This document shows positions 1 through 64,000 of a stretch of 64,000 bases of DNA, piece by piece. Numbering within the stretch: position 1 is the stretch's first letter; each line of letters begins with the position of its first letter. The notes below the pieces were generated by a model. It saw nothing but the letters and a program-made list of their open reading frames with translations. It was not told the origin of the DNA and made no database searches. The DNA comes from Moraxellaceae bacterium. Lineage in GTDB: Bacteria; Pseudomonadota; Gammaproteobacteria; Pseudomonadales; Moraxellaceae. The stretch spans positions 124,001 to 188,000 of the forward strand of contig JAQZBP010000005.1 in NCBI GenBank assembly GCA_029237815.1, in the 5' to 3' direction. The position numbers and the translations under genes were made by a program.

Positions 1-1707
1 GGCAAAAGTGTGGCATCGACCGGTGCCACTGCAGCCGCTCCCGCCGACCTGGCCAAGTCGGCCGGCCAGGCCGCGCTGGTCAAGAGCGTCCAGAATGTCG
101 ATTTCCGCCGCGGCGAGCAGGGCGACGGTCAGGTGCTCGTTGATCTGTCCACGGGCTCCATCGCGGTTGACGTGCAGCAGCAGGGCAGCAAGATCGTGGC
201 GCGCTTCATCGGCGCCAAGCTGCCGGAAAATCTGCGTCGCCGCCTTGATGTGACGGATTTCGCGACGCCGGTGAAGCTTATTGATGCATACAGCGAAGCT
301 GGAACCGCCGTGATGGTGATCCAGCCGCAGGGCGAGTTTGAATACCTGGCCTACCAGACGGACAACAAGCTCACCATCAGCGTCAAGCCGGTCACCAAGG
401 ACGACAAGCGCCGCAAGCAGGACTTTGCCTACTCCGGTGAGAAACTGTCGCTGAATTTCCAGGACATCGAAGTCCGCTCCGTGCTCCAGCTGATCGCCGA
501 CTTCACTTCACTCAACCTCGTTGCCAGTGACTCCGTCACCGGCAAGATCACCCTGCGCCTGCAGAACGTGCCCTGGGACCAGGCCCTGGACCTGATCCTG
601 AAGACCAAGGGCCTGGACAAGCGCACCATCGGCAATGTGATGCTGGTGGCACCGGCGGATGAAATCGCCCAGCGCGAGCGTCTGGAAATGGAAAGCAACA
701 CGCAAACCGAGAAGCTGTCGCCGCTGCGCTCCGAGTTCATCCAGATCAACTACGCCAAGGCCGCCGACATCATGGCCCTGATCAGCGGCAAGAACAAACT
801 GTTGAGCGACCGTGGCAACGCGTCCGTGGATCCGCGCACCAACATGCTGATCGTGGTGGATACCGCCAAGCAGATCGAAGCGATCCGTGATGTGATCACG
901 CGTCTCGACGTGCCGGTACGCCAGGTGATGATCGAGGCTCGCATCGTGCTTGCGTCCACCGGCTACTCGAAAGACCTCGGCGTGAAGTGGGGCCTCTTCG
1001 GCTGGAAGGGTGTTAACTCCGGAGCGGGCACCGTCATCGGCGGCGGCTCGCGCACCACCATCACCGATATCTGGGATGGTTTCGGCGAGGATGAGATCAC
1101 CATTACGCAGCCCGACGACCTCATGGTGGACCTGGGTGTCGACAAGGGTGGCGCCAGCAGTATCGCCGTCGGCTTCCTGGACAATGACATTGGCCTGCTC
1201 GACCTGGAGCTGTCTGCCCTGCAGTCTGACGGCAATGCCGAGATCGTCTCAACGCCGAAGGTGCTGACCGCGGACAAGCAGAAGGCACGCATTTCCTCGG
1301 GCCAGCAGATTCCTTACCAGACCTCGAGTGCCACTTCCGGCACGAACATCCAGTTCGCCAACGCCGAACTGAGCCTGGAGGTGACCCCGAGCATTACGCC
1401 GGACGGCCGCATCAACATGGATCTGCTGGTCAACAACGACAGCCCGGGTGACACCGTCGCCAACGGTAACCGCGCCATCAATACGAACCGTGTGTCCACC
1501 AGCGTCCGTGTCGACGATGGCCAGACGGTGGTGCTGGGCGGTATCTTCCAGTCCAACGTTTCGAAGGCGGTCACCAAGACTCCGCTGCTGGGCGACATCC
1601 CATACCTGGGTCGTCTGTTCCGCCGCGAGTCCGTGGTCAATAACAAGGCCGAGCTGCTGATCTTCATCACGCCGCGCCTGGTTGCCGACGCTCTCGCCGC
1701 CAAGTAA
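1..1707 (+). CDS. pilQ: Type IV pilus secretin PilQ, C-terminal part (cut by window start)
   Basis: Outer-membrane secretin that forms the pore through which type IV pili leave the cell. The reading frame is open from base 1, so the signal peptide and the first N-terminal region lie outside the window. In order the visible part shows an AMIN-type beta domain (roughly residues 20-130), a secretin/TonB short N-terminal domain ([16 protein letters not shown]), an N1 domain ([19 protein letters not shown]) and the secretin barrel. The barrel ends with the typical VVLGGIF and [15 protein letters not shown] motifs and a [10 protein letters not shown] strand. pilM-pilP are expected just upstream. 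aroK follows after 20 bases, the usual gammaproteobacterial order. Identification is secure from the order of domains and the C-terminal secretin signature. Confidence 0.96.
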
Positions 1708-1727
1708 TCCGTGAGAATTGCCGCGTC

Positions 1728-2261
1728 GTGAAGAAGTACCGTGGCAATGTCTATCTGGTCGGGCCGATGGGGGCGGGCAAAACCACCATCGGCCGCCAGC
1801 TTTCCGAACTCCTGAAAATGGAGTTCGTCGATTCCGACCATGAAATCGAGGCCCGCACGGGCGCCAACATTCCCTGGATATTCGATGTCGAGGGGGAAGA
1901 GGGATTTCGTGCGCGTGAAGAAGCGGTTATCGATGACCTCACGCAGCGCCAGGGCATCGTCCTCGCCACAGGCGGCGGCGTGGTGATGCGCGAGGCCAAT
2001 CGTCGCCACTTGCATGAGCGTGGCGTGGTCGTCTATCTGCTCACTCCGGTCAGCATCCAGCTCGAGCGCACTGCTCGAGATCGTAACCGGCCGCTGCTAC
2101 GGACCCCTGATCCGCGGCAGCGCCTGACCGAGCTGATGGCGTTGCGCGACCCCCTCTATCGCGAGGCCGCCCATGTGGTGATGCCCACCACCGGCGGATC
2201 CGCCCGCGAAGTTGCCCTGAAAATCGTTCATGCGCTGGCCGACCGGGAGGCGCTAGAATAG
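1728..2261 (+). CDS. aroK: Shikimate kinase AroK
   Basis: Cytoplasmic enzyme that phosphorylates shikimate with ATP, the fifth step of chorismate synthesis. At 177 residues it has the normal family length. The P-loop [12 protein letters not shown] is at residues 12-23, the shikimate-binding DSDHEIE segment follows near residue 36, and GGGVV is near residue 83. The start is a GTG, and the other nearby GTG at 1711 runs into a stop after six codons. It sits between pilQ and aroB, the classic pilQ-aroK-aroB arrangement, so it is likely cotranscribed with aroB. Confidence 0.96.
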
Positions 2262-2294
2262 CGCCCCTGATCTGTCCGGCTGCCTGTCACCTTA

Positions 2295-3386
2295 ATGCAA
2301 ACCCTTCACGTCTCCCTTGGCGAGCGCTCCTATCCCATCCATATCGGGTCCGGCCTGTTGTCGCGGCCGGAGCTGCTTGCTGCCAGCCTCAAGGGGCGCC
2401 AGGTGCTCGTGGTCAGCAATTCAACGGTCGCTCCGCTTTATATGGACAGGCTCCTGTCCCTGCTGCCGGACCGGCTGGTTGCGCAATGCATCCTGCCGGA
2501 TGGCGAGCAATACAAGGATCTCGCCCATTTGGATGCTGTCTTCACCGAACTCCTGCGCAATCGCTTCAATCGGGACTGCACGCTCATTGCCCTCGGTGGC
2601 GGCGTGGTCGGGGACATGACCGGCTTCGCGGCGGCGGCCTACCAGCGCGGTGTCGATTTCATCCAGATACCCACCACGCTGCTGGCCCAGGTGGACTCAT
2701 CGGTGGGCGGCAAGACTGGCGTGAATCATCCCCTCGGCAAGAACATGATTGGCGCGTTCAAGCAGCCCAATGCCGTCCTGATCGATACCGATGTGCTGGG
2801 GACGCTTCCCGATCGTGAGCTTCGCGCTGGCCTGGCGGAGGTGATCAAGTACGGCCTCATTCGCGACCTGCCCTTTCTGGAGTGGCTCGAGGCCCGCATG
2901 GACGACCTGCTGGCGCGCAAGCCTGAGGCCCTTGCCGAGGCAATCAGGCGCTCCTGTGAAAACAAGGCCGCGGTGGTGGCGGCCGATGAGCTCGAAGTGG
3001 CGGACCTGCGCGCCCTGCTGAATCTCGGGCATACCTTTGGCCATGCGATCGAGACCGGTATGGGGTACGGCGAATGGCTTCATGGTGAGGCAGTCGCCAC
3101 CGGCATGCTGATGGCTGCCGACCTGTCCATGCGAATGGGCTGGCTGGATACCGCCGATGTCGCCCGTGTCCGGCGTATCCTGGTGCAGGCGGAGTTGCCG
3201 GTGGCGCCGCCCGCGATTTCCGTGGACGAGTTCCTGGGACATATGGCGGTGGACAAGAAGGTTAAGGATGGCCAGTTGCGTCTCGTGCTGTTGCGCGGAT
3301 TGGGCAATGCGGTAGTGAGTCCTGCGCCGGATGGCCTGCTGCGGGAAACGCTGGCGATTGGCGCACGCCTGGGGCTGACAGCGTGA
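2295..3386 (+). CDS. aroB: 3-dehydroquinate synthase AroB
   Basis: Converts DAHP to 3-dehydroquinate, the second step of the shikimate pathway, using NAD and a divalent metal. The protein has 363 residues, the normal length. The NAD-binding [14 protein letters not shown] runs from residue 101, the phosphate-binding [16 protein letters not shown] from about residue 135, and the three metal ligands are visible as E182 (AEVIKYG), H246 ([10 protein letters not shown]) and H263 (HGEAVATGM). The ATG start follows the aroK stop by 33 bases. The end overlaps the next gene as GTGA, which implies translational coupling. Confidence 0.97.
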
Positions 3387-3973
3387 AGTGGCGTGCCGGG
3401 TGGCCCTATCTGGCTGCGGGGACAGGCTGCGCAGTGCTGCTTTTGGTGGTCGTTGCAGTGATAGCGCTCAAGGACCGGCGGGAGACTGAGCCCCTGCCGC
3501 TGCCGTTGGGCGAGCCGCAGAGCGTGGCTGTCTTTCCTGCCGACTTTGGACGTCTTGACGAGCTTGTTCCTTCGGCCGGAGGCGTGGCGCCGATTCCAGT
3601 GGATGTGGTACCGGTGGAGCATGCTCCCGAGTTCCAGGAGGCGGCATGGATTAATGCCCAAGACCCTGCAGTGTTCACTCTGCAGGTACTTGCCGCGAGA
3701 GACGAAGAGGTTGTGAAGCGGTTTCTGGCGGCGCGCGAGGACCGGGCGGACTTTGTCTATTTCATCTATCCTCAGCAGGATGGAGTCTGGTTTGTGCTGA
3801 CCACTGGCCGGTATGCGACGCATGAGCTTGCGGCCAGCGTCGCTGAGGGCAAGGACTTCGGCAGTCTGTCGACACGAGCTTTTCCCCGCCGCATGAGCGT
3901 CTACCAGGAGGCCTTGCGAGTGGTTCCGCCGGCCCCTGAATCCTCGTCCGGGGCAACGTCCACGGCACCCTGA
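3383..3973 (+). CDS. DamX-like membrane protein with C-terminal SPOR domain
   Basis: A 196-residue bitopic inner-membrane protein. A short cytoplasmic start is followed by one membrane helix (about residues 10-30, [16 protein letters not shown]), a low-complexity linker, and a C-terminal SPOR-like domain (about residues 92-165) that starts [18 protein letters not shown] and contains [20 protein letters not shown] domains bind denuded septal peptidoglycan, and the damX gene after aroB in other gammaproteobacteria has this position and layout. It is shorter than E. coli DamX (about 430 residues). The GTG start overlaps the aroB stop. The domain call is by pattern and position. The name is an inference from synteny. 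Confidence 0.75.
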
Positions 3974-4013
3974 GACGGCCGAAAATCCCCGCGAATCGCT
4001 TGGGCTTCTATAA

Positions 4014-4042
4014 TTGAGCCCCCAACCATTTGCCTATAGAAT
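4014..4042 (+). promoter_or_regulatory. Candidate sigma-70 promoter for gltBD
   Basis: In the 146-base gap before gltB, TTGAGC (4014-4019) and TAGAAT (4037-4042) are separated by 17 bases, a plausible -35/-10 pair. A nearby consensus TTGACA (4066-4071) lacks a good -10 at normal spacing, and a TATAAT (4009-4014) lacks a -35. The choice among these is uncertain. Confidence 0.35.
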
Positions 4043-4119
4043 GTGCGTCCCTTTTTGCCTGCGCTTTGACACAGCTTGCGGGCATTTCCGTAAACCTTTG
4101 TTTTTAAAGGTAAATCCTG

Positions 4120-8586
<4,467 letters not shown>

Positions 8587-8607
8587 GGGCTGCAACAGAT
8601 AACGTGA

Positions 8608-10083
<1,476 letters not shown>

Positions 10084-10106
10084 GGCCCGGTTTATTCCGC
10101 TGTCGT

Positions 10107-10136
10107 GAAAAAGCCCGCTTGCAGCGGGCTTTTTTC
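10107..10136 (+). terminator. Intrinsic terminator after gltD
   Basis: The hairpin arms AAGCCCGCT and AGCGGGCTT flank a 3-base loop and are followed by a run of T. It ends the gltBD unit and shows that an open frame running on from 10080 is not the true start of the next gene. Confidence 0.92.
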
Positions 10137-10199
10137 TTGCGGCAAAGTGGGCGGGTTTCTGCCATCAGACGCGGCCCGTGCCGGAAAAGGAGTGGAGTG

Positions 10200-11114
10200 A
10201 TGCAGGGTATTGCGAGAGGGCTGGCAATTGTATTGCTGCCCCTGGTGCTGGGGGGCTGCGCCAATGGCCTTTTCTATTACCCGGATCGCAAGGATTATGA
10301 GGCACAGATCGGCTATTCGATTCCCCATGAGGATGTGTGGATCGCCACCACCGACAATCTACGCCTGCATGGCTGGTTCCTGAAGGCGCAGGGGGCGTCG
10401 AAGGGAACAGTCGTGTTCCTGCATGGCAACGCGCAGAACCTGACCTCGCACGTGCTCTATGTGAGCTGGCTGCCGGAGGCGGGCTACAACGTCCTGATCG
10501 TGGATTATCGTGGCTATGGCATGTCCCTGGGCGAGCCTACGCGCCGCGGCGTCTATGACGACGCGCGTGCCGCCTGGCACTACGCGCGGACGCGCAAGGA
10601 CGTGGATCCGGAGCGCCTGATCCTGTTCGGTCAGAGCCTGGGAGGCGCCACTGCGCTGGCGCTGGCCGGCCGGGAGGAGTTGCCCGGTTTGCGCGCAGTC
10701 GTCGCAGATTCCGCCTTCAGCAGTTACGGCAGCATTGGCCGCGAGAAGATCCTGCAGATTCCCGTGCTGGGCTACCTGCTCTGGCCGTTCAGTCCGCTGA
10801 TCGTGAGTAGTGAGCTGAGCGCGACGCCGGTCGTGCGGAAAATCGCACCAGTACCTCTGCTGCTCATCCATGGCGACCAGGATACGGTCGTGCCGTATTC
10901 GCACAGCCAGCGGCTCTACGAGAAGGCGGAAGCGCCCAAACTGCTGTGGACGCTGTCTGGTGGGCAACACACCGAGGCTTTCGCACGCTTTCGGCCGACT
11001 GCGGCGCCACGCCTCCTCAAATTCTTCGAGTACGCATTGGGCGGAAATTCCGCGCACCTCGATCCCGAGGATCAGGCGGCGCTGACAGCCGCCCCTACGA
11101 CCTCAGCCCGCTAG
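10200..11114 (+). CDS. Alpha/beta-hydrolase lipoprotein
   Basis: A 304-residue predicted lipoprotein with a serine hydrolase fold (serine aminopeptidase / BEM46-like family). The ATG at 10200 was chosen because it follows an AAGGAG-type ribosome site and places a signal peptide with lipobox LGGC (C20) at the N-terminus. The catalytic triad is visible: S146 in GQSLGGA, D228 in HGDQDTVVP and H257 in GGQHTEAF, with HGNAQN forming the oxyanion region. The substrate is unknown. It lies between gltD and hemE, which are usually adjacent in pseudomonads, so it looks like an insertion there. Its 3' end overlaps the convergent exporter gene by 12 bases. Confidence 0.85.
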   Translation: MQGIARGLAIVLLPLVLGGCANGLFYYPDRKDYEAQIGYSIPHEDVWIATTDNLRLHGWFLKAQGASKGTVVFLHGNAQNLTSHVLYVSWLPEAGYNVLIVDYRGYGMSLGEPTRRGVYDDARAAWHYARTRKDVDPERLILFGQSLGGATALALAGREELPGLRAVVADSAFSSYGSIGREKILQIPVLGYLLWPFSPLIVSSELSATPVVRKIAPVPLLLIHGDQDTVVPYSHSQRLYEKAEAPKLLWTLSGGQHTEAFARFRPTAAPRLLKFFEYALGGNSAHLDPEDQAALTAAPTTSAR

Positions 11115-12077
11115 GGCCTTCCAGAGGTTGAAGCTGCTGATCGTGCTGATCAGTACGCCGACCATGATCAGAAGGGTACGCGCCTGCAGGTGCTGGCAGA
11201 GCCAGGCGGCGAACGGCGCGGCAAAGAGGCCGCCGACCACAAGCCCTGCAATCACTTCCCAATAGGTGAAGCCGATCAGGAAGGCAAAAGACACGCCGCC
11301 GGCGATCGAAAGGAAGAACTCCGCGGCATTGACCGAGCCGATGGTCGTGCGCGGATCGTGTCCGGTGCCGATCAGGGAGGTAGTCACCACGGGTCCCCAG
11401 CCGCCGCCGCCCACCGAATCCACAAACCCTCCGGTCAGGGCCAGTGCCGCAATGTGCTTGGGTGGCTCCTTGCGGCGCTTGATGGTGCGGAAGGCCTTGC
11501 TCAGCACATACAGGCCCATGAACACGAGATACGCCGAAATCCACGGTTTGATGGCCTTGCCGTCGATGCTGGTGATCACGAACGCCCCGAGCAGCACGCC
11601 GATGATCCCGGGGATGAGCAGTCGCTTGAACAAGGCCTTGTCCACGTTGCCGAAGCGCCAGTGCGACAGGCCGGAAAAGCCGGTGGTGAAGATCTCGGCC
11701 ATGTGTACGGAGGCCGAGGCGGCCGCGGGCGGCACGCCGGTACTGAGCAGGAATGTCGTGGCGGTGATGCCGTAGGCCATGCCGAGCGCACCATCGACCA
11801 CCTGGGCGAAGAGGCCGACCGCCGCCGCGAGCCAGAAGGCCTCCTGACCCAGGCTGTGCGCCACCTGGTCCACCACCGGCTGCCAGCCGGCAGGCAGCAG
11901 GGCGTGCCCGATGCCGTAGGTGGCCAGGGCGAGGAGCGGCAGGCCGACCAGCAGAATCAGGTCGCGGCGGAAGGGGTGGGCGCCCGGATGGGTGACGCCG
12001 ACCTCCAGTGGAGGAATCCCCAGTTGTTCGTGTTCGGCGGCCTGGGTGGCGTCGAGGTCGAGGCGGCGTGGTTTCAT
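11103..12077 (-). CDS. TauE/SafE family anion exporter
   Basis: A 324-residue polytopic membrane protein of the TauE/SafE (DUF81) family, whose studied members move sulfite, organosulfonates or other organic anions. After a soluble N-terminal stretch of about 40 residues there are about eight membrane segments in two repeats. The glycine-rich repeat signatures DGALGMAYGITATTFLL and GGFVDSVGGGGWGPVVTTSL are characteristic. The substrate cannot be told from sequence. It runs opposite to its neighbours and overlaps the upstream hydrolase end to end, so it is probably a single-gene unit with a promoter in the 178-base gap before hemE. Confidence 0.85.
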   Translation of the reverse strand: MKPRRLDLDATQAAEHEQLGIPPLEVGVTHPGAHPFRRDLILLVGLPLLALATYGIGHALLPAGWQPVVDQVAHSLGQEAFWLAAAVGLFAQVVDGALGMAYGITATTFLLSTGVPPAAASASVHMAEIFTTGFSGLSHWRFGNVDKALFKRLLIPGIIGVLLGAFVITSIDGKAIKPWISAYLVFMGLYVLSKAFRTIKRRKEPPKHIAALALTGGFVDSVGGGGWGPVVTTSLIGTGHDPRTTIGSVNAAEFFLSIAGGVSFAFLIGFTYWEVIAGLVVGGLFAAPFAAWLCQHLQARTLLIMVGVLISTISSFNLWKALAG

Positions 12078-12255
12078 GGTGACTCCTGTGGGGCTGCCAC
12101 CGTATGCAAGCCAGGGTAAAAACAGAAATAGCGAAAAGGAATCGATCTAAAACCAATTGATATAAGTGCCTCTCCCTGCCGCATTGACCAGAGGAGGGGC
12201 GGTAACTTCTTGCGTGCGCCGCTACAATGCGCCCTTCGCTTTTCCGGACACCGCC

Positions 12256-13320
12256 ATGACTCCCCTCAAGAACGACCGCTTCCTTCGTGCCCTGCTGCGC
12301 CAGCCCGTGGATGTCACCCCGGTGTGGATGATGCGCCAGGCCGGCCGTTACCTGCCCGAGTACCGCGCCACGCGTGCGGAGGCGGGCGACTTCCTCGCCC
12401 TGTGCAAGAACCCCGAGCTTGCCTGTGAAGTGACGCTGCAGCCCTTGCGCCGCTATGCGCTCGACGCCGCCATCCTCTTCTCGGACATCCTCACGATTCC
12501 GGATGCCATGGGCCTCGGGCTGTATTTCGAGGCCGGCGAGGGGCCGCGCTTCCACAAGACGGTGCGCACCGAGGCCGATATCGCCGCCTTGCCGGTGCCG
12601 GATTCCGCGCGCGATCTCGATTATGTGATGGCAGCGGTCAAGACCATCCGTGGCGCGCTGGCGGGCAGCGTGCCCCTGATCGGTTTCTCCGGCAGCCCAT
12701 GGACCCTGGCGACCTATATGGTCGAGGGGGGCTCCTCGCGTGATTTCCACAACATCAAGCGCATGGTCTACGACACGCCGGAGCTCGCCCATGCCCTGCT
12801 CGACAAGATCGCGCTGTCCGTCATCGACTACCTCAATGCGCAGATTCGCGCCGGTGCGCAGGCCGTGCAGATTTTCGACACCTGGGGTGGAGTGCTGCCC
12901 GGCCCGCACTACCGTGAGTTTTCGCTAGCCTACATGCAGAAGATCGTTGCCGGGCTGATCCGTGAGAACGAGGGCCGCCGCGTGCCGGTGATCCTCTTTA
13001 CCAAGGGCGGCGGGCAGTGGGTGGCCGACATCGCCGCGGCCGGCTGCGATGCGATGGGGCTGGACTGGACTGCGGACATCGGCGAGGTGCGCGCCCGGGT
13101 GGGCCACCAGGTCGCGCTGCAGGGCAATATGGACCCGAGCTTCCTGTTCGCGAGCCCGGCGAAAATCCGCGCGGAAGTGGCGCGCATCCTGGAGAGCTTC
13201 GGTCATGGCGACGGCCATGTGTTCAACCTTGGCCACGGCATCGACCAGAAAGTGGATCCAGCGAATGCCGGCGCCTTCATTGATGCGGTGCACGAGCTGT
13301 CGGCGCGTTATCACGCCTGA
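12256..13320 (+). CDS. hemE: Uroporphyrinogen decarboxylase HemE
   Basis: Removes four acetate carboxyl groups from uroporphyrinogen III to give coproporphyrinogen III in haem synthesis. Starting at the ATG at 12256 gives 354 residues, exactly the usual length, and begins [14 protein letters not shown]. The frame is open further upstream but with no family similarity. The signatures [16 protein letters not shown] and [17 protein letters not shown] are intact, as are the catalytic Asp in [14 protein letters not shown] and the C-terminal FNLGHGI. hemE near gltBD is a pseudomonad-type arrangement. A terminator follows. Confidence 0.97.
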
Positions 13321-13360
13321 ACTCTGGGTCAATTTGCCTGCGGGCAATCGTCCTCCAATA

Positions 13361-13389
13361 AAAAGACCGGCGTAAGGCCGGTTTTTTTT
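13361..13389 (+). terminator. Intrinsic terminator after hemE
   Basis: ACCGGC and GCCGGT arms with a 5-base loop are followed by eight T, and an A-run precedes the stem. It closes hemE. Confidence 0.9.
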
Positions 13390-13426
13390 ATTGGGCTTGC
13401 ATCTGGCTGGCGCGGCGCCCCTGCGA

Positions 13427-13756
13427 TCAGCCGCCGTAAAGCAGCTCGTCCGTGGCGGCCGCCATGCGGACGTCGTTGGCGTGCAGCCCGCCGAGACGGG
13501 TGGTCCACCAGCTGACGGTGCAGTGGCCCCAGGCAAGGTGGATTTCCGGATGATGGTTTTCCGCCTCGGCGAGGCGGGCGATGCGCTCGGCGAGGGCGAG
13601 CGACTGCAGGAAATTGTCGGTGGGAAAGCGCTTTACCAGCCGCCAGATACCCTCATGGAGCTGCAGCTGCCAGCCCTGCAGGTGGCGCATCTCGGTGCGT
13701 GCTTCCGCCTCGAGCAGGGCGCGCGCATTGGGGGCTAGGGGCTGGCAGATGCTCAA
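13427..13756 (-). CDS. phhB: Pterin-4a-carbinolamine dehydratase
   Basis: A 109-residue cytoplasmic enzyme that dehydrates 4a-hydroxytetrahydropterin, recycling the cofactor of phenylalanine hydroxylase. The family core AENHHPEIHLAWGHCTVSW with the two active-site histidines, and the C-terminal GGLHANDVRMAAATDEL, are clear. The frame begins with TTG (13756). No ATG gives a full-length protein, since the first internal one would remove 22 residues. The start lies 6 bases after the upstream lipoprotein stop, so translation may be coupled. No phenylalanine hydroxylase gene is in the window. Confidence 0.88.
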   Translation of the reverse strand: MSICQPLAPNARALLEAEARTEMRHLQGWQLQLHEGIWRLVKRFPTDNFLQSLALAERIARLAEAENHHPEIHLAWGHCTVSWWTTRLGGLHANDVRMAAATDELLYGG

Positions 13757-13762
13757 GCGCGC

Positions 13763-14419
13763 TCAGCCGCAGCGACCAACGGCGGGGTCGTCGGAGCCCG
13801 GCTTCTGCTGGCGCAGCACGCCGGGAATCAGCATGTCCTGGCGCAGGCCGGAGAGGAGCGTCTTGAGGTTGTCGGGCTGGTAGGTGTCGACGCGATGCTG
13901 GAGCACGTACACCATGTCGCCGCGCGTGAAGACGAGGAAGCCATAGAAGTAGCGGGCGTTGGTGACGCCCTCGGGGAGCGCGCTGCGCTTCATCTTCATG
14001 CTGACCACGCTGAACATGGCATTGCCGCGACCGGTGTCCACGAACTCCTGCAGCAGGGGCTGCGTTTCGTCCAGGTTGGGCATTTCCGGCAGCACGTCGC
14101 GCAGGTAGTTGCTGAGCACCTGCTCGGCGATGGTGCGCTCGGACGCGAAGGTCGGCACGTCGGCCATGGGGTGCTGGCCGATCTTCAGGTAGTCGATGCG
14201 GAAGAAACGGTTGGTGGTGTCCCAGATGTTGAGGGAGCCGCCGTTGGCGTCGCATTGCTCGGTGAGCGACACCTTGCCGCGGAAAGCGGCGCTGTCGAGC
14301 GACAGCGAATAGGCGCGCGCGGGAGCGTGGTAAAGGCCGCTGTCGACATTGTCGGGCGCGCTGGCGCAGCCGGCGAGCAGCAGGGTGGACAGGGCGATAC
14401 CGGTAAGCTGACGACGCAT
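13763..14419 (-). CDS. Predicted lipoprotein of unknown function
   Basis: A 218-residue protein with a lipoprotein signal peptide (MRRQLTGIALSTLLLAGC, lipobox LAGC, C18). The ATG at 14419 follows a GAGGAG-type ribosome site. The mature part has no motif I recognise. Segments such as YFYGFLVFTRGDMVYVLQH suggest a compact alpha/beta domain that would sit in the periplasm on a lipid anchor. It is upstream of and probably cotranscribed with phhB, and divergent from a methyltransferase gene with a 160-base gap. Confidence 0.7.
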   Translation of the reverse strand: MRRQLTGIALSTLLLAGCASAPDNVDSGLYHAPARAYSLSLDSAAFRGKVSLTEQCDANGGSLNIWDTTNRFFRIDYLKIGQHPMADVPTFASERTIAEQVLSNYLRDVLPEMPNLDETQPLLQEFVDTGRGNAMFSVVSMKMKRSALPEGVTNARYFYGFLVFTRGDMVYVLQHRVDTYQPDNLKTLLSGLRQDMLIPGVLRQQKPGSDDPAVGRCG

Positions 14420-14579
14420 GTCACTCTCCTCGTGCGGGCCGGTTTTCTTGTTTTTGCCTCTGGCATGCTGGCCGCAGGCTGTCGATGATACCCGCCCGCC
14501 TGCCGGACTGAAACCGGCAAGGGCCGTCCTGAGAGGCCCTTTGTCCGCGGGGCCAGGACTGAAAGGGAGAGATGTCTGC

Positions 14580-15230
14580 ATGACCACGGATGCACGGGCG
14601 GGAGCCGCCGTCTACAACCGCGCCACGCTGCTGGCCTACGACTTCTGGGTGTTGGGCGTGTCCAACCGCTGGGCCTGGAACTGCCCGACTGCCGCGCTGC
14701 TCGCGCACTTCGACCGGCATGTCGGGCGGCGTCACCTGGATATCGGGGTCGGCACCGGCTACCTGCTGGATCACTGCCGGTTTCCGGCAGGGTCACCCGA
14801 AGTGGTGCTGGCTGACCTCAATCCGGCCAGCCTGGCTGCCGCGGCCTGGCGGCTCCGGCGTCTGCGGCCGGTCACCCACGAGGTCAATGTGCTGGAGCCG
14901 TTCAGGCTGCCCGGCGCGCCGTTCGATTCCGTCAGCATGAACTACCTGCTGCACTGCCTGCCGGGCACGCTCGCCGACAAGGCCCCCGCGATACGGCATG
15001 CCGCGGCGCATCTCCGCCCGGACGGTACGCTCTTCGGCGCCACCATCCTTGGGGAGGCGGCGCGCCACAACGCATTCGGCAGCCTGTTGATGCGGCTCTA
15101 CAACGCGCGCGGCATCTTCGGCAACCGCGAGGATACGGCGGAGGCCCTGCGTGAAGTGCTGGCGCGTGAGCTGCAGTCGGTGGAGGTGCGCGTCCTCGGC
15201 AAGGTCGCGCTGTTCTCGGGCCGGCGCTGA
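14580..15230 (+). CDS. Class I SAM-dependent methyltransferase
   Basis: A 216-residue soluble protein. The SAM-binding motif I is HLDIGVGTGYL (residues 52-62), the acidic end of strand two is D79 (VVLADLNP), and later strands fit a Rossmann-type methyltransferase. The N-terminal YNRATLLAYDFWVLGVSNR resembles small-molecule methyltransferases of the type 11/12 group. The ATG at 14580 has a GGGAG ribosome site, and an ATG twelve bases earlier stops after three codons. The substrate is unknown. It converges with the uup gene, with only 7 bases between stops. Confidence 0.85.
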   Translation: MTTDARAGAAVYNRATLLAYDFWVLGVSNRWAWNCPTAALLAHFDRHVGRRHLDIGVGTGYLLDHCRFPAGSPEVVLADLNPASLAAAAWRLRRLRPVTHEVNVLEPFRLPGAPFDSVSMNYLLHCLPGTLADKAPAIRHAAAHLRPDGTLFGATILGEAARHNAFGSLLMRLYNARGIFGNREDTAEALREVLARELQSVEVRVLGKVALFSGRR

Positions 15231-15237
15231 GCGCGGT

Positions 15238-17124
15238 TCAGGCGTTTTCCAGGCGGTCCCAGCGTTCGAGCAGGTCGAGCAGCTCGGCGTCGATGGCGGC
15301 AAGGCGCGCCGCCGCCGCCGTGGCCTCGGCGGGCGCGCGGACATAGAGGTCCGGGTCGTTGAGCGAGGCCTGCAGCTTGGCCTGCTCGGTCTCCAGCGCC
15401 GCGATCATGGCGGGCAGGGCGTCGAGTTCGCGCTGTTCCTTGTAGCTGAGCTTCTTCCTGCTGCGCTCCGTGGCGGTCGCGGGCTTGTCTTCCGGCGCCT
15501 TGGGCATCTGCTTCCCGGCCGTTGCAGCCGGCGCGGGGCGCTGGCGCAGCCAGTCATCGTAGCCGCCGACATATTCGCTGATCCTGCCGTCACCCTCGAA
15601 GACCCAGGTGCTGTCCACGACGTTGTTGAGGAAAGCGCGGTCATGGCTGATCAGCAGCAGCGTGCCCTTGTAGCTGACGAGCAGCTCTTCCAGCAGCTCC
15701 AGCGTTTCCACGTCGAGGTCGTTGGTGGGCTCGTCCATGACCAGCAGGTTGGCGGGACGGGTGAAGAGCTTGGCCAGCAGCAGGCGGTTGCGCTCGCCAC
15801 CGGACAGGGCCTTCACCGGGGTGCGTGAGCGCTGCGGCGAGAACAGGAAATCCTGCAGGTAGGCGAGGGCGTGCTTGCGCGTGCCGTTGACCTCGATGAA
15901 GTCGGAGCCCTGCACCACGTTCTCGATCACCGACTTCTCCGGGTCGAGCTGCGAGCGCAACTGGTCGAAGTAGGCGACCTCGAGCTTGGTGCCGTGGCGC
16001 ACGCTGCCGGCGTCGACCGGGATGTCGCCGAGCAGGGCGCGCACCACCGTGGTTTTGCCGACGCCGTTGTCGCCGATCAGGCCGATCTTGTCGCCGCGCA
16101 TCACGCTGGTGGAGAAATGGTCCATGATCTGCTGGCCGCCCAGCGCGAGGCAGAGGTCGGAGGCTTCCAGCACGAGCTTGCCGGAACGCTCGGCCTCGCT
16201 GACGGCGAGCTGCACGTTGCCGCTGCGCTCGCGCCGCGCCGCACGTTCCTCGCGCAGGGCCTTCAGGGCCCTCACACGGCCTTCGTTGCGGGTGCGGCGC
16301 GCCTTGATGCCCTGGCGGATCCATACCTCTTCCTGCGCCAGCTTCTTGTCGAAAAGCGCGTTGGCCTGCGCCTCGGCGTCCAGCTGTTGCTGTTTGCGCT
16401 CGAGGTACTGCGCATAGTTGCAGGGGAAATCGCGCAGCGCGCCGCGATCGAGCTCGATGATGCGCGTGGCGATGGCCTGCAGGAAGGCGCGGTCATGGGT
16501 GATGAAAAGCAGCGTGCCCTGGTAGCTGCGGAAGAACTCCTCCAGCCAGTTGATGCTGCTGATGTCGAGGTGATTGGTGGGCTCGTCCAGCAGCAGGATG
16601 TCGGGCTCGCCGACCAAGGCTCGCGCCAGCAACACGCGGCGCTTGCGGCCGCCCGAGAGGCTGGCGAAATCGGCTTCGCCATCCAGGGCGAGACGCGAGA
16701 GCGCCTGCTCCACGCGGGTGGTGAGGGACCAGCCACCGGCGTTTTCCAGCATTTCCTGCGCCTTCGTCAGCTCATCCACCACAGAGGTGTCGCCATGCGC
16801 GAAGCGATCATTGAGTTCGTGGTAGCGCGTGAGCGTAGTGGCGACATCGCCGAGGCCGCTGGCGACGACGCTGAATACCGAGCCGGCCAGCTCCGTCGGC
16901 ACCTCCTGGGGCAGCGCGGCGATGCGCAGGCCGCTCTGCCGAGCGACTTCGCCACTGTCCGGCAGCAATGCGCCCTGCACTACCTTGAGCAGGGTCGACT
17001 TGCCCTCGCCATTGCGCCCGACGACGCAGACGCGCTCGCCGCGGTGCAGCGTGAAGCCGGCGTGGTCGAGCAGCGGGGCGGCACCGAAGCCGAGGGTGAC
17101 ATCGCGAAGCGTGATTAGACTCAT
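15238..17124 (-). CDS. uup: ABC-F ATPase Uup
   Basis: A 628-residue cytoplasmic ABC-F protein with two ATPase domains and no membrane segment. Members act on the ribosome or on nucleic acid structures, and Uup is linked to precise transposon excision and to ribosome function. The first domain has Walker A GRNGEGKST and signature LSGGRKRR with LLLDEPTNHLD. The second has GDNGVGKTT, LSGGERNR and LVMDEPTNDLD. A charged linker lies between them and a coiled-coil C-terminus (KKLSYKEQRELDALP) follows, the feature that favours Uup over other ABC-F types. The ATG at 17124 was chosen because the protein then begins MSLITLRDVTLGFG as in the family. It is divergent from slyX. Confidence 0.93.
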   Translation of the reverse strand: MSLITLRDVTLGFGAAPLLDHAGFTLHRGERVCVVGRNGEGKSTLLKVVQGALLPDSGEVARQSGLRIAALPQEVPTELAGSVFSVVASGLGDVATTLTRYHELNDRFAHGDTSVVDELTKAQEMLENAGGWSLTTRVEQALSRLALDGEADFASLSGGRKRRVLLARALVGEPDILLLDEPTNHLDISSINWLEEFFRSYQGTLLFITHDRAFLQAIATRIIELDRGALRDFPCNYAQYLERKQQQLDAEAQANALFDKKLAQEEVWIRQGIKARRTRNEGRVRALKALREERAARRERSGNVQLAVSEAERSGKLVLEASDLCLALGGQQIMDHFSTSVMRGDKIGLIGDNGVGKTTVVRALLGDIPVDAGSVRHGTKLEVAYFDQLRSQLDPEKSVIENVVQGSDFIEVNGTRKHALAYLQDFLFSPQRSRTPVKALSGGERNRLLLAKLFTRPANLLVMDEPTNDLDVETLELLEELLVSYKGTLLLISHDRAFLNNVVDSTWVFEGDGRISEYVGGYDDWLRQRPAPAATAGKQMPKAPEDKPATATERSRKKLSYKEQRELDALPAMIAALETEQAKLQASLNDPDLYVRAPAEATAAAARLAAIDAELLDLLERWDRLENA

Positions 17125-17209
17125 GAGGCAGGCGGGGTGTGTGGCGGAGGCGTGGATGGTACTAGAATTCCGGCATGGCATCAGTTCGATGCGGCCGGCG
17201 GAGGGAGAC

Positions 17210-17413
17210 ATGGAATCGCGAGTGACCAACCTGGAATCCAAGGTGGCCTTTCAGGATGACCTGCTGGAGTCCCTGAACGGCATCGTCGCCGCGCAGCAGC
17301 AGCAGATCGACCTGCTGCAGCAGCAGGTGCAGGTGCTCTACGACCAGATGCGATCGCTGTCGCCGTCGAACCTCGCGATGGAAGAGCTGGAGGAAAGGCC
17401 GCCGCATTACTGA
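17210..17413 (+). CDS. slyX: SlyX family protein
   Basis: A 67-residue coiled-coil protein of unknown biochemical role, widespread in proteobacteria. It shows the SlyX pattern: MESRVTNLESKVAFQDDLLE, then a glutamine-rich heptad region (AAQQQQIDLLQQQVQVLYDQ) and a short proline tail ending PPHY. The ATG at 17210 has a GGAGGGAG ribosome site. The frame is open for a further 380 bases upstream, but that part is antisense to uup and not coding. Confidence 0.92.
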   Translation: MESRVTNLESKVAFQDDLLESLNGIVAAQQQQIDLLQQQVQVLYDQMRSLSPSNLAMEELEERPPHY

Positions 17414-17470
17414 GGTCGATACTGTCGTCGTTGCCTCGCCAGACAAGCCCGGTGCAACGCCCGCGCATGA

Positions 17471-17495
17471 AAAAGCCGGCACATGCCGGCTCTTT
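17471..17495. terminator. Bidirectional terminator between slyX and the DUF4442 gene
   Basis: GCCGGC arms around a 4-base loop, with an A-run on one side and CTTT on the other. It serves slyX and the convergent gene at 17512-18000. Confidence 0.8.
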
Positions 17496-17511
17496 CGTTA
17501 CGGCCCAATCG

Positions 17512-18000
17512 TTATTTCTTGGGGACCCAGGCCCAGACCATCTCGCAGCGGATGGGCTCCTCGCCCGATTCGTCAGTCACCATGACCGGCACCGTCACTT
17601 CGCCCTTGGGCGTGGTGCGTATCATCGTCACCTGCTCGGCCGTGAGGGTGGCCACGGCGCGCATGTCGCCGCGGGTACGCTTCAGGTAGTCCACCTTGAG
17701 CGTCTTGATGAGGGGCAGCTTGTCGTCGGGCAGGTTCATGCCGACGGCGAAACCGGTGGCTGTCTCGGCCAGCAGTGCCATGGCCGCCGCATGCACGCCC
17801 TTGATGTGGTTCTGCACGGGGCGGCGGTTGCGGATGGTCACCACGACTCGCTCCGGGGTCAGCTCTTCATAGCGCAGGCCCGAGGTGCCGACGAAAGGCA
17901 CGACCCGGCCGAAGATGCCGGAGATGACGGTGACGCGGAGGGCGGGGGGAAGGAACTGGAACTTGGCGACGACACGGTTGAGGTTGTTGGTGAAGCTCAT
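17512..18000 (-). CDS. DUF4442 hotdog-fold protein (thioesterase-like)
   Basis: A 162-residue protein with the hotdog-fold pattern of the DUF4442 / PaaI-like thioesterase group. The core is VQNHIKGVHAAAMALLAETATG, where the HxxxxHAAA...E layout matches the substrate pocket of acyl-CoA thioesterases. The activity and substrate are not established for the DUF4442 branch. The ATG at 18000 is the end of the conserved region, and the frame runs open for another 249 bases without family similarity. It converges with slyX and is divergent from the AraC gene, sharing a 247-base gap in which I see no other gene. Confidence 0.82.
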   Translation of the reverse strand: MSFTNNLNRVVAKFQFLPPALRVTVISGIFGRVVPFVGTSGLRYEELTPERVVVTIRNRRPVQNHIKGVHAAAMALLAETATGFAVGMNLPDDKLPLIKTLKVDYLKRTRGDMRAVATLTAEQVTMIRTTPKGEVTVPVMVTDESGEEPIRCEMVWAWVPKK

Positions 18001-18247
18001 GTACGGACTCCCACTGAAAGCCCCGCCATGACACCTGCTTGCGCCGGCCGGGTCAAGGCTGTCGGAGGGTGATGCGTCGTCACGGCGGCCAAGGCAGGAT
18101 ATGCACATTTTATGACTGCCGGGTGCCGGCGACCGGGCGTATAAGGTCATTCGCTGCCCCGGCGGCGGAAAACCTGTCGTATTTGACGAAGCCTGCCGGC
18201 GGTCTGGCCATGGGCCCGGGCGCCGATTTGGGCTACTTAGCTGTTCC

Positions 18248-19318
18248 ATGAATCCTTTGGATGAGGATGTGACCGTGCTGACGACGCAGACAACAACAAC
18301 TAGAGCCCCGCAGGGCCGCTTCCTGACCTTCGGCGCCTACCCGCGCAAGTTCGTGCAGCTCATGGAGGCTGACTGGGGCCTGCCGGCCGAGAAGGTGCTG
18401 ACCGGCACGGGCCTGACCCGCCCCCAGCTCGACGACCCGGAACTCATGGTGCCCTTCGAGGACATCGTCACCGTCTTCAATAACGGCTACCGCCTCTGCG
18501 GCTCTGGCGACATCGGCCTGCGCTTCGCCGCCCAGCTGCGGCCCAGTTCGCACGGCTTGCTCGGTGCCGCCGTGCTGACCAGCAGCGACCTGCAGTCCGT
18601 CATCGACCTGTTCTACGACTACCTCGGCCTGATCGCGCCCTTCCTGCTCCTGCACCAGGAGGAGCGTGGCAACAACCGTATGCTGGTGCTCGAGATCATC
18701 AGCGACGTGCCCGAGATGAATCCGGTGGTGGCCTATGACGTCGCCATGCTGAGCACCTACAACGTCTTCAAGCTGATCCTCGGCGAGCGCACGCGCGAGC
18801 TGGTCTTTCATTTCGCCCATGCCGCACCGCGCCACGCCGACGCCTACGGCAAGTATTTCGACTGCCACACCCAGTTCAGCGCCAGCTGCTACGGGGTGTC
18901 CATTCCCAAGGCGCTGCTGGGTTGCCGCGTGGCCACGTCCGACGAGGACACGCACAGGCTGCTGGTCGGGCAGATCGACGAGCGCATGAACCAGGTGCAT
19001 GCACAAAGCAGTTTTGTCGACTCCGTGCGCTTCCACCTCAAGCGCAACGATGGCCCGCTGCCGCGCATGAACAGCGTGGCGGCGGCGTTCAACATGTCGG
19101 CGCGGACCTTCCGCAACCGCCTGCGCCGCCATAACACGACCTTCCAGGAGCTGCTCGATCGGGAACGCCACGAGCAGGCCATGCATTTCCTGCGCAGCAC
19201 CGGCAAGTCCGTCAAGGAGATCGCCTACATGCTGGGCTTCCAGGAAAGCTCCAACTTCTCGCGCGTGTTCAAGAAGTGGACGGGCCTCACGCCGCTGGAT
19301 TTCCGGCGCGGCAACTGA
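18248..19318 (+). CDS. AraC-family transcription regulator with N-terminal sensor domain
   Basis: A 356-residue regulator. Residues about 35-225 form the OruR/ArgR-type ligand domain often labelled Arabinose_bd (GDIGLRFAAQLRPSSHGLLG is characteristic). The last 100 residues are the double helix-turn-helix: VAAAFNMSARTFRNRLRRHN and then SVKEIAYMLGFQESSNFSRV, ending FKKWTGLTPLDFR. Such proteins in environmental gammaproteobacteria often control lipid or hydrocarbon catabolism, but no such operon is adjacent. It shares a divergent region with the DUF4442 gene, which could be its target. A second regulator of the same type is at 61960-63024. Confidence 0.9.
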   Translation: MNPLDEDVTVLTTQTTTTRAPQGRFLTFGAYPRKFVQLMEADWGLPAEKVLTGTGLTRPQLDDPELMVPFEDIVTVFNNGYRLCGSGDIGLRFAAQLRPSSHGLLGAAVLTSSDLQSVIDLFYDYLGLIAPFLLLHQEERGNNRMLVLEIISDVPEMNPVVAYDVAMLSTYNVFKLILGERTRELVFHFAHAAPRHADAYGKYFDCHTQFSASCYGVSIPKALLGCRVATSDEDTHRLLVGQIDERMNQVHAQSSFVDSVRFHLKRNDGPLPRMNSVAAAFNMSARTFRNRLRRHNTTFQELLDRERHEQAMHFLRSTGKSVKEIAYMLGFQESSNFSRVFKKWTGLTPLDFRRGN

Positions 19319-19333
19319 ACGCCCGCTCCCATG

Positions 19334-19361
19334 AAAAAGCCCGGCGATTGCCGGGCTTTTT
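19334..19361. terminator. Bidirectional terminator between AraC gene and yajQ
   Basis: A perfect hairpin, AAAAAGCCCGGC with GCCGGGCTTTTT around a 4-base loop, sits between two convergent genes and has a T-run on both strands. Confidence 0.92.
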
Positions 19362-19397
19362 CGTTCAGGGCCGCGCCAGATGGCGTGAGAGCGAGGC

Positions 19398-19886
19398 TCA
19401 GTCCTTGAAGTTGTTGAACTGCAGCGGCACGCCGAACTTCTCCTCGCGCAGCAGGGCCATGACCTCCTGCAGGGTGTCGCGCTTCTTGTCGGTGACGCGC
19501 ACCTTGTCGCCCTGGATGGCGGCTTGGGCCTTGATACCCGCCTCCTTGATGGACTTGACGATCTTCTTGGCGATGTCGGATTCCAGGCCGTCCTTGAGCT
19601 TGATGACCTGGTGCATCTCCTTGCCCGAGGCTTCCATCTTCTGCGGGTCCATGCACTGCGGGTCGATCTTGCGCTTGATGAAGTGGTTTTCCAGCATGGC
19701 CAGCACCTGCTCGACCTGGAAATCGCTCTCGGCGGTGATCTTGATCAGCTTGTCCTTTTCCTTGAGATCGACCTCGACCTTGTGGCCGCGGAAGTCGAAG
19801 CGGGTGGCGATCTCCTTCACGGTGTTGGCGACCGCGTTGTTGACCTCGAAAAACTCCAGTTCGGAAACCACATCGAAAGACGGCAT
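19398..19886 (-). CDS. yajQ: YajQ family nucleotide-binding protein
   Basis: A 162-residue cytoplasmic protein of two RRM-like domains. Members bind nucleic acid or c-di-GMP, and the Xanthomonas homologue XC_3703 is a c-di-GMP effector. The start MPSFDVVSELEFFEVNNAVA, the NHFIKRKIDPQ segment and the end GVPLQFNNFKD are diagnostic. The ATG at 19886 has a GGAG ribosome site 8 bases upstream. A GTG nine bases further up has none. Whether this copy binds c-di-GMP cannot be read from sequence, but a GGDEF gene lies 1.7 kb away. Confidence 0.94.
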   Translation of the reverse strand: MPSFDVVSELEFFEVNNAVANTVKEIATRFDFRGHKVEVDLKEKDKLIKITAESDFQVEQVLAMLENHFIKRKIDPQCMDPQKMEASGKEMHQVIKLKDGLESDIAKKIVKSIKEAGIKAQAAIQGDKVRVTDKKRDTLQEVMALLREEKFGVPLQFNNFKD

Positions 19887-20015
19887 GCTTGGCACTCCAG
19901 TTCGGCGAATGCGCGGAGTTTAGCGGGAGCCGGGGCCGAATCAATCCTGACGGACGAGGCCAGGCGCCGCCGATTCCCTTACCATTGCCAGGATGTCCAT
20001 TACCCTGAGCCGGCC

Positions 20016-20660
20016 ATGCCCTACCGCATCATCCCCGTCACGCCCTTCGAGCAGAACTGCACCCTGATCTGGTGCCCGGACACGCGCGAGGCGGCCGTGG
20101 TCGACCCGGGCGGCGATCTCGACCGCATTCGCGCTGCCGTGGCCGCGGCGGGCGTCACCCTGAAGCAGATCCTGCTGACCCATGCCCATATCGACCACGC
20201 CGGCGGCGTCGCCGAGCTGGCCGCCGCAGACGGCCTGCCCATCGTGGGCCCGCACCCGGGCGACCAGTTCTGGATCGACGGCCTGGGCCAGCAGGCGCGC
20301 ATGTTCGGCTTCCGTGAGGCGAAGTCCTTTACGCCCGACCGCTGGCTGGGCCAGGGCGACACCGTGCAGGTCGGCCGGCTCACCTTCGAGGTGCGGCACT
20401 GCCCCGGCCATACGCCGGGCCACGTGGTGTTTCATGTGCCCGCCGAGAACCTGGCCATCGTGGGGGACGTTCTGTTCGCCGGCTCCATCGGCCGCACCGA
20501 TTTCCCGGGGGGCGACTACGACACCCTCGTCAACGCCATCCGTACCCAGCTCTTCACGCTCGGTGACGACGTCCGGTTCATCCCCGGGCACGGGCCGATG
20601 TCGACCATCGGCGAGGAACGCCGCAGCAATCCTTTCGTGGCCGACAAAAAGTTCGGGTGA
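20016..20660 (+). CDS. Metallo-beta-lactamase-fold hydrolase (YcbL / glyoxalase II-like)
   Basis: A 214-residue cytoplasmic metallohydrolase. The metal-binding motif is THAHIDHAGG (about residue 54), with further ligands in CPGHTPGH and in the GDVLFAGSIGRTD segment, and a late histidine in FIPGHGPMSTIGEER. The length and GRTDFPGGD motif fit the short YcbL-type glyoxalase II relatives, which hydrolyse S-lactoylglutathione or other thioesters. The ATG at 20016 begins MPYRIIPVTPFEQNC, the family start. The substrate was not proven. Confidence 0.88.
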   Translation: MPYRIIPVTPFEQNCTLIWCPDTREAAVVDPGGDLDRIRAAVAAAGVTLKQILLTHAHIDHAGGVAELAAADGLPIVGPHPGDQFWIDGLGQQARMFGFREAKSFTPDRWLGQGDTVQVGRLTFEVRHCPGHTPGHVVFHVPAENLAIVGDVLFAGSIGRTDFPGGDYDTLVNAIRTQLFTLGDDVRFIPGHGPMSTIGEERRSNPFVADKKFG

Positions 20661-20695
20661 GTGGCAGAGGGCGACCGCCGTGCGGGATGCTTCGC

Positions 20696-21445
20696 TCAGC
20701 CATTTCCGCTGGCGTAGCAGTCGTCCAGCGCCAGCAGGTAGTACTCCATGCCGCGCCGGGCGGCGGCGAAGGCCCGCGCCTGCAGCTCGGGATCGTTGTC
20801 GCAGAGCTGCTTGACCAGCTCCATGGCCTCGTGGGGATGGGCGTCGTCGTAATGCGCATGGGCGCGCAACCAGGCCATGCTGCGGCGGTCGATGCGGGCC
20901 ACGCCGCGTTCGGCGTACAGGCGCATGCCCTTCACCACCGACTGCGTCCAGTCCCCGGTCGCCCACTCGATGGCGAGGTTGGTGGCGGCCAGGCTTTCGG
21001 CGATGGAGCCGCGCTGGTTCACGTGCCAGAGGAAATGGTTGACCGCGTCCATGGCCGGCGGCGGCGTCACCGCGTCCAGCGCGGCCGGGCTGATGCCGAA
21101 GCCCATGGCCCAGTCGCGGTACCAGTAAAGGTGGCGCTGCTCGATCCGGATGTTGTTGATGAGCCAGTCGCGCGTGGCCAGCATGCCGGGGCGACTGACC
21201 TCCTGCGTCCTGGCCAGCGTCAGGGCCATGTAATGCGGGAAGTTGCCGACCAGCGGGTAGAAATTCAGCAGGGCGTGGCGGAAGCGCGCCAGCGACAGTT
21301 CCCCGTCCGCCATTTCCCGGAAGAGGGCATGCGTGGCGATGCGATCCTTGACGGGGGCGAGGTCGTTCCAGAAGCGCTGGGCCCAGGCGGGATGCGGTGT
21401 AATGGCGACCTGGCCATAGTGTTCTTCTTTTTCCCTGGCGGTCAT
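20696..21445 (-). CDS. Haem-oxygenase-fold diiron enzyme (HDO / TenA-PqqC-like)
   Basis: A 249-residue soluble all-helical protein of the TenA/PqqC/haem-oxygenase-like superfamily. The residues expected to hold a diiron or mononuclear iron site in this group are in place: E102 and H105 (RIEQRH), E160 (NLAIEW), and H196, D200 and H203 (HAHYDDAHPH). Studied relatives include UndA (1-undecene from lauric acid), CADD-type self-sacrificing p-aminobenzoate synthases and N-oxygenases, so an oxidative role is likely but the product is open. The ATG at 21445 has a GGAGGA ribosome site. It stands alone, divergent from the GGDEF gene. Confidence 0.75.
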   Translation of the reverse strand: MTAREKEEHYGQVAITPHPAWAQRFWNDLAPVKDRIATHALFREMADGELSLARFRHALLNFYPLVGNFPHYMALTLARTQEVSRPGMLATRDWLINNIRIEQRHLYWYRDWAMGFGISPAALDAVTPPPAMDAVNHFLWHVNQRGSIAESLAATNLAIEWATGDWTQSVVKGMRLYAERGVARIDRRSMAWLRAHAHYDDAHPHEAMELVKQLCDNDPELQARAFAAARRGMEYYLLALDDCYASGNG

Positions 21446-21624
21446 GGCGCTGTCCTCCTGACAAGACACCACAAGAATGCAACAGGTGTGCAGAGTTATT
21501 AAAGCACCATCAACGATGGACACCCGTCGGCGACAAACGGCCAGGGGTAAGCGGCCAACACATTCGTGACTTAGGCTGTCATCAGGACATGACGTTTCCA
21601 GCACCAGGAAACCGGGAGGACAGG

Positions 21625-22893
21625 ATGCTTGACCCGGATACAGACCAGTCGGCGCTGGCTGCCATCGCGGCGGAGGCCAGGAACGGCACCTGGCGGCTCG
21701 ACTTCGGGGGGCGCCTGGAAGCGGCGTACCTGGACGATCACCGTGCCCGTTCGGTGGCGTTCTTCCGCAACAGCTCGCTGTTCATTTTCCTGCTCTACCT
21801 GCTGCTGAGCTCGGGCATCTACATGCTGATGCCGGCCGAAGAGCTGGGCCGGTGGCTGGGGCTGTACGGCTGGGTGGGCGTGATCATTGCCACCGCCAGC
21901 CTGCTCACGCGCTTCCGCTATTTCGATCGCTGGTTCGAGCTTTATGTGGGGGCCGGGAGCTTCGCGGCCGTGGCGCTCTCGGTCGCCGTGACCGGTGTCG
22001 TGCTGAATCCCGTGGCGGGCCAGCTGACGCAGGTCGCGATCATGTACGCCATCGTGATCATTTATGGCGTGGTGGGACTGCGCTTCAAGCACTCGCTCTA
22101 CGCCGGCTGGGCCGGCGGCCTCGCCGGCACCGTGCTGGCCTGGGCCATGGATGGCGCCGTGAACTGGGAGCTGCTGCATCGCACCTTCACCGGCAGCAGC
22201 CTGCTTGGCATGTTCATCGCCTACTACGCCGAGCGCCGCGACCGCGAGCTCTTCCTGCAGGCGCACCTGCTGCGGGACGCCCAGGAGCGTACGGAGGAGT
22301 ATGCCTCACGCCTCGACAGGCTCTCGCGTCACGACGCCCTGACAGGCCTCGCCAACCGCCGCCATTTCGACGAGGAAGTGCAGCAGGAGTGGCGGCGCGC
22401 CACGCGCCAGCAGACCCCGCTGGCCATCCTCATGATCGATATCGACCACTTCAAGCACTACAACGACACGCTCGGGCACGTGAACGGCGACAACTGCCTG
22501 CGCAAGGTGGCCAGCATCATTGCCGCACACACGCGGCGCCCCGGCGAGCTGGCCGTGCGCTATGGCGGCGAGGAGTTCCTGCTCATGTTCCCGGATACCG
22601 GCCGCGAGGCCGCCTGCCTGCAGGCGGAGCGGCTGCTCGAGGCGCTGCACCTGGCGCGCCTGCCGCATGCCCCGGGCCTGGCGCGGGAACATGTGACAGT
22701 GAGCGTGGGGGTGGCGGCGGTGGTGCCCGGCACGACGATGCTGGCGCCGGGTGAACTGATCTGCGCCGCCGACGACGCGCTCTACGAGGCCAAGCATGCC
22801 GGCCGCGACACCTGGCGCTATGCCGCCGGCATCGACGAGCGACCGGGCGAGAACAGGCTGGCGCCGAGCCAGGACCTGCGCAACTCCGCCTGA
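21625..22893 (+). CDS. Membrane-anchored GGDEF diguanylate cyclase
   Basis: A 422-residue protein likely to make c-di-GMP from two GTP. The N-terminal half has about six membrane helices (for example SSLFIFLLYLLLSSGIYMLM and AAVALSVAVTGVVL), then a short coiled segment, then a GGDEF domain from about residue 232 (HDALTGLANRRHFDEE). The active site is RYGGEEF (GGEEF, residues 314-318), an active-type signature. The product-inhibition site RxxD reads RPGE, so feedback may be weak. The ATG at 21625 has a strong GGGAGGA ribosome site. The signal sensed by the membrane part is unknown. Confidence 0.92.
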   Translation: MLDPDTDQSALAAIAAEARNGTWRLDFGGRLEAAYLDDHRARSVAFFRNSSLFIFLLYLLLSSGIYMLMPAEELGRWLGLYGWVGVIIATASLLTRFRYFDRWFELYVGAGSFAAVALSVAVTGVVLNPVAGQLTQVAIMYAIVIIYGVVGLRFKHSLYAGWAGGLAGTVLAWAMDGAVNWELLHRTFTGSSLLGMFIAYYAERRDRELFLQAHLLRDAQERTEEYASRLDRLSRHDALTGLANRRHFDEEVQQEWRRATRQQTPLAILMIDIDHFKHYNDTLGHVNGDNCLRKVASIIAAHTRRPGELAVRYGGEEFLLMFPDTGREAACLQAERLLEALHLARLPHAPGLAREHVTVSVGVAAVVPGTTMLAPGELICAADDALYEAKHAGRDTWRYAAGIDERPGENRLAPSQDLRNSA

Positions 22894-23276
22894 CGTACCG
22901 CGGCGTGTGCCGGCGGGGTGTTGCACTGGCGGAGTGCGCTCTGCGCAATGCGCGCGCGTCGTAATAGCAGCGCACGTAAGCGAACTCCCGTTCGCCATGT
23001 GCGCCGCTTCCAGGAGTTCTCTTGCGAGAGTGCCGAATTTTCCTGCCGCGTCGCACGATCGTTGTAGACGCAACATTTCCTGTGCTCGTGGCTTCGTTGC
23101 ACTGTGCGTAAAAAGTCTGATTGTGGTCGCGCTTATGAAATCCACGGTTGCGACACGCATCGCGGATTTCTGAACCATACTGTCCCCGCTGCATTTGCGT
23201 GCAGTCCCGATGCCGCTGTGTAAGTCCCTTACCCGATGGCGCATGCCCGCGTCCCTTTCCCGACAGGAGTCAGGAA
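22894..23276. other. Intergenic region of about 380 bases with no gene recognised
   Basis: It lies between the GGDEF gene and the DUF4403 lipoprotein gene. No open frame here has a credible start and codon pattern, and I see no tRNA fold or strong terminator. The base composition is locally lower in GC around 23030-23170, as expected for a promoter region. Confidence 0.5.
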
Positions 23277-24827
23277 GTGGCAGTTTTCCGGCTTCCCGCT
23301 GCATTGAATCGCTTGCGCCCTTGCTGGCGCGCCACCCTGCTGTCCAGCCTCGTCCTCGGCCTTGCCGCCTGTGCCGTGGCCCCGCAGGCGCCGCCCAACA
23401 ATCCCGTTTCCGCGCCGCCGCTGCCGCTGGCGGCGTCGGTGATCAGCCTCCCCGTCAGCCTCGACCTCGGCCAGATGGGCGCGGGCCTGCTGAAACAGCT
23501 GCCCCGGCCGCTGCTGGCCTCGAGCCAGAACCGCACCTTGCCGGCACGCTTCAGCGCGATGCAGACCGCGCTCTCGATGGAGCCCGCCACCTGCAGCGTG
23601 ACCGCGCTCAACTGCGGCGGCACGCGCAACACCGTGCGCACGGTTTCGTCCGACTACGAGGCCCCGACGGAAGCCGTGGTGAGTCAGGAGATGACGGTGC
23701 GTGCGCTCGACATGAGCATGGCGGGCAGCCAGTTCGCCCTCACCGCGGAGGTGGAATTCAGCCTCGACACGCGCTTCCGCTCCGCCGCGACGCCGCTGGG
23801 CGTCGCAAGCTGCGGCAAGGAGGGCGCGCGACCACGCTTCGAAATGATGCTGACCGGCAATGTCGGCTGGGGCAGTGACGGCGAAATCCTGTTCTCGCCG
23901 CGGCCCTGGTATGTGCGCTGGCTGCAGCCCTGCAATATCACCGCTTACCCCGCCACTCTCGATAGCCTGCTCGACCTGCCGGGGCTGCGTGACCGCCTGC
24001 AGGATGCACTGGAGGCCTCGGTCTTCAGCCGGCTGCGCCAGGCCAGCCTGCGCGCGCACCTCGAGCGCGCCTGGATCGAGCTCAACACGCCGCGCGAGAT
24101 CCGACCCGGCGTCTGGCTGCTGATGCGGCCCGAGCGGGTCGACTTCGCCGGCCTGGAGGGAAAGGGACGCCAGGTCGGCACCGCCGTCCTGGTGCACGCC
24201 TGGCCAGAGCTGGTGAAAGGCGTGCGCCCCGACATGCCGGTGCCGCCCATGCCCCGGCCGGGAACAGGGGGGGGCGACGGTGACGGCCTGCACATCGCGA
24301 TGCGCGGCGACCTGACGTTGCGCGAGGCGGAGGCCAGCCTCGGCCGTCGCCTCGCGGGCAGCGTGCTGCGGGTGAATGGCGAGCCGGTGCAGGTGCGGTC
24401 GGTCCGCCTGTTCGGACACCGCGACAAGGCCGTGATCGCGCTGGCGACGAGCCAGCCCATGCTGGCCGAGATCTACCTGCTGGGCCGCCCTGTTTACGAT
24501 CTCGAGCGCAACGAAGTGCGTCTGCGTGACCTCGCCTTTTCGGAGCAAACGCAGGACTACCTGCGGCAGTCGGCGGACTGGTTGCTGGGCGGGGATTTCC
24601 TGGCGGCGGTGGAGGCGCGCGCGGCCTTTCCCTTCGATGCCACGCTGGCGGCGGCCCTGGGCGAATTGCACGACCTGCGCGTGGCGGCCGGCGACGACCT
24701 GACACTGAGGGGTGGCGTGCTGCGCATGCAGCCGCAGGCCCTCTACTTCACGAAGGACAGCCTGGTGGCGTATGTGCTGGTGGAAGGACGGATGGCACTG
24801 GAGTCGAGGCAGGCGATCGTCCCCTGA
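23277..24827 (+). CDS. DUF4403 family lipoprotein
   Basis: A 516-residue predicted lipoprotein. A GTG start at 23277 with AGGAG six bases upstream places a signal peptide with lipobox LAAC in front of the mature protein. An upstream in-frame ATG at 23148 would give a long non-signal N-terminus. The mature part matches the DUF4403 pattern: two similar halves with SVISLPVSLDLGQMG near the start, WYVRWLQPCNITAYP in the middle and a LVLVEG-like strand pattern at the end. The family resembles lipid-binding TULIP-type proteins, but no function is established. No linked operon partner is apparent. Confidence 0.75.
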   Translation: MAVFRLPAALNRLRPCWRATLLSSLVLGLAACAVAPQAPPNNPVSAPPLPLAASVISLPVSLDLGQMGAGLLKQLPRPLLASSQNRTLPARFSAMQTALSMEPATCSVTALNCGGTRNTVRTVSSDYEAPTEAVVSQEMTVRALDMSMAGSQFALTAEVEFSLDTRFRSAATPLGVASCGKEGARPRFEMMLTGNVGWGSDGEILFSPRPWYVRWLQPCNITAYPATLDSLLDLPGLRDRLQDALEASVFSRLRQASLRAHLERAWIELNTPREIRPGVWLLMRPERVDFAGLEGKGRQVGTAVLVHAWPELVKGVRPDMPVPPMPRPGTGGGDGDGLHIAMRGDLTLREAEASLGRRLAGSVLRVNGEPVQVRSVRLFGHRDKAVIALATSQPMLAEIYLLGRPVYDLERNEVRLRDLAFSEQTQDYLRQSADWLLGGDFLAAVEARAAFPFDATLAAALGELHDLRVAAGDDLTLRGGVLRMQPQALYFTKDSLVAYVLVEGRMALESRQAIVP

Positions 24828-24881
24828 GGCGGGGACCTGCGATGCCTGGCTCTTGGGGCGTGGCCAGCGGGGCGGCCGGCG

Positions 24882-25253
24882 TCAGCCGGCGTGCGGGACG
24901 AGCTGGTTGATCAGGCGGGCGAGCTCGACTTCGGAAGCGGGTTTGCAGACATAGGCGCGAGCGCCCTGACGCAGGCCCCAGGCCCGATCGCTCTCCTGGG
25001 TCTTGCTGCTGATCATCACCACGGGAATGTGGGAGGTCTCCTCGTCCTTGGTGAGGCGACGCGTGGCCTGGAAGCCGTTGAGGTCCGGCATCACCACGTC
25101 CATCAGGATCACGTCGGGCTTCTTGGCCTTGGCGGCGGCAATCCCGGACGTGCCATCGTCGGCGAACACGAAGTGGTGGCCGTATTTCTTCAGCATGCCG
25201 TAGATGGCGAGGCTGTCAGTAGGCGAATCATCGATAATCAGGACGCGGGCCAT
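24882..25253 (-). CDS. CheY-like single-domain response regulator, PilH type
   Basis: A 123-residue receiver domain with no output domain. The acidic pocket is D8/D9, the phosphoacceptor is D52 (LMDVVMPD), the switch region is MISSKTQ and the conserved lysine is K104 (CKPAS). FQATRRLTKDEETSHIPVV and AWGLRQGARAYV closely follow PilH of the type IV pilus Chp chemotaxis system. No pilG, pilI or pilJ gene is adjacent, so it is an orphan copy. Its partner kinase must be elsewhere. A role in twitching control is inferred from similarity alone. Confidence 0.85.
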   Translation of the reverse strand: MARVLIIDDSPTDSLAIYGMLKKYGHHFVFADDGTSGIAAAKAKKPDVILMDVVMPDLNGFQATRRLTKDEETSHIPVVMISSKTQESDRAWGLRQGARAYVCKPASEVELARLINQLVPHAG

Positions 25254-25299
25254 GATGGCGCTCTCCGGTGAGTTGCTGGAGACAGCTTAATCAGGCCGC

Positions 25300-25324
25300 G
25301 GCATGCCGGCAGTGCCGGCATGCC
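25300..25324. repeat. Perfect 12-bp inverted repeat with 1-base centre
   Basis: GGCATGCCGGCA and TGCCGGCATGCC flank a single G. It lies upstream of the receiver gene on the minus strand, between two minus-strand genes. There is no T-run, so it is not a standard terminator. It may be a regulator site or a REP-like palindrome. Confidence 0.7.
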
Positions 25325-25375
25325 AGTCTTGTGGGCGAGGTCACACTCCACCGGGTGAACGGCAGGTTCCGGGGC

Positions 25376-25714
25376 TCAGCCGGCAAGCGAGCGCTCTTCT
25401 TGCAGGGCTTTCAGGTGCTTTCGCGCCAGTGCGAGGAAGCGCGGCGTAGGGCCCGCGTCCGCGTGGACAGGGTCGCCCAGCTCATCCACGCCGGTCTGAC
25501 GCCCGTGCACATAGGGCATGGCCGCCTGCAGCTCCTCGAGGGCGACATGCATCAGGTCGGCCATGAGCGAGGCCTGGGTGCAGCCGGGATACATCTCGGC
25601 CAGGGCGAGCAGACGGGCGGCATCGTGCGGCTCGAGGTCGGCGCAGCAGCGGATACTGGGGCCGCGCGGTCGCGACAGCGACTGCCACTCGGCGAGCAAT
25701 TGCTGCATGTTCAT
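25376..25714 (-). CDS. Small conserved protein of unknown function
   Basis: A 112-residue protein starting at an ATG with GGAGG five bases upstream. It has no signal peptide and no membrane helix. The core HDAARLLALAEMYPGCTQASLM, the VALEELQAAMPYV segment and the end GPTPRFLALARKHLKAL read as a helical soluble protein. I recall similar short proteins in pseudomonads carrying loose labels such as pilin assembly protein, which I cannot verify and do not adopt. It lies upstream of the PilH-like gene on the same strand and may be cotranscribed with it. Confidence 0.6.
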   Translation of the reverse strand: MNMQQLLAEWQSLSRPRGPSIRCCADLEPHDAARLLALAEMYPGCTQASLMADLMHVALEELQAAMPYVHGRQTGVDELGDPVHADAGPTPRFLALARKHLKALQEERSLAG

Positions 25715-25936
25715 GGATACCTCCGGGTTGCCCTGTAAGCCTAGCATCGGCCCGCACCTCTCGCCCCGGAGGGGATTGCAGGGCCTCACCAATCTGCAAC
25801 AGCGCTGCCACGGAGCCAGCTCTGCAGTATTTGCACAATTCTCTGCCTGCGAAGCAGTTTGTGGTGGCGCCACGGTCCGGCAGGCAGAATGGTCGGCCAG
25901 GCCCATGAAGGGCTGCACAGGAACAGGACGACTCCC

Positions 25937-26326
25937 ATGAACTCCATTCGCACGAAAATCACCAGTCTTGTACTCGCTCTCGGCGTCTCGCTCTCATCCC
26001 TGCCGGCACGGGCGGACATGATTGATGCCGCGGGGGCGCTTGCGGCATCCGCTGAGGCATCGAGCCAGCGCGATGCGCTGCACAGCCTGCTCGACCGCGC
26101 CGATTTGCAGGCCGCGCTGCTGCGCGAAGGCATCAGCGCCGAGCAGGCCTCGCTCCGCGTCGCGGCGCTGTCGGACGAGGAGGTGGCCCTCGTCAGCCGG
26201 CACATGGAGGAGCTGCCGGCGGGCGGCAGCGTCGTGGGCGCGGTGGTCTTCGTGTTCATCGTGCTGCTGATTACCGACATCCTCGGCCTGACCAAGGTGT
26301 TTCCGTTCACGCGTTCCATCCGCTGA
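25937..26326 (+). CDS. PA2779-type small secreted/membrane protein
   Basis: A 129-residue protein with a cleavable signal peptide (cut after LPARA, about residue 26), a helical middle part with LREGISAEQASLRVAALSDEEV, and one hydrophobic segment near the C-terminus (VVGAVVFVFIVLLITDILGL). This layout and its position directly before a C39-like lipoprotein match the pair known as PA2779 and PA2778 in Pseudomonas aeruginosa. The function is not established. The 52-base gap to the next gene suggests one operon. Confidence 0.72.
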   Translation: MNSIRTKITSLVLALGVSLSSLPARADMIDAAGALAASAEASSQRDALHSLLDRADLQAALLREGISAEQASLRVAALSDEEVALVSRHMEELPAGGSVVGAVVFVFIVLLITDILGLTKVFPFTRSIR

Positions 26327-26378
26327 GTTCCGGCGCGGCTTTGCCGCGCACTGACCCGACATCAAAGGCAGGCCTGCG

Positions 26379-27497
26379 ATGAAAAAACTGTGTCTTCCCG
26401 TCGCGCTGCTCGCCCTTCTGCTGGGCGGCTGCGCGACGCCGCAAACCCTCGGCCTGCGCCAGGCGCCGCCGGCGGCCGAGAATGCCGTCGTCGAGTTGAA
26501 GGACGTGCCTTTTTTTGCGCAGGAAGACCATCAGTGCGGGCCTGCCGCGCTGGCCGCCATGCTGCAGCACAGCGGGCGGCCGCTGTCGCCGGAAGCGCTC
26601 ACCGAGCAGGTCTACCTGCCCGGACGCAAGGGCAGCCTGGCTGTCGAGCTGGCGGCGGCGGCGCGACGCCAGGGCCGCCTCGTCTACTCCATCGCGCCTC
26701 AGCTGGAGGCGCTGCTGGCGGCCCTGCACCAGGGGCATCCCGTGCTGGTGCTGCAGAACAACGGCCTGCGCCTTATTCCTTTCTGGCACTACGCCGTGGT
26801 GGTGGGCGCCGACCGCGAGCGCGAGGTCTTCATCCTCCGCTCCGGCCGCACCGAGCGCCTCGAGGTGCCTTTCACCACCTTCGAGCGCACCTGGGCCCGC
26901 GCCGACTATCTGGGCCTGCTGGTCCTGGATCCGGCGGCCGTGCCTGACACGCTCGATGCCCGGGCCGTGATACGGGAGTTGGCTTTAATGGAGCGGGCAG
27001 GTGCCGTGACCGACGCCCAGGCGGGCTTCAACCGCGCCTTGCTGAACTGGCCCGAACAGAGGTCGGCCTGGGTGGGGCTGGCCAGCACCTCGATGCGGCT
27101 GGGCGAAACCGACCGCGCCGAGTCGACGCTACGCGAGCTGGTGCGGCGTGCGCCGGACTATGGGCCCGGGCTCAACAACCTCGCTGACCTGCTCATGAAG
27201 ACGGGCCGCCCCCTGGAGGCGCTGCCACTGGCGCAACGTGCCGTCGCCGTACTCGATATCCCGGCCACGCGTGCCACGTTGCAGGCAGCTCATCAGGCGG
27301 TTGAGCCCGTGCAGTCCGAGGCGCTGCCGCCGCTGCAGAATCAGCCGGCACCGGTGGCGGAGAAGCAGGGGCTGGCGCCATCGCCAAAGGGCAAGGTCCG
27401 CAAGGCGGCAGCAAAGCGGAAGACAGGCAAGACGGTTCGCCGGACGGCCACGAAAGAGGTGAAGCCCGTGGCGGAATCGTCGCAGGCCAAGCCCTAG
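26379..27497 (+). CDS. PA2778-type C39-like cysteine peptidase lipoprotein with TPR and Lys-rich tail
   Basis: A 372-residue lipoprotein (lipobox LGGC, C18). Residues 40-180 are a peptidase C39-like fold with the candidate catalytic cysteine C53 in EDHQCGPAALAAML and histidine H137 in PFWHYAVVVG. The third triad position seems to read FILRSG rather than the usual Asp-containing segment. Residues 195-300 resemble tetratricopeptide repeats. The last 35 residues are strongly basic (KGKVRKAAAKRKTGKTVRR). C39 peptidases usually cleave double-glycine leaders inside ABC transporters. This stand-alone, probably periplasmic form has no proven substrate, and the neighbouring PA2779-type protein is the obvious candidate partner. 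Confidence 0.78.
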   Translation: MKKLCLPVALLALLLGGCATPQTLGLRQAPPAAENAVVELKDVPFFAQEDHQCGPAALAAMLQHSGRPLSPEALTEQVYLPGRKGSLAVELAAAARRQGRLVYSIAPQLEALLAALHQGHPVLVLQNNGLRLIPFWHYAVVVGADREREVFILRSGRTERLEVPFTTFERTWARADYLGLLVLDPAAVPDTLDARAVIRELALMERAGAVTDAQAGFNRALLNWPEQRSAWVGLASTSMRLGETDRAESTLRELVRRAPDYGPGLNNLADLLMKTGRPLEALPLAQRAVAVLDIPATRATLQAAHQAVEPVQSEALPPLQNQPAPVAEKQGLAPSPKGKVRKAAAKRKTGKTVRRTATKEVKPVAESSQAKP

Positions 27498-27504
27498 CGC
27501 CGCT

Positions 27505-28920
27505 TCAGGGCATGAGGCTCTGCAGCAGGCGGAAGTCGTCCATGGCCTCTGCCAACCGTGGCAGAACGGCCACGACGACACTGGCGCACAAGGCCGTCGT
27601 GAAGAGGGTGGCCAGTTCGCCGAGCGGCAGGGTCGGGGCAGGGCGCCGATACCACAGCCAGCGCAACCCGGCGAGGCAGGCCAGCCCCAGCACGGCGCCC
27701 GCGGCGACGTCGGATATCCAGTGCACGCCCAGGTAGGGGCGCGAGGCCACCGTGTACAGCATCAGGCTGAGCAGAAGCGGACGAGCCACGCCAAGCACGG
27801 GCGTATTGCCGTAGCGATCCAGCATCACCAGGCACAGGCCCCACACCACTACGGCGCTGAAGGCATGGCCGCTGGGGAAGGACCAGGAGCCCGGCGGCGT
27901 ACCCACCCATGCCGGGCGCGGCAAGGCAAATGCGTGCTTGAGCAGGTCGGGAAGGCCGAGGCAGACGGCAGCTGTGAGCAGTACCAGCATTACGGCGTCA
28001 TGCTGCCGGCGCAGCAGCAGCCAGCCGGTGGCGACCGTGCCGAACACCAGCAGTCCTGCGGTATCCCCCAGCAATGACAGCACCACGAACAGCCAGTCCA
28101 GGGTGTTCTGGCGCAGGCTGAAAAGCTGATAGGTGAGGGTCGCGTCGGCCTCTTTGAACCAGGGCAGGAGCGCGGCGATGAGCACAAAGCCTGTGAAGGA
28201 AAACAGCGCCAGGCGCAGGGCTGCGCGCTGGTCTTCCGGCTCGCCGCCGACGGAGAGGCAGCGGCCGGCATTGGGCAGTGGCCGGAAGGCGGCGCGGCGG
28301 TGGCGCCATTCCGCGAGCGCCGGCAGCAGCCAGGTCAGCACGGCGACGGCAATCAGGATGGCCGCCAGAAAAATCAGCTGGTCCCGGCCCGGCAGCCAGT
28401 CGTGGGCGGCCGCGGCGCCCAGGCTGTAGCCGGGAATCAGGTGGGTCGGCGCCCAGACCAGGGCGGACAGGAAGTTCATCCAGAGGAAGTACAGCGGCTT
28501 CATGCGGAAGATGCCGGCCGCCATCGGCACGAAGGCGCGCAGCGGGCCGATGAAGCGGCCGATGATGATGCTCTTGCCGCCGTGCCGCTCCACGAAGTCC
28601 TCGGAGCGCTGCAGCCACTTCGGGTAGTGGCTGAACGGCCAGACATGATGCACGCGATGCTTGAAACCCTTGCCGAGCGCATAGCTGATGCCATCGCCCA
28701 GCATGGCCCCGGCAATGCCGGCGAGGAACAGCGACAGCAGCGACACGTCGGCGTGCGCCGCGAGCACGCACAGCACGAACAGCAGTGGCACGGCCGGCAC
28801 GATCACGCCAACGACGGCCACGGCCTCGACGAGCGCGACCAGAAAAACCGCAAGCAGGATGGCGTCGGGGTGATGGATGAGCCAGCTGCGAAGCTCGAGG
28901 TACCAGGCCGCTAGATCCAT
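27505..28920 (-). CDS. DedA-PAP2 fusion membrane protein
   Basis: A 471-residue polytopic protein combining two families. Residues about 20-205 are a DedA / SNARE-associated (VTT) domain with GRFIGPLRAFVPMAAG and a GDGISYALGKGF segment. Residues about 235-440 are a PAP2 lipid phosphatase domain with KHAFALPRPAW, PSGHAFSA and SRPYLGVHWISDV, the three motifs of the catalytic site. DedA proteins are linked to undecaprenyl-phosphate and phospholipid flipping, and PAP2 enzymes dephosphorylate undecaprenyl-pyrophosphate. A combined dephosphorylate-and-flip role in carrier-lipid recycling is attractive but is inference. It follows lipA by 20 bases on the same strand. The ribosome site is weak. Confidence 0.88.
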   Translation of the reverse strand: MDLAAWYLELRSWLIHHPDAILLAVFLVALVEAVAVVGVIVPAVPLLFVLCVLAAHADVSLLSLFLAGIAGAMLGDGISYALGKGFKHRVHHVWPFSHYPKWLQRSEDFVERHGGKSIIIGRFIGPLRAFVPMAAGIFRMKPLYFLWMNFLSALVWAPTHLIPGYSLGAAAAHDWLPGRDQLIFLAAILIAVAVLTWLLPALAEWRHRRAAFRPLPNAGRCLSVGGEPEDQRAALRLALFSFTGFVLIAALLPWFKEADATLTYQLFSLRQNTLDWLFVVLSLLGDTAGLLVFGTVATGWLLLRRQHDAVMLVLLTAAVCLGLPDLLKHAFALPRPAWVGTPPGSWSFPSGHAFSAVVVWGLCLVMLDRYGNTPVLGVARPLLLSLMLYTVASRPYLGVHWISDVAAGAVLGLACLAGLRWLWYRRPAPTLPLGELATLFTTALCASVVVAVLPRLAEAMDDFRLLQSLMP

Positions 28921-28940
28921 GGATGAAATGCCCGGGCCGC

Positions 28941-29945
28941 TCAGGCCTGCGAGCTGCGCACGCGCGCAACATCGCCGACATCCACGCCGGCGAATTGCAG
29001 GTCCGCATGGTAGGAGGAGCGCACCATGGGACCGCTCCAGACGCTGCGGAAGCCGAGCTGGCGGCCGTAGGCGGCGTAGTCGGCAAACTCGCCCGGCGTC
29101 ACGAAGCGGTCCACGGGCGCATGGTTCTTCGACGGCTGCAGGTACTGGCCAATGGTGACGAGGTCCACGTCGTGGGCGCGCAGGTCGTCGAGCACGGCGA
29201 GCACTTCCTCCTTCGTCTCGCCGAGGCCGACCATGAGGCCGCACTTGGTGGTGATGTCGGGGCGCTCCTGTTTGAAGCGCTTCAGCAGCATGAGGGAGTG
29301 CGCGTAGTCGGAGCCCGGGCGAATGGCCTTGTAGAGACGGGGCACGGTTTCGATGTTGTGGTTGAACACGTCGGGCGGGCACTCGGTCATCAGGCGCAGG
29401 GCGATGTCCATGCGGCCGCGGAAGTCGGGCACCAGGATCTCGATCCGTGTCGCCGGGTTCAGTGCGCGGGTTTCGCGGACGCAGTCCACGAAGTGACCGG
29501 CGCCGCCATCCTTGAGGTCGTCGCGGTCGACCGAGGTCACCACCACGTATTTCAGCTTCAGGTTCTGCACGGTCTCGGCCAGGTGTCGCGGCTCTTCCGC
29601 ATCCAGCGCGTTGGGGCGGCCGTGGGCGACGTCGCAGAAGGGGCAGCGACGGGTGCAGATGTCGCCCATGATCATGAACGTCGCGGTGCCGCCGCCGAAG
29701 CATTCCGGCAGGTTGGGGCAGGCGGCTTCTTCGCAGACGGTGTGCAGTTTCTGGGCGCGCAGCAGGCCCTTGATGCGCTGGACCTCGCCGGGATTGGTCA
29801 CGCGCACGCGAATCCAGTCCGGCTTGCGCGGCAGTTCGGTGGTGGGAATCACCTTGACCGGAATGCGGGCCACCTTTTCCGCGCCACGCAGCTTCACTCC
29901 TTGTTCAACGCGGGCAGGGGGGGAGGATTCGGGAGGCTGGCTCAT
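28941..29945 (-). CDS. lipA: Lipoyl synthase LipA
   Basis: Radical-SAM enzyme that inserts two sulfur atoms into protein-bound octanoyl groups. It has 334 residues. The auxiliary cluster cysteines appear as [12 protein letters not shown], the radical-SAM cluster as CTRRCPFC, and the C-terminal serine motif as RSSYHA. It starts [16 protein letters not shown]. In many gammaproteobacteria lipA directly follows lipB. Here lipB is 5.4 kb away with sthA, ybaL, ltrA and a DUF2784 gene between. Confidence 0.97.
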
Positions 29946-30116
29946 GGATGGGCTCCGACTGCAGAGGCCGGGGAGTATACCCCAAAGGAACGAGGCTGCC
30001 GGGTCGGGGGAAGGCCTTTCAGGCCTCCCCTATTACCAATTGGTCGTAGAGGCGTCGGCGCCTGACGGTGCCGCGCTATCCTTGCCGGCCTCACAGGCCG
30101 CAACAGGGGAGTGGCG

Positions 30117-31511
30117 ATGCACGGTCGATACGATGTGGTGGTGATCGGGGCCGGTCCTGCCGGCGAGGGTGCGGCCATGAAGCTGGTGAAGGAAGGCCGG
30201 CGCGTGGCCATCGTCGACGAGCGTGGACGCCTCGGCGGCAACTGCGTGCATGTCGGCACCATTCCCTCCAAGGCGCTGCGCCAGACGGTCTGGAACCTGA
30301 TGCGCTACCAGCGCGACCCGCTGTTCCAGCGCGTCGGCGAGCTGCGCAACGTGCCGCTGTCGAAGGTGCTGGCGCGGGCGCGCAAGGTCATCGACAGCCA
30401 GGTGGCCGTGCACACGCACTTCTATGATCGCAATGCCGTCAGCATCTTCTACGGCAGCGCCTGCTTCGAAGGCCCGCATCACCTTGCCATCACGCCGCGC
30501 GAGGGCGGGGTGCAGGAGACGCTGGAGTTCGAGCATGCCGTGATCGCCACCGGCAGCCGGCCCTACCGGCCCGCCGACATCGATTTCGGGCACCCGCGCG
30601 TCTTCGACTCGGACAAGATCCTCTCGCTCGATTACCCGGTGCAGAAGCTGATCATTTACGGCGCGGGCGTGATTGGCTGCGAGTACGCCTCCATCTTCGT
30701 CGGGCTCGGCTACAAGGTCGATCTCGTCAATACGCAGGCGCAGTTGCTCTCCTATCTCGACGACGAGATCGCCGACGCGCTCTCCTATTACCTGCGCGAG
30801 CTCGGCGTGCTGGTGCGCAACCAGGAGGAATACGACCGGCTCGAGACGGGCGACGACTGCGTCATCCTGCACCTCAAGTCCGGCAAGAAGATCAAGGCGG
30901 ACGCCATCCTCTGGTGCAACGGCCGCAGCGGCAACACCGAAACCCTCGGCCTCGGCAATGTCGGCGTCACGCCGAACCGGCGCGGCCAGATCACGGTGGA
31001 CGAGCACTACCGCACCGCGGCACCGCAGGTGTTTGCCGTGGGCGACGTGATCGGCCCGCCGGCGCTGGCCTCGGCGGCGTATGACCAGGGGCGCTGTGCC
31101 GCTGCGCACATCGTCGGCTCCAGCGACGTGCCGCGCGTCGAGGAAGTGCCGACCGGCATCTACACGATTCCGGAGATCTCCTCTATCGGCAGGACGGAGC
31201 ACCAGCTCACCGAAGCGAAGGTGCCATATGAAGTGGGCCAGGCATTTTTCCGCCACCTGGCGCGCGCGCAGATCACCGGCGAGACGGTGGGCATGCTGAA
31301 GATCCTTTTCCACCGCGAAACGCTGGAAATCCTCGGCATCCACTGTTTTGGTGACAACGCGGCGGAGATCGTGCACATCGGCCAGGCCATCATGCAGCAG
31401 AAGAACGGCGCCAACACGTTGCGCTATTTCGTGAACACGACCTTCAACTACCCGACCATGGCCGAGGCCTATCGCGTGGCGGCGCTGAACGGGTTGAACC
31501 GGCTGTTCTGA
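30117..31511 (+). CDS. sthA: Soluble pyridine nucleotide transhydrogenase SthA
   Basis: A 464-residue FAD enzyme that transfers reducing equivalents between NADPH and NAD. The FAD site is [14 protein letters not shown], the NAD site is [17 protein letters not shown] and the late FAD motif is [14 protein letters not shown]. The redox-disulfide position reads [13 protein letters not shown], where the second cysteine is replaced by threonine. This is the mark of SthA against lipoamide dehydrogenase or glutathione reductase. The C-terminal dimer domain ends [17 protein letters not shown]. The ATG at 30117 follows AGGGGAG by five bases. It is a single gene, divergent from lipA. Confidence 0.95.
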
Positions 31512-31761
31512 GGCCGCAGGGCCTGGCATTAAGGACGGCCCGCCGACGCTCTGGTTGCCGCCAGCTAATCTCTGCGGCACACGGCGACCATTCGCGTTGC
31601 CCTCGCAGAGCCTCTCCGCCGGGCGCAGCGGCCGCAGGCCACCGTTACGTCCGCGGATCGCGGCCGTCGCCTGTCCGGTGGTTGATCGCGAACGCCCTTG
31701 CGCGGGGCGGAACAGGGCGTCGGGTGCGCCCGGCAGGGAGGCGCTATCAGGCCGGGTTGCT

Positions 31762-33465
31762 TCAGGGGGTTTCGGCGGCGCTTTCCTGACGCATCTTCTT
31801 CAGCACGTGCCGCGTCATGGTGTGGGCCAGCTCGTACTCGCCGAGGAAGACGCCGTCGACCCCTTCCTTCTCCATCAGCGCCGCTTCGGTCTCGCTGTGC
31901 GTGCGCACCAGGATGTGCACGCCCGGATTCAGCATGCGGGCGATCTCGATCATCTTGCGGGCGTGGAAGGCGTCGGGCGTGGCAATCACGAGCACGCTGG
32001 CCCTCGCCACATGCGCCTGGATCAGCACGGTGGGGTCCGAAGCTTCGCCGGCCACCGCGTGCACGCCCTCGCCGCGCAGCCGCTCGACGAGCTCGCGGTT
32101 CTGCTCGGCCACCACGAAGCGGATGCCGTTGCGCTGCAGCGTCTCGCCGATGCGCCGGCCGACGCGGCCGTAGCCCACCAGCGTCACATGGCCGGTGAGC
32201 AGGTCCGCGTCCACGGTGTCGGGCAGCACCGCCAGCGGATCGCTGGGCAGCTCCAGCCGACGCGCCAGCGGGCTGTTCTCGCGCAGCCAGGCCTGCGCCG
32301 GCTCGATCAGCCGGAACAGCGCCGGGTTGAGCGCGATGGAAATGATGGCGCCGGCCAGCAGCAGGCTTTGTCCCGCCTCCGGCAGCAGGCCGAGGGACAG
32401 GCCGAGACCGGCGAGGATGAAGGAGAACTCGCCGATCTGCGCCAGGCTCGCTGACACCGTGAACGCCGTATTCAGCGGATAGCGGAAGGCCAGCACGATC
32501 AGGAAGGCCGCCACCGACTTGCCGAACATGATGATGACGGCCACGGCCAATACCTGCAGTGGCGCCTCGCGGAGGATGGCCGGGTCGAAGAGCATGCCCA
32601 CCGACACGAAGAACAGCACCGAGAAGGCGTCCTTCAGCGGCAGCGAATCCTCGGCGGCGCGATGGCTGAGCGGCGACTCGCGCATCACCATGCCGGCGAA
32701 GAAGGCGCCCAGCGCGAACGAGACGCCAAAAAGCTTGGTCGCGCCATAGGCGATGCCCACCGCGGCGGCGATCACCGCCAGCGTGAAGAGCTCGCGCGAG
32801 CCCGCCTTTGCCACCTGCCAGAGCAGCCAGGGGAAAAGGCGCTTGCCCAGCAGCAGCATGAACGCGACGAAGGCGGCGACCTTGCCCAGCGTGACGGCCA
32901 GCGTCATGCCGAGCTCGCCGCCGCCGCTGTCAGTGCCGCCCAGCCAGCCCGACAGCGCTGGCAGCAGCACCAGCGCCAGCACCATGACGAGGTCCTCCAC
33001 CACCAGCCAGCCGACGGCGATGCGACCGTTCAGCGACTGCAGCGTGCCCTGCTGCTCCAGCGCCTTGAGCAGCACGACGGTACTGGCCACCGACAGCGCA
33101 AGGCCGAACACGAATCCCTGCCCCGCCGGCCAGCCCCAGAGCGCGCTAACCCCCATGCCGAGCAGCGTCGCCACGGCGATCTGGCCGATGGCGCCCGGCA
33201 TGGCGATACGGCGCACGCTCCACAGGTCGTCCAGCGAGAAGTGCAGGCCGACGCCGAACATCATCAGCATCACGCCGATCTCCGCCAGCTGCTGGGCCAG
33301 GCCGATGTCGCCGGCGAAGCCCGGCGTGGCCGGGCTGATGGCAATGCCGGCGAGCAGGTAGCCCACCAGCGGCGGCAGCTTCAGGCGCGCCACCGCCAGC
33401 CCGAAGATCAGGGCGAGGCCGAGGCTGGCGGCGATGGTGGTGATCAGGTTCAGGTTGTGCGGCAT
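31762..33465 (-). CDS. ybaL: CPA2 family cation:proton antiporter, YbaL/Kef type
   Basis: A 567-residue protein with about 12 membrane helices of the monovalent cation:proton antiporter-2 family, followed by a cytoplasmic Rossmann RCK/TrkA-N domain (VTLVGYGRVGRRIGETLQ, from about residue 415). PLVGYLLAGIAISP, FGVGLHFSLDDL and GWLVVEDLVMVLALVLLP are family landmarks. The last residues form a short charged tail. It probably exports potassium under control of a nucleotide or thiol ligand, but YbaL itself is poorly characterised. The ATG at 33465 begins MPHNLNLITTIAASLGL, which matches YbaL. It is a single gene with a 250-base gap on its 3' side in which I see nothing. Confidence 0.92.
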   Translation of the reverse strand: MPHNLNLITTIAASLGLALIFGLAVARLKLPPLVGYLLAGIAISPATPGFAGDIGLAQQLAEIGVMLMMFGVGLHFSLDDLWSVRRIAMPGAIGQIAVATLLGMGVSALWGWPAGQGFVFGLALSVASTVVLLKALEQQGTLQSLNGRIAVGWLVVEDLVMVLALVLLPALSGWLGGTDSGGGELGMTLAVTLGKVAAFVAFMLLLGKRLFPWLLWQVAKAGSRELFTLAVIAAAVGIAYGATKLFGVSFALGAFFAGMVMRESPLSHRAAEDSLPLKDAFSVLFFVSVGMLFDPAILREAPLQVLAVAVIIMFGKSVAAFLIVLAFRYPLNTAFTVSASLAQIGEFSFILAGLGLSLGLLPEAGQSLLLAGAIISIALNPALFRLIEPAQAWLRENSPLARRLELPSDPLAVLPDTVDADLLTGHVTLVGYGRVGRRIGETLQRNGIRFVVAEQNRELVERLRGEGVHAVAGEASDPTVLIQAHVARASVLVIATPDAFHARKMIEIARMLNPGVHILVRTHSETEAALMEKEGVDGVFLGEYELAHTMTRHVLKKMRQESAAETP

Positions 33466-33649
33466 GGTGGCTTCCGGTGCCGTGGCGCAGGGCCCCGCGG
33501 AGGCGGGCAGGTGGCCGGTCGGGTGATGGCCGGAGAGTGTAGCGACCGGGAGTGCCTGACTGAACCGGACATTGCCGCGTGTGTGCACGGGCCCTCGTAA
33601 AAGCCTGTCTACGCGCGGGCGGCTGTCACGGTGTCGTACGCGTCGTCGT

Positions 33650-34870
33650 TCAGGACTCGGGGTCGATCTCCGGCGGACGGCGGAAGCAGCGCCAGGCGTT
33701 GTAATGTTCCCAGGCGGCCAGCAGGAACAGCACCAGCGTGCCGGCACCGGCCAGTAGCAGCGGAGTCAGCTGCGCCACGAGCGGCACGAGGCCGAGAAGG
33801 GCCCCCAGCGCCACCACATGCGCCGCCGGCAGCCGCCCGGCGACGGCCCACTTGAAGAGCATTATGCCGAGCAGGTAAAGCGCATTCCCGCCGAGGATGG
33901 TGACGGTCGCCCGGATATCGGTGTGGCCGAGGGGATGTTCCAGCACGGCCTCGTCCGCCACTGCGCAGACGATGATGCCGGCCACGATGGGCAGGTGCAG
34001 GTAGGTGTAGGCCAGCCGCGCCAGCCGGCCGGGATTGCGTGCTTGCGCCAGGCGCCGGCTGCCGTGCGCGGCGCCTACGTCGAAGTACAGCCACCACATG
34101 ATCACGGTCGACACGAAGGCGACCGTGAGGGCGGCCACCGACGTCGCGCTCCAGTCGCCCTCGCTGAAGTGGGCGCCGGTGACGAGCACGGATTCGCCCA
34201 GCGCGATGATGATGAACAGCCCGCAGCGCTCGGCCATGTGCTCGCCTTCCACGTTCCAGACCCGGGTGCTGGAGCGGCCGAGGCGCGGTACCCAGAAGCC
34301 CGTCGACGGCGAGAGATATTCGATGAGCAGGGCAGCGCCCCAGTACAGCATTCGCGCCGTCGGATCCTGCTGCAGCGCGCCATTGATCCAGAGCAGGGCG
34401 GCCAGTGCCAGCCAGGCGAGCATGCGCTGGAAGTTGCGCGACAGCTCCTCGTGGTGCGCGTGCAGCGCCCAGATCGCGAACAGTGTGCGACCCACCTGCA
34501 TGCCGACGTAGGCGAGTGCGAACACGAGGCCGAGCGAACCGAAGGCATGGGGCAGCGACGACGACAGCAGCAGCCCGAGGAACATCAGCGCGAGCAGCAT
34601 GAGCCGCACCGGCACCTGTTCCGGGTCCAGCCAGTTGCTGACCCAGGTCGTGAAGATCCACACCCACCATACGGCGAGCAGCAGGATCAGCGTCTGCAGC
34701 GCGACGAGGGCGCTGAAATGGTCGAGCAGGAAGTGCGAGAGCTGCGTGGTGGCGAAGACAAAGACGAGATCGAAGAAGAGCTCGATGAAGGTGACCTTGT
34801 TGTGCGCGTCCGGCCGGTCTTCCGACAGCCTCAGCAGGCGCGGGTCGCGGTTCAGCAGGGCGCGCCGCAT
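33650..34870 (-). CDS. Low temperature requirement protein A (LtrA) family membrane protein
   Basis: A 406-residue protein with about 11-12 hydrophobic segments. The start KVTFIELFFDLVFVFATTQL, the ERCGLFIIIALGESVLVTG segment and the end AWEHYNAWRC mark the LtrA family (named from Listeria growth at low temperature). The biochemical role of the family is unknown. It follows the DUF2784 gene by 6 bases and is surely cotranscribed with it. Confidence 0.88.
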   Translation of the reverse strand: MRRALLNRDPRLLRLSEDRPDAHNKVTFIELFFDLVFVFATTQLSHFLLDHFSALVALQTLILLLAVWWVWIFTTWVSNWLDPEQVPVRLMLLALMFLGLLLSSSLPHAFGSLGLVFALAYVGMQVGRTLFAIWALHAHHEELSRNFQRMLAWLALAALLWINGALQQDPTARMLYWGAALLIEYLSPSTGFWVPRLGRSSTRVWNVEGEHMAERCGLFIIIALGESVLVTGAHFSEGDWSATSVAALTVAFVSTVIMWWLYFDVGAAHGSRRLAQARNPGRLARLAYTYLHLPIVAGIIVCAVADEAVLEHPLGHTDIRATVTILGGNALYLLGIMLFKWAVAGRLPAAHVVALGALLGLVPLVAQLTPLLLAGAGTLVLFLLAAWEHYNAWRCFRRPPEIDPES

Positions 34871-34876
34871 CGGGAT

Positions 34877-35236
34877 TCAGTGGCGGCCGTACAGCCAGAA
34901 GCCGTAGGCGAGCAGGTTGACGAGCAGCAGTGTGGCGCCGAGGGCCATCATCACGCTGTCCGGCAGGCCGTTTGGATAGAGGCGCCCGAACAGGTAGTAC
35001 TCGATGAAGCCGCCCTCGTAGGCCTCGCCGCCGCCGGCCACGCGCAGGCGGTTCTCCAGCGGCGTGAGCGGGCAGGTCCAGCCGATGGCGGCGATGGCGA
35101 CGCCCCAGGTGACCACCGGCAAATGCCACCACATGACGCCGGGCCACCAGTGCAGCAGGAAGCCGCCGAAGGTGGCGAACACGAGGAAGGCGAAGTGCAG
35201 GAACATCACAAGGTCGGCGGCGATCAGGTATGGCAT
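34877..35236 (-). CDS. DUF2784 family membrane protein
   Basis: A 119-residue protein with three predicted membrane helices: near the start (LVMFLHFAFLVFATFGGFLL), in the middle (VVTWGVAIAAIGW) and at the end (MMALGATLLLVNLLAYGFWL). The motifs CPLTPLENRLR and FIEYYL are characteristic of DUF2784. The function is unknown. The ATG at 35236 removes a non-conserved upstream extension. It is the first gene of a two-gene unit with ltrA, inserted between lipB and ybaL. Confidence 0.85.
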   Translation of the reverse strand: MPYLIAADLVMFLHFAFLVFATFGGFLLHWWPGVMWWHLPVVTWGVAIAAIGWTCPLTPLENRLRVAGGGEAYEGGFIEYYLFGRLYPNGLPDSVMMALGATLLLVNLLAYGFWLYGRH

Positions 35237-35393
35237 GGCAGGGCTCGTGGCAGTGCTGAAGCCGCAGGGCGGCCGGCACGGTTCTTCTTGCACGGCAGGG
35301 CCGTGTGCGTCGGCCCGTGCTCCCTGCGCCGGCCCGGCAATTCCTTTCTTCGAGCTTAGCTGCCCGCGCGCAATTGCGGCGGGCGTTCCGCTG

Positions 35394-36008
35394 CTAGCGG
35401 TAGAGGCGGCGCTCGAGTGCGCTCGCCACCTGGCGGCCGATTGCCTCCAGCGTCGGCGTATCGGCCGCCAGGAAATCCTTCACTTGTGTCATGACGAGCC
35501 CGGCATGGCCGCAGGGGTTGATGCGTGCGAAGGGCGCGAGGTCCATGTCCACGTTCAGCGAAAAGCCGTGGTAGGCACAGCCCTTGCGGATACGCAGGCC
35601 GAGCGAGGCGATCTTGCGGCCGTCCACATAAACCCCGTGGGCGTCGCGATTGGCGATCGCGGGAATGCCGAGCGTGTGCAGCGCCTCGACCAAGGCATCC
35701 TCGACCGTCTCCACGAAGGCCCGCGGCCCGAGATCGAGGCGCCTGAGGTCGATCAGGCAGTAGCCGGTGAGCTGGCCCGGGCCATGGTAGGTCACCTGGC
35801 CGCCGCGGTCGGTCTGCACCAGCGGGATGTCGCCGGCGTCGAGCACGTGTTCCTTTTTCCCGGCCTGGCCCAGGGTGAACACGGGCGGATGCTCGAGCAG
35901 CCAGAGTTCGTCCGGGGTGTCGGCCGTGCGCGCGTCAGTGAAGGCGCGCATGGCCTCCCAGGCGGTGGCGTAGTCGACGAGACCGAGGGGGCGGATCAGG
36001 AGAGTCAT
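35394..36008 (-). CDS. lipB: Octanoyltransferase LipB
   Basis: Transfers octanoate from acyl carrier protein to lipoate-dependent enzymes, the step before LipA. It has 204 residues. The signature [20 protein letters not shown], the lysine segment [19 protein letters not shown] and the catalytic cysteine in INPCGHAGL are all present. It sits upstream of the ltrA unit on the same strand with a 157-base gap. In pseudomonads lipB follows ybeD directly. Here a 537-residue lipoprotein gene separates them. Confidence 0.96.
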
Positions 36009-36033
36009 GGCCCGATGGTAGCGGAGCGAGCAT

Positions 36034-36061
36034 AAAAAAGCCGGCGCAAATGCGCCGGCTT
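36034..36061 (-). terminator. Intrinsic terminator after the 36084-37697 lipoprotein gene
   Basis: AGCCGGCGCA and TGCGCCGGCT arms with a 2-base loop. On the minus strand the stem is followed by six T. It separates lipB from the large lipoprotein gene, so lipB needs its own promoter. Confidence 0.88.
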
Positions 36062-36083
36062 TCGAGATCGTTCAGTCGCTGGA

Positions 36084-37697
36084 TCAGGGCAGCGGCACGA
36101 TGAACACGGGCGGAATGAAAGGCGGCACCGACGTGTCGCCGAGGCGGAAGTTGCCGCTCACGAAGACGCTGTCGCCCAGGTTCACGGCCTGGCCGGTCTT
36201 GAAGAACCGGGCCTGGAAGCTGCCTTCCATCGCGCCGTAGTAGAGGCCGGTGCTGTAGGTGCGGCCCTGGGTGATGGTGATGCTGCAGGTGAAGCCGGTC
36301 ACGCCGCTGGTGTCCATGGTGCTGAAACCGTCGCCGCCGACCAAGCCGAACTCGATGTTGCGTCCGAGTGCCGCGCCGAAGGCGGCGCCGCAGTCGTAGG
36401 TGCCGGGCGTGTTGGGCAGGTTCCTCAGCGAGAAGCTGTCGCTAGGCGTGTCGCTTGCGATATAGGCCGTGAAGCTGCTGGAGGTCACGTCTTCAAAGGC
36501 AAAGGGCCCTGCCCAGTAGCGGATCTGGCCGCTCTGCTCGGTACCGTTGATCACTCCGTTGACGGCGAAGCGCACGCCGAACTGCCCACCTTCCAGCGGA
36601 GTCGCCGGCAGGCCCTCGCTGCTGCCGCCGGTGCCGCTGCTGGTGGTATGGGTCAGCGTGCCGTTCACCGTCATATCCGGGAGGGTGCCGCTGAGATCGC
36701 TCAGCACGGCATTGGTGAAGGTCACCTCCAGCCCGCCCGAGATGAAATTGCCGTTGATGCCGCTGCAGGCTGACGCGCCGTTGCAGACGAAGGCATAGGC
36801 GTTGTTCTCGATGATGGCGTTGAGTACCTGCTCGCCACTGAGGGTCAGCTTCACATAGGTGACGCCGTCGTCGCCCGCGGTGGAGGTGAACTGGTAATAA
36901 CCACTCTCACCGGCGCTCGAGGCGCTCTTGGTGAAGCCGCAGAAGGAACTCGGGCTGTTGCCGAAGACCAGCTTGTTGACACCGCTGGTGCATTCGCCCG
37001 CGCCGGTCTCCGGTGCGTCGGGCAAGTTGCCGCTGCCGTCTGCATAAAGCGCCATCAGGCTGTCGAGGTCCGTACCCGCCGCGGCGAGGGCCGCCTTGAG
37101 ATGTTCCAGCAGGTCGTCGTAGGCGTTGCCGCTTTCCGGGGAGAAGGGGCGGGAGAGCGGGTTGAAACTGCCGCCCGGCAGGGTGAAGCCCCGGGCCTGC
37201 AGGTCGGTGACCAGGGTGTCGACCGCGGCGGCAATCGAGGCGGACAGTGTGGCGAGCCCGCTGTCGTCGAGCCCGGCGAAGAACGCGACATCCAGGGTGC
37301 TGCCCCAGGCCTTTGCCAGGGCCAGCGTCGTGAGCGGGGTCAGGTTGGTGGTGATGGTGTCGCCGCTGCCGAGCGTGAAGGAAAACAGCGTCTGCGTGTT
37401 GGCGATGCCCCCGACGGTGCCGTTGGTGACCTGGACGGCGCAAGGCAGGCTGCTCTTGTCCATGGTGACGCTCCACCGGCCCTGCGCGCTGGTGATGTCG
37501 CTGGCCGTGGCGCCACCCTTGCAGGCCAGCGTGACGGTGCCGCCTACTATCGGGGCGCCGGTGGCGGCCGTGCCGCTGATGGTCGATGTGCTGGAGGTGG
37601 CGGCCGTGTTGTTGTCGTCGCTGCAGCCTGCCAACAGTAGAGTGCTGCCGAGCAGCAGTGCGCCGGCGCCGCGGCCGAGCGTTATGATTGTTTTCAT
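36084..37697 (-). CDS. Large lipoprotein of unknown function
   Basis: A 537-residue protein with a clear lipoprotein signal (lipobox LAGC, then SDDNN) and an AGGGGA ribosome site. After a Ser/Thr-rich linker, residues about 40-100 look like a carboxypeptidase-regulatory-like beta sandwich (GTAATGAPIVGGTVTLACKG), followed by a helical part and then long beta-rich, glycine- and serine-rich stretches with several cysteines. It ends with a proline-rich tail, PPFIPPVFIVPLP. I cannot assign a function. Its length, composition and placement between ybeD and lipB with its own terminator suggest a later insertion into a conserved cluster. Confidence 0.72.
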   Translation of the reverse strand: MKTIITLGRGAGALLLGSTLLLAGCSDDNNTAATSSTSTISGTAATGAPIVGGTVTLACKGGATASDITSAQGRWSVTMDKSSLPCAVQVTNGTVGGIANTQTLFSFTLGSGDTITTNLTPLTTLALAKAWGSTLDVAFFAGLDDSGLATLSASIAAAVDTLVTDLQARGFTLPGGSFNPLSRPFSPESGNAYDDLLEHLKAALAAAGTDLDSLMALYADGSGNLPDAPETGAGECTSGVNKLVFGNSPSSFCGFTKSASSAGESGYYQFTSTAGDDGVTYVKLTLSGEQVLNAIIENNAYAFVCNGASACSGINGNFISGGLEVTFTNAVLSDLSGTLPDMTVNGTLTHTTSSGTGGSSEGLPATPLEGGQFGVRFAVNGVINGTEQSGQIRYWAGPFAFEDVTSSSFTAYIASDTPSDSFSLRNLPNTPGTYDCGAAFGAALGRNIEFGLVGGDGFSTMDTSGVTGFTCSITITQGRTYSTGLYYGAMEGSFQARFFKTGQAVNLGDSVFVSGNFRLGDTSVPPFIPPVFIVPLP

Positions 37698-37862
37698 GAG
37701 GTCCCCTGGAAGAAGCGGCGTTCGCCGCATGGCAGCAAGTATGCCTGGGCTTGCAGCCTTGCCTATTCCTCTAGGAGGGGAGGCGCAATGAGTTGCGGCG
37801 CCTGTCACCGGGTGCAGCGGAGGAGTGACGGACTCACCGGCACGGGCGTCGCCGACCGAGGA

Positions 37863-38150
37863 TCAGAGCACCATGCGGATCTGCGCGCAGGCGGCGAAGT
37901 CGGCGTAGAGGCCGTTGATCTGCTCCTTGCGTTCCACATAGACCGTGGCGCTGAGGGAGACGTACCTGCCGGCGCTGGAGGCGCGCTCGGTGATGGTGGC
38001 GGGATCGAAGTCCGGCACATGCCGCAGCAGGATGTTCGCGATGATCTCGCGCATCGGATGCTGCGCCTCGCCCATGATCTTGAGCGGATAGTGCATGGGG
38101 AATTCCCACAGGGCTTCGTTCTGGATGTCGGTGGAGCGAAATTCGGTCAT
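37863..38150 (-). CDS. ybeD: YbeD / DUF493 family protein
   Basis: A 95-residue cytoplasmic protein of the DUF493 family, an ACT-like fold of unknown role. The core EFPMHYPLKIMGEAQ, the VTV-like strand SLSATVYVERKEQINGLYADF and the C-terminal VRMVL-like end (IRMVL) match. In E. coli and Pseudomonas it lies between dacA/dacC and lipB, and it follows dacC here (130-base gap). Confidence 0.92.
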   Translation of the reverse strand: MTEFRSTDIQNEALWEFPMHYPLKIMGEAQHPMREIIANILLRHVPDFDPATITERASSAGRYVSLSATVYVERKEQINGLYADFAACAQIRMVL

Positions 38151-38280
38151 GGCGTCGAACCAGATGCGTCGGATGCCGTGAATATGGAGGCGGGGGCGGG
38201 CAAGTACAAGGCGGGGCGGCGGAAGCGGGAGGCGCTGCTGCCCCGGCCTGTGGCCGGAGCAGCAGCGGTGGTGCGGCGGC

Positions 38281-39426
38281 TCAGATCAGCGAGCTGAAGA
38301 ACATCGTGATGCGGTGCCAGAGGCGCACGAAGAAGCTGGCCTCCTCCACCGGTTCCAGCGCCACGATGGCCTGCGTGGCCACCGGCGCGCCATCCAGGCT
38401 CAGCGTCAGCGTGCCGACGGACTGGCCTTTCTTGAGCGGCGCCTTCACTTCCGGCTGGATCTGCATGCTGGCCTTGAGGCGGCTGGCTTCGCCGCGCGCC
38501 AGTGTCAGCGTCACGTCCTGCAGCAGGCCGACCTTCACCTGCTCGGCCTTGCCGAACCAGACCTTCGGGCTGCCCAGCACGGTGCCGGCGGCATAGGGCT
38601 TCACGTTCTCGAAATTGGCGAAGCCCCAGCTGAAGAGTGCGCGGCTCTGGTCGGCACGGCCCTGCATGCTCTTCGCGCCCATGACCACGGCGATCAGGCG
38701 CATGCCCTGGCGCTTGCTGGAGGAGACGAGGCAGAAGCCGGCTTCTTCCGTGTGGCCGGTCTTGAGGCCGTCCACGCTCGGGTCGGTGTAGAGCAGGGCG
38801 TTGCGGTTGCCTTGCTTGATGCCGTTGTAGGTGAACTCCTTCTCGGCGTAGATCGGGTAGTAGTGCGCGCTGTCGCGCACGATGGCACGCGCCAGGATGG
38901 CCATGTCGTAGGCGGAGGTCTTGTGCGCCGGGTCGGGCAGGCCGGTGGCGTTGACGAAGTGCGTGTCCTTCATGCCGAGGCGGGCGGCCTGCTGGTTCAT
39001 CAGCTCGGCAAAGGCCGGCTCGCTGCCGCCGAGGTGTTCGGCCACCGCCTTGGAGGCGTCATTGCCGGACTGGATGATGATGCCGCGCAGCATGTCGATG
39101 ACGGAGGCCTGGCCGTGCACGGGCAGGTACATGCAGGACTCGGCGCTGGTGCCGCGGCACCAGGCGTGCTCGCTTACGTAGACCGGGTCGGTTTCCTTGA
39201 CGCGGCCCGTGGTGAGGGCCTGCTCGACGATGTAGCTCGTCATCATCTTGGTCAGCGAGGCCGGGGGCAGCTGCTCGTGGGAATTCTTTTCGGCGAGCAC
39301 GCGGCCGGAGTCGAAGTCCACCAGCAGGTAGGCCTTGTTGTCGAGTTCCGGCGCAGCCGGCGGGGCCGCATGGGCCAGCGAGGTCAGCAGAAGAAGCGGG
39401 GCAATTCCTGCGAGAAAGCGGCGCAT
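38281..39426 (-). CDS. dacC: D-alanyl-D-alanine carboxypeptidase (PBP5/6 type)
   Basis: Periplasmic low-molecular-weight penicillin-binding protein that trims the terminal D-Ala from peptidoglycan stem peptides. It has 381 residues with a cleavable signal peptide (ends AHA, about residue 20). The active-site triad is S57-L-T-K60, S120-G-N and K222-T-G. A C-terminal beta domain is followed by an amphipathic membrane anchor (FFVRLWHRITMFFSSLI). The segment AWCRGTSAESCMYL carries two cysteines (C90 and C98) not usual in the E. coli proteins. The ATG at 39426 was preferred over an upstream TTG because it starts a normal signal peptide. Confidence 0.95.
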   Translation of the reverse strand: MRRFLAGIAPLLLLTSLAHAAPPAAPELDNKAYLLVDFDSGRVLAEKNSHEQLPPASLTKMMTSYIVEQALTTGRVKETDPVYVSEHAWCRGTSAESCMYLPVHGQASVIDMLRGIIIQSGNDASKAVAEHLGGSEPAFAELMNQQAARLGMKDTHFVNATGLPDPAHKTSAYDMAILARAIVRDSAHYYPIYAEKEFTYNGIKQGNRNALLYTDPSVDGLKTGHTEEAGFCLVSSSKRQGMRLIAVVMGAKSMQGRADQSRALFSWGFANFENVKPYAAGTVLGSPKVWFGKAEQVKVGLLQDVTLTLARGEASRLKASMQIQPEVKAPLKKGQSVGTLTLSLDGAPVATQAIVALEPVEEASFFVRLWHRITMFFSSLI

Positions 39427-39554
39427 CGGGAAGTCCTGTATCAAAAGGGGAGGTTTCAAGGGCGAAAGAAGGCGCGGATTGTAGCATCGGCCTTTTGGGG
39501 GAGAAGCGCGGCTTTGTCAGGCGATTGTTGCGAAGAAGATGGGCGGCATACCCG

Positions 39555-39583
39555 TAAAAAAGCCGGCCCCGGAGGGCCGGCTC
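39555..39583 (-). terminator. Intrinsic terminator after the TRL gene pair
   Basis: AGCCGGCCC and GGGCCGGCT arms with a 4-base loop. On the minus strand it is followed by six T. It marks the left end of the TRL-nitrate block, next to the dacC promoter region. Confidence 0.88.
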
Positions 39584-39590
39584 CAGGGCC

Positions 39591-39920
39591 TTATTCGCCC
39601 TTCACCACGGTGCAGTACTTGGCGTAGTAGCCGAGCACGCGCGTGGCGGTCTGGTCCACGCTGGCGACACGGGTGATGCCAGCGTTGCGCTTGGCCGTGT
39701 CGATGGAGGCGTCGCCGGTGGCGACCAGGCCGAGGATGTTGCTGGCGCAGGCTTCGCCGCGCTTGGACGGCTCGGCGATGGCAGCGGGGCCGGCATCCAC
39801 GGGCGAGGCGTAGATGGCCAATGCCGCGGGCGCGGGGCCCCGGACATTGGCACAACCCGTCGCCGTGAGCGCCAGGCCGAGCACCGCCAGCGCGCGGGCG
39901 GTCGTCGAAAGGAAGGTCAT
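39591..39920 (-). CDS. TRL-like lipoprotein, second copy
   Basis: A 109-residue predicted lipoprotein (lipobox-like ATGC, about C23). The mature part carries the TRL-family core CASNILGLVATGDASIDTAK and ends YYAKYCTVVKGE, with two cysteines. It is a paralogue of the next gene upstream (39938-40252), sharing the ILGL.ATGDAS.D.AK pattern and the CTVVKG end. The function of TRL proteins is unknown. The family was named from a spirochaete tRNA-associated locus. The ATG at 39920 has a GAGGA ribosome site. The 17-base gap makes cotranscription with the paralogue near certain. Confidence 0.8.
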   Translation of the reverse strand: MTFLSTTARALAVLGLALTATGCANVRGPAPAALAIYASPVDAGPAAIAEPSKRGEACASNILGLVATGDASIDTAKRNAGITRVASVDQTATRVLGYYAKYCTVVKGE

Positions 39921-39937
39921 GATGATGTCCTCTCGGC

Positions 39938-40252
39938 TCAGTTGCCCTTCACGACGGTGCAGAACGTGGCGTACAGGCCCAGGATGGACATGCTGTCGTG
40001 GTCCACGCTGGCCACGGTGCTGATGCCGCCGGCCTTCTTCGCGGCGTCGACGGAGGCATCACCCGTGGCGATCAGGCCGAGGATGTTGGTAGCGCAGGCC
40101 TGGCCCGACTTGGCGGAGGTGGTGCCGGTACCGGTGGTGATGGGGCCCTGGACCTTGGTGTACAGCGCGCCGGTGGTCGGCGAGGCGACGACGGCGCAGC
40201 CGCCGAGGAGGGAGGCGGCAACGGTGGCGATGGCAAGCTGGTGCAATTTCAT
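39938..40252 (-). CDS. TRL-like lipoprotein, first copy
   Basis: A 104-residue predicted lipoprotein (lipobox LGGC). The TRL core is CATNILGLIATGDASVDAAK and the protein ends LYATFCTVVKGN. The ATG at 40252 has an AAGGAG ribosome site. It forms a tandem pair with the next gene, and the two differ mostly in the signal peptide and the linker before the first cysteine. Upstream, 259 bases separate it from the kinase gene on the same strand. That gap contains no other gene that I can support. Confidence 0.8.
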   Translation of the reverse strand: MKLHQLAIATVAASLLGGCAVVASPTTGALYTKVQGPITTGTGTTSAKSGQACATNILGLIATGDASVDAAKKAGGISTVASVDHDSMSILGLYATFCTVVKGN

Positions 40253-40511
40253 ACGAACTCCTTGTTATTTATTTTGTGAATCACCTGTGGCAGGCGGCGC
40301 AACGATACCAGCCGTTTCGGCGCATTGTCATGACGTCCGGGCATTAGCCGGCATCTCTCTCGGGATGTGCGGCGGCGGCTACCCTCGTTTCAGGGTATGC
40401 CGCCGCAACGGGTCGGGTGCACCGGCTTGCGGCGAGGCCCTGGCCACTGGCCAGGCGGTGGGGACTTCCTCGACGGGAAGGCAGGTGCATCCCGTGAGCG
40501 CTGGCCCCTCC

Positions 40512-42263
40512 TCAGGAAGCCGCGGGCGTCAGCAGCCAGAACAGCTCAAAGAGGGCTACCCCCGTCATCACGAGGGCCAGTACCCGCCAGAAGCCGGCCG
40601 GATCCCGCTCCAGCCAGGGGCGCGCCTGCACCGGGCTGAGCGCGGGGTTGGGCCGCGCGAGGTCGGCGAGGAATTCGCTCAGCGAGTCGTAGCGATCGGT
40701 TGCGCTGAACGACAACGCCTTCTTCAGGGCGGCATCGAACCAGAGCGGCACGTGCGGGTTGTGCCGGCAGGCGCTGGTGTAGCGCAGCTTGCGGAAATCG
40801 AAGAGCGTGTGGCACTGCGCGTAGCGGCTGCCGTAGGGGTGGGTGCCGGTCAGCAGCTCGTAGAGCGTGACGGCGAGCGAGAACTGGTCGGCCCGTTCGT
40901 CACGCGGCAGGTTGAGTGCGTATTCGGGTGCCGCGTATTCGGCGGCGCCGGGACGGTCGTCCGCCGGCGCGCCGCCGGCGCCCGCGGCAAACGCCGCGCC
41001 GAGGTCGATCAGTTTCAGCGTGCCGTCGTGGCACAGGAACAGGTTTTCCGGCTTCAGGTCCTGGTGCAGCACTTCGCGCCGGTGCAACGCCTGCAGGCCG
41101 CGCACGGCCTGTGCCGCCAGCGCCGCGACGGCCTGTGCCGCCGGCCGCGGATGCCGCCGCTGCCAGGCGGCCAGCGTTTCGCCTTCCAGGCATTCCTGCA
41201 GCAGATAGAGGCCGGTGCGCGGCCGGCGTGGCGTGACGCCACGGATCAGGTGACGGTAGTCGAAGCGCTGGCCGAGCCAGTCCTCCTGCGCGAAGCGCGC
41301 CAGCGCCACGGCGTCATCGTCGCAGAGGCGCGAGGGTGTCTTCAGCGCCAGTACCTCGCCGGTGGTTTCGTCACGGACGCGGTAGACGTGGCTGCGCGCA
41401 TTGGCGTGCAGTTCCGCCTCCACGCGCAGGCCGTCGATCAGTTGCCCGGGCGCGAGGTCGGGCAGCAGCGGCAGCGTCGTGGCCTGCAGCCGGCTGTCGT
41501 CGGCATCGGGTGCCGCCACGGCGTCGACGATGAGCAGCTGACAGGACAGATTGTCGTCGCTGCCGGCGGCATGGGCGGCATCGAGGAGGGCCTCGCAGCA
41601 GGTCTGCGGGTCCGGCGTCGTCGCCAGCAGCTGCTTCAGCCGTGCCGGCGACAGGAATTCGTGCACGCCGTCGGTGGTGAGCAGGAAACGGTCGCCCGCC
41701 TGCACATCGGTGACGCGGTAATCGATCTCGACCTGGTGCTCCATGCCGAGCGCGCGCGTGAGGTAGGTCTTTTGCGCGCCGACACGCGTGGCGTGGTCCT
41801 GTGTCAGCGGCTCCAGCGTGCCGGCGCGCAAGCGCCAGATGCGGCTGTCGCCGACATGGAATAGGTGGGCCGACTGCGAGCGCAGCACCAGCGCCGAGAA
41901 GGTGGTGAGGAAGCCGCGGTGGGCCTGCGTGTACTGCTGGCCCTGGCCATGCAGCCAGCGGTTGAGCGCGGACAGCAGGCGTTCACCCGCCGTCTTCACG
42001 CTCCAGGTGTCGGGCGTTGTGTAGTAGTCGCTGAGGAAGCCCTGCACGCAGACCTCCGCCGCATGCCGGCCATGTCCGGCGCCGCTGACGCCGTCGGCCA
42101 GCGCGAGTGCGATGCCCTTGCTGGCGCGCAGGCAGTCCTCCGGCACGCGGATGCCGAGCGCATCCTCGTTCTCCGGCTTGCGCCCGGCACGGCTGGCCTG
42201 CGCGGCGCGCACCCGTGAGCCGGACACAGAGTTGTCGGGGGACACCGGCAGGGCCTGGTTCAT
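40512..42263 (-). CDS. PP2C phosphatase-Ser/Thr protein kinase fusion
   Basis: A 583-residue bifunctional signalling protein. Residues 15-250 are a PP2C-type phosphatase with metal-binding NEDALG, LADGVSGAG, VGDSRIW, TTDGVHEFL and SDDNLS. Residues about 280-545 are a protein kinase with ALK (K308), catalytic loop HQDLKPEN (HQD in place of HRD, residues 400-402) and DLG (residues 420-422). One C-terminal membrane helix follows (VLALVMTGVALFELFWLL). In Pseudomonas aeruginosa a protein of this design (PA1782) lies between nirB and the nitrate transporter, so a role in controlling nitrate assimilation is plausible. It follows the transporter gene by 96 bases. An alternative start at 42320 would add 19 residues. 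Confidence 0.9.
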   Translation of the reverse strand: MNQALPVSPDNSVSGSRVRAAQASRAGRKPENEDALGIRVPEDCLRASKGIALALADGVSGAGHGRHAAEVCVQGFLSDYYTTPDTWSVKTAGERLLSALNRWLHGQGQQYTQAHRGFLTTFSALVLRSQSAHLFHVGDSRIWRLRAGTLEPLTQDHATRVGAQKTYLTRALGMEHQVEIDYRVTDVQAGDRFLLTTDGVHEFLSPARLKQLLATTPDPQTCCEALLDAAHAAGSDDNLSCQLLIVDAVAAPDADDSRLQATTLPLLPDLAPGQLIDGLRVEAELHANARSHVYRVRDETTGEVLALKTPSRLCDDDAVALARFAQEDWLGQRFDYRHLIRGVTPRRPRTGLYLLQECLEGETLAAWQRRHPRPAAQAVAALAAQAVRGLQALHRREVLHQDLKPENLFLCHDGTLKLIDLGAAFAAGAGGAPADDRPGAAEYAAPEYALNLPRDERADQFSLAVTLYELLTGTHPYGSRYAQCHTLFDFRKLRYTSACRHNPHVPLWFDAALKKALSFSATDRYDSLSEFLADLARPNPALSPVQARPWLERDPAGFWRVLALVMTGVALFELFWLLTPAAS

Positions 42264-42359
42264 GGCATCACTCCATGAACCCTGGTCGCCGCCTTCGCAG
42301 CGAGCCTCAAGCATCGGCAATTCGCGGCTGAAGCCACTCGTGCAGGCGCGGTCATGACG

Positions 42360-43838
42360 TCACTCCACCGCGATCATCTGCACGTTGCCGTTCTCGTCGA
42401 CTTCCACCATGTGGCCGCGCGGCTCGTCGATGAAATTGGCGGCCAGGAAGGCCAGCGCCGACATGCCGGCGATCGTGTAGAAGAACACCGGCGGGCTGAC
42501 GAAGGACAGCACGGTGAGGAAGAGCACGCCGCCGACGTTGCCGTAGGCGCCGGCCATGCCGGCGATCTGTCCCGTCATGCGGCGCTGGATCAGCGGCACG
42601 ATGGAGTACACGGCGCCACAGGCTGCCTGCACGAACACCGACGTGACGAGCGTGACGGCGATGGCCAGCGCCACCCCCCAGCCTTCGTTCACGCGGGACA
42701 GCAGCAGGTAGCCGAGGGTCTGCGCCGCCAGGCAGGTGACGAGCACGGTGCGGCGCCCGATGCGGTCGGAGATGTAGCCGCCGGCCGGGCGCGCGACGAT
42801 GTTCATGATGGTGAAGGAGCCCGCCATCAGGCCCATGGCGGTGGCGGAGAGGTGGAAGGTGTCGCCGAAGAACATCGGCAGCATGGACACCACCGCGATC
42901 TCCGAGCCGAAGCAGGCGAGGTAGGCGAGGTTGAGGATGGCGACCTGCTTGAACTTGTAGCGCTGCGCCAGCGGCACCTCTTCCGTCATCAGGTGGCGGT
43001 TCACCTGCCAGATCTTCCAGGACTGCCAGACGAGCAGGAAGGTGATGACCGCGTAGCAGGCGAGCACGAATCCCTGCGGCACGATGTTCAGGCCGGAAGG
43101 CGACAGGCGCCAGGCCAGCACGTAGAGGATCAGGTAGATCGGCAGGTTCACCAGCAGGTAGAAGGCGAGGTCGCGCCGGGTCGTGACTTCGAGGCCGCCG
43201 GCTTTCTTCGGCTTGAAGTAGGTGGCGCCCTTGGGCGTGTCGCTCACGTTGCGGTAGAAGATCACGGAATAGACGATGGCGATCACGCCCATCAGCGCCA
43301 CCGCGTAGCGCCAGCCGAACTCGCCGCCGAACACGCTCACCGCCAGCACCGGCATGCCGATCTTGGCGATGGCTGCCCCGAAATTCCCCCAGCCGCCGTA
43401 GATGCCCTCCGCGATGCCCACTTCGCGGGCCGGAAACCATTCGCTGACGAGACGGATGCCGATCACGAAGCCGGCGCCGGTGAGCCCGAGCAGGAAGCGC
43501 ATCACGGCGAGCTGCCCGAAGGTCTGCGCCAGCGCGAAGCCGATGCAGAGCACGCCGCAGACGGCGAGCAGGATGCTGTAGCTGAGGCGGGGACCGTAGC
43601 GGTCCACGAGGATGCCGATCAGGATGCGCGCCGGGATGGTCAGCGCCACGTTCAGGATCAGGAAGGCCTTCACCTGGGGATCGGTCAGCTGCAGGTCTGC
43701 CTTGATGAAGGGCATCAGCGAGACATGCGCGAACCAGATCAGGAAGGTGATGAAGAAGGCGAGCCAGGTGAAGTGCAGCAGGCGGATGCGCGGCTCGGCG
43801 AGCGTGAACAGCGGAAAGGGTTGGCGCGGGGCGGTCAT
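42360..43838 (-). CDS. narK: MFS nitrate/nitrite transporter (NarK/NasA family)
   Basis: A 492-residue, 12-helix transporter of the nitrate/nitrite porter family. FTWLAFFITFLIWFAH at the start, RFLLGLTGAGFVIGIRLVSEWFP with the substrate-binding arginine, and the two glycine-rich nitrate signatures (GGWGNFGAAIAKIGMPVL and GQIAGMAGAYGNVGGVLFL) are clear. It imports nitrate for the reductase encoded divergently. It starts 81 bases downstream of a perfect sigma-54-type promoter sequence on its strand. The kinase gene lies downstream in the same unit. Confidence 0.94.
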   Translation of the reverse strand: MTAPRQPFPLFTLAEPRIRLLHFTWLAFFITFLIWFAHVSLMPFIKADLQLTDPQVKAFLILNVALTIPARILIGILVDRYGPRLSYSILLAVCGVLCIGFALAQTFGQLAVMRFLLGLTGAGFVIGIRLVSEWFPAREVGIAEGIYGGWGNFGAAIAKIGMPVLAVSVFGGEFGWRYAVALMGVIAIVYSVIFYRNVSDTPKGATYFKPKKAGGLEVTTRRDLAFYLLVNLPIYLILYVLAWRLSPSGLNIVPQGFVLACYAVITFLLVWQSWKIWQVNRHLMTEEVPLAQRYKFKQVAILNLAYLACFGSEIAVVSMLPMFFGDTFHLSATAMGLMAGSFTIMNIVARPAGGYISDRIGRRTVLVTCLAAQTLGYLLLSRVNEGWGVALAIAVTLVTSVFVQAACGAVYSIVPLIQRRMTGQIAGMAGAYGNVGGVLFLTVLSFVSPPVFFYTIAGMSALAFLAANFIDEPRGHMVEVDENGNVQMIAVE

Positions 43839-43923
43839 GACGGTCTCCGGACGAAAGCAATGGACGGCAAACCTTGCCTTCGCCAGTTGCGTCGTTGCTT
43901 CCGGCGAGATGTGGGAGATGTTT

Positions 43924-43939
43924 TGCAACGCCTGTGCCA
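43924..43939 (-). promoter_or_regulatory. Sigma-54 (RpoN) promoter of the nitrate transporter-kinase unit
   Basis: Read on the minus strand it is TGGCACAGGCGTTGCA. The -24 GG and -12 GC are exactly 10 bases apart, and both blocks fit the consensus TGGCAC-N5-TTGCA. The transcription start should fall near 43913, leaving a leader of about 75 bases. Confidence 0.85.
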
Positions 43940-44117
43940 GTGCTGGCCACGCCCTGAAAACCGGGACAGCCAGCGGGAAGTGCGCGCCTGTGGCGCGCTG
44001 CCATGGTGCAGTGCGCGCTGATGAAGCGTTTTCTGCTGCATGCAGGTGCGCGAGGCCGACAGGGCGTTCTGTGCCGGGGCGGACTGCCTTCTTTATAGCG
44101 CCGATGGAATTGCGGGC

Positions 44118-44133
44118 TGGCACAGGCGTTGCA
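44118..44133 (+). promoter_or_regulatory. Sigma-54 (RpoN) promoter of the flavoprotein-nitrate reductase unit
   Basis: TGGCACAGGCGTTGCA with GG at 44119-44120 and GC at 44131-44132, identical to the divergent promoter. The predicted start is near 44144, 34 bases before the flavoprotein start codon. It implies activation by NtrC or another enhancer-binding protein under nitrogen limitation. Confidence 0.87.
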
Positions 44134-44177
44134 AAAAGCCCGGCATCGACAGCAATCCGACCAGGCGGCGGCCGCCC

Positions 44178-45401
44178 ATGAAACGCAGACTGATTGTCAT
44201 CGGCAACGGCATGGCCGGCATCCGCACGGTGGAGGAAGTGCTGGCGCTGGCGCCGGACGAATACGCCATCACCGTCGTCTCCAGCGAGCCGGTGGTCGCC
44301 TACAACCGAATCATGCTGTCGCCGGTGCTGGCCGGCGAAAAGCGCTTTGACGACATCGTGACGCATCCCGAGGGCTGGTACGCCGAACATGGCGTCACGC
44401 TGCTCGCCGGCTGCACCGTCACTGATGTCGATCGCGCGCGTCGGCAGGTGCTGCTGGAGGACGGCCGCGCGCTGCCCTACGACCGCCTCGTGCTGGCGAC
44501 AGGCTCCGTGCCCTTCATCGTGCCGGTGCCCGGCCACCAGCATCCCGACGTGCTGAGCTTCCGCGACATCCAGGACGTCGAGCGCATGCTGGCGGCAAGC
44601 CTGCAGCGGCGGCGCGTCGCCGTGATCGGCGGCGGCCTGCTCGGGCTCGAGGCCGCCAACGGCCTGCTCAAGCAGGGCATGGACGTCACCGTCATCCACG
44701 ACATGCCGCACCTGCTCAACCGCCAGCTCGATGCCGAAGCCTCCACGCTGCTGCGCGAGACGCTCGAAGCCCGCGGCATGAAGTTCTGCCTCGGCTGCCT
44801 GACGGCGCAGATCGTGCACGGCGCGGAGGGCGGACTCGAGAAGATCGTGTTCAAGGACGGCAGCGAGCTGCCCGTCGACCTCGTGGTGATGGCTGTCGGC
44901 ATCCGCCCCAACGTGGCGCTGGCGAAAAAGATCGGGCTGCAGGTGGACAAGGCCATCCTGGTCAACGACACCCTGCAGACCTTCGACCCCTGCATCTACG
45001 CCGTCGGCGAGTGCGTGCAGCACCGCGGCGCGCTGTTCGGCCTGGTCGCGCCGCTCTACGAGCAGGCCCGCGTCTGCGCCAACCACCTCGCGGAGCGTGG
45101 CCATTCCCGCTTCGTGCAGCGCAGCACCGCGACCACGCTCAAGGTGAGCGGCGTCAACCTTTACTCCGCCGGCGACTTCACTGACGCCGATGCGGAATCC
45201 CTGATACTGCGCGATCCGGCCGGCGGCGTGTACAAGCGCCTGCTGATCAAGAACGATCGCGTGATCGGTTCAGTCCTGTACGGGGACACCAATGATGGTG
45301 TCTGGTACTTCGACCTGATTCGTGAGCAACGCAATGTGGCGTCCATGCGCGAATCCCTGTTGTTCGGGAGAGCAGAGCATGAACAGGTTGCCCCTCGCTG
45401 A
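44178..45401 (+). CDS. NirB-like FAD/NAD(P)H oxidoreductase, probable electron donor of nitrate reductase
   Basis: A 407-residue flavoprotein equivalent to the N-terminal third of NirB. It has an FAD site VIGNGMAGIRTVEEVL (from residue 6), a NAD(P)H site VAVIGGGLLGLEAANGLL (about residue 151), a second FAD contact CIYAVGECVQHRG, and a C-terminal domain ending near FDLIREQRNVASMRESLLFG. It has no iron-sulfur or sirohaem motif, so it cannot reduce nitrite itself. Separate flavoproteins of this type (NasC in Klebsiella, NasB in Bacillus) pass electrons from NAD(P)H to assimilatory nitrate reductase, the most likely role here. The nitrate reductase gene overlaps its 3' end by 23 bases. Confidence 0.88.
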   Translation: MKRRLIVIGNGMAGIRTVEEVLALAPDEYAITVVSSEPVVAYNRIMLSPVLAGEKRFDDIVTHPEGWYAEHGVTLLAGCTVTDVDRARRQVLLEDGRALPYDRLVLATGSVPFIVPVPGHQHPDVLSFRDIQDVERMLAASLQRRRVAVIGGGLLGLEAANGLLKQGMDVTVIHDMPHLLNRQLDAEASTLLRETLEARGMKFCLGCLTAQIVHGAEGGLEKIVFKDGSELPVDLVVMAVGIRPNVALAKKIGLQVDKAILVNDTLQTFDPCIYAVGECVQHRGALFGLVAPLYEQARVCANHLAERGHSRFVQRSTATTLKVSGVNLYSAGDFTDADAESLILRDPAGGVYKRLLIKNDRVIGSVLYGDTNDGVWYFDLIREQRNVASMRESLLFGRAEHEQVAPR

Positions 45402-48120
45402 CGCCACTGTCCGCACGACCTGTCCCTATTGCGGTGTCGGCTGCGGCGTCACGGCCACGGTTACCGACAGCGCCGCGCGCGGCGTGGACATCGCCGGCGA
45501 CGCGATGCATCCGGCCAATGCCGGCAAGCTTTGCGTCAAGGGTTCCGCGCTCGGCGAGACCGTGCACCTGGAAGGCCGGTTGCTGCATCCGGAAGTGCGG
45601 GGCGAGCGCGTGTCCTGGGATACGGCGCTCACGCACGTCGCCGACGGATTTGCCCGCGTCATCCGCGAGCACGGCCCCGGCGCGGTCGCCTTCTACGTGT
45701 CCGGCCAGTTGCTGACCGAGGACTACTACGTCGCCAACAAGCTGATGAAGGGCTTCATCGGCACGGCCAACATCGACACCAATTCGCGGCTCTGCATGTC
45801 CTCGTCGGTGGCCGGGCACAAGCGCGCCTTCGGCAGCGACACCGTGCCCAACTGCTACGAGGACTTCGAGCTCGCCGACCTCGTGGTGATCACCGGCTCC
45901 AATACCGCCTGGTGCCACCCCATCCTGTTCCAGCGCCTCAAGGCGGCGAAGGAGCGGCGCCCGGGCATGCGCATCGTGGTGATCGATCCGCGCCGCACCG
46001 CCACCTGCGACATCGCCGACCTGCACCTGCCAGTGAAGGCGGGCGAGGACGTGCGCCTGTTCAATGCGCTGCTGGCCTGCCTCGCCACGCATGGCGCGCT
46101 CGACGATGCCTTCATCGCCGCCCACACCAGCGGCTTTGCCGCGGCGCTCGCCACCGCCGTCGCACAGGACAACCACATTCCGCACCTGGCGCGCGACCTC
46201 GGCGTGGACGCGCTCGACCTCGAGCGCTTCTTCAGCTGGTTCGCCACCACGCCGCGCACGCTGACGCTGTATTCGCAGGGCGTGAACCAGTCCTCCGCCG
46301 GCGCCGACAAGGTCAACGCCATCCTCAACTGCCATCTCGCCACCGGCCGCATCGGCACGCCGGGTGCCGGCCCGTTCTCGCTCACCGGCCAGCCCAACGC
46401 CATGGGCGGGCGCGAAGTGGGCGGGCTCGCCAACATGCTGGCGGCGCACATGGACATCGAGAATCCCGTGCACCGTGAGCGCGTGCAGCGCTTCTGGCAG
46501 TCGCCGGCCATCGCGAGCCAGTCCGGCCTCAAGGCGGTCGACATGTTCGAAGCCGTGCACGACGGCCGCATCAAGGCCATCTGGATCGTCGCCACCAATC
46601 CCGTGGTCTCGCTGCCCGACGCCGACCGCGTGCGCGCAGCGCTGGCGCAGTGCGAGCTCGTGGTGGTGTCCGACTGCATCGCCGACACCGATACCACGCG
46701 CCTCGCGCATGTGAAGCTGCCGGCGCTCGGTTGGGGCGAGAAGGACGGCACGGTCACCAATTCCGAGCGCCGCATCTCGCGCCAGCGCGCCTTCCTGCCG
46801 GCCCCCGGCGAGGCGAGGGCGGACTGGTGGATCTTCTGCGAAGTGGCGAAGCGCATGGGCTTCGGCCAGGGCTTCGGCTTCGACTCGGCGGCTGCGATCT
46901 TCCGCGAGCATGCCGCGCTCTCCGCCTTCGAGAACGATGCCGTGCACGGCCTGCGCGACTTCGACATCGGCGCCTTGCAAGCGGTTGACGCTGGCGGCTA
47001 CGACGTGCTCGCGCCCTTCCAGTGGCCGCAGCGCTTGGGACAGGTGGCGGGGCAGGCGCGCCTGTTCGCCGATGGCCGCTTCTTTACGCCGGATGGCCGT
47101 GCCCGCTTCCTGGCGCTCTCGCCGCGTGGCCCCGCGAACGCGACCGACGCGGATTTTCCCTTCGTGCTCAACACCGGCCGCATCCGCGACCAGTGGCACA
47201 CCATGACACGCACCGGCCTCGCGCCACGCCTGCTGCAGCATATCGGCGAGCCGTTCTGCGCCCTGCATCCGGAGGACGCCGCGCGACTCGGCATCGCCGC
47301 GCTCGACATCGTGGAACTGGAAAGCCGCTGGGGCCTGGCGCGGGCGCGTGCGCAGCTCACCACCGACCAGCCGGCCGGCACCGTGTTCATGCCCATGCAC
47401 TGGACCGGCGTGCTCACCAGTGCCTCGCGCGTCGGCGCCGTGGTGAATCCGGCCGTGGATCCGGTCTCGGGCCAGCCCGAAAACAAGCACACGCCGGTGT
47501 GCGTGCGCCGTTTTGAGGCGTCCTGGCATGGCTTCGTGCTCTCGACGGTGCCGCTGCGATTGCCCTCGGCCGCCTATGCGGTGGCCGTAAGAGGCGGGAA
47601 ATTCTGGCGTTTCGAGCTGGCCGGCGGCGGTGAAATCACGGATCGCCGGGAATTGGCAAACGAATTGCTTGGGGAGTGGGGGAAGGAGCAGCAGGGAGTG
47701 GATTCCGCGGGCCCGCAGGCGCAAACGCTCGAGTATGTCGATGCGGGTCGCGGGGTGTATCGCCGGGCCGTTATTGCCGAAGGACGGCTGCAATCGGTGT
47801 GCTTCATCGGCCCGGACAGCGGCCTTCCCGAGCGGAGCTGGCTGTCCGGGCTGATCGGCAGGGAGCTTGCGCCGCTGGAGCGGCGGGCCCTGCTGTCGGG
47901 GCGTCCGGGCGATCCCGCCGCCGACACGGGCCGCGTCATCTGCGCCTGCTTCGGAGTTGGTGAAAAGACGATCCGGCGCGCCATCGCGACGCAGCAGCTG
48001 GATTCGGTGGCTGCCATCGGCCGCAGCTGCAAGGCCGGCACCAACTGCGGCTCCTGCCAGCCGGAGCTGAAGGAGATCCTGGCGGGCTGCCAGGCCGGAA
48101 CGGTGCCGGCATCTGCCTGA
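45379..48120 (+). CDS. nasA: Assimilatory nitrate reductase, catalytic subunit
   Basis: A 913-residue molybdopterin enzyme that reduces nitrate to nitrite in the cytoplasm. The N-terminal 4Fe-4S ligands are CPYCGVGC and GKLCVKGSAL. The molybdopterin domain follows (SRLCMSSSVAGHKRAFGSD, where the cysteine is the probable Mo ligand) and then the dinucleotide-binding domain (LNTGRIRDQWHTMTRTG). The last 60 residues are a BFD-like [2Fe-2S] domain (CACFGVGEKTIRRAI and CKAGTNCGSC) that probably accepts electrons from the flavoprotein. No signal peptide is present. The ATG at 45379 lies inside the previous gene, so translation is coupled. Pseudomonads call this enzyme NasC. Confidence 0.95.
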   Translation: MNRLPLADATVRTTCPYCGVGCGVTATVTDSAARGVDIAGDAMHPANAGKLCVKGSALGETVHLEGRLLHPEVRGERVSWDTALTHVADGFARVIREHGPGAVAFYVSGQLLTEDYYVANKLMKGFIGTANIDTNSRLCMSSSVAGHKRAFGSDTVPNCYEDFELADLVVITGSNTAWCHPILFQRLKAAKERRPGMRIVVIDPRRTATCDIADLHLPVKAGEDVRLFNALLACLATHGALDDAFIAAHTSGFAAALATAVAQDNHIPHLARDLGVDALDLERFFSWFATTPRTLTLYSQGVNQSSAGADKVNAILNCHLATGRIGTPGAGPFSLTGQPNAMGGREVGGLANMLAAHMDIENPVHRERVQRFWQSPAIASQSGLKAVDMFEAVHDGRIKAIWIVATNPVVSLPDADRVRAALAQCELVVVSDCIADTDTTRLAHVKLPALGWGEKDGTVTNSERRISRQRAFLPAPGEARADWWIFCEVAKRMGFGQGFGFDSAAAIFREHAALSAFENDAVHGLRDFDIGALQAVDAGGYDVLAPFQWPQRLGQVAGQARLFADGRFFTPDGRARFLALSPRGPANATDADFPFVLNTGRIRDQWHTMTRTGLAPRLLQHIGEPFCALHPEDAARLGIAALDIVELESRWGLARARAQLTTDQPAGTVFMPMHWTGVLTSASRVGAVVNPAVDPVSGQPENKHTPVCVRRFEASWHGFVLSTVPLRLPSAAYAVAVRGGKFWRFELAGGGEITDRRELANELLGEWGKEQQGVDSAGPQAQTLEYVDAGRGVYRRAVIAEGRLQSVCFIGPDSGLPERSWLSGLIGRELAPLERRALLSGRPGDPAADTGRVICACFGVGEKTIRRAIATQQLDSVAAIGRSCKAGTNCGSCQPELKEILAGCQAGTVPASA

Positions 48121-48127
48121 GTGTTTA

Positions 48128-48143
48128 TGGCCGTCTTCTTGCA
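48128..48143 (+). promoter_or_regulatory. Candidate sigma-54 promoter of nirBD
   Basis: TGGCCGTCTTCTTGCA just after the nitrate reductase stop codon. The -24 GG (48129-48130) and -12 GC (48141-48142) are 10 bases apart and both elements match the consensus well. The predicted start is near 48154, giving a leader of about 213 bases. Confidence 0.72.
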
Positions 48144-48153
48144 TTGAGATGGT

Positions 48154-48366
48154 CACTGCAAGAGAGCGTGCTCTCGCTTTGCTGTGCCCGCCGTGCGAAT
48201 GGCGGAGAAAAGTCTTCAGTCGTGCAGCAACGCTGCTGCCGGCTTCTGATACAGATCCGCAGGCAACGGGGCTTGCAGTGAACACGGCCCGTCTGCGTCT
48301 TTTCCCTCGTGAAAAGCCCTCGGGCCGAACGCAACTCCCGCACAGCGGGTGCATTCGGAGGTGGGT
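48154..48366 (+). promoter_or_regulatory. Structured nirB leader, possible ANTAR-type antitermination element
   Basis: This gene-free stretch holds several hairpins. CCGCCG/TGGCGG with a 6-base loop lies at 48188-48205. GCAGC/GCTGC with loop AACGCT lies at 48224-48239 and has A at loop position 1 and G at position 4, as in RNA sites of NasR/NasT ANTAR proteins. A long stem, CGCAG-ACGGG with CCCGT-CTGCG (48258-48297), is followed by TCTTTT and looks like a terminator. An alternative pairing of 48236-48242 with 48257-48262 would break that terminator. The first loop lacks the A, so the ANTAR assignment is tentative. Confidence 0.45.
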
Positions 48367-50910
48367 ATGAGCAGTAAGTCCCGTATCGTCGTCGTCGGCA
48401 ACGGCATGGTCGGCCACAAGTTCCTGGAGGCGCTGGCCGCGCGCCCGGGCCACGAGGCCTTCGAGGTTGTCGTGCTCTGCGAGGAGCCGCGTCCCGCCTA
48501 CGACCGTGTCTATCTCTCCGCCTATTTCAGCGGCAAGACCGCGGCGGACCTCAGCCTGGTCCAGGGTGACTTCTTCAACGAGAAGAACATGGCGCTGAGG
48601 CTGAACACGAAGGCGGTCGCCATCGACAAGGCCGCAAAGACCGTCACCACCGCCGCCGGCGAAACGATTGGCTATGACAAGCTGGTGCTGGCCACCGGCT
48701 CCTATCCCTTCGTGCCGCCGGTGCCCGGGCATGATCGCGAACACTGCCTCGTCTACCGCACCATCGAAGACCTCGAGGCCATCAAGGCCGGTGCCGCGGC
48801 CTCGAAGGTCGGGGTGGTGGTGGGCGGTGGCCTGCTTGGCCTGGAGGCGGCCAAGGCGCTGCGCGACCTCGGCCTGGAAACCCATGTGGTGGAATTCGCG
48901 CCGCGCCTGATGGCGGTGCAGCTCGACGACGGTGGTGCGGCGGTGCTGCGCCGCAAGATCGAGGCGCTGGGCGTGAAGGTGCACACCGGGAAGAACACCA
49001 AGGAAATCGTGACAGGCGAAACGCATCGCCACGTCATGAACTTTGCCTGCGGCGACCGGCTCGAGACTGACCTCATCCTCTTCTCCGCCGGCATCCGCCC
49101 GCGCGACGAGCTGGGCCGGCAGGCCGGCCTCGAGATGGGCGCGCGTGGCGGCATCGTAGTGAACAATGCCTGCCTGACCTCCGATCCTGACATCTACGCC
49201 ATCGGCGAGGTCGCGCTGTGGAGCGGCCGCATCTATGGCCTCGTCGCGCCGGGTTACCAGATGGCGAATGTCGTGGCGGACCACCTCACCGCGAGCGCAG
49301 CCACCGAGTTTGCCGGCGCCGACATGTCCACCAAGCTGAAGCTGATGGGCGTGGACGTCGGCTCCATCGGCGACGCGCAGGGTGCGACGCCGGGCGCACA
49401 GAGCTACTACTACATCGACGAGCCGAACGAGATCTACAAGAAGATCGTGGTCTCCGCCGACGGCAAGACCCTGCTGGGCGCGGTGCTGGTCGGCGATGTC
49501 GAGGCCTACGGCACCCTGCTGCAGTTCATGCTGAACAAAATGGAGCTGCCGGCGCATCCCGATGCGCTGATCCTCCCGGCGCGCGACGGCAGCGCGAGTG
49601 CCGGCATTGGCGCCGACGCACTGCCCCTGACGGCGCAGATCTGCTCCTGCAACAACGTCAGCAAGGCCGATATCTGCTCTGCCATCGATGCCGGTGCGAT
49701 GGAAATCGGCGACCTCAAGACCGCCACCAAGGCCGCCACCAGTTGCGGCGGCTGCTCGGCGCTGGTCGGCCAGATCCTCAAGTGCGAATTGCAGAAGCGC
49801 GGTGTCGAGGTGAAGAAGGACCTCTGCGAGCACTTCCCCTATTCCCGCCAGGAGATGTTCCACCTGGTCAAGGTGGGCCGCATCCGCTCCTTCGAGGAAA
49901 TGCTGGAAAAGCACGGCCGCGGCGATGGCTGTGACATCTGCAAGCCCACCACGGCCTCCATCCTCGCGTCCACCTGGAACGACTACATCCTGAAAAACGA
50001 GCACGCCGGCCTGCAGGACACCAACGACTATTTCCTCGCGAACATGCAGAAGGACGGTACCTATTCCGTGGTGCCCCGCATGCCGGGTGGCGAGGTGACG
50101 CCGGAAGGCCTGATCGCGGTCGGCCAGGTGGCGAAGAAGTACAACCTCTACACCAAGATCACCGGCGGCCAGCGCGTCGACCTGTTCGGGGCGCGCGTGG
50201 ACCAGCTGCCCGCCATCTGGAGCGAGCTTATCGCCGCCGGCTTCGAGTCCGGCCACGCCTACGGCAAGTCGCTGCGCACGGTGAAATCTTGCGTCGGCTC
50301 CACCTGGTGCCGCTACGGCGTGCAGGATTCCGTGGGCATGGCCATCCATCTCGAGAAGCGCTATCGCGGCATCCGCTCGCCGCACAAGCTCAAGATGGGC
50401 GTGTCCGGCTGCACCCGCGAATGCGCGGAAGCGCAGGGCAAGGACGTCGGCGTGATCGCCACCGAGAAGGGCTGGAACCTGTATGTCTGCGGCAACGGCG
50501 GCATGAAACCCCGCCATGCCGAGCTGCTCGCCGGCGACCTCGACGACGCTACGCTGCTCCGCTACATCGACCGCTTCCTGATGTTCTACATCCGCACCGC
50601 CGACCGCCTGCAGCGCACGAGCGTGTGGCGCGACAACATGGAGGGCGGCCTCGACTACCTGAAGGACGTGGTGGTCAACGATTCGCTGGGCATCGGCGCG
50701 GAGCTCGAGGCCGACCTGCAGCACCTGGTCGACACCTACCAGTGCGAGTGGAAGTCCACGGTGGAAGACCCGGAAAAGCTGAAGCGCTTCCGCCATTTCG
50801 TGAACAGCGACAAGACCGACGACAACGTGGTTTTCGTCCCGGAGCGCGGCCAGGTGCGGCCGGCCACGTCCGCCGAGAAGCAGGGCCGCATCGGCACCGT
50901 CGCGGTCTGA
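48367..50910 (+). CDS. nirB: Assimilatory nitrite reductase (NADH) large subunit NirB
   Basis: An 847-residue sirohaem enzyme that reduces nitrite to ammonium in six electrons from NADH. The domains are FAD/NAD-binding (VVVGNGMVGHKFLEAL at residue 8, then VGVVVGGGLLGLEAAKAL), a BFD-like [2Fe-2S] domain (CSCNNVSKADICSA and CGGC), and the sirohaem/4Fe-4S core with ligands CVGSTWC and CTREC. The ATG at 48367 has GGAGG five bases upstream. It needs sirohaem, but no cysG or cobA gene is in the window. NirD follows after 31 bases. Confidence 0.97.
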   Translation: MSSKSRIVVVGNGMVGHKFLEALAARPGHEAFEVVVLCEEPRPAYDRVYLSAYFSGKTAADLSLVQGDFFNEKNMALRLNTKAVAIDKAAKTVTTAAGETIGYDKLVLATGSYPFVPPVPGHDREHCLVYRTIEDLEAIKAGAAASKVGVVVGGGLLGLEAAKALRDLGLETHVVEFAPRLMAVQLDDGGAAVLRRKIEALGVKVHTGKNTKEIVTGETHRHVMNFACGDRLETDLILFSAGIRPRDELGRQAGLEMGARGGIVVNNACLTSDPDIYAIGEVALWSGRIYGLVAPGYQMANVVADHLTASAATEFAGADMSTKLKLMGVDVGSIGDAQGATPGAQSYYYIDEPNEIYKKIVVSADGKTLLGAVLVGDVEAYGTLLQFMLNKMELPAHPDALILPARDGSASAGIGADALPLTAQICSCNNVSKADICSAIDAGAMEIGDLKTATKAATSCGGCSALVGQILKCELQKRGVEVKKDLCEHFPYSRQEMFHLVKVGRIRSFEEMLEKHGRGDGCDICKPTTASILASTWNDYILKNEHAGLQDTNDYFLANMQKDGTYSVVPRMPGGEVTPEGLIAVGQVAKKYNLYTKITGGQRVDLFGARVDQLPAIWSELIAAGFESGHAYGKSLRTVKSCVGSTWCRYGVQDSVGMAIHLEKRYRGIRSPHKLKMGVSGCTRECAEAQGKDVGVIATEKGWNLYVCGNGGMKPRHAELLAGDLDDATLLRYIDRFLMFYIRTADRLQRTSVWRDNMEGGLDYLKDVVVNDSLGIGAELEADLQHLVDTYQCEWKSTVEDPEKLKRFRHFVNSDKTDDNVVFVPERGQVRPATSAEKQGRIGTVAV

Positions 50911-50941
50911 GCCCGCGCATCAACGTATCGAGGAGAAGCAC

Positions 50942-51292
50942 ATGAATGCCCGCAGCAATCTCGCCGAAGTCCCCGTCCCCGTGGACGTCTGCCACGTCAG
51001 CGACCTCCTGCCCGGCATCGGGGTCTGCGCCCTGGCCCGCGGCCAGCAGGTCGCGATCTTCCGTCTCCGCGACGGCGCTATCCATGCCGTCGGCAACCAC
51101 GATCCGTTTTCTGCGGCGAACGTGATCTCGCGCGGCCTCACCGGCGATCTCAAGGGGCGCAAGGTCGTGGCCTCGCCGATCTACAAGCAGCATTTCGACC
51201 TGGCGACCGGGCAATGCCTGGAAGCGCCGGAGGTGGCGCTGCCGGTCTACGGCGTGCAGGTGGAGGGAGATCGCGTCTTCGTGCTGGCGTAA
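50942..51292 (+). CDS. nirD: Nitrite reductase small subunit NirD
   Basis: A 116-residue Rieske-fold protein lacking the iron-sulfur ligands, as usual for the NirD branch (AVGNHDPFSAANVISRG in place of CxH). It associates with NirB and stabilises the enzyme. KVVASPIYKQHFDLATGQC is the family centre. It is the last gene of the nitrite unit, and a strong terminator follows 18 bases after the stop. Confidence 0.95.
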   Translation: MNARSNLAEVPVPVDVCHVSDLLPGIGVCALARGQQVAIFRLRDGAIHAVGNHDPFSAANVISRGLTGDLKGRKVVASPIYKQHFDLATGQCLEAPEVALPVYGVQVEGDRVFVLA

Positions 51293-51310
51293 CGGTTGCG
51301 TGCGTGTGAT

Positions 51311-51337
51311 GGCCGCCTCTCGGGCGGCCTTTTTTTA
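51311..51337 (+). terminator. Intrinsic terminator after nirBD
   Basis: GGCCGCC and GGCGGCC arms around a short loop, then seven T. It marks the right end of the nitrate block. Confidence 0.93.
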
Positions 51338-51397
51338 TGCGGCGCCAGCGCCGCCCGGTCGCGTGCCGGAGGAGTATTCGCCTGTGTCCTGTCCGGC

Positions 51398-52324
51398 TCA
51401 GCGAGCCACGACGATGGGCGCGCCCAGGTTGTTCTCGCGGATGATCTGCGAGACGCGATCGGCGTCCTCGCGCGAGGAAAAAGGGCCCACCTGCACGCGA
51501 TTCACCGGCACCGCCTCGCCGCCATTGGCGATCGCCACCGGCGCCTGCACGAGACCCTGGATCTTCGTCTTGAGTGCGCTCGCGTTGCCCGCCTCGCTGA
51601 AGGCGCCGACCTGCACGAAGTAGCCGTTTGCCGCGGCGGGAGCGGTGGCAGCGGCCGGGGCGCTGGCCGCGCGTTCCGCCGGCTTCGCATTCTGGCGGCG
51701 GTATTCCGACGGGTCGATGGCCTCGATCTTCACGCGCCCCGTGCCCGACTTCAGGATGTCGAGCCGCGCCGCGGCGGCATAGGACAGGTCCATGATGCGC
51801 TCGGAGTGGAAGGGACCTCGGTCGTTCACCTTCACGATGATGCTCTTGTCGTTGGCGAGGTTGGTGACGCGCACATAGCTCGGCAGCGGCAGCGTGCGAT
51901 GCGCCGCCGTCATCTTGTACATGTCGTACTTCTCGCCGCTCGAGGTGCGCAGGCCATGGAACTTCTTGCCGTACCAGGAGGTCTTGCCCGTCGCGCTATA
52001 GCCCTTGGCGCTGGGCAGCACGCGGTAGGTCTCGCCGAGCACCGTGTAGGGGCTCTTGTTGCCGTACTTCGAGCGCGGCTCCTCGACGGGTTCCGGTTCC
52101 GGGACCTGGCTCACGTCGGGAGGATTGACCGGCGGCTCGTCCTTGATGCGGTTGAAGTCATCGCTGCCGAAGGCCGGCATCTTGTCGGGCGGCGGCACGG
52201 GTTGCGTCTGCGGCGGCAGGCGGGTGATGGGATTCACCGGCTTCTTCGGCGGTGGCGCCGACATGCAGCCGGAGAGGACGAGGCCCGTGGCCAGCAGCAG
52301 GGGCAGTGCGGTTTGTCGCGCCAT
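51398..52324 (-). CDS. rlpA: RlpA family septal lytic transglycosylase lipoprotein
   Basis: A 308-residue outer-membrane lipoprotein (lipobox LSGC, C20). After a proline-rich linker comes the double-psi beta-barrel RlpA domain (ATGKTSWYGKKFHGLRTSSG and VKVNDRGPFHSERIMDLS, with the catalytic Asp in NDRGPF). An Ala-rich linker and a C-terminal SPOR domain (NGYFVQVGAFSEAGNASALK) for septal targeting follow. In Pseudomonas, RlpA cleaves denuded glycan strands at the septum. The ATG at 52324 is preferred because AGGTGG lies just upstream. An ATG at 52336 would add four residues. It follows mltB in the conserved cluster. Confidence 0.94.
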   Translation of the reverse strand: MARQTALPLLLATGLVLSGCMSAPPPKKPVNPITRLPPQTQPVPPPDKMPAFGSDDFNRIKDEPPVNPPDVSQVPEPEPVEEPRSKYGNKSPYTVLGETYRVLPSAKGYSATGKTSWYGKKFHGLRTSSGEKYDMYKMTAAHRTLPLPSYVRVTNLANDKSIIVKVNDRGPFHSERIMDLSYAAAARLDILKSGTGRVKIEAIDPSEYRRQNAKPAERAASAPAAATAPAAANGYFVQVGAFSEAGNASALKTKIQGLVQAPVAIANGGEAVPVNRVQVGPFSSREDADRVSQIIRENNLGAPIVVAR

Positions 52325-52373
52325 GAGCCACCTCATTTTTATTCTTGTGGTTGGATCCGCCGCCGCGCTGGTG

Positions 52374-53459
52374 TCAGTCCGCCGGTGCGGCGGCCGCGTC
52401 CGGCGGTGCGTCGGCAGCTGCAGGCTCCGTGCTGCCAGGCGCTGTCGCGACGGCGGCCCGGGCCAGCTGCGCTTCGCGTGCCGCCTTCAGCTCCTGGCTG
52501 AGTTGCCAGGCGGCCATCGCGTACATCGTGCTGCGGTTGTACTTCGTGATGACGTAGAAATTCGTGAAGGCCAGCCAGAATTCGCCGCCGCTCTCGCCTT
52601 GCAGGCGGATGGCCGAGGCTGGCTCCTGCGCGAGATAGGTGCCGGCTTCGCGAGGCACCAGTCCCTTCTTCGCGATCTCGTCGAGGGTGGTCATGGTCGC
52701 CAGGTCCTTCGTGATCACGCTGTCATAGTCCTGGGTCACGATCCGCGCCCGAGCCACCACAGGTTCGCCGGTTTTCCAGCCGTTGGCCTTGAAGTAGTTC
52801 GCAATCGAGCCAATTGCATCGACCGGGTTGTTGATGAGGTCGCGCCGTCCGTCGCCATCGAAGTCCACGGCAAGCTTGCGCCAGCTCGAGGGCATGAACT
52901 GCGGGTAACCCATGGCGCCGGCATAGGAGCCGTATGTGGTGAGTGGATCCAGCCCGTTCTCCTTCGCGAGCAGCAGGAATTCGCGCAGTTCCTTGCGGAA
53001 GAAGGGGGCGCGGGGCGGGTAGTCGAAGCCGAGCGTGGCGAGGGCGTCGATCACGCGATTGCGGCCCTTGTTGCCGCCGTAGCGTGTCTCCACGCCGAGG
53101 ATGGCGAGAACCATCTCCGGCGGCACGCCGTAGGTGGCCTCGGCCCGTGCCAGTGTGTCGGCGTGCTCGTCCCAGAACGCCAGGCCTTTCTCGACGCGTT
53201 CGGAGGTCATGAAGAGCGGGCGATAGTCCTTCCATTCCTTGGTGCTTTCCGCAGGCCGCGCGATGGCCTTCAGCACGCCCTCGTCGCGCCCCACCTGGGC
53301 AAAGAGTGCGTCGAGCTCGCCAGGGGCATAGGCCTTGTCGCGCTCGAGCTGCTCGATGACGCCGCGCAGCTCCTCATAGGCGAGGAACTCTCCTGTGGCA
53401 CTGGCGGGCGTGTGCATGCAGAAACTGCTGATGAAAGCGCAGAGCAGGGACTTGAGCAT
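52374..53459 (-). CDS. mltB: Membrane-associated lytic murein transglycosylase B
   Basis: A 361-residue periplasmic enzyme that cleaves peptidoglycan to 1,6-anhydromuropeptides. A signal peptide (ends PASA) precedes the MltB domain. The catalytic glutamate is E124 in ILGVETRYGG. GAMGYPQFMPSSW and AVDFDGDGRRDLINN are family signatures. There is no lipobox, so it may be the soluble form (SltB1-like). A C-terminal Ala/Pro-rich tail of about 40 residues is unusual. The ATG at 53459 follows GAGGTGG. Confidence 0.93.
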   Translation of the reverse strand: MLKSLLCAFISSFCMHTPASATGEFLAYEELRGVIEQLERDKAYAPGELDALFAQVGRDEGVLKAIARPAESTKEWKDYRPLFMTSERVEKGLAFWDEHADTLARAEATYGVPPEMVLAILGVETRYGGNKGRNRVIDALATLGFDYPPRAPFFRKELREFLLLAKENGLDPLTTYGSYAGAMGYPQFMPSSWRKLAVDFDGDGRRDLINNPVDAIGSIANYFKANGWKTGEPVVARARIVTQDYDSVITKDLATMTTLDEIAKKGLVPREAGTYLAQEPASAIRLQGESGGEFWLAFTNFYVITKYNRSTMYAMAAWQLSQELKAAREAQLARAAVATAPGSTEPAAADAPPDAAAAPAD

Positions 53460-53502
53460 GGTAACCACCTCGGAAAGATTCTCGGAACTGCTGCGGCCGG
53501 AT

Positions 53503-54648
53503 TCAGCCGATGAGCTTCTTGTGGGTATGGATCGACATCAGGATGCCGAAGCCCGACAGCAGCGTGATGATGGCGGTGCCGCCATAGCTCACGAAGGGCA
53601 GCGGCACGCCCACCACGGGCAGGATGCCGCTCACCATGCCCATGTTCACGAATACGTAGACGAAGAACGACAGCGTGATCGCGCCGGCGAGCAGGCGGCT
53701 GTAGGTGTCCTGCGCCGTGCTGGCGATGAACAGGCCGCGGCCGATGATCACAAGGTATAGCAGCAGCAGTACGGTCAGGCCGATCAGGCCGAACTCCTCG
53801 GAGTAGGCGGCGATGATGAAATCGGTGTGGCCTTCCGGCAGGAACTCGAGGTGCGATTGCGTGCCGTGCAGCCAGCCCTTGCCGGTGATGCCGCCGGAGC
53901 CGATCGCGGTCTTGGACTGCAGGATGTTCCAGCCGGTGCCGAGCGGATCCGACTCCGGGTCGAACAGGGTCATGATGCGCTGGCGCTGGTAATCGTGCAG
54001 CAGCGTCCAGGCGACCGGTGCCAGTGCGGCGAACATGCCGACCGCGGTGCCGATCAGCCACCAGGGCAGGCCCGCGAGGAACAGTACGAAGAAGCCCGCG
54101 CCGGCGACCAGGATGGACGTGCCGAGGTCGGGCTGCTCGGCGATCAGCGCCCAGGGAATGCCGATCAGTACCAGCGTGACCACGACCACGCCGAACGACG
54201 GCGGCAGCAGGCGCGCGGCGAGGAACCAGGCCACCATCATGGGCATGGCCAGCTTCATGAATTCCGACGGCTGCACGCTGCCGATGCCGGGAATGTCGAG
54301 CCAGCGCTGCGCGCCCATGCGCACGTCCCCGACCAGGGCGACCGCCACCAGCAGGCCGACACCGCCTGCGTAGAACCAGGGCGAGAAGGCCTGGTAGGTG
54401 CGCGGCGGAATCTGTGCCAGCACGAACATGGCGGTGAGGCCGATGCCGAAGCTCATCATCTGCTTCAGCGTCAGGTCCAGGTGCTGCCCCGAGGCCGAGT
54501 ACAGCTCGAACAGGCCGAGCAGGGCGGTGCAGGCGAGCGCGCCCAGCAACACCGGATCGAGGTGCAGGAACTGCCAGGGATTGAACTTGCGCTTGAAGCC
54601 CATGCCGTCGCGCGGCATATGGCGCAGGAAACGGTCTTGCGTGCTCAT
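53503..54648 (-). CDS. rodA: Rod shape-determining peptidoglycan glycosyltransferase RodA
   Basis: A 381-residue SEDS-family polymerase with about ten membrane helices that builds glycan strands for side-wall growth with PBP2. The signatures GAQRWLDIPGIGSVQPSEFMK, with the residues of the active pocket, EQPDLGTS and FLPEGHTDFIIAAYSEEFG are intact. The ATG overlaps the mrdA stop as ATGA, showing translational coupling with its partner. Confidence 0.96.
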   Translation of the reverse strand: MSTQDRFLRHMPRDGMGFKRKFNPWQFLHLDPVLLGALACTALLGLFELYSASGQHLDLTLKQMMSFGIGLTAMFVLAQIPPRTYQAFSPWFYAGGVGLLVAVALVGDVRMGAQRWLDIPGIGSVQPSEFMKLAMPMMVAWFLAARLLPPSFGVVVVTLVLIGIPWALIAEQPDLGTSILVAGAGFFVLFLAGLPWWLIGTAVGMFAALAPVAWTLLHDYQRQRIMTLFDPESDPLGTGWNILQSKTAIGSGGITGKGWLHGTQSHLEFLPEGHTDFIIAAYSEEFGLIGLTVLLLLYLVIIGRGLFIASTAQDTYSRLLAGAITLSFFVYVFVNMGMVSGILPVVGVPLPFVSYGGTAIITLLSGFGILMSIHTHKKLIG

Positions 54649-56540
54649 TCGTCACTCTCGTGCGCTGCCGCGGGCGCGGGGGGCGGCGGGATCACACCCA
54701 TGATTTCGTAGTCGAACAGCGCCTTGGCGATCGGCGCCACGCTGGAGCCGTGCTTGCCGTTCTCCACGAGCACGGCCACGGCGATCTTCGGATTGTCCAC
54801 GGGCGCGAAGCCTATGAACCAGCCGTGGTCCCAGTGGCGCTCGTCGACCATTTTCTCGTTGTACTTCTCGCCCTGCTTGATGCCCTTCACCTGGGCGGTG
54901 CCGGTCTTGCCGGCCATCTCGTAGCCCTTGATGCGCGCACCGGTGGCGCGCGCGGTGCCGCCGTCGCCATGTGCCACGTCGCGCATGGCCCGCTTCATCA
55001 GGTCCCAGTCCTCGGGCTTGCCCTTGTAGGGCACGGTGTAATCGGGATGGTTGGACACGTTGTAGGGCCGCGGCCCCGTGGTGCTCTTCAGCAGGTGCGG
55101 GCGGATGTGCTGGCCCCGGTTGGCCGTGATGGCCGTGGCCATGGCGAGCTGCAGCGGCGTGACGGTGAAGTAGCCCTGTCCGATGCCGACCGACATCATC
55201 TCGCCGCGGTACCACGGCGCCTTCAGGCGTTCGCGCTTCCATTTCGTGGAGGGCAGCGAGCCGCGCTTTTCGTCCACGAGGTCGATGCCGGTCTTCTCGC
55301 CGAAGCCGAAGTGCCGCATCCATTCGTGGAAGCGGTCGACGCCCATGCGGTCGGAGAGCGTGTAGAAATAGGTGTCGCAGGACTCCACGATGGATTTGTG
55401 CATGTCGACGATGCCGTGGCCACCTTTCTTCCAGTCACGGAACTGGTGCGAGTCGCCAGGCAGGGTGAAATAGCCCGGGTCGGATAGGCGCCAGTTCCAG
55501 TCGACGATTCCGTAGTGCAGGAAGCCCATGGCCTCGAAGGGCTTGATGGTGGAACCCGGCGGATAGATGCCCTGCAGTGCGCGGTTGTAGAGCGGCCGGT
55601 CGAGGTGGTCGCGATAGCCCGCGTAGATCTTGTAGGGAATGCCGCCCACGAAGTGGTTGGGATCGAAGCTCGGGTTGCTGACGAAGGCGAGCACGCCGCC
55701 CGTGGTCGGATCGATGGCCACCACGGCGCCGCGGCGGCCGGCGAGCTGGTCGTGCGCGATCTTCTGCAGCTGGTAGTCGAGATGCAGGGTGAGGTCGTTG
55801 CCGCGTACCGGCGGCGTGCGCTTCAGCACGCGGATGAGCTTGCCGTGGGCATTGGTTTCCACATGCTGGTAGCCAACCTTCCCGTGCAGGATGGGCTCGT
55901 AGTATTTCTCGATGCCGATCTTGCCGATGAGGTTGGTGCCGGCGTAGTCCACCGGGTCCAGGGTCGCCTCTTCCTTTTCCGAGATACGCGAGACGTAGCC
56001 GATGGCGTGGGCGAAGAGGTCGCCGTGCGGGTAATAGCGCGAGAGCTCGACGTTGATGTTCACGCCCTGCATCTCGTGGCGGATTTCCGAATAGCGCGCG
56101 ATGTCGGCCTCGGTCAGGCGTAGCTTGACCGGCACTTCCTCGAACTTGCGTGCCGCGTTGAGGCGAGCGTGGAAGCGCTTCACGTCGTCCGGGCTCAGCT
56201 CCAGCACCGGTACCAGGCGCGCGATCATCGCGTCGATGTCCTTCACCTGCTGGCGGTTCAGTGTCAGCGTGAAGGCGGGGCGGTTGTCGGCGAGCAGGGC
56301 GCCCTTGCGGTCGTAGATGAAGCCGCGCGGCGGCGAGATCGCCTCGAGGTGGACACGGTTGTTCTCGGACAGCGTCGAGTAGGTTTCGTACTCGATGACC
56401 TGGAGGTAGTAGTAGCGACTGAACAGGACCACGAACATCGCCAGCACGAACACCGCCGACACGGTGGCGCGGCGGCGGAAGAGGGCGGCTTCCTTCTGGT
56501 TGTCCTTCAGCGTAAAGGGATCGTTATCGAATCGGGCCAT
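54645..56540 (-). CDS. mrdA: Penicillin-binding protein 2 (MrdA)
   Basis: A 631-residue class B transpeptidase for cell elongation. A short cytoplasmic start, one membrane helix (AVFVLAMFVVLFSRYYYL), a pedestal domain and the transpeptidase domain follow in order. Active-site motifs are YPPGSTIKPF (SxxK), ESCDTYFY (SxD variant normal for PBP2) and AGKTGTAQ (KTG). The C-terminus is Pro/Ala-rich. It is the first gene of the mrdA-rodA-mltB-rlpA unit. A 199-base gap with no gene separates it from rlmH. Confidence 0.96.
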   Translation of the reverse strand: MARFDNDPFTLKDNQKEAALFRRRATVSAVFVLAMFVVLFSRYYYLQVIEYETYSTLSENNRVHLEAISPPRGFIYDRKGALLADNRPAFTLTLNRQQVKDIDAMIARLVPVLELSPDDVKRFHARLNAARKFEEVPVKLRLTEADIARYSEIRHEMQGVNINVELSRYYPHGDLFAHAIGYVSRISEKEEATLDPVDYAGTNLIGKIGIEKYYEPILHGKVGYQHVETNAHGKLIRVLKRTPPVRGNDLTLHLDYQLQKIAHDQLAGRRGAVVAIDPTTGGVLAFVSNPSFDPNHFVGGIPYKIYAGYRDHLDRPLYNRALQGIYPPGSTIKPFEAMGFLHYGIVDWNWRLSDPGYFTLPGDSHQFRDWKKGGHGIVDMHKSIVESCDTYFYTLSDRMGVDRFHEWMRHFGFGEKTGIDLVDEKRGSLPSTKWKRERLKAPWYRGEMMSVGIGQGYFTVTPLQLAMATAITANRGQHIRPHLLKSTTGPRPYNVSNHPDYTVPYKGKPEDWDLMKRAMRDVAHGDGGTARATGARIKGYEMAGKTGTAQVKGIKQGEKYNEKMVDERHWDHGWFIGFAPVDNPKIAVAVLVENGKHGSSVAPIAKALFDYEIMGVIPPPPAPAAAHESDE

Positions 56541-56739
56541 GAGTAATAAGAATTAGTGAGCGCCGCGATTGTCCGTAAGCCATTGCGCAAATGCTATAGC
56601 GTTTTGTGTTGTGCTTGTGTCCCAGCTTGGCGCATTGCCTCGACGTGATTCCGGGGTCCGGGACTGCCTGCGGGACGGGCAATCGCGGTGCCGGCTCCGG
56701 CGAGGGCCGGCCCGGCGCAGCACGTCGGACTGACGCGGC

Positions 56740-57207
56740 CTAGCGATGGTAGGGATGGCCCTTCAGCAGGCTCCAGGCCCGGTAGAACTGCTCGGCGACC
56801 ACGATGCGCACCAGCGGGTGCGGCAGCGTGAGGCGCGACAGCGACCACTTCTCGTCGGCCCGTTCCAGCGCCGCGCGGGAGAGTCCCTCGGGGCCGCCCA
56901 CAAGGAGCGCGGCCGGACGGCCGTCCACCTGCCAGTCGCGCAGAGTATCGGCCAGGTCCTCAGTGGAAAGTGTGCGGCCCAGCACGTCCAGCGCAATCAC
57001 GCGCTCCTGCGGGCGCAGGGCGGCGAGCAGGGCTTCGCCCTCCTGTTCTTTCAGGCGGGCGAGGTCGGTGGCCTTCAGGCGCTTGCCCGCCGTGATCTCC
57101 ACGAGCTCCAGGCTGATGTCACCGGAGAGGCGCTTGGCGTATTCGGCGAAGCCCTCGCCCACCCATCCGGGCATGCGGGTGCCGACCGCCAACAGGCGCA
57201 GGCGCAT
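56740..57207 (-). CDS. rlmH: 23S rRNA pseudouridine-1915 N3-methyltransferase RlmH
   Basis: A 155-residue SPOUT-family enzyme that methylates pseudouridine 1915 of 23S rRNA on assembled ribosomes. The SAM knot is seen in LLVGGPEGLSRAALERA, and the C-terminal LPHPLVRIVVAEQFYRAW and GHPYHR are diagnostic. It follows rsfS by 12 bases, the standard arrangement. Confidence 0.97.
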   Translation of the reverse strand: MRLRLLAVGTRMPGWVGEGFAEYAKRLSGDISLELVEITAGKRLKATDLARLKEQEGEALLAALRPQERVIALDVLGRTLSTEDLADTLRDWQVDGRPAALLVGGPEGLSRAALERADEKWSLSRLTLPHPLVRIVVAEQFYRAWSLLKGHPYHR

Positions 57208-57219
57208 CGGCGGGGCGCC

Positions 57220-57594
57220 TCAGGGGCGTGCGGCAGCGGCAGGCGTCGCGGCGGCGGGCGCCGGAGTCCATAGCCGCTCGAGGTCGTAGAAGGCGCGGGT
57301 GGCGGGCAGCATGACATGCACGATCACGCCGGCCAGGTCGATGAGGATCCACTCGGCATCACGCTCGCCTTCCTGTCCCAGCGGACGGAACCCCGCTTCC
57401 TTGGCCTTTTCGACGACATTGTCGGCCAGCGACTTCACATGGCGCGTGGACGTGCCGGAGGCGATGACCATGACATCGGCCAGGCTGGTCAGGGCGCGTA
57501 CGTCCAGGGAAAGAACTTCTTTGGCTTTGAGGTCCGCGAGGGCGGCGAGGATGGTGTCGACGAGCTGCTGGGTGGAGGGATCGAGTTCTTTCAT
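57220..57594 (-). CDS. rsfS: Ribosomal silencing factor RsfS
   Basis: A 124-residue protein that binds ribosomal protein L14 and blocks subunit joining in poor nutrient conditions. [20 protein letters not shown] and [16 protein letters not shown] are family signatures. The Ala-rich C-terminal tail of about 15 residues is longer than in E. coli. The start ATG overlaps the nadD stop (ATGA). Confidence 0.96.
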
Positions 57595-58349
57595 TGGGGG
57601 TCTGCATCTCCGCGATAGATATGGTGTTGGTCAATATAGTCCCGCACTGCGGGGGCGAGCCAGCGGCTTGTGTCCTGGCCGGCCCGAACGGCCGCGCGTA
57701 TGTGCCGGCTGGCAATCTCGAACGGCGGGGTACCGGCCAGCAGGACGTGGCCGGCCGGCGTGCCGGAAAGGGCGGCCGGATCCCGGGTCAGGCGGGGTGA
57801 CAGCCAGGCGCGGAGCGTCAGCTCCGGTGCTGCGAGCGAGTGTCCGGCCGCTGCCTGAGGTTCGTCAGGCGTGCCCGGTGGAGAGGCATCGCCATCGGCA
57901 GGTGCCGGCAGGCCAAGGCTGTCCGCGGGCGCCAGCCCGGCGGGCCAGGCGCTGCCGGGCCGGCTGACCACCAGCAGGTGGGCGAAGTCCGTAAGCGACT
58001 GCCACTCCCTCCAGCGGGGCAGCTCGAGGCAGCTGTCCAGGCCCAGGATGAACACCAGCGGCTCTTCGGGGCCGAGGCTGGCGCGCATCTGGTGCAGGGT
58101 GTCGATGGTGTAGGAGGGCGGCGGCCGGTCCAGCTCGGAGCGGTCGAGGACCAGGCCGGGGTGGCCGGCCAGGGCGCGCTCCAGCATGGCGACCCGGTGC
58201 ACGTCGGCCGTCACGCTGTCCTTCAGCGGGGAACGCGCGGCCGGGAGGAAGCGGATCTCGCGGAAGCCGAAGCGCGCCCGCAACTCCTCCGCCGTGGCCA
58301 CGTGGCCCAGGTGCACCGGATCGAAGGAGCCGCCGAACAGCCCTATCAC
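57591..58349 (-). CDS. nadD: Nicotinate-mononucleotide adenylyltransferase NadD
   Basis: Adenylates nicotinate mononucleotide in NAD synthesis. The nucleotide-binding [14 protein letters not shown] starts at residue 3, PPSYTIDTL is central and [14 protein letters not shown] holds the second ATP motif. The GTG at 58349 was chosen because it overlaps the proA stop as GTGA and starts [10 protein letters not shown]. The protein has 252 residues, longer than the usual 210-220, because of a Pro/Ala/Asp-rich insert at residues about 134-175 between the core strands. The insert is in frame and probably a surface loop. Confidence 0.94.
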
Positions 58350-59614
58350 TGGCGGATATGCCCGTCGCCCAGCACCACCCACTTTTGCGAGGTCAGGCCT
58401 TCCAGTCCGACCGGGCCGCGTGCGTGGATCTTGTTGGTGGAGATGCCGATCTCGGCGCCCAGGCCGTACTCGAAGCCGTCCGCGAAGCGGGTGGAGGCGT
58501 TGACCATGACTGAGCTGGAATCGACCTCGTTAAGGAAGCGGCGGGCCTTGGTGACGCTTTCGGTGATGATGGAGTCGGTGTGATGCGAGCCGTAGCGGTT
58601 GATGTGGGCGATGGCCTCGTCCAGGCCGTCCACGACCTTGATGGCCAGCACCGGCGCCAGGTATTCCTCGGACCAGTCGGCCTCGGTGGCGGCCACGGCA
58701 TCGGGCACGAAGGCAAGGGTGCGCGCGCAGGCGCGCAGCTCGACGCCCTTCTCGCGGTAGAGCGGCACCAGCGCCTGGAGCGCGGCCTCGGCCATGGGCG
58801 CGTCCAGCAGCAGCGACTCCATGGCGTTGCAGACGCCGTAGCGGTGGGTCTTGGCGTTGAGGGCGATGGGCACGGCCTTGGCCAAGTCGGCTTCGCGCTC
58901 GATGAAGACGTGGCAGTTGCCGTCCAGGTGGTAGATCACGGGCACGCGCGCCTCGGTGCTGATGCGCTCGATCAGGCCCTTGCCGCCGCGGGGCACGATG
59001 ACGTCCACGAAGTCGGGCATGGTGATGAGTGCCGAGACCGCGGCGCGGTCGGTGGTTTCCACCACCTGCACCGCCTCGCGCGGCATGCCGGCGCTGGCCA
59101 GGCCGTCCTGGATGCAGGCGGCAATGGCGCGGTTGGAGTGGATGGCCTCGGAGCCGCCGCGCAGGATGGTGGCGTTGCCGGACTTCAGGCAGAGCGCGGC
59201 CGCTTCCAGCGTCACGTTGGGGCGGGACTCGTAGATGATGCCGATGACGCCCAGGGGCACGCGCATCTTGCCGACCTGGATGCCGCTGGGGCGATAGACC
59301 AGGTCGGTGATGGCGCCCACGGGGTCGGCCAGGTCCATGACCTGGCGCAGGCCTTCCAGCATGCCGGCGAAGGTCTTCTCGCCGATGGTCAGGCGGTCCA
59401 GCATGGCGGCGTCGAGGCCGTTGGCGCGGCCGGCGTCCACATCCCTGGCGTTGGCGGCCAGTACCGCCGGCTTCGCGGCCACGAGCGCGTCATGGATGGC
59501 GGCCAGTGCTCCATTCTTCTCGCGGGTGGTGGCGCGGGCAGTGGTGCGCGAGGCCGCGCGGGCGGCGCGACCCAGGGTCTGCATGTAGGTGGAGACGTCA
59601 AGCGGGCTGTTCAC
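58346..59614 (-). CDS. proA: Gamma-glutamyl phosphate reductase ProA
   Basis: Reduces gamma-glutamyl phosphate to glutamate semialdehyde in proline synthesis with NADPH. The GTG start at 59614 with a GAGG ribosome site gives 422 residues, close to the family length. The [12 protein letters not shown] segment, the catalytic cysteine in [13 protein letters not shown] and the C-terminal [19 protein letters not shown] are intact. It is the first gene of proA-nadD-rsfS-rlmH, the Pseudomonas order. Confidence 0.96.
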
Positions 59615-59903
59615 GGGAACCTCGAGGGAAATCCAGGCGGCGAAGTATAGCGGGATAGTCGCTGGCGCCCCACCGTTGCGCCGCCAGTCGCCCGAACTTC
59701 GCCAGTCGTCGCTCCCGGCCTTTCCGGTTACCCCCTTGGACTGAAAGGCCCGGTGGGCAGCCCGGAAACGGGGTGATAGCATCGACCTTCCATGCAATAA
59801 AAAAGCGTCGCCCACGCAGGTGGCGCAGCCGTCAGGGTAAGACCAACAACAAGAGGACCGCTGGACAGCGGCCACCCACGACGAAAAACAGGAAGAAGCC
59901 ATC

Positions 59904-61208
59904 ATGGCCGTAGCGTACGAGCAGTACAACCGCTCCTCCCTCAAGCAGTCGCCCAGGCAGGACTTCATCGGCAAATGGCGGGTTGATTACCTCGCCTTCA
60001 GCCAGCCCCAGAATGTCCACAAGACGCCGCTCCTCGTGCTGGGCGGTGCCTTCCAGAACTTCAATTCCTACAAGTACTGCGTCGAGCAGATCCTGAACGA
60101 GGTGCCCGTCATCCTCGTGGACCTGCCCTCGCTCGGCAACAATGACCAGCTCGCGCCCGAACTCGGCATGGAAGACCTGGCGGACCTGCTCTTCCAGTGG
60201 ACGCAGCATGCCGGCCTCGCCAAGGTGTCCCTGATGGGGCTGTCGCTGGGTTCCGTGGTCGCCTCCACCTATGCCTACAAACGCCCCGAGGTGACCGACA
60301 AGCTCATCGTCACCGGCATCGTGGTGCGCCCGCGCAAGTCCTGGCGCATGCTGCTGGAAGAGTCGGTCAAGGTGCTGGACGAGAAGCGCCTGGATGAATT
60401 CGGCCAGGCCGTGGTGCTCTATCTCGTGAACCACGCGCGCCTCAAGGAAACCGAGATCACCGACATCACGCGCAAGCTCTTCCACCGCCAGATGCGCGGT
60501 TTCCACGAGAACGAGCAGCAGCGCTACCGCATCAATGCCAGGCGCCTGCTCGAGGTGGAGTCCATCCTCGGCTATCCCACCTGCGACACGCTGGTGGCGA
60601 CCGGTGAGTACGACAGCTTCACGCTGCCCTATGAAAACGCCCTCTTCGCGGCCCGCTGCCCCAATGCGACCTTTGCCCTCATCAAGGGAGCCGACCACGT
60701 GGCGCAGCTGGAAAAGCGCGACGAGTCCGTCGCCATGTTCTCGGCCTTCCTGCGCGGCGACGACCTGCGCACGCTGCCGGGCATCGACGTGCTGACCCGC
60801 CACCAGTGCGAGGCCCTGGAGCGGCGCGGCGAACCACGCTTCGTGCCGGTCAATCCGCATGCCCGGGTGATCAGCTTCTCCCAGCTCGATGGCTCGCTCT
60901 CCATCGACATGAAGGTGCGCATCCGCGACATGAACTTCTTCGGCTGCGTGCTGGATTTCGACTACACCGACTCGCCACTCGAGAAGCATGCCCGCGACCT
61001 CGTGCTGTGCCCGGAAGGCACGGCGCTGCGCATCGAGATGCTGGTGTTCGAGCAGGACGGCAAGCACATGCGCTGCCTGTTCAAGCACGGCAGCTTCGAT
61101 GTGGCCGAGGAGCTCAAGGCGCTGCTCGACGACGAGCGTTTTTTCCGCCGCCCCGCTGAACAGGAAGTGGCTGGCGGGCAGCAGAAGGTCAGGACGATCT
61201 ACAGCTGA
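59904..61208 (+). CDS. RhlA-like alpha/beta hydrolase fused to a PilZ-like domain
   Basis: A 434-residue protein. Residues 40-285 are an alpha/beta hydrolase whose order of motifs resembles RhlA, the acyltransferase that makes rhamnolipid precursor. [15 protein letters not shown] comes first, then [12 protein letters not shown], the nucleophile S114 in MGLSLGS, D237 in ATGEYDSFT and H265 in GADHVAQLE. Residues 300-410 look like a PilZ domain, with RxxxR (R308-R312) followed by DMNFFG (residues 342-347) in place of DxSxxG. PilZ domains bind c-di-GMP, so the enzyme may be switched by it. The changed Ser may weaken binding. The substrate is unknown. A 289-base gap precedes it and a terminator follows. 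Confidence 0.72.
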
Positions 61209-61232
61209 CGACCCGATCTCTCAGGCAGGACG

Positions 61233-61253
61233 GCCCGCGCAAGCGGGCTTTTC
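61233..61253 (+). terminator. Intrinsic terminator after the hydrolase-PilZ gene
   Basis: GCCCGC and GCGGGC arms with a 4-base loop, then TTTT and a second T-run. Confidence 0.85.
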
Positions 61254-61324
61254 TGCTTTTGTGACCCGGATTTTGCCTGTCGGCGTGTGCGTCGCTTATG
61301 CTCCGCACACACGGAGGTCCACCC

Positions 61325-61963
61325 ATGAAGTCCATCCCCATCGCCACCTACTCCCCAGACACGCTCGAGAACCTGCTGTCCGGCATCCCCTTCTGGAAGG
61401 ACATGATCTTCAACGATCCGGACCAGATGGACGTCCTGAAGCGCCATTCCAGCATCTACGAGCCGGCCGCCGGCGAGGTGGTGATCGAGAAGGGCGCGAC
61501 CGACAAGATCTTCTACTTCCTGCTCTCCGGGCAGCTCGTCGTCTACCCGGACGGCAAGAAGTCGCGCAAGGCGGTCAACTACCTGACCCCCGGTCAGGCC
61601 CTCGGCGTCCTGGCCCTGCTCTGCAATTCGCCCCGAACGGCGACGCTGGTGGCCGACCCCAAGTCCGGCCGCGTCCAGATGATCGGCACGGACTTCGCGC
61701 CCTTTGGGGAGCTTGCCGATTTCAGCAAGATCCACCTGGGCACCAAGCTCGCGCTCTGGCGCATGGTTACCCACAACACCCGCTGGAAGCTCAACGTCTA
61801 CCGCATGCAGACGCCTGACCATCCGCTGTCGCTGGCGCTGGCCAAGGTGGAGTCCTTCAGTGGCGAGAAAGGCACGGTGGAGGAACTGCAGAGCCTGGAT
61901 CGCCAGGTGCGCGCGCTCACCGAGCTCATGTCGAAATGGAACGAGGTGCTGACCAGCAGCTAG
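61325..61963 (+). CDS. Cyclic-nucleotide-binding-fold protein without DNA-binding domain
   Basis: A 212-residue soluble protein. Residues 25-125 are a cNMP-binding beta barrel (EPAAGEVVIEKGATDKIFYF, then LLSGQLVVYPDG). The phosphate-binding cassette reads ALGVLALLCNSPRTATLVA. The Arg is kept, but the glutamate that normally contacts the ribose is replaced by Val, so cAMP binding is doubtful. The C-terminal 70 residues are helical and end in a likely coiled coil (LQSLDRQVRALTELMSKWNEV). There is no helix-turn-helix, so it is not a CRP-type regulator. GGAGG lies eight bases before the ATG. Its end overlaps the convergent AraC gene by 4 bases. Confidence 0.78.
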   Translation: MKSIPIATYSPDTLENLLSGIPFWKDMIFNDPDQMDVLKRHSSIYEPAAGEVVIEKGATDKIFYFLLSGQLVVYPDGKKSRKAVNYLTPGQALGVLALLCNSPRTATLVADPKSGRVQMIGTDFAPFGELADFSKIHLGTKLALWRMVTHNTRWKLNVYRMQTPDHPLSLALAKVESFSGEKGTVEELQSLDRQVRALTELMSKWNEVLTSS

Positions 61964-63024
61964 GCCGGCGCGTCTCCGCCCTTGTGGCGTGACCTCCACT
62001 CACTGGGCGTCATGCCCGTCCAGCGCCGGAAGGCGTGGGTGAAGCTGGCCGGCTCGGCGAAGCCCATGCGGCCGGCGATCTCCTCGATACCCAGCTCCGA
62101 CATCCCCAGCAGGCGGCGTGCGTGGTTGAGGCGCACGCCGTCGAGCTCCGTCTGGAAGGTCGTGTCGGCCTGCTGCAGCTTGCGCTTCAGTGTGCGTGTC
62201 GACATGAAGAGGCGGGAGGCCACTGCCTCCAGCGCGGGATAGCCGTCGGCATCCGCCACCAGCAGCTCGCGTACCAGCACGCGGATATCGGTGCTGCCCT
62301 GGCGCTTGCGGGCCTGCCGTTCGCGCTCCAGCCGCTCCGTCATCAGTTGCGCCATCACCGGGTCGCCGGTCTGCAGGCGGCGCGTGAGTTGCGTGGCTGG
62401 AAAGCAGAGCTGGTTGGCGCCCATGCCGAAGCGGCAGGCGGGCAGGCGCTGCTCATAGGCCGCGAAGTACTCCGGCTCCGGGTAGTCGAACCACAGCTCC
62501 ACGTCGGTCCAGCTCGCGCCCATGATGATGTGCATTCCGCTCCACACGCTCACCAGCGCCATGTCGAAGGCGTAGCGCTGCAGCGCGGGCTCCACCGGCT
62601 CGTCCATGGTGATGTCGAGCACCGCGAAATCGTCCTCGACGCGCAGCGCGCCACGGTAGATCGGTACGAAGTCCTGGCTGAACTCGATGCCGAAGCGGAT
62701 GGCATCGCCCAGCGTCACCTGGCTCAGAAGGGCATAGGCAAGCAGGGCGTGCGTGGTGAGCCCGATGCGCAGGCCGATTTCGTAGCCGAGGCCGCCTTCG
62801 TTGCCGGAGAGCGCGATGCCGCGGCGCAACAGCGACTCGTGCTGGTTGATCGAGAGGCTGGCGCCATCGGTGGCCAGCAGTGACGCGGGGATGTCGAGTC
62901 CGGCGAGTGCCTGCTCCTGCGGAATGCCGCGCTCGGCCATCATCTGCAGGATGAGTCGGGCGAACTCGACGGGAACCGCCGGTGCGTTGCGATCGATGGG
63001 GGCGCGTGGAGTGCGTTGTGACAT
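61960..63024 (-). CDS. AraC-family transcription regulator (OruR-like)
   Basis: A 354-residue regulator with the same architecture as the one at 18248-19318. An N-terminal Arabinose_bd-type sensor (GGLGYEIGLRIGLTTHALLAYA) is followed by a C-terminal double helix-turn-helix (VASRLFMSTRTLKRKLQ, then GIEEIAGRMGFAEPASFTHAF and RRWTGMTPSEWR). Its likely target is the divergent membrane-protein gene that starts 163 bases away. The ligand is unknown. Confidence 0.9.
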   Translation of the reverse strand: MSQRTPRAPIDRNAPAVPVEFARLILQMMAERGIPQEQALAGLDIPASLLATDGASLSINQHESLLRRGIALSGNEGGLGYEIGLRIGLTTHALLAYALLSQVTLGDAIRFGIEFSQDFVPIYRGALRVEDDFAVLDITMDEPVEPALQRYAFDMALVSVWSGMHIIMGASWTDVELWFDYPEPEYFAAYEQRLPACRFGMGANQLCFPATQLTRRLQTGDPVMAQLMTERLERERQARKRQGSTDIRVLVRELLVADADGYPALEAVASRLFMSTRTLKRKLQQADTTFQTELDGVRLNHARRLLGMSELGIEEIAGRMGFAEPASFTHAFRRWTGMTPSEWRSRHKGGDAPA

Positions 63025-63186
63025 GGCCGGCGCGTCCGTGAATGCGGTGTTTCAAGGTTGGCCCATCATCACAACCGGCCTGGCCCGGGTCAATCTGCGG
63101 ACGGGTCGCGCGGCCAGCCTAGGATGACAAGGTCGCGCGCAGGGTTGCGCGCCGATCACAATGACAACTCCGCACTCGAGGTGACT

Positions 63187-64000
63187 ATGGTTCAGGTCGA
63201 CGTTTTCTGGGCTTACGGCTTCGGCGCCAGCCTGGCGGTGGCGGCGGGTTCACGCCTGCTCAAGGAGAAGAAGCCGCTGGAGAGCCGCTTCTTCGTGGTC
63301 ACGCTGCTTTTTCTCGCGCTCATATGGGCGCCGACGGGCATGCTCCTGTTGATGCGGCACCCGTCGTGGGAAACCATGCAGGTCGCCGCCGATTTCCGCA
63401 GCATGAACGAGTTCCTCGTGCTCGGCTTCGGCATCACCAACGTGACGTAGGGCGCGCTCGGCTTCTGGGTGGGCGCATTGCTGCTGCGGCGCGGCCAGTA
63501 CTACCTGGCCAACCTGAACTGGATGCTGGGCTACTTCGGCATGTTCTTCATCCTGGTTTACGGCTGGGATGGCCTTGGCTATGACCGCTTCTTCTACGAC
63601 CGCGACATGCTGGCCGGCTCGCCGGCGTGGACGCCCGGCGTCGGCACCGGCGACTCGCCGGAGACCTTTTTCGCCGCCGCCGTCGGTTTTCTCACCAGTG
63701 GCGTCGCCATGACGCTGTATCTCGATGGCGTGTACCTGCTGCCCCCTTTCATCGCCATCATGTACTTCTGGCACAGCGCCTCGCTGCGCGCGCATGGCAA
63801 TCCGGTGTCGTTCTGGGGCGACGGGCCGCTGTGGCTGCTGTCGTATCTCGCCGGCGTGTTCGGCGTGGCGCTGGGCGCGGCGATCTTCAGCGCGCTCGTT
63901 GTAAATGGCGTCGGCGCGCTGCTGGGGGTTGGCGACCATGTCGCGCGTGGCCTGGGCCAAGTGCCGGCGGCGACCGGCATGCATGTGCTGAGCTATGTCA
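63187..64000 (+). pseudogene. Membrane protein gene interrupted by an in-frame TAG, runs off the window
   Basis: The frame starts at an ATG with GAGGTG close upstream (MVQVDVFWAYGFGASLA) and shows a clear membrane protein: helices near residues 5-20, 35-55 and 75-100. Codon 88 (63448-63450) is TAG. The same frame then continues open for 183 codons to the window end with the same character (GALGFWVGALLLRRGQYYLA, several more helices, LYLDGVYLLPPFIAIMYFWH). No frame change occurs, so one point mutation or sequencing error explains it. If translation stops at the TAG, an 87-residue fragment is made. I do not recognise the family. Confidence 0.72.

Follow-up and report, generated by a model that had tools for sequence, protein, structure and literature searches.

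The question that this locus raises is whether a single polypeptide joins an enzyme of acyl chemistry to a domain through which c-di-GMP could switch it. A single ATG-started open reading frame on the plus strand (59904-61208 of the window, the 64,000-nucleotide stretch of Moraxellaceae DNA that was analyzed) translates into 434 amino acids, and the frame is taken as a whole gene encoding an α/β-hydrolase-PilZ fusion because the best 80 database loci (L002-L081) carry full-length orthologs of like length. The hydrolase domain occupies residues 1-289 (59904-60770), as judged from Pfam and from matches of its AlphaFold model, and the PilZ domain, a predicted barrel with a C-terminal helix, occupies residues 291-415 (60774-61148). 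A candidate intrinsic terminator starts 24 bases past the stop codon (61232-61249, plus strand), where a hairpin with a 7-pair stem and a T-rich tail matches the consensus. Genome-wide, no second close copy of the gene was found in the 12 contigs (3.12 Mb). The sequence-only reading of a hydrolase half followed by a PilZ-like domain is confirmed by the frame, the alignment and the predicted fold, and the fusion itself, its intact catalytic triad, the predicted PilZ fold and the conserved c-di-GMP motif form the established part of what follows.

The N-terminal half matches Pfam Abhydrolase_1 over the cut-off (E 4.1e-11), and it has both the fold and the nucleophile-acid-histidine triad that mark the α/β-hydrolase superfamily. 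The triad, S114 (60243-60245), D237 (60612-60614) and H265 (60696-60698), had been proposed as complete, and each residue is invariant in 39 of the 39 homologs of the full alignment (A2, 25-92% identity). Each also pairs residue for residue with its counterpart in RhlA (S102, D223 and H251; the reference letters used are identical to PDB 8ik2 across 295 residues).

An earlier suggestion that the hydrolase half resembles RhlA holds beyond the order of motifs, though it does not extend to the protein being RhlA. Alignment of RhlA with the fusion family by hhalign spans 244 columns with a probability of 96.6% and an E of 5e-10 at about 18% identity, and two trees group the hydrolase half with RhlA/PhaG (FastTree support 0.93; UFBoot 100). 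Besides proteins of RhlA/PhaG type the trees took in 29 generic hydrolases, drawn from three genomes, and a wider sample could alter the grouping. Several residues common to the fusion and RhlA are rare in the generic set: P75 is found in 23% of it, S55 and E204 in 17% each, T240 in 13% and F257 in 7%. On the other side, structural comparison of the AlphaFold model with solved structures gives hydrolases Z-scores of 24-28, among which RhlA (8ik2, Z 25.1 across 260 residues) does not stand out from many unrelated hydrolases, the fold being generic. In a profile search of the PDB the carboxylesterases 4uhc/4uhh and MGS-M2 are best and esterases score above RhlA, and in NCBIfam PcaD-type enol-lactonases rank first, far below the cut-off. 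Neither orthology nor high similarity to RhlA was found, as identity is about 18% and the best match of RhlA in the source genome is a different gene, the fusion coming fifth with E 0.055. Going by these sequence comparisons, the hydrolase half is not an ortholog of RhlA, and "RhlA-branch" is a fair label where "RhlA" is not. Since the fusion and RhlA/PhaG-family proteins occur together in some genomes (G122, G170, G191 and G231), it is no simple replacement for them.

For the C-terminal half the predicted structure is more telling than the databases. Pfam PF07238 has no match over its cut-off in the C-terminal half of the source protein, also when that half is scanned alone, and NCBIfam gives nothing for it. 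With the domain scanned alone Pfam recognizes PilZ in two of 39 homologs (best E 9e-5); it misses the PilZ half in nearly all of the fusion members scanned. When the C-terminal alignment is used as a profile against the PDB, PilZ proteins of MrkH/YcgR type come first, at an E of only 0.39, which is suggestive and not proof. A separate AF2 model of residues 291-434 (m0a48ff36341e; pLDDT 77, with the low values mostly near the termini) has the six-stranded β-barrel and C-terminal helix of a PilZ domain. Compared with solved structures by VIA-align, it returns PilZ or PilZ-bearing proteins in all of the top 33 rows, with Z from 12.7 to 6.9, among them BcsA, CeSA, MapZ, YcgR, MrkH, PP4397, Alg44 and VCA0042, and unrelated barrels start at Z 6.8; the barrel that structure prediction had been expected to show is thus the one found. 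The missing Pfam match is a matter of detection threshold, not a biological feature, so the half is assigned by fold and motif, and on the predicted structure its identification as a PilZ domain too divergent for Pfam to recognize is sound. Psb28, to which five homologs have matches, was considered as an identity and dropped, as no Psb28 entry stands among the structure-comparison rows. The full-length model, built from 35 homologs, has a pLDDT of 85.3 and a pTM of 0.85, values which suggest that the two halves pack together in a defined way.

The motifs that mark c-di-GMP binding in PilZ domains are where conservation in this half is concentrated. Only four of 131 profile positions, G293, R308, R312 and G347, are invariant among the 39 homologs, and three of the four are among the five positions of the PilZ c-di-GMP motif, for which a simple draw gives a chance of about 1e-4, a rough figure given that Arg and Gly are often conserved anyway. 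In the RRxxxR motif (R307-R312, 60822-60839) the R308 and R312 that define RxxxR are present in 39 of 39, and R307 is Arg in 30 and Lys, Gln or His in nine, often Gln in family f38. The sequence-only reading had staked the domain on conservation of R308 and R312 among homologs, and they are unchanged even where, like G347, they sit in a PilZ domain only 21-25% identical in the remainder. The second motif, D342-M-N344-F-F-G347 in the source protein (60927-60944), had been described as a DxNxxG variant and stands as such: Asp or Asn occupies 342 in 36 of 39, Gly occupies 347 in all, and position 344, which has Asn, Ser or Thr in 35, is Asn in 25 (the source protein and 24 others), Ser in seven, Thr in three and Gly in four. 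The textbook serine is present in some close relatives (DMSFFG in L005, DISFFG in L009), and because of these sister sequences DxNxxG can be seen as the same motif as (D/N)xSxxG, of which it is, as far as the alignment goes, the usual form in the fusion family. Pseudomonas-type homologs are different. L101, L104 and L105 (ELGYFG, ALGFFG and ELGFFG) have lost the D/N, with Glu, Ala and Glu in its place, and have Gly at 344, yet they retain RxxxR. Because of these three, c-di-GMP control cannot be universal in the family; ligand control may have been lost in that lineage, and L101, L104 and L105 may then offer a natural test pair.

The surroundings of the gene are conserved in part. proA (58346-59584, minus strand) lies divergent to and adjoins the fusion gene in 84 of the 88 loci compared, and is taken as context rather than mechanism. 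On the other side 80 of the 88, one Pseudomonas-type locus included, have a convergent gene for an LCM-family methyltransferase (PF04072); in the source genome it is just past the window edge, roughly 3 kb downstream from the fusion gene (contig 188208-189071, equivalent to 64208-65071 in window numbering, minus strand). A second LCM-family copy is present on contig C10 (114854-115699). Among the genomes sampled across the order, the methyltransferase is present in 23 of the 29 with a strong fusion match and in 22 of the 264 others (Fisher p ~1e-16, which is descriptive, since it ignores relatedness), and in family f38 both genes are present but apart. The neighbors are proA-nadD-rsfS, a cNMP-binding protein, an AraC-type regulator and the methyltransferase, and no surfactant, PHA or glycosyltransferase gene was found beside the fusion. 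The cyclic-nucleotide-binding protein (PF00027 by Pfam, 61298-61963, plus strand, 221 amino acids, with no DNA-binding domain reported) was considered as a functional partner and set aside, as only the closest relatives (L002, L003 and L007) have its gene near the fusion.

A strong match to the fusion is present in 29 of 293 genomes sampled across Pseudomonadales, most of the 29 having full-length orthologs. Among named records a Moraxellaceae MAG (L002) comes closest, at 92% identity, and orthologs occur across Acinetobacter, species of the calcoaceticus-baumannii complex among them. The fusion was not seen in about 360 gammaproteobacterial genomes outside Pseudomonadales, and with the domain profile the 369 genomes of the class sample yielded no match beyond the order other than two short ORFs that stand alone and carry PilZ motifs. 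The fusion is vertically inherited within Pseudomonadales, next to proA and, in most lineages, to an LCM-type methyltransferase gene. One record titled as a Pedobacter sp. MAG (L004, JAVHYE010000008.1) has an 84%-identical copy with the LCM methyltransferase alongside, and is probably mis-named or mis-binned.

The genes for a diguanylate cyclase, YajQ and pilus parts that had been pointed to elsewhere in the window are all real, a GGDEF protein at 21589-22893, YajQ/DUF520 at 19404-19883 (minus strand) and a PilQ-type secretin at 10-1707, but they are tens of kilobases away and have no specific link to the fusion. The idea that the nearby cyclase feeds it was dropped, since the window's one is about 37 kb away and there are 35 GGDEF domains genome-wide. 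Because the source genome (3.1 Mb) encodes those 35 GGDEF domains and, above the cut-off, six further PilZ proteins, c-di-GMP is very likely present in the organism; such numbers amount to a dense c-di-GMP network. Shortly downstream of the GGDEF gene is a 559-amino-acid frame for a DUF4403 protein (23148-24827, plus strand), and a 732-amino-acid protein at 27505-29703 (minus strand) combines VTT (DedA-like) and PAP2 phosphatase domains, a fusion of membrane-lipid type.

The interpretation that we favor, and hold to be slightly more probable than otherwise, is of a catalytically complete hydrolase of the RhlA/PhaG branch, the activity of which follows c-di-GMP via the PilZ domain, with an acyl (thio)ester as substrate and either hydrolysis or transfer as outcome. 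By analogy with other PilZ proteins, the RRxxxR loop and the (D/N)x(N/S)xxG turn would clamp c-di-GMP. The RRxxxR loop is placed directly after the interdomain linker with its invariant G293, and because of this placement binding could re-seat the PilZ domain on the hydrolase, alter access to the active site and so make activity follow c-di-GMP. Switching of this kind is a plausible and good hypothesis. The choice of an acyl (thio)ester as substrate is held with less confidence, as is its possible identity, shared with RhlA and PhaG, as a 3-hydroxyacyl-ACP or -CoA, and so is a part for the LCM-type methyltransferase, which may modify what the enzyme makes or belong to its pathway; lipid or surfactant output would be conjecture. 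Against regulation of the enzyme is the Asn at 344 that replaces the textbook Ser in 25 of 39.

In a different explanation, the PilZ domain has become a fixed part, for structure or protein docking, that has ceased to bind c-di-GMP, and the enzyme works constitutively as a housekeeping esterase. PilZ proteins that do not bind the nucleotide are known, as in the PilZ proteins of type IV pili, and the loss of the D/N and S/N positions in Pseudomonas-type homologs, with the frequent Gln for R307 in f38, fits such a fate. One would not expect a domain retained for its fold alone to spare ligand residues above all others, however, and with R308, R312 and G347 invariant at 21-25% domain identity we consider the explanation rather unlikely.

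The two other alternatives accept regulation by c-di-GMP and concern what is regulated. The hydrolase could act on something other than a fatty acyl thioester, such as a simple ester, a lactone or a cell-envelope ester, its likeness to RhlA reflecting shared superfamily ancestry only, and the carboxylesterases and MGS-M2 at the top of the PDB profile matches, the enol-lactonases that lead in NCBIfam, if far below cut-off, and the generic fold all agree with this; the trees do not, as they put the hydrolase half with RhlA/PhaG and not with the sampled generic hydrolases, and we regard the idea as quite possible while leaning away from it. At the opposite extreme the protein would be a true HAA synthase with RhlA function under c-di-GMP control, making a surfactant lipid. 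The residue-for-residue match of the triad and the precedent of PilZ-fused biosurfactant synthases (PMC4897644) speak for it, but with about 18% identity to RhlA, coexistence with RhlA/PhaG-family proteins in the four genomes named above and the absence of a glycosyltransferase gene nearby it is improbable. The acyl (thio)ester enzyme switched by c-di-GMP remains our preferred reading. Its widest form, an unrecognized class of c-di-GMP effector in Moraxellaceae and other Pseudomonadales in which a single-chain acyl hydrolase/transferase of the RhlA/PhaG branch is gated directly by c-di-GMP and, with the neighboring LCM methyltransferase, alters lipids or surface-active metabolites as cells settle, is put forward tentatively, and we think it doubtful as a whole.

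A literature search found no report of an α/β-hydrolase fused to PilZ. Few enzymes are known in which an attached PilZ domain acts directly as the switch, the named cases being cellulose and alginate synthesis (PMC4897644), and the fusion provides a two-domain target for testing direct c-di-GMP control of lipid chemistry. In Acinetobacter baumannii a 2026 study counts only two known c-di-GMP effectors, the PilZ protein A1S_2421 and EF-P, and describes the effectors there as largely unknown, with others still to be discovered (PMC13243610). The fusion is easily missed in lists of effectors because Pfam overlooks its PilZ half in almost every member scanned, and A1S_2421 could itself be a fusion ortholog.

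Comparison with known systems places the fusion between several of them. The Pseudomonas "probable hydrolase" beside proA, which we take to be PA4008 in PAO1, is an ortholog with 35-39% identity that likewise adjoins proA and an LCM methyltransferase, and differs in its degenerate second PilZ motif; no biological paper naming PA4008 in the main text was found. RhlA (3-(3-hydroxyalkanoyloxy)alkanoate synthase of Pseudomonas aeruginosa, PDB 8ik2) and the PhaG branch have in common with the fusion the order of the triad and, in core and cap, P75, S55, E204, L216, T240 and F257, while the fusion adds a PilZ domain to what is about 18% identical to RhlA and has another gene neighborhood. YcgR, MrkH, MapZ, Alg44 and BcsA share the PilZ barrel (VIA-align Z ~9-13), RxxxR and motifs of (D/N)xSxxG type, but their partner domains are not hydrolases, and the PilZ domain of the fusion is too divergent for Pfam. 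As a precedent the Nas-PilZ biosurfactant synthases come nearest: Nas343 and Nas354 make N-acyltyrosine biosurfactants, with regulation by c-di-GMP proposed only, and like the fusion they are single polypeptides in which a C-terminal PilZ domain follows a lipid-making enzyme, the enzyme half there being an N-acyl amino acid synthase of FeeM type and not an α/β-hydrolase (Thies et al. 2016, PMC4897644).
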